A stretch of 23,694 nt of DNA. Origin: a virus. The notes under the pieces are model-generated. The model was not told the origin of the DNA. It saw only the letters and a list, made by a program, of their open reading frames with translations, and made no database searches. Position 1 is the stretch's first letter. Each line of letters starts with the position of its first letter. The stretch is taken from positions 1 to 23,694 of IMG/VR virus record IMGVR_UViG_3300034418_000629; one strand, written 5' to 3'. The position numbers and the translations under genes were made by a program. Positions 1 to 23,694 of the stretch are shown in pieces.

Positions 1-669
1 CACAACACTGTTACTGAGAACTTAGGTGAGGAGCAGTGCGACAGCATGAACATGAAGTGGCGTACCGCCCGGCAGAATGCATGGGCTATGCTTGACATGA
101 CCCTGCCTAATGTGACTGCCCGTATTGAGACAGACAAACACAGCACTACTATTGCCCAGCGTATCATTGCTTTGCATGGCATTGATGGTAGTTGTTCTAA
201 CCAGACATTCTTTGGTGCTATTGATTTCTTCTGCACCAATGGCATGATACGTGGTGAGCATGACAAGATACGCAGGAAGAACACTGCTAACTTTACAATG
301 GACAGGTTCATCCGTGACCTACGTGAAGCTACGCAGTCTTTCTATGCACAGTCAGAGCGTCTGCAAGGCTGGGCTAACAAGCCTCTGTATGTAGGTGATG
401 TTAAAGCTATGCTTGAGACACTGCTAAAGTCTGACCGCATGGCAGAAAAGATGTTCGGCTTATACAATCAAGAGGCGAGTGTGCGTGGACAGAATGTCTG
501 GTCACTGTACTCTGCCTTTACTAACTATGCCAGCTATGCCGATGAACGTAACGGCTTCAACCTACGTAACACTGGCAAGGATACAACGGCTGTGTCCATG
601 TTCCAACGTGAGAACAAGGTATCACAGTGGATTGAAAGCAAGCCGTTCAAGGAGTTGATTGCAGCATGA
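1..669 (+). CDS. DUF932 / phage-plasmid-like protein (5' partial)
   Basis: The reading frame is open from the first base of the window, so the N-terminus lies outside and the Met at 46 is probably internal. About 222 residues are visible. The segment with GIDGSCSNQTFFGAIDFFCTNGM, followed by a helical region and a C-terminal SLYSAFTNYASYADERNGF stretch, resembles the DUF932 family (phage/plasmid-like protein, TIGR03299). That family is common in early regions of phages and plasmids and has no settled biochemical role. The gene ends with an ATGA overlap with the next gene, so it belongs to the replication operon. A role near DNA replication is inferred from position only. Confidence 0.75.
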   Translation, partial: HNTVTENLGEEQCDSMNMKWRTARQNAWAMLDMTLPNVTARIETDKHSTTIAQRIIALHGIDGSCSNQTFFGAIDFFCTNGMIRGEHDKIRRKNTANFTMDRFIRDLREATQSFYAQSERLQGWANKPLYVGDVKAMLETLLKSDRMAEKMFGLYNQEASVRGQNVWSLYSAFTNYASYADERNGFNLRNTGKDTTAVSMFQRENKVSQWIESKPFKELIAA

Positions 670-896
670 AAAAGAAAAGACACATAGTTACTGTAGAGCC
701 ACAGTGGTGTGATGGGTGGTTGCGTTATGATACTGATGCTGTTGATGAGGCCGATGCGGTTAATCAGATAGCTGAGTTGATGAAAAGATATGCAACACCC
801 AAAATGCTAGACGTTACTATATGTGATGTTTGGGAAGAGGATGACCCTGCCTATGACATCATACAACACACAACAGAGGTCGGGAGTTATAAATGA
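666..896 (+). CDS. hypothetical small protein, 76 aa
   Basis: This is a short, mixed-charge soluble protein with a basic start (MKKKRHIV) and an acidic C-terminal half (VWEEDDPAYD). No domain was recognised, and no membrane segment or signal peptide is seen. It overlaps the upstream stop (ATGA at 666) and its own stop overlaps the recombinase start (ATGA at 893). It is therefore probably translated by coupling between its two neighbours. The tight packing on both sides is the main support that it is a real gene. Confidence 0.7.
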   Translation: MKKKRHIVTVEPQWCDGWLRYDTDAVDEADAVNQIAELMKRYATPKMLDVTICDVWEEDDPAYDIIQHTTEVGSYK

Positions 897-1792
897 AGAC
901 CGTAGAAGATTTAGTATTGACATACTATTCTTCCAACGATTTCAGTATGTTGAGAGAGAAGTCTAAGAAAGACTATCAATACTTTCTCAACGTACTGGTC
1001 GGTGAGTTTGGCAATGAGTTATACAACGAAGTGACAAGCAAGCAAGCCAAACACGCATACGAAGAATGGGTAAAGCGTGGCATCACGTTTGCAAACCATG
1101 TGTGTACTGTGTCATCACTTGTGTACAGGTACGCAATGGAGATGGAGTACACCACTAGCAATCCCTTTGCTAACATCAAACGTAAGACACCTAAACAACG
1201 CAAGGTTGTATGGACAGAGCAGGACATACAGAAGTTCCTGTCATTCTGCTATGGTGACTTTGCCTATCGTAACATTGGCCTGATTGTACACATGGCATAC
1301 GAATGGTGTCAGCGGCTGGGTGACATGCGGTTGCTTACATGGGATGTGCTGGACTTGGATGAACAGAAGCTGTTTCTTGAACAGTCAAAGCGTAGGGCAG
1401 AAGTAACTCTACCTATCAGTGATGACCTTACAGCTATGCTGGTACAGCAGAAGGATGACTTCGGCTTTCAACAGTACGTTGTTCCCCGTCCAAGACCTGT
1501 CAGTGGCTCTTATCATCCATACAGTATAGATAGACTGTCCAAAGCAGGTCGGCAAGTGATGAGGCTTGCAGGGCTACCAGAGGAGTTACGTCTGATGGAC
1601 TTACGTAGGACAGGCACAACCGAAATGGTTGAAGCTGGTGTCGGTATGGCACAAATCATGTCGGTTACAGGACATAGTAACCCACAGTCAGTTAAACCAT
1701 ACATGAAAAATACATTTGCAAGTGCGAATTATGCATTGACGACACGAGAAATGCATGATATAAGCATGGACAAGTGCCGCACAGGAGAGTGA
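893..1792 (+). CDS. int: tyrosine recombinase / phage integrase family
   Basis: This 299-aa protein has the layout of a tyrosine recombinase: an N-terminal SAM-like DNA-binding half (about residues 5-95) and a catalytic half (about 105-285). Catalytic residues that can be assigned are Arg141 (CQRLGDMRLLTW), the beta-hairpin Lys166 (QSKRRAE), Arg238 (MDLRRTG), His261 (TGHSN) and Tyr270 as nucleophile (VKPYMKNTF). The usual first His of the HxxR motif is Met235, which is an atypical substitution. The gene sits inside the replication operon between two overlapping neighbours, with no adjacent excisionase, repressor or visible attachment site. It could perform lysogenic integration, resolve concatemers or dimers, or be a remnant of a temperate ancestor. 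Confidence 0.9.
   Translation: MKTVEDLVLTYYSSNDFSMLREKSKKDYQYFLNVLVGEFGNELYNEVTSKQAKHAYEEWVKRGITFANHVCTVSSLVYRYAMEMEYTTSNPFANIKRKTPKQRKVVWTEQDIQKFLSFCYGDFAYRNIGLIVHMAYEWCQRLGDMRLLTWDVLDLDEQKLFLEQSKRRAEVTLPISDDLTAMLVQQKDDFGFQQYVVPRPRPVSGSYHPYSIDRLSKAGRQVMRLAGLPEELRLMDLRRTGTTEMVEAGVGMAQIMSVTGHSNPQSVKPYMKNTFASANYALTTREMHDISMDKCRTGE
1736..1764 (+). promoter_or_regulatory. putative sigma70-type promoter upstream of primase
   Basis: TTGACG (1736-1741) is followed by a 17-base spacer and TATAAG (1759-1764). A TG dinucleotide one base upstream of the -10 box matches an extended -10. The site lies within the 3' end of the recombinase gene, about 30 bases before the primase start. A second site with the same architecture lies before 5871. 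It was found by eye; no transcription start is known. Confidence 0.45.
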
Positions 1793-1795
1793 TAT

Positions 1796-2569
1796 ATGTA
1801 TAATAATATATTAAACATTATAAGTGATATAGATATACCTAATGGTAATACAAAGAGAATGAATTGTCCTAACTGTAATGGGTACAAGACATTCACTGTC
1901 ACTAATAACATGGGTTCTCTTGTGTGGAATTGTTACAAGGCTTCTTGTGGCATCAAAGGCGGCACTCGTGTTCATCTAACAGTGGATGACATACGTGCTG
2001 GCTTCTCCGGTGCAGATGACTTTGCTTCTCAGGAAACATTCACTCTGCCAGAATACATTGTACCTGCTAACTTTGACGTGGCTGAATGGGCTATGGAATT
2101 GTATGGTCTTGACCATGAAGAGTTAGGCTTGATGTATGATGTGAAGGAGCAACGTGCCGTATTTCCTGTTAGGCATGGTACAAAGATTGTTGATGCAACA
2201 GGACGTGCATTGACACATCGCCTACCTAAATGGAAGCGGTACGGAAATAGTGGCTTGCCATACATACATGGTTATGGTAAAGTCGCTGTAGTTGTTGAGG
2301 ACTGTGTGAGTGCCGCAGTTGTGGGTAATGACGTATGGTGTGGGGTTGCCGTGTTGGGTACGTCACTATCCGAATCACACAAGAGGTATCTCTCACAGTT
2401 CTCAACGGCAATAATTGCGTTAGACCCTGACGCACTACCTAAGACCCTACAGATGGCAAAGGAACTACGTGGGCATGTAGATAATGTTCGTGTCCTGCGC
2501 TTGACAGATGATTTGAAATACCGCAACCCAACAGACTTTGAAAACCTAACCAACATGGGAGATAATTAA
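1796..2569 (+). CDS. DNA primase (zinc-binding and TOPRIM domains, T7 gp4 N-terminal type)
   Basis: This 257-aa protein resembles the primase half of T7 gp4. An N-terminal zinc ribbon uses Cys24 and Cys27 (NCPNC) and Cys46 and Cys51 (NCYKASC). The C-terminal half has TOPRIM-like signatures: Glu169 in VAVVVED and the Asp210-Pro-Asp212 pair in IIALDPDA. Such proteins make short RNA primers for lagging-strand synthesis. The helicase is a separate gene immediately downstream, unlike the fused T7 gp4. An AGGAG at 1783-1787 stands 8 bases before the ATG and supports this start. The start also lies just downstream of a candidate promoter. Confidence 0.85.
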   Translation: MYNNILNIISDIDIPNGNTKRMNCPNCNGYKTFTVTNNMGSLVWNCYKASCGIKGGTRVHLTVDDIRAGFSGADDFASQETFTLPEYIVPANFDVAEWAMELYGLDHEELGLMYDVKEQRAVFPVRHGTKIVDATGRALTHRLPKWKRYGNSGLPYIHGYGKVAVVVEDCVSAAVVGNDVWCGVAVLGTSLSESHKRYLSQFSTAIIALDPDALPKTLQMAKELRGHVDNVRVLRLTDDLKYRNPTDFENLTNMGDN

Positions 2570-2570
2570 T

Positions 2571-3794
2571 ATGGAACTAGCCCTAGTACGCAGCCTTATG
2601 GACAAGTCGTTCTACGATGACCATCGTGGTTCTAAATGTCCTGACCGCCTGTTCAGTAAGGATGTGCGTAAGATTAAACAGGCAATTGATACAGCAATGG
2701 ATAGGTATGAACGTACTGTCTCACCCGATGAGATTGAAGCACTGTTCATGTCCAACAATCCAACGCTTACTACAGCACAGAAGCAAGCCTTTGCCAGCCT
2801 GTTTGCACAGGTCAAGAGGGAACAGCCTATGGGTAGTGACATTGCACAAGAGGTGCTGTCTAAGTTGTTTCAACAGGTAGTGGGTGAGGACGTGGCAAAC
2901 ATTGGCTTTGATATGGTCAATGGTGATGCTACTACACTGGAAACACTCCGCAGTCTGCTTGAACGGTATGGTGATGACTTTGTACCTAACCTTAACATTG
3001 AGTGGGATGATATTAGTATTGAAACACTCATGGCAAAGGCAGAGTTGGAAGCACGTTGGCAGTTCAATCTACCCTCAGTAACACGTAAGGTAGAAGGTGT
3101 CAGTGGCGGTCAGCTTATTGAGGTAGGTGCTAGACCTAACACAGGTAAGACATCCTTCCATGCCAGCTTGATTGCTGCACCGGGTGGGTTTGCACATCAG
3201 GGTGCTAAGTGTGTTATCTTGTGTAACGAAGAACCTACCCACCGTGTCGGTGCTAGATACCTTACGGCAGCAGCAGGTATGTCTGCCGCAGAGGTGAAGA
3301 GCAACATGGGTAAGGCTAAAGCACTGTACGAACCTGTGATGAACAACATCAAGATTAAAGATGCTGGTGGTCGTGATATGCCTTGGGTTGAGTCTGTATG
3401 TAAAGCGTACAAGCCTGACATACTGGTGCTTGACATGGGTGACAAGTTTGGTGTAGCTGGTTCATATTCCAGACCAGACGAGGCATTGAAAGCCTGTGCT
3501 ATTTATGCTAGACAGATAGCAAAGACGTATGACTGTGCTGTATTCTATATGTCTCAGCTATCTGCAGAGGCAGAAGGACGTACCACACTCAATCAGTCCA
3601 TGATGGAAGGTTCACGTACTGGTAAGGCAGCAGAGGCTGACCTGATGATACTGATTGGTAAGGCAGCTACAGTAGAAGGACAGGAAGAAGATAGTCCAAT
3701 GCGGCACATCAATATCGTGAAGAACAAGCTGAATGGCTGGCACGGTATGGTGAATGTGGAACTGGACTACAAGACAGCGAGGTACGAAGGATGA
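2571..3794 (+). CDS. replicative DNA helicase, DnaB / T7 gp4 helicase-like
   Basis: This 407-aa protein has a RecA-like helicase core after an N-terminal helical region of about 165 residues. Visible motifs are Walker A (GARPNTGKT, residues 186-194), the catalytic Glu pair in ILCNEEP (219-220), Walker B (ILVLDMG, Asp288), the motif H3/H4 Gln329 (YMSQL), and a basic KNK at about 384-386 that could supply the arginine-finger-like function. It should unwind the fork in 5'-3' direction as a hexamer. GGGAG at 2557-2561 lies 9 bases before the ATG. The stop overlaps the polymerase start by 4 bases, which matches their joint role in the replisome. Confidence 0.9.
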   Translation: MELALVRSLMDKSFYDDHRGSKCPDRLFSKDVRKIKQAIDTAMDRYERTVSPDEIEALFMSNNPTLTTAQKQAFASLFAQVKREQPMGSDIAQEVLSKLFQQVVGEDVANIGFDMVNGDATTLETLRSLLERYGDDFVPNLNIEWDDISIETLMAKAELEARWQFNLPSVTRKVEGVSGGQLIEVGARPNTGKTSFHASLIAAPGGFAHQGAKCVILCNEEPTHRVGARYLTAAAGMSAAEVKSNMGKAKALYEPVMNNIKIKDAGGRDMPWVESVCKAYKPDILVLDMGDKFGVAGSYSRPDEALKACAIYARQIAKTYDCAVFYMSQLSAEAEGRTTLNQSMMEGSRTGKAAEADLMILIGKAATVEGQEEDSPMRHINIVKNKLNGWHGMVNVELDYKTARYEG

Positions 3795-5833
3795 AGCTAA
3801 CACTAGACGTAGAGAATGTAGGACAGAAGAGGGGTGGTAAGTTACACCTTGACCCCTTTGAGCCTGACAATTCTTTGACTATGATTGGTATGCTTACCGA
3901 TACAGGTGAAGAACGGCTGGTTACATTTGACCATCAGGATTGTCCACCTACCCCAAACGGACATGCTCTGGTACAAGAGTGGTTAGATAAGGCAACAGTA
4001 CTTATCATGCACAATGCCGCCCACGATTTGATGTGGCTATGGGAGTCAGGCTTTACATATGATGGTGCAGTCTTTGACACTATGCTTGCAGAGTATGTGT
4101 TACAACGTGGCCTGAAAGAACCACTAACGCTTGAGGCATGTGCTGAACGATATGAGTTGGCTACACAGAAGCAAGACAGTCTAAAGGAACACTTGAACAG
4201 TGGTGGCACAGCTTACAATATGAACTATCCTAAGTTGGCAGAGTACTTGTCTGCTGACATACATGCTACTCAGCAACTGTCTGACAGGCAGATGTACAAA
4301 CTAAATACCCCTGATGATGCAGGGCTTATGAATAGTGTGACACTTACTAATGAAGTGTGTGTTACTCTTGCTCGTATGTATCAACGGGGCTTTACTGTAG
4401 ACATGACAGCTTTACAGCAAGTTCATGACGAGTTTCTACAGGAGAAGGAGACATTGACCAATGAATTACAGGCTCACGTTAGGAATCTTATGGGCGATAG
4501 CCCTATTAATCTTAATAGTCCAGAACAACTATCTTGGGTAGTGTATGGACGTAAGGTGTTAGACAAACAGTATTGGGGCAATGCCATTGACCCTTACATG
4601 GATGATGCTGATTTCCGTAGCCTGATGTCTGCTGGTACAGAGCGTGTGTATAAGACTAAGGCAGAGCAGTGTACAGAATGTGATGGCACTGGCTACATAA
4701 GAAAGGTAAAGAAAGATGGAACACCATTTGCTAAGCCTAACAGATGTACGAATTGTAGTGGGTCTGGTTATTTGTTTGTATCTACTCAAGACTTGGCTGG
4801 ACTAAAGTTCAAACCACCGTCTGCTAAGTGGGCTAGTGCTAATGGATTTAGTACAAGCAAACAGAACCTTGAGATACTAGAAGGTGCTGCCAAGTCTAAA
4901 GGACTTACAGATGCGGTTGACTTTCTATCTAAGGTACGCAGATTGTCTGCAGTAGATACTTATCTATCATCCTTTGTTGAGGGCATACGTATGTTCACAA
5001 AGTCAGATGGTAAGTTGCATGTACGTTTGTTACAACACCGTACATCTACAGGTAGATTTAGTGGTGCTAACCCTAACATGCAGAACATGCCACGTGGCGG
5101 TACATTCCCTGTAAAGAAGGTGTTTGTATCTAGGTTTAATGGTGGTAAGATACTTGAAGCTGACATGGCACAGCTAGAGTTTCGTACTGCCGCATTCTTA
5201 TCACAAGATGGAGTAGCAATTGAGGAAGTATCTACTGGATTTGATGTACATGCATACACCGCTAAAGTTATTACTGATGCTGGTCAACCTACGAGTAGGC
5301 AGGATGCAAAAGCGCATACGTTTGCACCACTCTACGGAGCAACTGGATACGGAAGAACACCAGCGGAAGCAGCGTACTACACACACTTCAATGACAAATA
5401 CCAAGGGGTCGCAGTTTGGCATTCCCGATTGGCTAAAGAGGCTATAAACACAGGCAAGATTACTACACCATCAGGGCGTGAGTTCGCTTTCCCTGATATA
5501 GTTCGTAAGCACAACGGCAGGGTGTCTCACTTTACACAGATAAAGAACTACCCCGTGCAGTCGTTTGCTACAGCAGACATTGTACCCATTGCATTGCTTC
5601 ACATTGAACGCTTGCTAAAGGGTATGCAATCCTGTATAGTCAACACAGTGCATGATAGTATTGTTATTGACGTACACCCAGATGAAGAACAACAGGTAAT
5701 TGATTTAATCAACAAAACAAATGATGACCTACCAGATTTGATTACACTTAGATGGGGAATAAAGTTCAATGTTCCACTGTTACTAGAATCAAAAATAGGT
5801 CCGAATTGGCTTGACACTAAAGACGTTATCTGA
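3791..5833 (+). CDS. family A DNA polymerase with 3'-5' exonuclease and DnaJ-like zinc insert
   Basis: The protein is 680 aa. The exonuclease residues are Asp6/Glu8 (LDVE), Asp79 (HNAAHD) and Tyr152/Asp156 (YLSAD), so proofreading is probably intact. An insert with Cys294-x2-Cys297-DGTG and Cys319-x2-Cys322-SGSG resembles half of the DnaJ central zinc domain and lies between the exonuclease and palm. Polymerase motifs are RTSTGR (417-422), motif A (Asp458, EADMAQLE), motif B (Arg503, Lys507, Phe511, Tyr515-Gly516) and motif C (His621-Asp622-Ser623, where Pol I has HDE). Phe511 is the equivalent of E. coli Pol I Phe762. From memory, the DnaJ-like insert is described for phage HMO-2011. The gene is the core replicative enzyme of the phage. 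Confidence 0.97.
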   Translation: MKLTLDVENVGQKRGGKLHLDPFEPDNSLTMIGMLTDTGEERLVTFDHQDCPPTPNGHALVQEWLDKATVLIMHNAAHDLMWLWESGFTYDGAVFDTMLAEYVLQRGLKEPLTLEACAERYELATQKQDSLKEHLNSGGTAYNMNYPKLAEYLSADIHATQQLSDRQMYKLNTPDDAGLMNSVTLTNEVCVTLARMYQRGFTVDMTALQQVHDEFLQEKETLTNELQAHVRNLMGDSPINLNSPEQLSWVVYGRKVLDKQYWGNAIDPYMDDADFRSLMSAGTERVYKTKAEQCTECDGTGYIRKVKKDGTPFAKPNRCTNCSGSGYLFVSTQDLAGLKFKPPSAKWASANGFSTSKQNLEILEGAAKSKGLTDAVDFLSKVRRLSAVDTYLSSFVEGIRMFTKSDGKLHVRLLQHRTSTGRFSGANPNMQNMPRGGTFPVKKVFVSRFNGGKILEADMAQLEFRTAAFLSQDGVAIEEVSTGFDVHAYTAKVITDAGQPTSRQDAKAHTFAPLYGATGYGRTPAEAAYYTHFNDKYQGVAVWHSRLAKEAINTGKITTPSGREFAFPDIVRKHNGRVSHFTQIKNYPVQSFATADIVPIALLHIERLLKGMQSCIVNTVHDSIVIDVHPDEEQQVIDLINKTNDDLPDLITLRWGIKFNVPLLLESKIGPNWLDTKDVI

Positions 5834-5839
5834 TATAAC
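5811..5839 (+). promoter_or_regulatory. putative sigma70-type promoter upstream of the SSB-like gene
   Basis: TTGACA (5811-5816) is followed by exactly 17 bases and TATAAC (5834-5839). TG at 5831-5832 gives an extended -10. A start near 5846 would leave a short leader before the ATG at 5871. The -35 box lies inside the end of the polymerase gene. This is the best promoter match seen in the window, and it fits a need for extra transcript of a stoichiometric ssDNA-binding protein. Confidence 0.6.
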
Positions 5840-5870
5840 TACCAAACTTAAACTGAATAGGAGATATAAC

Positions 5871-6749
5871 ATGACTTCAATCACAACAATTGACACTAAC
5901 AACTTCGCAGCAATGGCATCAGCAATGGGCATTGACTCCGAAGGTGGAGCATCTAAAAAGCAAACCAGTACACTGGCTCGTCTTCGTATCAACCACTCAC
6001 CAATTCTTGGCTCAGATAAGATTCTGGTTAAGGGTGGTACATACAAGATGGATATTCCTGATGGGCCTACTTACTATGGCACGTCTATTAAGATGCGTCC
6101 TTATCTACAACGCTTCATGTATAAGAAGTTTGTCATGGGCAGTGGTGGTAATCCTAATCGTTACGTAAAGACTGTGATGGCTAACAACTTAAACATTGAC
6201 CTGAAAGATAATGATGGTGGTTTTAACTGCGGTAAACCTGCTGGCTACATCGCTGACTTTAAATCACTACCAGAGAAGACACAGGAACTAATCAAGCAGA
6301 TTAAGCGGGTTCGTGTTGTGTTAGGTACAGTTGAATTGGTAGACGCAGTAGATGCAAATGGCAATCCTGCTGACGTTCCTGAGACACCTTTTATCTGGGA
6401 GATTGAGAACCGTGATGCTTTCAAGGATGTGGGTCAACTGTTTACTAAGCTAAACAAGATGAAGCGGTATCCTGTACAGCACATCATGACAGGTAACACA
6501 GAAGAGCGTAAGCTACCTAATGGTAACAGCTTCTATCTTCCTGTTATGTCACTGGACTTGACTAACACTCTTGAACTAACCGACACAGAGCAAGAGACAT
6601 TTGCTGACTTCATGTCATGGGTAGAGAATTACAACGAGTATATCATCAATGCTTATGCAGAAAAGGCTACCAGCAAGGCAGACGCTGAACTGGATGAACT
6701 TAACATAGATGATGTTGTAGACATTGAACTTGACGATGAGGTAGCATAA
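5871..6749 (+). CDS. probable single-stranded DNA-binding protein
   Basis: The start was set at the ATG at 5871, which has AGGAG at 5859-5863 with a 7-base gap. An earlier in-frame start inside the polymerase gene has no such site. The 292-aa protein has a globular body and a strongly acidic C-terminal tail (DELNIDDVVDIELDDEVA), the hallmark of phage and bacterial SSBs that use the tail to bind partners, as in T7 gp2.5. No fold-specific motif was recognised, so the SSB call rests on the tail, on the place between polymerase and recombination nucleases, and on the gene's own strong promoter and ribosome-binding site. It could instead be an unknown replication-associated protein. Confidence 0.55.
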   Translation: MTSITTIDTNNFAAMASAMGIDSEGGASKKQTSTLARLRINHSPILGSDKILVKGGTYKMDIPDGPTYYGTSIKMRPYLQRFMYKKFVMGSGGNPNRYVKTVMANNLNIDLKDNDGGFNCGKPAGYIADFKSLPEKTQELIKQIKRVRVVLGTVELVDAVDANGNPADVPETPFIWEIENRDAFKDVGQLFTKLNKMKRYPVQHIMTGNTEERKLPNGNSFYLPVMSLDLTNTLELTDTEQETFADFMSWVENYNEYIINAYAEKATSKADAELDELNIDDVVDIELDDEVA

Positions 6750-7612
6750 TGAACCACCCTGCTGAAATGGCGTTGTATCAATACATGGAGAATGCTGTCA
6801 AAGGCACTACGTCCATGTCAGATGATACCATCCAGCAAGTTGCACAGGATGTATCAGATGCACTAAAACGTCAGTTTGGCGGGGGCAATAAGCGTGATGG
6901 GTTTGGCTTACGTATGTCTAACATAGGTAGGCCATCCTGTCAGCTTTGGTTTGAAAAGAACAAGCCAGAGACAGCATTGCCCCGGCCTACAACATTCGTA
7001 ATGAACATGATGCTTGGTGATATCGTTGAGGCAGTGTTCAAAGGTTTACTCAAAGAAGCAGGAGTGGCATATGAAGATAGTAAAAAGGTTACTTTGGAGT
7101 TGCCTGACCATTCTATTTCTGGGACATATGATATTGTCATTCGGGATGCAGTTGATGATATTAAATCGGCTTCCGACTGGTCCTACAGAAACAAGTTTGA
7201 GTCATACGAAACCCTTGCAAATGGTGACAGCTTTGGATATGTTGGACAGCTTGCAGGATATGCAGCAGCGGCTGGGAAGAAAGCTGGCGGCTGGTGGGTT
7301 GTAAACAAAGCCAACGGTGAGTTCAAGTATGTACCCGCAGAGGGTTTAGACATGGACACAGAGTTAGGTAAGATTGAGGAGAACATTGATAAAGCACTAA
7401 GTGATGACTTAGAGAGGTGCTTTGAACCAGAGAAGGAAACATTCAACGGTAAAGAGACAGGCAACCTTGTACTAAACAAGGGTTGTACATTCTGCTCTTA
7501 CAGACATGCTTGCTGGCCTAACATGAAGGAGTTACCAGCAGTTAAGTCAAAGGCACGTGAGCCTAAGATTGTTTCGTACATCAAACTATCAGAGGAATAC
7601 GATGCGGCATAA
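6749..7612 (+). CDS. PD-(D/E)XK exonuclease, Cas4/RecB-like with four-cysteine cluster
   Basis: The 287-aa protein has the layout of Cas4/AddB-type nucleases. An early Cys64 (GRPSCQLW) precedes a helix with GDIVE (Glu94). Asp128 (SGTYDIVI), Asp137-x-Lys139 (DDIKS) and Gln167 (YVGQLAGY) form the PD-(D/E)XK core, and Cys246, Cys249 and Cys255 (CTFCSYRHAC) lie at the C-terminus. Four cysteines in this arrangement usually hold a 4Fe-4S cluster in the family. It probably processes DNA ends during recombination and genome maturation, the niche filled by gp6 in T7. The start overlaps the previous stop (TAATG) and has GAGG upstream. No CRISPR genes are nearby, so a phage recombination role is more likely than spacer acquisition. 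Confidence 0.85.
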   Translation: MNHPAEMALYQYMENAVKGTTSMSDDTIQQVAQDVSDALKRQFGGGNKRDGFGLRMSNIGRPSCQLWFEKNKPETALPRPTTFVMNMMLGDIVEAVFKGLLKEAGVAYEDSKKVTLELPDHSISGTYDIVIRDAVDDIKSASDWSYRNKFESYETLANGDSFGYVGQLAGYAAAAGKKAGGWWVVNKANGEFKYVPAEGLDMDTELGKIEENIDKALSDDLERCFEPEKETFNGKETGNLVLNKGCTFCSYRHACWPNMKELPAVKSKAREPKIVSYIKLSEEYDAA

Positions 7613-8063
7613 CTTCAAGCAGTTTAAAGCGGCACGTAAGTATGGGTATCGGTCAGGCTTAGAGGTCAAACTATCTGAGTATCTCAAAGAGTTAAAGATT
7701 GACTTTGACTATGAGACCATTAAGATAGAGTGGGAAGACCTAGCCTACCGTACTTATACACCAGACTTTATACTTCCCAATGGGATAATAATTGAGAGTA
7801 AAGGAATGTTCACAGCCGCAGACAGGCGCAAACACTTAGCTATCAAACGGCAACATCCTCATCTTGATATACGCTTTGTCTTTGAAAACAGCAGACGAAA
7901 GCTACGTAAAGGTGCTAAGTCTACTTATGGTGAGTGGTGTGACAAGTATGGTCTTAGATGCTACGACCGCATCATACCAGAAGATTGGCTGAAAGAAAAA
8001 GGCAAGAACAAACACCCCTCATTCATTAAGTTTGAGGGCGGCAAGATAAAAAGGAGAAAGTGA
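7602..8063 (+). CDS. endodeoxyribonuclease I / Holliday junction resolvase, T7 gp3-like
   Basis: The ATG at 7602 was chosen over a GTG at 7557: it follows GAGGA at 7592-7596 and gives 153 aa, close to the roughly 149 aa of T7 endonuclease I. The active-site set is conserved: Glu21 (RSGLEVKLSEYL), Asp55 (YTPDF), Glu65 and Lys67 (IIESKG). A basic C-terminus (KGKNKHPS...KIKRRK) suits DNA binding. The enzyme cleaves four-way junctions and branched DNA, and in T7 helps degrade host DNA. It overlaps the end of the upstream nuclease by 11 bases, so the two recombination enzymes are co-translated. Confidence 0.93.
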   Translation: MRHNFKQFKAARKYGYRSGLEVKLSEYLKELKIDFDYETIKIEWEDLAYRTYTPDFILPNGIIIESKGMFTAADRRKHLAIKRQHPHLDIRFVFENSRRKLRKGAKSTYGEWCDKYGLRCYDRIIPEDWLKEKGKNKHPSFIKFEGGKIKRRK

Positions 8064-8065
8064 AC

Positions 8066-8428
8066 ATGGAAGAAAATGAATTTACAGCAATAGAAGAAGA
8101 TGATTTCGTTATACGTGTAAGACCTTTCAAAGACAGAAAGGGTTCATGGAATGGTGAGATTGACCTAGCAATTATAACCCAGCCAGAAAACAGCTTTGAC
8201 GATGAAGATTACTTTCAACTGACACACTTCTGCAAGATGCTTGCATCCACTGTACCAATCATGGAATACAATGAAGAACTTCGTAATTTAGTTCACGAAT
8301 ATGTTACAGATATTGTTGACAAAGAGAAGGAGTATCTGGTAGAACTAGAGGAAGGCCCAACTGTTGTGGACAGAGAAGACAATATTATTACTATTGACTT
8401 TGGTACTAAGACGAAAGGAAGTGCATGA
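8066..8428 (+). CDS. hypothetical acidic protein, 120 aa
   Basis: The ATG at 8066 is preceded by AAGGAG at 8051-8056, 9 bases away. The GTG at 8060 would sit too close to it. The protein is acidic throughout (MEENEFTAIEEDDF at the start, VELEEGPTVVDRED near the end), soluble and without a recognised domain. It ends in an ATGATGA overlap with the DUF3310 gene. Position suggests an accessory protein of the replication operon; no function can be assigned. Confidence 0.7.
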   Translation: MEENEFTAIEEDDFVIRVRPFKDRKGSWNGEIDLAIITQPENSFDDEDYFQLTHFCKMLASTVPIMEYNEELRNLVHEYVTDIVDKEKEYLVELEEGPTVVDREDNIITIDFGTKTKGSA

Positions 8429-8718
8429 TGACAAGCTACAAAAAAATTATGGAAGAGTTAGATGCTACTGCCAATCGTGTAGTAGATAAACTAGATATGG
8501 TAAATAGTCCACCTCACTACAATGAGTCTGGCATTGAATGCATTGACGCTATTGCTGCAGCTACAGGAGAGGGCTTTGAGTTTTATCTACAGGGTAATAT
8601 CATGAAGTACCTGTGGCGATATCGCTACAAGAACGGTACGGAAGACTTAAAGAAAGCCCGTTGGTATTTGGACAAACTGATAGTAGAAACAGAGGGTCTA
8701 TACAATGATGAGAGTTAA
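8425..8718 (+). CDS. DUF3310 domain protein, 97 aa
   Basis: Residues about 25-92 carry the pattern typical of DUF3310: VNSPPHYNESGIECIDAI, then FEFYLQGNIMKYLWRYRYKNG and EDLKKARWYLDKL. This small domain is widespread in phages. In T7 the related gp1.7 has been reported as a nucleotide kinase, but whether this short version has such activity is unknown. The start is either the ATG at 8425 or the one at 8428; both follow AAAGGAA at 8414-8420. Its place just before the ribonucleotide reductase is consistent with a role in nucleotide metabolism. Confidence 0.85.
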   Translation: MMTSYKKIMEELDATANRVVDKLDMVNSPPHYNESGIECIDAIAAATGEGFEFYLQGNIMKYLWRYRYKNGTEDLKKARWYLDKLIVETEGLYNDES

Positions 8719-8866
8719 AGTGTTTATTACCATTGATGTAGACCCTGACGAATACCCTGTACCTGCAGATGAAAACGTAGGGGAAGAGATAGAAGAAGGC
8801 ATACGTGAATACTTCTATGACATAGACGGTGCAGATATACGCAACATTAAAATAATACAGGAGTAA
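8705..8866 (+). CDS. small conserved-type protein, 53 aa
   Basis: The frame opens at ATG ATG (8705/8708) inside the end of the DUF3310 gene (14-base overlap) and ends at TAA 8864-8866, only 4 bases before the reductase start. The product begins MMRVKVFITIDVDPDEYPVP and continues with an acidic helix (VGEEIEEGIREYF) and a DIDGADIRNIKII strand. This reads as a compact alpha/beta mini-protein. Similar short proteins with the VDPDE(Y/F)P motif are, as I recall, common in marine phages, without known function. Filling the whole gap between two genes is the main evidence that it is real. Confidence 0.75.
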   Translation: MMRVKVFITIDVDPDEYPVPADENVGEEIEEGIREYFYDIDGADIRNIKIIQE

Positions 8867-8870
8867 CTTT

Positions 8871-10814
8871 ATGTTAAGCAATCATTTACCTACAGACTAC
8901 CAGAACTTCATTGCGTTATCTCGCTACGCAAGGTGGAAAGAGAAAGAACAAAGGCGAGAGACATGGACTGAAACGGTAACACGATACTTTGATTACATGG
9001 AGAGCCATCTAAAGGCAAACCATAAGTATAAGTTACCAGTTGAACTGCGCTTAGAATTAGAAGATGCAGTACTAAACCAAGACATCATGCCAAGCATGAG
9101 AGCCTTAATGACATCTGGACCAGCACTGGACCGTTGCCATGTAGGTGGATACAATTGTTCATATGTACCCATTGATAGCCCACGTGCATTTGATGAGACA
9201 ATGTACATCTTAATGTGTGGCACTGGCGTTGGCTTCTCAGTAGAACGTCATCACGTTGAGAAGTTACCTATTGTGAATGAAGATATGCATGATACAGACA
9301 CAATCATCAAGGTAGGTGACAGCCGCCCCGGTTGGGCTAAGTCACTGAAGGAACTGATTGCCATGCTGTACACTGGACAGATTCCTAAGTGGGATGTATC
9401 AGAGGTACGCCCTGCAGGTGCAAGGCTCAAGACATTCGGTGGTCGTGCCAGTGGCCCTGCCCCACTAGAAGAACTGTTTGAGTTTATCATTGATAAGTTC
9501 AAGGCAGCAAAAGGTCGTAGGCTCTACCCTGTTGAGTGTCACGATATCATGTGTAAGATTGGTGAGGTTGTAGTTGTCGGAGGGGTCAGACGAAGCGCAC
9601 TCATTAGCCTATCAAACCTGAATGATGACCAGATGAGTCATGCTAAAGCAGGTATGTGGTGGGAAAACGAAGGACAACGTGCGCTTGCAAACAACAGCGT
9701 TGCCTACAAAGAGAAGCCGCAGATGGGTACATTCATGCGTGAATGGCTGTCACTGTACGAGAGTAAGTCTGGTGAGCGTGGCATATTCAACCGTCAGTCT
9801 GCACAAGTACAAGCAGCTAAGAATGGCAGACGGGATGCTAACCAAGACTTTGGGTGTAACCCATGTAGTGAAATTATCTTGCGTCCATACCAGTTCTGTA
9901 ACTTGTCTGAGGTAGTTGTACGTGAGGGTGACACACATGAAACACTCACTGAGAAAGTACGCTTGGCTACAATCTTGGGTACGTTCCAATCTACTCTGAC
10001 TAGCTTCAAGTATCTACGTAAGATATGGAAGAATAACACAGAGGAAGAACGGCTGTTGGGTGTATCACTAACAGGTATCTTAGACAATCAATTGATGTCA
10101 GGTAAGTCTGCTAGTCTTGGTACAAACATTGGTGCTACTCTTGAAGCACTGAAGGATGTAGCAATCAATGCAAACAAGAATATGGCAGCTAAGTTAAAGA
10201 TACCACAGTCAACCGCCATCACATGTGTTAAGCCTAGTGGTACAGTATCACAGTTGGTAGACAGTGCATCAGGTATTCATGCCCGTCATAACCCTTACTA
10301 CATTCGTACTGTTCGTGGTGATAACAAAGACCCACTAACACAGTTTATGATTGCACAGGGTATTCCATCAGAGCCGGATGTCATGAAGCCTGACTCAACT
10401 ACAGTGTTCAGCTTCCCAATGAAGTCACCTATGGGTGCGGTAACACGTACTGAGATGACAGCTATTGAGCAGCTTGAGTTGTGGCTACTGTATCAACGTC
10501 ATTGGTGTGAGCATAAACCTTCAGTCACAATCTCTGTGAAGGAAGATGAGTGGATGGATGTAGGCTCATGGGTGTATGAACACTTTGATGAAGTGTCAGG
10601 CATCAGCTTCCTACCGTTCAGTGAGCATACTTACAAGCAAGCACCTTATCAGGATTGTACAGAAGAAGAGTACAAAGAGATGAAGGCAAACATGCCATCA
10701 GCTATTGATTGGGTACTGCTGAGTGACTTTGAGAAGGAAGACACTACATCAGGTGGACGTGAGTTGGCATGTACTGCTGGCGTTTGTGAAGTAGTGGACA
10801 TCAGTGCAGCATAA
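8871..10814 (+). CDS. nrdJ: ribonucleoside-triphosphate reductase, class II (adenosylcobalamin-dependent), monomeric type
   Basis: The 647-aa enzyme matches monomeric B12-dependent reductases of the Lactobacillus RTPR type. It converts ribonucleotides to deoxyribonucleotides for phage DNA synthesis and needs cobalamin from the host. Visible residues are Cys96 (GGYNCSYVP, redox Cys), Cys332 and Glu334 (NPCSEI, thiyl-radical Cys and its partner), Cys343 (QFCNLSEV, second redox Cys) and the C-terminal shuttle pair Cys634/Cys639 (CTAGVC). Other family stretches include MCGTGVGFSVER, VRPAGARLKTFGGRASGP and GGVRRSALISLSN. CAGGAG at 8858-8863 precedes the ATG by 7 bases. Being monomeric and oxygen-independent, it needs no partner subunit, which suits a compact phage genome. 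Confidence 0.96.
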   Translation: MLSNHLPTDYQNFIALSRYARWKEKEQRRETWTETVTRYFDYMESHLKANHKYKLPVELRLELEDAVLNQDIMPSMRALMTSGPALDRCHVGGYNCSYVPIDSPRAFDETMYILMCGTGVGFSVERHHVEKLPIVNEDMHDTDTIIKVGDSRPGWAKSLKELIAMLYTGQIPKWDVSEVRPAGARLKTFGGRASGPAPLEELFEFIIDKFKAAKGRRLYPVECHDIMCKIGEVVVVGGVRRSALISLSNLNDDQMSHAKAGMWWENEGQRALANNSVAYKEKPQMGTFMREWLSLYESKSGERGIFNRQSAQVQAAKNGRRDANQDFGCNPCSEIILRPYQFCNLSEVVVREGDTHETLTEKVRLATILGTFQSTLTSFKYLRKIWKNNTEEERLLGVSLTGILDNQLMSGKSASLGTNIGATLEALKDVAINANKNMAAKLKIPQSTAITCVKPSGTVSQLVDSASGIHARHNPYYIRTVRGDNKDPLTQFMIAQGIPSEPDVMKPDSTTVFSFPMKSPMGAVTRTEMTAIEQLELWLLYQRHWCEHKPSVTISVKEDEWMDVGSWVYEHFDEVSGISFLPFSEHTYKQAPYQDCTEEEYKEMKANMPSAIDWVLLSDFEKEDTTSGGRELACTAGVCEVVDISAA

Positions 10815-10972
10815 TGTGGGAGTACTGGTGTAAAGCAATGGGCAGCAAGGCATATGATGACGATGACAAAGCAAACAAAGTAGCAATACTTAGAACTGCT
10901 TGGGTTATCCTTCATGTCCTTGCTTGCCTAGCCATCATTATGCACAATACGCAGAAGATGGGTTGGTGGTAA
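10814..10972 (+). CDS. small membrane protein, 52 aa
   Basis: The ATG at 10814 overlaps the reductase stop (TAATG). The product starts MWEYWCKAMGSKAYDDDDKA, a conserved-looking head, followed by one predicted membrane helix (about residues 27-44, TAWVILHVLACLAIIMHN) and a short WW-ending tail. It is a single-pass inner-membrane protein of unknown role. Small proteins of this form recur in marine phages in my memory. The tight coupling to the reductase gene and the clean membrane segment support it. Confidence 0.7.
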   Translation: MWEYWCKAMGSKAYDDDDKANKVAILRTAWVILHVLACLAIIMHNTQKMGWW

Positions 10973-11085
10973 GAATAAAATATACGTTGGTACTTTCTGT
11001 AGACCCTTTAATTCAAGAGGCCACTTATGAGTGCCGCAGCACTAGTGGTAGGGATAGGCCGGGAAAGCTAAGAGAATGGATGTGA
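10966..11085 (+). CDS. possible small protein, 39 aa, GTG start
   Basis: An open frame from GTG 10966 (overlapping the upstream stop) to TGA 11083-11085 encodes VRIKYTLVLSVDP followed by a polar tail. Its start resembles the start of the 53-aa protein at 8705 (MRVKVFITIDVDP), so it could be a diverged or decayed copy. There is no strong ribosome-binding site, and the C-terminal half does not resemble the other copy. The stretch 10973-11124 otherwise holds only two mini-frames (14 codons from 11029, 18 codons from 11076), which I do not call. Confidence 0.3.
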   Translation: MVRIKYTLVLSVDPLIQEATYECRSTSGRDRPGKLREWM

Positions 11086-11124
11086 GACTGCCAACACATT
11101 ATAAGGACAAAGAAAAGGAAGAAA

Positions 11125-11415
11125 ATGCTTGACGATACAGGACAGTTTACATTACTATGGTGGCAATGGTGGTTGCTTGCAATGGTTACACTTAACACAG
11201 CTTTGAATACCGTTGTATTTTTTAAGCACAGATTTAAAAAAACAGAGTATAATAAACCTAAGAAAAAACAAGGTAGGCCAAAGATACCTATTAACATGAA
11301 TAGATTTTCTAAAGACTGCCACAAACTAAGCATACGACAGCTTTCTAAAAAGTATAAAATATCGCTAGGAAAAGCACATAGTATAATGAAACAAGTTAAA
11401 GGAGACAAAAAATGA
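11125..11415 (+). CDS. membrane-anchored helix-turn-helix protein, 96 aa
   Basis: AAGGAAG just upstream supports the ATG at 11125. Residues about 10-33 (LLWWQWWLLAMVTLNTALNTVVFF) form one membrane helix. A basic linker follows with an AT-hook-like core (KKKQGRPK, 47-54). Residues about 68-90 (LSIRQLSKKYKISLGKAHSIM) read as a resolvase/Hin-type helix-turn-helix. The order suggests a DNA-binding domain held at the inner face of the membrane. Function is not known; possibilities are a regulator, a DNA-membrane tether or an anti-defence factor. It overlaps the next gene by 4 bases. Confidence 0.7.
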   Translation: MLDDTGQFTLLWWQWWLLAMVTLNTALNTVVFFKHRFKKTEYNKPKKKQGRPKIPINMNRFSKDCHKLSIRQLSKKYKISLGKAHSIMKQVKGDKK

Positions 11416-11660
11416 GTTTACGGCAGGTACTTATCAACGCTTCCCGGTCACACTTTGCTGGTCATATAAATAAACACCTCGCAAATATTGAGGTGCTATT
11501 AGAAAACCCAGCAGGTATAGGTGAGCATCAGGATATATTAGAGTCAATAGAAATAGAGTTAGAACAAGTGGCTAACTACCACGATAAGCTAGAGATGCTA
11601 AGTAAGTTCTTTATTGTACAAGAAGAGGATACTGCAGATGACTCTGGAACAGCAAGCTAA
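11412..11660 (+). CDS. conserved-type hypothetical protein, 82 aa
   Basis: The product is helical and acidic, with the segment HLANIEVLLENPAGIGEH followed by DILESIEIELEQVANYHDKL. I recall this motif from many marine phage proteins (NxEV...NPxGIGEHxD...I...YHDKLEM), but no function is known to me. The start overlaps the previous stop (ATGA) and is preceded by AAAGGAG. Its end overlaps the MazG-like gene. Pairing with MazG suggests a possible link to nucleotide or stress metabolism, which is inference only. Confidence 0.7.
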   Translation: MSLRQVLINASRSHFAGHINKHLANIEVLLENPAGIGEHQDILESIEIELEQVANYHDKLEMLSKFFIVQEEDTADDSGTAS

Positions 11661-12018
11661 ACAGTGGATGAAGGAGAAATATAAAGATATGGAAATGAAT
11701 GAGTACCAAATAAAGGCAGTAAAGTTTGCCATCTATCCAGCAACACACCGTATACTCTACCCTGCACTAGGACTTACAGGAGAGGCAGGTGAGGTAGCAA
11801 ACAAGGTAAAGAAGTTCATCAGGGATGGGGCAGATAAGGAAGCATTTGAGGTAAAGAAAGTAGAGATTGCCTCAGAGATTGGTGACGTACTTTGGTACTG
11901 TGCCAACCTAGCTAACGACTTAGGCTTTACGTTGTCAGAGATTGCACAGGAAAATTACAGCAAGCTGGCTGACAGGGAGAGTAGAGGTAAGATAGGTGGG
12001 GACGGAGATAATCGTTAG
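11638..12018 (+). CDS. mazG: MazG-like nucleotide pyrophosphohydrolase
   Basis: The product is 126 aa from ATG 11638, which follows AAGAGG at 11623-11628. ATG 11689, after AAGGAG at 11671, is an alternative shorter start. The metal-binding pattern of all-alpha NTP pyrophosphohydrolases is present: Glu49-x2-Glu52 in LTGEAGEVANKVKKF and Glu80-x2-Asp83 in ASEIGDVLWYCANLA. The enzyme splits NTPs or dNTPs to NMPs and pyrophosphate. Phage MazG has been proposed to alter the host stress response or to recycle nucleotides from host DNA. It is the last gene of the + strand operon and is followed at once by a terminator. Confidence 0.9.
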   Translation: MTLEQQAKQWMKEKYKDMEMNEYQIKAVKFAIYPATHRILYPALGLTGEAGEVANKVKKFIRDGADKEAFEVKKVEIASEIGDVLWYCANLANDLGFTLSEIAQENYSKLADRESRGKIGGDGDNR

Positions 12019-12025
12019 ACATAAA

Positions 12026-12055
12026 AAGAGGGGGCTTAATTGCCCCCTTTGTTTT
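12026..12055. terminator. bidirectional intrinsic terminator between convergent operons
   Basis: The stem GGGGGC (12030-12035), loop TTAATT and GCCCCC (12042-12047) extend by A-U and G-U pairs on both sides. On the + strand the stem is followed by TTTGTTTT; on the - strand it is followed by TCTTTTTAT. It lies in the 35-base gap between the MazG-like gene and the 3' end of the late operon, so it can stop transcription from both directions. Confidence 0.92.
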
Positions 12056-15000
12056 AATCATACATTTCTTTTTTACTCAACTTGCCGACTTCATCATAGT
12101 ACTTTGCATAGTATATAAGTTCATCATAATTATAATCAGTGGTGCTTTCAGGCTTACCATTAACTTCGTGATACCTTGTGAAGGCTTTATCTCTAGCAAA
12201 CTTAGAATATTTTTTAAAGTCTGCCACTTCCAGAGGATTAAACCCATACTTTGATTTTAAATTTTGTTTCTGCAGCTTTGCTTTTCTTCTTGCAAACTGC
12301 TCAATATCCTGTTTGTACCTTGAAATAACATTGACCATCATATTTCTTTTCTCTAATGCAGTCATTTTTTCATAATCTTTAGAGTTTTGTAATATGGGGG
12401 TAACGTAATCTTCAATGTACTCACCAAAATGTTGGTTTAGTATTGCATCAGCTTCTGGCACACCAGTTTTACGCCCAATAATTTTCTTACTGACTTTTAT
12501 TTTTTCTAATTCTTTTTCAAACCAATTACGTCTTTCATTTTTTAAAATACCAGAAAACTGACGAGTTAAAGGTGTTGTTCTTCTTAGTACACCAGCACGT
12601 GTCGGTGTTTGATAAATCTCTGGTGCTGTTGTCCCCATACTTTCTGCTAAAAACTTTTGTAGTCTGAAGTTCATAGGCACACGAGCAAGTGACCTGTTTA
12701 GAAAAAGGCTAGTTAAATCAGTTATTTTGTTGTCTCTAACCAATCTTTCTTCATCCTCAGAAAGAAATGTATTATATAAGTCTTGACCTGCAGTAATTGG
12801 AATTGAATAAGTATTTACAATATTAGCAGCCATATTTACACCAATGCGCTTTAATGCTTCTGTACTATCCTTTGCATTTGCCATGTCTTCAACGGCTTTG
12901 TCAATAGCGTATATACCAAATCCAGCACGAAACTGCGTACCAGAAAGTGCTTGTAGACCCTCAGTAAAGAAACTGGTTTCACCCATAATAGGGTCACCAT
13001 CTCTGTGTCGTTTCATCATATCCGCAGCCCATAAATAGGGTGCTGCAGGAAAAAATGGTCGCATGTCAAAGGTGCTACCATCAGGCAGTTTACCTTCATA
13101 CCATTTTTCTCCAGCATACTCACTGTCTCTAAATGCTAAAGCACCATATAGACCTGCTGTGCCTACAAGTGCCTTAGAAACTTCTTCGTAATTATTTTCA
13201 TCTTTGACTAAAGATTTAAAACTACCCTGTAATAAATATAAAGGTGAATACTCATATGTAAAGCGAAGAGCATTTGCAATAAATCTTGGAAAAGGCACAA
13301 GGGATGTAGTCAAGAAAGGTGCGCTATGAGCAAGGTTAATCATGGCTTTTGCTGTAGAATTATCCGGTGTTCTTTGATATGTAAAGTACAGTGCCTCATC
13401 AATTGCAGTATCTAATACTTGCTTTCCTTGTTTAGTGTTAAATACGTCATTAAATTTACCATCACGAACAATGTTACGAAGATTAAAATCATCTTTGTTT
13501 AGAGTTTTTCCATCACGTATGCCTTTTGCATACTGTTCATTCAAACCTCTTTTTAAATTTCCTACAAAAGCTGCTCTTTTAAATACATTATCCGATGCAG
13601 TATTAAGAGCATTTAACTGCCTTCCCAAAGCACGTAGCTTACTTGTTCTAGCGGAATCTGGTATTGCACTATCAATAACATCCTGCATTTCTCTAAATAA
13701 CTGAGTAGATTTTTGTGCGAACCCACGTTTAAACATCTCTTCAATTGCTGCTGTTTCCTTTGTATTTATCATACCTACGGCAACAGCAAATATGTCTTCA
13801 TTTGGAGTGTCTGTAAAACCTGTTTTATACCCAAATTTTCCATTTGTTAATCCGTGTATAGAACGTGCAATACCTCTATCCAAACCTTTAGTAACTAAAT
13901 CTATACCAACACGGGATACACCAGATGCAGTATTACGAATAGTTGTGGCAGTTTGAGATGTCATAGCAGAACGTCTAAGTTCATCTGCTTTACGTAAACC
14001 TTCACGTAAATCTTCCATGAGATTTATACCAGACTTCTTTGCTTGCTCTTTATCCGCAACACCCAGCATGTCAAGAGCAGAACGTGTATCCCCTTTTTTT
14101 ATGTCTTCAGTAGCTTTCAGTATAAGTTCTTTTGTCTGTGTACTTAGATTAAATATATCATCACCAGCTACACCATTTAGACGTGAAAATATTCTGGATG
14201 CTGCACCTGCCTGTCCCAGCTTACGCGCAGCGTCTGAGATATCTGCCATAAATAGATTTGCAAAATCATCTCCAGTGATGTTATATTTATCAGTTAAACC
14301 TTTAAATATTTTTTCTGCTTCTTCAGGTTCATCTTTAGCTAATTTACGAACCGCATCTGCAACATACTCAGTAACACGTTTGTTGGGGTCTGATAAATCA
14401 ATATCAATTTTTCCATCTTTAACTAATTCTACTACAGCACCAAATATTCTTTTGTTTCTGCTTTCGTCAAAAGACAGTATAAAGTCTGGAGTAATACCAG
14501 CTTCTTCTGACAATTCTTCAAACTGCTCCTTACCTGCCTGAACCTGTTCTGGGTCAAGCGGTTTTTTCTCATCAACTGCCTTTCCTTTTTTAGCTTTTTT
14601 AGGGTCAAGAGAGGATAATATAGAACTTAAATCTTTTGCAACTACATCATTTTCTTTTAATATCTTATCAGCAGCTTCCTCTGCTTTCTCATTTCGGGCA
14701 ATAATAGACTTTTCTGCATCACCCAATAGGTCTCCAGTGTTTCTTTCAGCTACCTGTTTAACGCCGCCTTTTAGTCCATACAAACCAACAGCAGCAGGTA
14801 GCGCACCACTAACTGCACCTGTCAATAGTGTTTGACCTATATTATAGTCATCACGCAAGTCTGCTTCTAATTCTGTTTTTTGCGCTGCAATATCTTGCAA
14901 TGAACCTGCTACAGCCTCAACTCCAGCGGCTGTTTTTACAGGGTTAGCTGCAGCTAGGGCTAAAGCACGAGTAGGTGCTACCTTGGACAATGCAGACATA

Positions 15001-15632
15001 AGCACACTTTGAGTAGCGGCTTTAGCTGCTTGCGTAGCTGCAACACCACCTGCTTTACCTGCACCGGGCAGAAGTAGTCCAACATAAGTAGATGGTGCAG
15101 TCATAATACCTTCAGCATAGTCTCCGAAGGTTTCCCATCCACCACCATGAAAACTAGGTAAGTCCTGAAATGATGTATAAAGCAAACGATAATCTGCAAG
15201 TCTCTGCTTTGCTAGGTCACGTCTTTTTGCATCTAAGTCTGTCTTTCCAGTTGCGTCTGCCGCTAAACCAGAGACATAATTAAAATCTCCAGCAGCAGTC
15301 ATTTCATTTACGTTAAACTTACGAAAATGTTCAACAAATTCGTCCATAACATCTTCATCATCTACGTCAGTTACGCCTAATCTATCGTTTAAAAACCTCT
15401 TTGCTGCATTACGTAGGGCAGGATTTGCCTCCAAAGAATTACGTGTACGTGCAGCTTGGAAGTCATTTTCTTCATAGTTGTCATCAGAATAAGTGTCAAA
15501 TATACCACCGTCATCAATAGATGTACGTGTTTGAATGGCAGACATTTGTTCACTGACTGCTGCACTCGGCACTATAGGTTTTTTTGATTTCTCTTCTAGT
15601 ATGGAAGTAAAATCATCATCAAAAATACTCAC
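12054..15632 (-). CDS. large virion protein, probable internal/DNA-ejection protein, 1192 aa
   Basis: The start is GTG 15632 (SIFDDDF follows), with AAGG about 9 bases upstream. The N-terminal 60 residues are acidic. Residues about 180-290 are Gly/Ala-rich and hydrophobic (LLLPGAGKAGGVAATQAAK; LLTGAVSGALPAAVGLYGL) and could insert into membrane. The rest is helical and charged, with a segment near 775-800 (PFPRFIANALRFTYEYSPL) that I associate with large marine phage structural proteins. No lysozyme or transglycosylase motif was recognised. Size, last position in the late operon and membrane-active composition fit an internal core protein like T7 gp15/gp16. This is inference; the exact role is open. 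Confidence 0.75.
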   Translation of the reverse strand: MSIFDDDFTSILEEKSKKPIVPSAAVSEQMSAIQTRTSIDDGGIFDTYSDDNYEENDFQAARTRNSLEANPALRNAAKRFLNDRLGVTDVDDEDVMDEFVEHFRKFNVNEMTAAGDFNYVSGLAADATGKTDLDAKRRDLAKQRLADYRLLYTSFQDLPSFHGGGWETFGDYAEGIMTAPSTYVGLLLPGAGKAGGVAATQAAKAATQSVLMSALSKVAPTRALALAAANPVKTAAGVEAVAGSLQDIAAQKTELEADLRDDYNIGQTLLTGAVSGALPAAVGLYGLKGGVKQVAERNTGDLLGDAEKSIIARNEKAEEAADKILKENDVVAKDLSSILSSLDPKKAKKGKAVDEKKPLDPEQVQAGKEQFEELSEEAGITPDFILSFDESRNKRIFGAVVELVKDGKIDIDLSDPNKRVTEYVADAVRKLAKDEPEEAEKIFKGLTDKYNITGDDFANLFMADISDAARKLGQAGAASRIFSRLNGVAGDDIFNLSTQTKELILKATEDIKKGDTRSALDMLGVADKEQAKKSGINLMEDLREGLRKADELRRSAMTSQTATTIRNTASGVSRVGIDLVTKGLDRGIARSIHGLTNGKFGYKTGFTDTPNEDIFAVAVGMINTKETAAIEEMFKRGFAQKSTQLFREMQDVIDSAIPDSARTSKLRALGRQLNALNTASDNVFKRAAFVGNLKRGLNEQYAKGIRDGKTLNKDDFNLRNIVRDGKFNDVFNTKQGKQVLDTAIDEALYFTYQRTPDNSTAKAMINLAHSAPFLTTSLVPFPRFIANALRFTYEYSPLYLLQGSFKSLVKDENNYEEVSKALVGTAGLYGALAFRDSEYAGEKWYEGKLPDGSTFDMRPFFPAAPYLWAADMMKRHRDGDPIMGETSFFTEGLQALSGTQFRAGFGIYAIDKAVEDMANAKDSTEALKRIGVNMAANIVNTYSIPITAGQDLYNTFLSEDEERLVRDNKITDLTSLFLNRSLARVPMNFRLQKFLAESMGTTAPEIYQTPTRAGVLRRTTPLTRQFSGILKNERRNWFEKELEKIKVSKKIIGRKTGVPEADAILNQHFGEYIEDYVTPILQNSKDYEKMTALEKRNMMVNVISRYKQDIEQFARRKAKLQKQNLKSKYGFNPLEVADFKKYSKFARDKAFTRYHEVNGKPESTTDYNYDELIYYAKYYDEVGKLSKKEMYD

Positions 15633-15638
15633 GTTTTA

Positions 15639-17675
15639 CTACCTTGACATTAAGCCGCCATTATTTTTATCATAACCTGTTCTTGCTGTTCTACGACTAG
15701 AAACTGGAGCATTTGCTTTTTCCTCTTGTTCTTGTCTTTTTATTTCTTTTTTAGCCTGAATTAAAAGTCGTTCAGCTTCAACTTTATCTACTCCTAAGTT
15801 TCTTGCAATTGTCCTAATTAATTTACTATCGTAACCAAAAGTATTTTGAACTATATCAACAGCTTTATTAATAGGACTCATTCTATTTTTAAAAGCTGTT
15901 CGTGCTTCTGAAATCCATTCTGGTGAATACACTCCTACTGAATCTATTTGCGTAAGTCTTTGTTCAAATTTTTCTGGAGGCACTTCCATAGCAAACTCAT
16001 CAGCACTGTCAATGTTATTTGGACTATAGTCTTGTACTAATCTAGTAATGCCTTTTTTTGCTGTAGCAAAGTCAATTTTATTTGCTGATGCCATACTTTC
16101 AATATTCGCAGCAGGAACTATTACTTCACCTACTGTAAGGTCAGGTTTAAGTGGCGATTTTTGTGGGGGTTTTTGTTGTCCTTCTGGTGAAAGAGTGTCT
16201 GCAGTTTGTTCAGAAACATCGGTATCTTTATCTTCTGTTTTAGGATTAACTCTTCCCTGCATTAAAAGTTGGTCTCTATAAAATTCTAAAGCTATTTTTT
16301 CCTTAACACTGTCCGTCATAGAAATAGCATTATCTACTGCATCCGTCATAGCTTTTCGTTCTATAGCTTGTGCTTCTAGTAGAAGGTCATCTTCAAGGCC
16401 GGGTATAATTACAGGTTTTTTAAACTCATCTGTTGTAAATAATTTAGGTCTTGCCGTTACAGCAGCTTTAAGGGTATCTTGAAACGCACTATCAACAATA
16501 TTTATTGCTGCAGTTCTATCAGCTATATCTAATTTTAATGCTCCAGAATTTTTATCTGCCGCAAGTTGAAGAGCGTCAATCTCTGACATTTTATTTTTTG
16601 CTTCCTCAGAGTCAGGCGCAATACCTTCTTTACCATCAGTTCTAATATATAAACTTACAGAAGAATCTAAATCTTCTCTTGAACGTGCTATAAGAACTTC
16701 AACAGTAGGTCCAGATGTCATATCCTCTGCTTGACGTTTTAATTTACGTGCTTCATCTGGGTTTCCATCTTGAGAAGCATGTTCAGCTTGTACAAGTAAT
16801 TTGCTTTTTTCATCTAACGCATTATTTAAAGAAATTTGACGATTAATTGATTTCATAGAACCTTTTAATTGGGTTCTTCTTTCGTCAGTATCGGCATAAC
16901 CAAGTTGTGTTTCTAAAGCACTTAGCTGAGTTTTTAAATCGCCTTCTTTTTTAGCTTGTTCAAGATTAGAGGTTAAGAAACCTTTTAGTTCTTTTGTTCT
17001 TTCATCTCCAATACTAGGACGTGCCAACTCTTCACGAATGTAGGTAACTCGTTCAGATGGAGACATCTGATACATTTGAATACCTTCTCTATCAAAGGTA
17101 ATTTCTGGAGCAGTAAGAGTTGTCTCTTTTCTTGGGACAATACCTGCAGCTTCCATTTGACTTGCTACTTGTGTATCTGCCCTAGAAGAAATATCAATAG
17201 GCTTACCCAGTATTGAGGATATAAGTCCTCCAGCATTTGAAGTGTCTTTTGGTAGGGGAGAATCGGGTAAAGTTCTACTTGAATCAACGTAAGCGTTTGC
17301 ATAATCTTTGTATGTACCCGAAGGTGAATCAACGGACGCTCTTTGAACAAACTGTGCTAGAGGTACATTACCTTTTTTTGCTGCCCTAATTTCTTCTATA
17401 GTTTTCTTAAAAGCATTTATACTTCCTGAATTTTTTAATAATCCAGCAGCGTAATCTGCTGCATAAGGGTCATTGTCAAACAAAGCCCCCGCCTCTTTTA
17501 AAAGGCTGCTAACTTCGTTATATTCTTCTTTTCGCTCTTCTTGGTCATCCAAAGCACGTTTAAATTTTATATTAGCAACGTCATCAATGCGAGTGTTAAT
17601 ACGCTTGATATCATTTTGTAATGCTTCATTGGCACTTGTAGCTAAACCCTCTACAAAACCTGTAAAAAATGACAT
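15639..17675 (-). CDS. virion structural protein, probable internal protein, 678 aa
   Basis: ATG 17675 follows AGGAG with a 6-base gap. The N-terminus (MSFFTGFVEGLATSANEAL) is a short amphipathic helix, and residues about 20-65 are strongly helical and charged (IKRINTRIDDVANIKFKRAL). Most of the protein is helical and coiled-coil-like without a recognised enzyme domain. It ends NNGGLMSR, a tail shared with the gene just upstream. It lies between the 172-aa protein and the 1192-aa protein, so it is probably part of the same internal or tail assembly. No homologue can be named with confidence. Confidence 0.75.
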   Translation of the reverse strand: MSFFTGFVEGLATSANEALQNDIKRINTRIDDVANIKFKRALDDQEERKEEYNEVSSLLKEAGALFDNDPYAADYAAGLLKNSGSINAFKKTIEEIRAAKKGNVPLAQFVQRASVDSPSGTYKDYANAYVDSSRTLPDSPLPKDTSNAGGLISSILGKPIDISSRADTQVASQMEAAGIVPRKETTLTAPEITFDREGIQMYQMSPSERVTYIREELARPSIGDERTKELKGFLTSNLEQAKKEGDLKTQLSALETQLGYADTDERRTQLKGSMKSINRQISLNNALDEKSKLLVQAEHASQDGNPDEARKLKRQAEDMTSGPTVEVLIARSREDLDSSVSLYIRTDGKEGIAPDSEEAKNKMSEIDALQLAADKNSGALKLDIADRTAAINIVDSAFQDTLKAAVTARPKLFTTDEFKKPVIIPGLEDDLLLEAQAIERKAMTDAVDNAISMTDSVKEKIALEFYRDQLLMQGRVNPKTEDKDTDVSEQTADTLSPEGQQKPPQKSPLKPDLTVGEVIVPAANIESMASANKIDFATAKKGITRLVQDYSPNNIDSADEFAMEVPPEKFEQRLTQIDSVGVYSPEWISEARTAFKNRMSPINKAVDIVQNTFGYDSKLIRTIARNLGVDKVEAERLLIQAKKEIKRQEQEEKANAPVSSRRTARTGYDKNNGGLMSR

Positions 17676-18193
17676 TATACACTCCTAGACATTAAGCCAC
17701 CGATACGCTCTTCAGCAGCATTTTTCATATCTTCTATAGTTTTTTCAGATTCTTTAGGGTTCAATGCGCCTTCTTCATCTTCCCCCTCAGTTTCTATAAA
17801 TTTATCTTTCGCTAAATCAACAAGAGAACTTCTTATTTTCTTATCTTTTTCTAATCCAGAGTTATATTCTATTTTAGCTGAGTCACCGACAAGCATTATA
17901 AGTTCCACAAGAACAGGTAGCACTAACATACCTACATCAATTGTGTGTTTACCTTCCATGACAGCCGCAAGCTGCATAGTATTAGCAATCACTGTAACAG
18001 GAATACCAAGTTCCATCACGTCAAGAAGTTGCTCAGATACTTCATCTGATTGCAAACGAGGAATGTAATAGTCTAGTGCCTCTTCCACAGTATTATATTG
18101 CGGTGGACTTTGCCACGGCCTAGCACCCAACTCATGCGTCATAGACATGCCGGGAATAGGTGCATCAAGCATTGGTTGCATCAACTCAGCCAT
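17675..18193 (-). CDS. virion-associated protein with hydrophobic helices, 172 aa
   Basis: ATG 18193 has GAGGA 8 bases upstream and overlaps the previous gene by 8 bases. After a Pro-rich start (about 1-35), residues about 62-105 are hydrophobic (MELGIPVTVIANTMQLAAVM and TIDVGMLVLPVLVELIMLVG) and could be one or two membrane helices. The C-terminal part is charged (KDKFIETEGEDEEGALNPKE) and ends RIGGLMSRSV. The place among structural genes suggests a virion component that meets the host membrane during ejection, which is inferred. Confidence 0.7.
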   Translation of the reverse strand: MAELMQPMLDAPIPGMSMTHELGARPWQSPPQYNTVEEALDYYIPRLQSDEVSEQLLDVMELGIPVTVIANTMQLAAVMEGKHTIDVGMLVLPVLVELIMLVGDSAKIEYNSGLEKDKKIRSSLVDLAKDKFIETEGEDEEGALNPKESEKTIEDMKNAAEERIGGLMSRSV

Positions 18194-18413
18194 TACTTAT
18201 TTCCTCACGTTTAGCTTGAATCTGCTCAATGTAACTAGCCATACGCAATCTTGGCTCATCAATCCGCATGTTATTATCTACTTTTTGCATAGACTTTTTT
18301 GGCCCAAGAAGACCACCCTTATCTTGTATAGGCTGTTTTTTGGTTTGCTTTATTTTTTCCATATACATCATCATGTTTTGATGAGCAAGCGGTGTAGGGT
18401 CATTTAATGCCAC
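18186..18413 (-). CDS. small hypothetical protein, 75 aa, GTG start
   Basis: The frame is open further upstream, but the GTG at 18413 is preferred because GGAG lies 7 bases before it and it overlaps the end of the 738-aa gene by only 12 bases. The product is basic and Met-rich at the start (PTPLAHQNMMMYMEKIKQTK), has GGLLGPKK in the middle, and ends in a charged helix. No domain was recognised. It is conserved in operon position between structural genes and may be a minor virion or assembly protein. Confidence 0.6.
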   Translation of the reverse strand: MALNDPTPLAHQNMMMYMEKIKQTKKQPIQDKGGLLGPKKSMQKVDNNMRIDEPRLRMASYIEQIQAKREEISNG

Positions 18414-20616
18414 GTCTGTACTCCATCTCATGGTTTTTAATAATTTTATCCATAGCAAATTTTATAATCTTTTTTAGATAAGGTTTATCACTAATATACT
18501 CTGCAAACTTTTCGCCATGTTTAGCATAAATATTAAATAACCATTTTGGTGCTTTATTTGTCATCCAATTACGGAATAACAACCATGTATAATCTTGTGG
18601 TCCATACACTTCACGTGCAACCCAACAGAATTGTATCCAAGCACTGCCTAGTGTACCAATTAAACCACCAAGTGCTGAACCAGCAGCAGATCTACTTGCA
18701 GCTTTCTGGGCATCAGCTTGTGCGCTTGCACTTAACTGAGCAACAGCAAGATTACTCATTCTTTCTAATTCACCTTCAGCAGACTTCCATGCCCACTCCA
18801 TGCTATCAGCATAGTACGTCCACAGATTATCATATGCTTGTTTACTTACATCTAACACTGCACTAGCATTAAGTTCGTTAGCACGATTAACTGCAGCAGT
18901 ATCTGCGGTAGCAATTTCTCTACGCCACTGTGCATTACTTTGTGCAATTACAAGCTGGTTCTGCGCATTGAACTGGTCACGTTGGTTATTAAGTTCTGCG
19001 TTAAATCTTTCAATAGTATTTGTTTGACCAGCATTAAACTGAGACTGAGCATTTTGCTGTGACGCATTAAATTGTGCAGTTTGAGATTGTAAGTTAGCAA
19101 AGAACTGGTCCACTTGATTTTGCGAACTAGCATTAAATTGTTTAGCGGCATTTTCTGCAGATTGGTCTGTAAACAAAGATTGTACACGTTGCTGCGCACG
19201 AAACAATTCGGTCTGTTGTTGATTAGATAAGTTAGCCATATCAACTTGCAAGAAACTCTGTGCGTTCTGTACAGCAGCTTGCTGACGATTATTTAAATTC
19301 TGTGAATCTAACTGTGCTAATGCACTAGCCTCTGCCATAACCATTGCCTGTGAATTAGACAGGTTCTGCAGGTTCATTGTATTTGCTACACGAGAGTTTT
19401 CAAGAGCAACCTGCTGTTCAGCAGTAAAATTCATATTAGCTACATCAGCTATTCGTGCAGCGTTTTGTACTTTTGTTTGAAATGTCTGGTCAAACTCTTG
19501 ACCTAAGAACTTAGCACGTTGTTCTGCTGAAAGCATAGCAGATTGTTGGCGGTTTGACAAGTTCTGTTGTTCAAATTGTGCAATAATACTTGCATCTGCT
19601 TGCGCAATTGGAAGTGATGCTTCCATAGCTGCTTGTACAATAGCTTGACCAGCAATAGATGAAGCACTTAAACCACGTGCAGCCATCTGTTGATTAGCGA
19701 GTCTAACAGCACCAGCCGCCCATGCAGGTGGGTTAGTACCATTAAACTGCGTCATAAGATTTGCCATCTGACCTTGCACAAGAGCCTGTTGTGATGGCTG
19801 TGCTGACGCAGCAGCAGCTTGTGTAGCGGCAGTAGCCTGTGCAGCTTTAGTAGCATCTACACCAGTACCACTGATAAGTTCACCAGCCTGTATCTGACGC
19901 TGCTGTGGGTTATTCATCAGGATAGCATTACCCTGTGCTTCTTGAAGATTACCTACAGATGATACAGTTTGCTGTGCAGCAGTTACCTGCGCACGAGGGT
20001 CTTGAGGATTAGCTTGTGCGGCCTGTGTAGCATTCATAGCTGCATCAACAGCAGGTGCTACTTGTGTAGCTTGCACTTGATTAGCAGCAGTCTGTGCGGC
20101 AGGTGTGGCTTGCGCTGTGATAGCCTGTGCTGTACCTACAGCAACACCACCAGTAAGAACACCTGTAGTTGGGTCAACTTGCTGACCTGTAGTAATGGGT
20201 GTCATAGCAGCTTGTGTTACACCACCAGTGGGTACAGCAGGTTGATACATACGCTGTACAGTAGCATCACCAATGTTTAATTGCTGTGGAGTTGTTGGTG
20301 TTTGTGCTGTGGTTTGAGGTGTGGTAGCTTGTGTTGTAGGATTAGCCCCTGCTACATTAACAGTACCTGCAGTAAAAGGTGGGAAACTAGACTGTGCAGG
20401 AGCAGAGGCAGATGTTACAGTACCACCCGGTGCAAACTTCTGTACAGAACCACCCTTTGCCATCATACGTGCAGCATTGGTATATCTATCCATTTGTGCC
20501 TGACGTTGTGGGTCAGCCTCAACAAATCTTTGAAACTCCGCCATGTTGCCAGAGTAACCCATAGCACCTGCAATCTTGTTCATTGCCTCTGGCTTAAATG
20601 CCTTGAACTGCATCAT
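18400..20616 (-). CDS. Q/A-rich virion protein with hendecad repeats, 738 aa
   Basis: The start is ATG ATG at 20616/20613. Residues 1-60 (MMQFKAFKPEAMNKIAGAMG) form a conserved-looking head with an MAKGGSVQKFAPGG motif. Residues 65-340 are low-complexity Ala/Gln/Thr/Pro. Residues 352-571 form ten units of 22 residues, each two hendecads, marked by NL(S/N)N-x-QQ and QFNA. Residues about 640-662 are Gly/Ala-rich. The C-terminus holds CWVAREVYGPQDYTWLLFRN and a basic helical end (KKIIKFAMDKIIKNHE). The repeat predicts a long rod-like helical bundle. A tail, needle or internal channel protein is likely, but the exact role is unknown. The gene lies between fibre genes and the internal-protein genes. 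Confidence 0.85.
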   Translation of the reverse strand: MMQFKAFKPEAMNKIAGAMGYSGNMAEFQRFVEADPQRQAQMDRYTNAARMMAKGGSVQKFAPGGTVTSASAPAQSSFPPFTAGTVNVAGANPTTQATTPQTTAQTPTTPQQLNIGDATVQRMYQPAVPTGGVTQAAMTPITTGQQVDPTTGVLTGGVAVGTAQAITAQATPAAQTAANQVQATQVAPAVDAAMNATQAAQANPQDPRAQVTAAQQTVSSVGNLQEAQGNAILMNNPQQRQIQAGELISGTGVDATKAAQATAATQAAAASAQPSQQALVQGQMANLMTQFNGTNPPAWAAGAVRLANQQMAARGLSASSIAGQAIVQAAMEASLPIAQADASIIAQFEQQNLSNRQQSAMLSAEQRAKFLGQEFDQTFQTKVQNAARIADVANMNFTAEQQVALENSRVANTMNLQNLSNSQAMVMAEASALAQLDSQNLNNRQQAAVQNAQSFLQVDMANLSNQQQTELFRAQQRVQSLFTDQSAENAAKQFNASSQNQVDQFFANLQSQTAQFNASQQNAQSQFNAGQTNTIERFNAELNNQRDQFNAQNQLVIAQSNAQWRREIATADTAAVNRANELNASAVLDVSKQAYDNLWTYYADSMEWAWKSAEGELERMSNLAVAQLSASAQADAQKAASRSAAGSALGGLIGTLGSAWIQFCWVAREVYGPQDYTWLLFRNWMTNKAPKWLFNIYAKHGEKFAEYISDKPYLKKIIKFAMDKIIKNHEMEYRRGIK
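18904..19563 (-). repeat. coding hendecad repeat, ten 22-residue units
   Basis: In the 738-aa protein the motif NL(S/N)N-x-QQ or a variant recurs at residues 352, 396, 418, 440 and 462, and QFNA or a variant at 493, 504, 515, 526, 537, 548 and 559. The spacings within each series are 11 or multiples of 11 residues. The DNA copies are diverged, so this is an old protein-level repeat rather than a recent tandem duplication. Confidence 0.85.
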
Positions 20617-20618
20617 AA

Positions 20619-20768
20619 TTATTTACCTTTATACATATTCCAGAGTTTCCACGACACGTATATAATTGACAGCACACCAAATACCAGACCTACGTACTGA
20701 TTAAGTGCTGGCAACCAAAGCGGTGCGGAGATACCGCCTGTCGCTATGAGCAAATCATCTGGCTTCAT
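20619..20768 (-). CDS. small membrane protein, 49 aa (holin candidate)
   Basis: ATG 20768 overlaps the previous stop (TAATG), and TAA at 20619-20621 is 2 bases before the next gene. The product begins MKPDDLLIATGGISAPLW, then has one membrane helix (about residues 24-43, QYVGLVFGVLSIIYVSWKLW) and a short basic tail (NMYKGK). Short phage membrane proteins with a basic tail next to tail-fibre genes are often holins; T7 gp17.5 follows the fibre gene. No endolysin is adjacent, so holin is a guess; a virion membrane peptide is the alternative. Confidence 0.65.
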   Translation of the reverse strand: MKPDDLLIATGGISAPLWLPALNQYVGLVFGVLSIIYVSWKLWNMYKGK

Positions 20769-20953
20769 TAGTCTGCATCCTGTATGGTTAGTTCGCCAGC
20801 GTCAATCTTGGCTTGAATATCGTCAGACAGGGTGTCTTGATTGTCACGCAGCCACGATTGAAATTCAGGATTTGTATCAATACAAGTAACTTTATTATTA
20901 GATGTTATATAGATAATTTTATCTTCAATTGTTGAATGTACAGAATAGGTCAT
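20768..20953 (-). CDS. small hypothetical protein, 61 aa
   Basis: ATG 20953 overlaps the upstream stop (TAATG). The product has a beta-rich start (TYSVHSTIEDKIIYITSNNK) and a helical acidic end (QDTLSDDIQAKIDAGELTIQ). No domain was recognised. It lies between the 365-aa fibre-like protein and the small membrane protein. Position suggests a fibre-associated or assembly function, but this is not shown. Confidence 0.65.
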   Translation of the reverse strand: MTYSVHSTIEDKIIYITSNNKVTCIDTNPEFQSWLRDNQDTLSDDIQAKIDAGELTIQDAD

Positions 20954-22050
20954 TATAGTTCAGCACTCCAAGCTAAGTATGAATCTGTAGTTCCAAATCT
21001 AAAAGCTGCGGCTTCGCCAGTTGTCATTCCAGATGACACAGTGCATCTTATACGAGCCGCCACTAAATTTGCGCTGCCAAAAGTAGGAACAGCAGAACAA
21101 GTAGTTTGTCCTTGCGCACGTTGAATTTTATAATCTGTTGCAGTTCCTGTTTGCTCAAGTGCTGTTGGGTAAGTCCTCATAGTTACTTGAAAAGGAATAG
21201 TAAGGTCTATCAGAGTAGAACTGCTTTGGTATCCAGACCCAATTATTTCATCAGCATTTAATGCGGCATCAACTTTATAATAATACCGCTGACACCTAGC
21301 CAACTCATCCCCATAAGACCGATGCTCAAATGGTGTGGCCTGTTCGCCTATTTCCATTTGCAATCCAGAGATTTGCCAATAATTAGATGTAGCATCAGCA
21401 AGGTTTACGTTTAACCCTGCGCCTCTGTCTGCATTTGTTTTGGCTTCCCAAGCTGTAGGAACTGCGCCTGATGAATTGTCAGTGCCAGCCACTAACGCAA
21501 AGAATACAGCAAAGCTATCACCATTGTCGTTATCAAGCGCACCTGTAGTATCACCAGCAAGTGTAACAGTTACCTTCTGCCAAGTGTTAGCTGTTGAAAC
21601 TGTGTAAGTTGAGCCAATAATTCTAATGTTGTCATTGTCCTCAACATGAACCTGATAAGTACCTGTCTTGTTTGTACGCACATAAAATGAAAGGGTTATG
21701 CTTTCAGCGGAAGACGTTCCTTTCTTTAGCTGTTGTAAGTTCTGACCTTCTAGGTGCTGAAGAATGAACAATCTGCTATCAGAAGCAAGACTGCTTTTTG
21801 CTGTAGTGCATTCAACTTTGAAACTATTAGCAAAACCATCAGGCGCATCTGTGCTTTGAGAAACAGTCCACGTTCCCGCATCTGTATAAAGAAACTTGAA
21901 GCGGTCACAAGCATGATAGCCTGTTGAGGTAACACTTGAAGTTGAGGTTCCCCTCTGTGCAACCTGCATCGCACCATTGATAATCATATTCCTGTTTGAC
22001 AGGGCTGTTTGCGAACCTATCAGTGCGGCTAGTTCTGCTGCTTTACTCAT
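20953..22050 (-). CDS. tail-fibre / carbohydrate-binding-like protein, 365 aa
   Basis: ATG 22050 overlaps the upstream stop (ATGA), with GGAG 7 bases before it. Residues 1-35 (MSKAAELAALIGSQTALSNR plus NMIINGAMQVAQRGTS) form a conserved phage tail-protein head. Residues about 50-235 read as a beta-sandwich similar to carbohydrate-binding modules (SITLSFYVRTNKTGTYQV; TWQKVTVTLAGDT; NYWQISGLQMEIGEQATPFE). The C-terminal part begins YGDELARCQRYYYKV, typical of such fibre proteins. It probably binds surface sugars of the host as part of the adsorption device. Confidence 0.82.
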   Translation of the reverse strand: MSKAAELAALIGSQTALSNRNMIINGAMQVAQRGTSTSSVTSTGYHACDRFKFLYTDAGTWTVSQSTDAPDGFANSFKVECTTAKSSLASDSRLFILQHLEGQNLQQLKKGTSSAESITLSFYVRTNKTGTYQVHVEDNDNIRIIGSTYTVSTANTWQKVTVTLAGDTTGALDNDNGDSFAVFFALVAGTDNSSGAVPTAWEAKTNADRGAGLNVNLADATSNYWQISGLQMEIGEQATPFEHRSYGDELARCQRYYYKVDAALNADEIIGSGYQSSSTLIDLTIPFQVTMRTYPTALEQTGTATDYKIQRAQGQTTCSAVPTFGSANLVAARIRCTVSSGMTTGEAAAFRFGTTDSYLAWSAEL

Positions 22051-22451
22051 GCTAGGTCTCCGTGGATAAGCATAGTTGTATTATCGGGGTCCATTCTCCC
22101 TGCGTTACTAGAGGATACACCATTCCAAGCGTATATTTCACCTGTTCTGTATGAGCCTGTTGCGTAGGCTTGATTTTGGTCAGATAAAAGAACTTGATGA
22201 CCAGAATAATAACCAAATACATTTGCTACATAACTAGCATTACCCATACTGGTCGTATAATTTAACGAGTAATCGCCTAGTGCGTTATCAGTAAGACTGC
22301 TTTGATTGAAGCTGTCATCAGCCGCAAGAGTGGCATCGCTACCATCAAAATGAACCCACGCCTTCGCACTTCCCCCTGCCACATAAGCCATGCCAACAGA
22401 GTTATTACCACTGGCATCCTTCAGGGTGTTTACTCTTAGTTCGCTTGCCAT
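22047..22451 (-). CDS. small tail protein, paralogue 3 of 3 (134 aa)
   Basis: The N-terminus MASELRVNTLKDASGNNSV is a head I recognise from many marine phage tail proteins. The core KAWVHFDG...DSFNQSSLTDNALGDYSLNYT aligns with the cores of the two upstream genes, and the protein ends HGDLA. It is probably a beta-rich receptor-binding or fibre-tip domain encoded as a separate polypeptide. Its ribosome-binding site (GGAG) lies in the codons for GDLA of the upstream gene, and the same holds for the gene downstream. Confidence 0.8.
   Translation of the reverse strand: MASELRVNTLKDASGNNSVGMAYVAGGSAKAWVHFDGSDATLAADDSFNQSSLTDNALGDYSLNYTTSMGNASYVANVFGYYSGHQVLLSDQNQAYATGSYRTGEIYAWNGVSSSNAGRMDPDNTTMLIHGDLA
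22048..22061 (-). repeat. seam repeat, copy 3 (short)
   Basis: On the - strand this reads GGAGACCTAGCATG. It encodes the GDLA end of the third paralogue and supplies the ribosome-binding site and start of the 365-aa fibre protein. It matches the first 13 bases of the copy at 22443-22465. Confidence 0.7.
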
Positions 22452-22465
22452 TATGCTAGGTCTCC
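22443..22465 (-). repeat. seam repeat, copy 2
   Basis: On the - strand GGAGACCTAGCATAATGG plus GCAAGC-type codons span the end of paralogue 2 (GDLA), its stop, and the ATG plus first codons (MAS) of paralogue 3. It differs from the copy at 22865-22887 at 1 of 23 positions. Confidence 0.75.
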
Positions 22466-22873
22466 ATAGGTTTGCATAGAGTGATAGTCACCATCCTGAC
22501 TACTAAAAGTATTGTTTCCTATACCGCATCTGTAGTAGCCTGTGCCATGTTCGCCAGCACCGTTATTTGAACTCATCCAAGTAGCATATCCAGACGCACC
22601 ATCACCGCCACTATCTGACGATGCGTAATGCAAGTGCGAATGATTGTTTGTGAAGTTTATATTTGTTTGACCTGTTCCTTGATCAGAAAGACTAGATACA
22701 TTAAGGCTATCATTACTTTTTTGTGCTGTACCACTGTCAGTATGATATGCAATATAGCTTTTAGTCAAACCTTCTGTAAGCGAAAAAGTCACGTTCCCGC
22801 CACCGTCAGTAACAGTAATGTTGCCAGCCGCTGTGTTACCTCTTAGGTCATCTACTTTAAGTATGCTTGCCAT
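22451..22873 (-). CDS. small tail protein, paralogue 2 of 3 (140 aa)
   Basis: It starts MASILKVDDLRGNTAAGNIT, close to the head of the next gene, and ends YGDLA. The core DSLNVSSLSDQGTGQTNINFT aligns with the DS(L/F)N...SSLTD core of its neighbours. The C-terminal half is Gly/Ser/His-rich (NNHSHLHYASSDSGGDGASG and GEHGTGYYRCGIGNN) and differs from both paralogues. This suggests a fast-changing receptor-facing part. The TAATG overlap with the upstream gene and AGGAG upstream support the start. Confidence 0.8.
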   Translation of the reverse strand: MASILKVDDLRGNTAAGNITVTDGGGNVTFSLTEGLTKSYIAYHTDSGTAQKSNDSLNVSSLSDQGTGQTNINFTNNHSHLHYASSDSGGDGASGYATWMSSNNGAGEHGTGYYRCGIGNNTFSSQDGDYHSMQTYGDLA

Positions 22874-22887
22874 TATGCGAGGTCTCC
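22865..22887 (-). repeat. seam repeat, copy 1
   Basis: On the - strand GGAGACCTCGCATAATGG plus GCAAGC-type codons span the GDLA end of paralogue 1 and the start of paralogue 2. Only 1 of 23 positions differs from the copy at 22443-22465, although the gene bodies between them differ much more. Confidence 0.75.
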
Positions 22888-23262
22888 TAAAACTAAGGCA
22901 CGATTTTCAATAGAGTCAACGTAACTGCCAATATAACTGTCAAAAGCATATACTGTTGTTGTACGAGAAATTCTATTTTCTACAGCGATACCATGTGATT
23001 GATTCCCAGCAAAACCAGCGGAAGCAAATCCATTAGAATAACCTGAAGCAGTGTAATTTGTATCCGTAAACGCACTAGCCATTGTTACATTAAATTTTCC
23101 TGTAGCGGTATCTGTAAGACTACTAAAATTTAAAGAATCTCTTGCGGTAGTGCCAGCCATACTAAAATTAACAAATGCTTTTGGTGCATTTTGCTTAGTC
23201 AACTCAACAGGTGACGTACCATCCTTTGCCGCAATGCTATCTACATTCAGTACACTGGTCAT
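22873..23262 (-). CDS. small tail protein, paralogue 1 of 3 (129 aa)
   Basis: ATG 23262 was chosen: GGAG lies 7 bases upstream and it overlaps the previous stop (ATGA). A TTG start 12 bases earlier is unlikely. The head MTSVLNVDSIAAKDGTSPVE resembles those of the two following genes. The core KAFVNFSMAGTTARDSLNFS followed by SLTDTATGKFNVTM is the clearest copy of the shared domain, and the end is LVLGDLA. It is probably a beta-rich tail or fibre-tip protein. Confidence 0.8.
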   Translation of the reverse strand: MTSVLNVDSIAAKDGTSPVELTKQNAPKAFVNFSMAGTTARDSLNFSSLTDTATGKFNVTMASAFTDTNYTASGYSNGFASAGFAGNQSHGIAVENRISRTTTVYAFDSYIGSYVDSIENRALVLGDLA

Positions 23263-23694
23263 ACGATACTCCAATAACCGTTAACAGTCACGGTTGCGTT
23301 CTGTGTGATTGGCCCAGCCGATACGCCATTCTCATCGCTGTCAATCGTAATGTTCGCAGAGATAGTCTGACCATTCAAACGGATGATGCTGTCATTTCCC
23401 TTAAACGGGTAGCGGGTATCTGATTCAGTCTTGGTGTACGAATTAGCAATGCTAAACGTATCATACGATACCATCTCAACTATGTCATTCAGACTTGCCC
23501 CTGTGACCAGCACAACGCTTGTGCCTGTTGTGGCAGCGTAGTCAGTACCCGGCTTGAGCAGCACACCATTCTGATACACGTCTAAGTACAAGCTATCCTG
23601 ATAGGTTAGTGTCTTACTGTCTGCGTCACTACCACTAAAGCTAGTCTGACCAGCAGTAGCTTGGTAGACAAAGCGGTTGCGAACACCGAACTCT
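23259..23694 (-). CDS. tail-fibre protein, C-terminal part (5' partial)
   Basis: The frame stays open to the window edge, so the N-terminus lies beyond 23694; about 144 residues are visible. The stretch GVRNRFVYQATAGQTSFSGS, then YLDVYQNGVLLKPGTDYAAT and SLNDIVEMVSYDTFSIANS, is a repeat module I know from phage tail fibres and neck-appendage proteins. It is followed by a YTKTESDTRYPFKGN linker and a C-terminal beta region. It is the first visible gene of the late arm and probably the main fibre that carries or precedes the small paralogues. Confidence 0.85.
   Translation of the reverse strand, partial: EFGVRNRFVYQATAGQTSFSGSDADSKTLTYQDSLYLDVYQNGVLLKPGTDYAATTGTSVVLVTGASLNDIVEMVSYDTFSIANSYTKTESDTRYPFKGNDSIIRLNGQTISANITIDSDENGVSAGPITQNATVTVNGYWSIV

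Follow-up and report, generated by a model that had tools for sequence, protein, structure and literature searches.

The tail-fibre end of the window

The window, that is the whole stretch of DNA analysed here, comprises 23,694 bases and corresponds to the entire IMG/VR record. Genes for a tyrosine integrase, a DnaB-type helicase, a family A DNA polymerase, a Cas4-domain exonuclease, a T7-type endonuclease I and a ribonucleotide reductase are located on the plus strand, and the structural genes on the minus strand, among them one for a 738-aa protein with 62% identity to gp25 of phage HMO-2011 over 99% of its length. Homologues of gp25 and gp28 surround the array described below and the replication module is of the same type as in HMO-2011; judging from this gene content, the window is a fragment of an HMO-2011-like podovirus. 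The tyrosine integrase (893-1792) suggests a temperate ancestry or lifestyle, which could bring the tail-gene arrays of prophages and phages together.

The array lies at the extreme end of the window and is made up of three small genes, C3, C2 and C1, followed by a gp28-like fibre gene (Table 1). Each of the three, called cassettes below, has an N-terminal head and a C-terminal body. The preliminary description regarded them as consecutive paralogues sharing a head (M-A/T-S-x-L-x-V), a core (DS(L/F)NxSSL(T/S)D) and a GDLA end. These elements are present in all three ORFs, and all three match the tail-fibre family phrog_11355 in profile searches; the gene downstream of the last seam, on the other hand, is not a paralogue.

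Table 1 Features of the cassette array and its neighbours (positions in the window)
Feature	Position	Strand	Remarks
gp33-like gene before slot a	23259..23693	minus	partial, cut by window end
Cassette C3, slot a, head MTSVLNVD, 129 aa, GDLA end	22873..23262	minus	phrog_11355, 4.8e-15 (6-124)
Seam B of C3 (LTKQNAPK), approximate limits	23179..23205	minus	identity to L036 starts here
Portable body of C3	22875..23201	minus	97.9% identical over 327 nt in L036, slot f there
Seam A C3/C2: GDLA codons, stop, GGAG ribosome-binding site, next start	22865..22887	minus	GGAGACCTCGCATAATGGCAAGC
Cassette C2, slot b, head MASILKVD, 140 aa, GDLA end	22451..22873	minus	phrog_11355, 3.3e-5 (16-86 only)
Seam B of C2 (around TEGLTK), approximate limits	22760..22785	minus	conserved Lys codon position
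Seam A C2/C1	22443..22465	minus	GGAGACCTAGCATAATGGCAAGC
Cassette C1, slot c, head MASELRVNTL, 134 aa, GDLA end	22047..22451	minus	phrog_11355, 2e-12 (21-130)
Seam B of C1 (around GGSAK), approximate limits	22362..22387	minus	conserved Lys codon position
Seam A C1/gp28-like gene, ATGA overlap form, 14 bases	22048..22061	minus	GGAGACCTAGCATG
gp28-like tail fibre after slot c, 365 aa	20953..22050	minus	phrog_4492, 1.2e-62

The distribution of the family was studied with a profile built from the window proteins, their HMO-2011 homologues and IMG/VR searches. This profile recovered 1,191 members in 276 of 318 distinct viral loci. The exact GDLA end is found in 1,072 of the 1,160 members with a readable end, and at position four counted from the C-terminus the residue entropy decreases from about 3.1 bits to 0.3-0.5. 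The DSLN core motif, searched as a regular expression, occurs in only 373 of the 1,191 members. The beta-domain also exists without GDLA in Vibrio, Pseudomonas and Manatee Spring phages, hence GDLA is not required for membership of the family. Among isolates, the Microcystis cyanophage Mel-JY33 keeps GGAGACCTCGCATGA in two of its three tandem members; at L381:2498-3626, two of these cassettes end in CACGGAGACCTCGCATGA, with the seam as in marine phages. A tblastn search with C2 gave no match in an isolate phage. The Roseobacter RCA phages CRP-1, -2, -9, -13, -207, -345 and -603, as well as HTVC103P (L373-L380), have homologous backbones and carry longer fibre genes instead of cassettes at the homologous locus. 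The serial arrangement of cassettes, hereafter the rack, is thus not general to HMO-2011-type phages.

The AlphaFold2 model of C1 (93 natural sequences, mean pLDDT 84.7) consists of an extended head at residues 1-30 and a beta-domain at residues 31-130, so that the two seams described in the next section flank the domain. The model of C2 (57 sequences, mean pLDDT 78.1) has the same strand order, and both models match the same predicted viral proteins in BFVD, some of which are annotated as tail fibres; the predictions thus indicate a common fold. A fold search against the PDB gave no significant match. By analogy with the usual layout of tail fibres, the slot-specific heads probably dock the protein on the tail and the exchangeable bodies probably contact the host surface.

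Two conserved seams

The first seam, seam A, joins the end of each cassette to the beginning of the next gene and has the conserved form GGAGACYTNGCATAATG. As reported in the preliminary description, the C3/C2 and C2/C1 seams are identical at 22 of 23 positions, a 14-base form recurs at 22048-22061 and the GDLA codons hold the GGAG of the following gene; the leucine codon that it gave, CTA, does not apply throughout, being CTC at the C3/C2 junction. Dinucleotide shuffling of the window (100 shuffles) never produced the seam pattern, which the window itself has twice. Beyond the window, a scan of IMG/VR found at least 120 matching stretches, and 84,980 bacterial and archaeal genomes yielded one match. 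This single match, an exact one, is found in PAHC01000002.1, a contig of a Rhodobiaceae MAG with two GDLA cassettes (L385:1-677). It is probably a phage contig binned into the MAG, and could point to a host group. In 2.26 Mb of sequence, the motif coincides with 987 cassette stops and has 40 further matches, most of the inspected ones being incomplete cassette ends at contig edges. The sequence GAGACC, which is the BsaI recognition sequence, is contained in every seam of the window (22048-22061, 22443-22465 and 22865-22887). This is probably a coincidence, but a host restriction system of BsaI specificity would act near each seam.

Seam A is sharply bounded. At the first G of GGAGAC, the nucleotide entropy goes from 1.9 bits down to 0.2, and it mostly stays low up to the stop and the overlapping start. 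The bodies are the most variable part of the cassettes, and the picture of conserved seams around variable bodies is supported. Among 907 unique GDLA ends, 891 overlap the next start (TAATG in 579, ATGA in 312) and only three lack a downstream start. Seam A thus unites the C-terminus and stop of one gene with the Shine-Dalgarno sequence and start of the next, and a swapped body would leave the next gene in frame and translatable. The use of GGA (99% at the seam) is accounted for by the likely Shine-Dalgarno GGAG. The other codon choices exceed what this element explains: GAC represents 91% of the codons at the seam versus 36% in bodies, GCA 92% versus 36%, and, for leucine, CTC 45% versus 4%, CTG being nearly absent (0.1% versus 14%). 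As to the concern that translation signals alone might explain the conservation of third codon positions, a ribosome-binding site does not account for these choices. GDLA is also constrained as protein, as the wobble variant GAT was found 73 times versus eight times for GAA, which encodes Glu.

A second seam became apparent from the ends of blastn matches. In all-against-all comparisons inside arrays, 63% of the left ends were within 30 nt of the seam, compared with 7.6% of random positions. The right ends were mostly located 40-120 nt inside the gene or right at its end; there were none at 160-340 nt. Their position relative to the gene start revealed seam B, which is situated some 30 codons from that start, in the part of the head that immediately precedes the beta-domain, and reads LTKQSAAKAW in several slots. 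The DSLN core was considered as the site of the right-hand breakpoints and rejected, as only 0-2% of them are there and seam B is upstream of it. Seam B was located by pattern, a procedure that missed 99 cassettes. Breakpoint zones were defined as GDLA to the next start for seam A and as the conserved Lys codon ±24 nt for seam B. Considering matches of at least 95% identity, the two seams make up 23% of the length and contain 165 of 196 breakpoints (84%), whereas the body interiors make up 63% of the length and contain six (3%), these counts being of non-independent events. Breakpoint density is 0.33/kb in arrays versus 0.06/kb outside, in loci that were selected for having cassettes. The preliminary description had anticipated breakpoints at the seams of relatives; this was borne out, although seam B had escaped it.

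The clustering of breakpoints may be explained in several ways. Since recombinants that broke elsewhere might be lost by selection, a homology-driven crossover is not proven by breakpoint position alone. One possibility is that recombination is illegitimate or random, that selection keeps the joins at domain or gene borders, and that the seam owes its conservation to translation coupling and to the GDLA tail. The nearly universal overlap of GDLA ends with a start and the protein-level constraint on GDLA are congruent with such a scenario, as is the short identity at seam B, where the exact run common to same-slot genes from different phages has a median of only 8 nt (95th percentile 20). Nevertheless, seam B lies inside the reading frame, in a conserved stretch where breakpoints cluster in both directions, and the preference for CTC and GAC and the avoidance of CTG at seam A exceed the Shine-Dalgarno element. 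Moreover, the median exact run at seam A is 16 nt (95th percentile 37), well above the mid-body control (median 6 nt, 95th percentile 8). Random recombination filtered by selection hence seems unlikely, although it deserves consideration. Alternatively, a dedicated site-specific recombinase could recognize seam A, given its very sharp nucleotide conservation beyond the needs of translation and the tyrosine integrase encoded by the phage. Yet, breakpoints also fall at seam B, which shares no such motif; integrases usually act at a single attachment site and seam A is not an inverted repeat, so this explanation appears highly improbable. An invertible segment of the Gin/Pin type, which would have inverted repeats and a serine invertase, agrees neither with the direct orientation of the seams nor with the recombinase found, a tyrosine integrase.

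Fixed slots and replaced bodies

The heads fall into a few types and define slots. Each head type occurs about once per contig: slot c (MASELRVNTL) 184 times in 184 contigs, slot a 183 times in 182 contigs and slot b 175 times in 174, and likewise the rarer slots d (85 in 85) and e (69 in 69). Slot a is succeeded by slot b in 133 cases and slot b by slot c in 135, and a gp28-like gene starting with MSKAA, MTKAA or MSNAA comes after slot c in 141 of 177. In the 21 loci that span the full rack, the order is gp41, F/G, D, E, gp36, gp35, optional genes, gp33, A, B, C and gp28/H; some slots are unassigned or missing, and the number of cassettes ranges from five to eight, most often six. Not a single contig contained the same body twice. 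Duplication and loss of whole cassettes, which the preliminary description had envisaged together with exchange, was accordingly rejected as the main process, with no repeated body, single head types, a constant order and a number limited to 5-8; it can only be minor. Exchange itself does take place, but it concerns the C-terminal bodies between the two seams and not freely shuffled whole cassettes. An array without exchange would be expected to keep its number and order and to lack breakpoints at the seams; here the order is fixed, but the number varies and the breakpoints are at the seams. In HMO-2011, the B position (gp30-gp31, L034:8503-9277) is occupied, beside an assembly-type gp30, by gp31, which contains a C1q domain, has a B-like head and lacks GDLA. 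It seems that a different fold can be loaded in the same slot.

Whole-body replacement is directly visible in pairs of closely related contigs. Identity between L115 and L116 reaches 98.8% across 2,905 nt in one flank and 97.6% across 3,557 nt in the other, and between these flanks a single body differs, with 27% amino-acid identity; the match ends in LTKQSA and returns at GGAGACCTCGC. Three further near-identical pairs (L101/L164, L185/L197 and L277/L280) likewise differ by one body between seams, and L088 and L305 by three consecutive bodies. In a sample of 251 same-slot pairs, again non-independent, in which the head and the downstream 60 nt were both at least 90% identical, the bodies fell under 70% identity in 212 pairs and reached 90% or more in 39, with no intermediate (70-90%) case, which indicates replacement rather than gradual divergence. 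Fast divergence of the bodies by mutation under selection, with constrained heads and seams and no exchange, would agree with the fact that, in every slot, variation is highest in the bodies (mean nucleotide identities of 59-60%, versus 66-79% for heads). The absence of intermediates among the 251 pairs, the sharp edges at the seams and the existence of near-identical bodies in different contexts and slots nevertheless make it hardly credible. The pattern does not fit mutagenesis by a diversity-generating retroelement either, which would copy point changes from a template repeat into a fixed variable region: the bodies are either at least 90% or less than 70% identical (0/251 between) and differ in length. 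As in modular receptor-binding proteins, the N-terminus is conserved and the C-terminus is replaced as a unit. This unit is the C-terminal beta-domain between seams A and B and not the whole gene.

Bodies have also moved between phages and sometimes between slots. Among 147 body clusters shared by at least two contigs, the next gene differs in 22 of 135 usable clusters, the upstream sequence in 32 of 145 and the head in 12 of 147, and 13 clusters span differently labelled slots. The bodies are not freely portable, as pairs with at least 70% amino-acid identity are found in the same slot in 243 cases and in different slots in 89, when 18% same-slot pairs would be expected at random. The C3 body recurs, with both seams, in L036, behind the slot-f head MSTLKADTIQ and before a slot-d gene, so that the window's own cassette shows between-slot portability. 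The closest relative of the window in the set, L016, is 99.9% identical to it over 2,833 nt in the gp25-like region (window 17936-20768) and 93.5% identical upstream of the C3 seam B; all three bodies and the gp28-like fibre differ. In L016, after position 4199, a 178-aa protein replaces the gp28-like fibre directly after the seam, with a similar MSNAADLA start and a different sequence thereafter.

All the evidence for shuffling comes from metagenome assemblies, in which chimeras are possible, and what the isolates HMO-2011 and Mel-JY33 confirm is limited to architecture and seam and does not extend to recent swaps. The swaps might thus be assembly artefacts, strains having been joined at seams that are repeated within and between genomes; indeed, the swap pairs are all metagenome contigs. 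However, each swap would require two false joins some 250-330 nt apart, and identical junctions recur in separate metagenomes (L100/L101; L186/L197; L014/L016; window/L035). Furthermore, the body interiors differ and the seams do not, the flanks have their own 1-3% differences and the isolate genome of HMO-2011 has the same architecture with five different bodies. An artefactual origin of the swaps is consequently very unlikely.

A proposed rack of exchangeable bodies and its known relatives

The best explanation of these results, and one that we consider probable, is a fixed rack of slots whose bodies are exchanged by homology-dependent recombination at seams A and B. According to this proposal, about six tail-protein slots would form a fixed rack in HMO-2011-like podoviruses; each slot would be set by an N-terminal head of some 30-40 residues and would hold an exchangeable C-terminal beta-domain of about 95 residues, and co-infecting phages may trade single bodies or runs of bodies by recombination between the two joints. 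It is likely that recombination uses the seams as homology, and we infer that homology drives the crossovers and that phage recombination enzymes make them, the exonuclease and the T7-type endonuclease I of the window being a plausible set. With another enzyme set, phage recombinases have been measured to carry out relaxed homologous recombination between regions in which the longest perfect identity is tens of bases (PMC3945230). In this proposal, the bodies would bind receptors and their swaps would change the host range. A further step would be that the GGAGACYTNGCATAATG seam, shared by HMO-2011-like phages and even by a Microcystis phage, is kept partly as a recombination joint, under second-order selection for exchangeability, in which case a phage with the seam could exchange bodies with every other phage that has a rack; we regard this as possible, though doubtful. 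The rack makes it directly testable whether the sequence of a module border can be selected for exchangeability.

Direct homologues of the cassettes are found in the gp28-gp43 region of HMO-2011 (NC_021864) and in phrog_11355, with the same GDLA seams, between a gp43-type fibre and gp28; in the isolate record, these genes are annotated singly as tail fibres or hypothetical proteins. No description of the rack, of its slots and seam or of an exchange of bodies was found in a search of the published literature that did not extend to the original HMO-2011 genome paper. Among the nearest published patterns is the mosaicism of receptor-binding protein domains: a conserved N-terminal attachment part is combined with an exchangeable C-terminal part that has been shuffled recently (Smug et al. 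2023, PMC10684548). The proteins treated in the available part of that study are mostly single multi-domain proteins with no common seam, whereas the rack is a multi-slot array in which one 3' seam is common to all slots and also starts the next gene. Tail-fibre variants are likewise exchanged between conserved flanks by recombination in tailocin loci such as that of Pectobacterium carotovoricin (PMC13195805). That system has one locus, with an invertase in some strains, and neither a slot array nor a shared translation-coupled seam is described. Finally, tail-fibre, C1q and lectin genes are hypervariable in the metaviromic islands of abundant marine phages, including predicted SAR116 phages (PMC3909814). 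These islands are seen as under-recruitment of reads, and the available part of the source gives no seam, slot or exchange unit for them.

If the rack works as proposed, its roughly six separate adhesion slots would represent a standard interface, each slot being reloadable by one short recombination event, and it would provide a concrete mechanism for the hypervariable tail regions of marine viromes that needs neither a reverse transcriptase nor an invertase. A comparable case is the gp38 adhesin of T-even phages, in which conserved glycine-rich motifs flank hypervariable receptor-binding segments and may serve recombination. Yet, gp38 is one adhesin gene with internal motifs, while the rack is made up of separate genes in series, with a seam that lies across the gene border.
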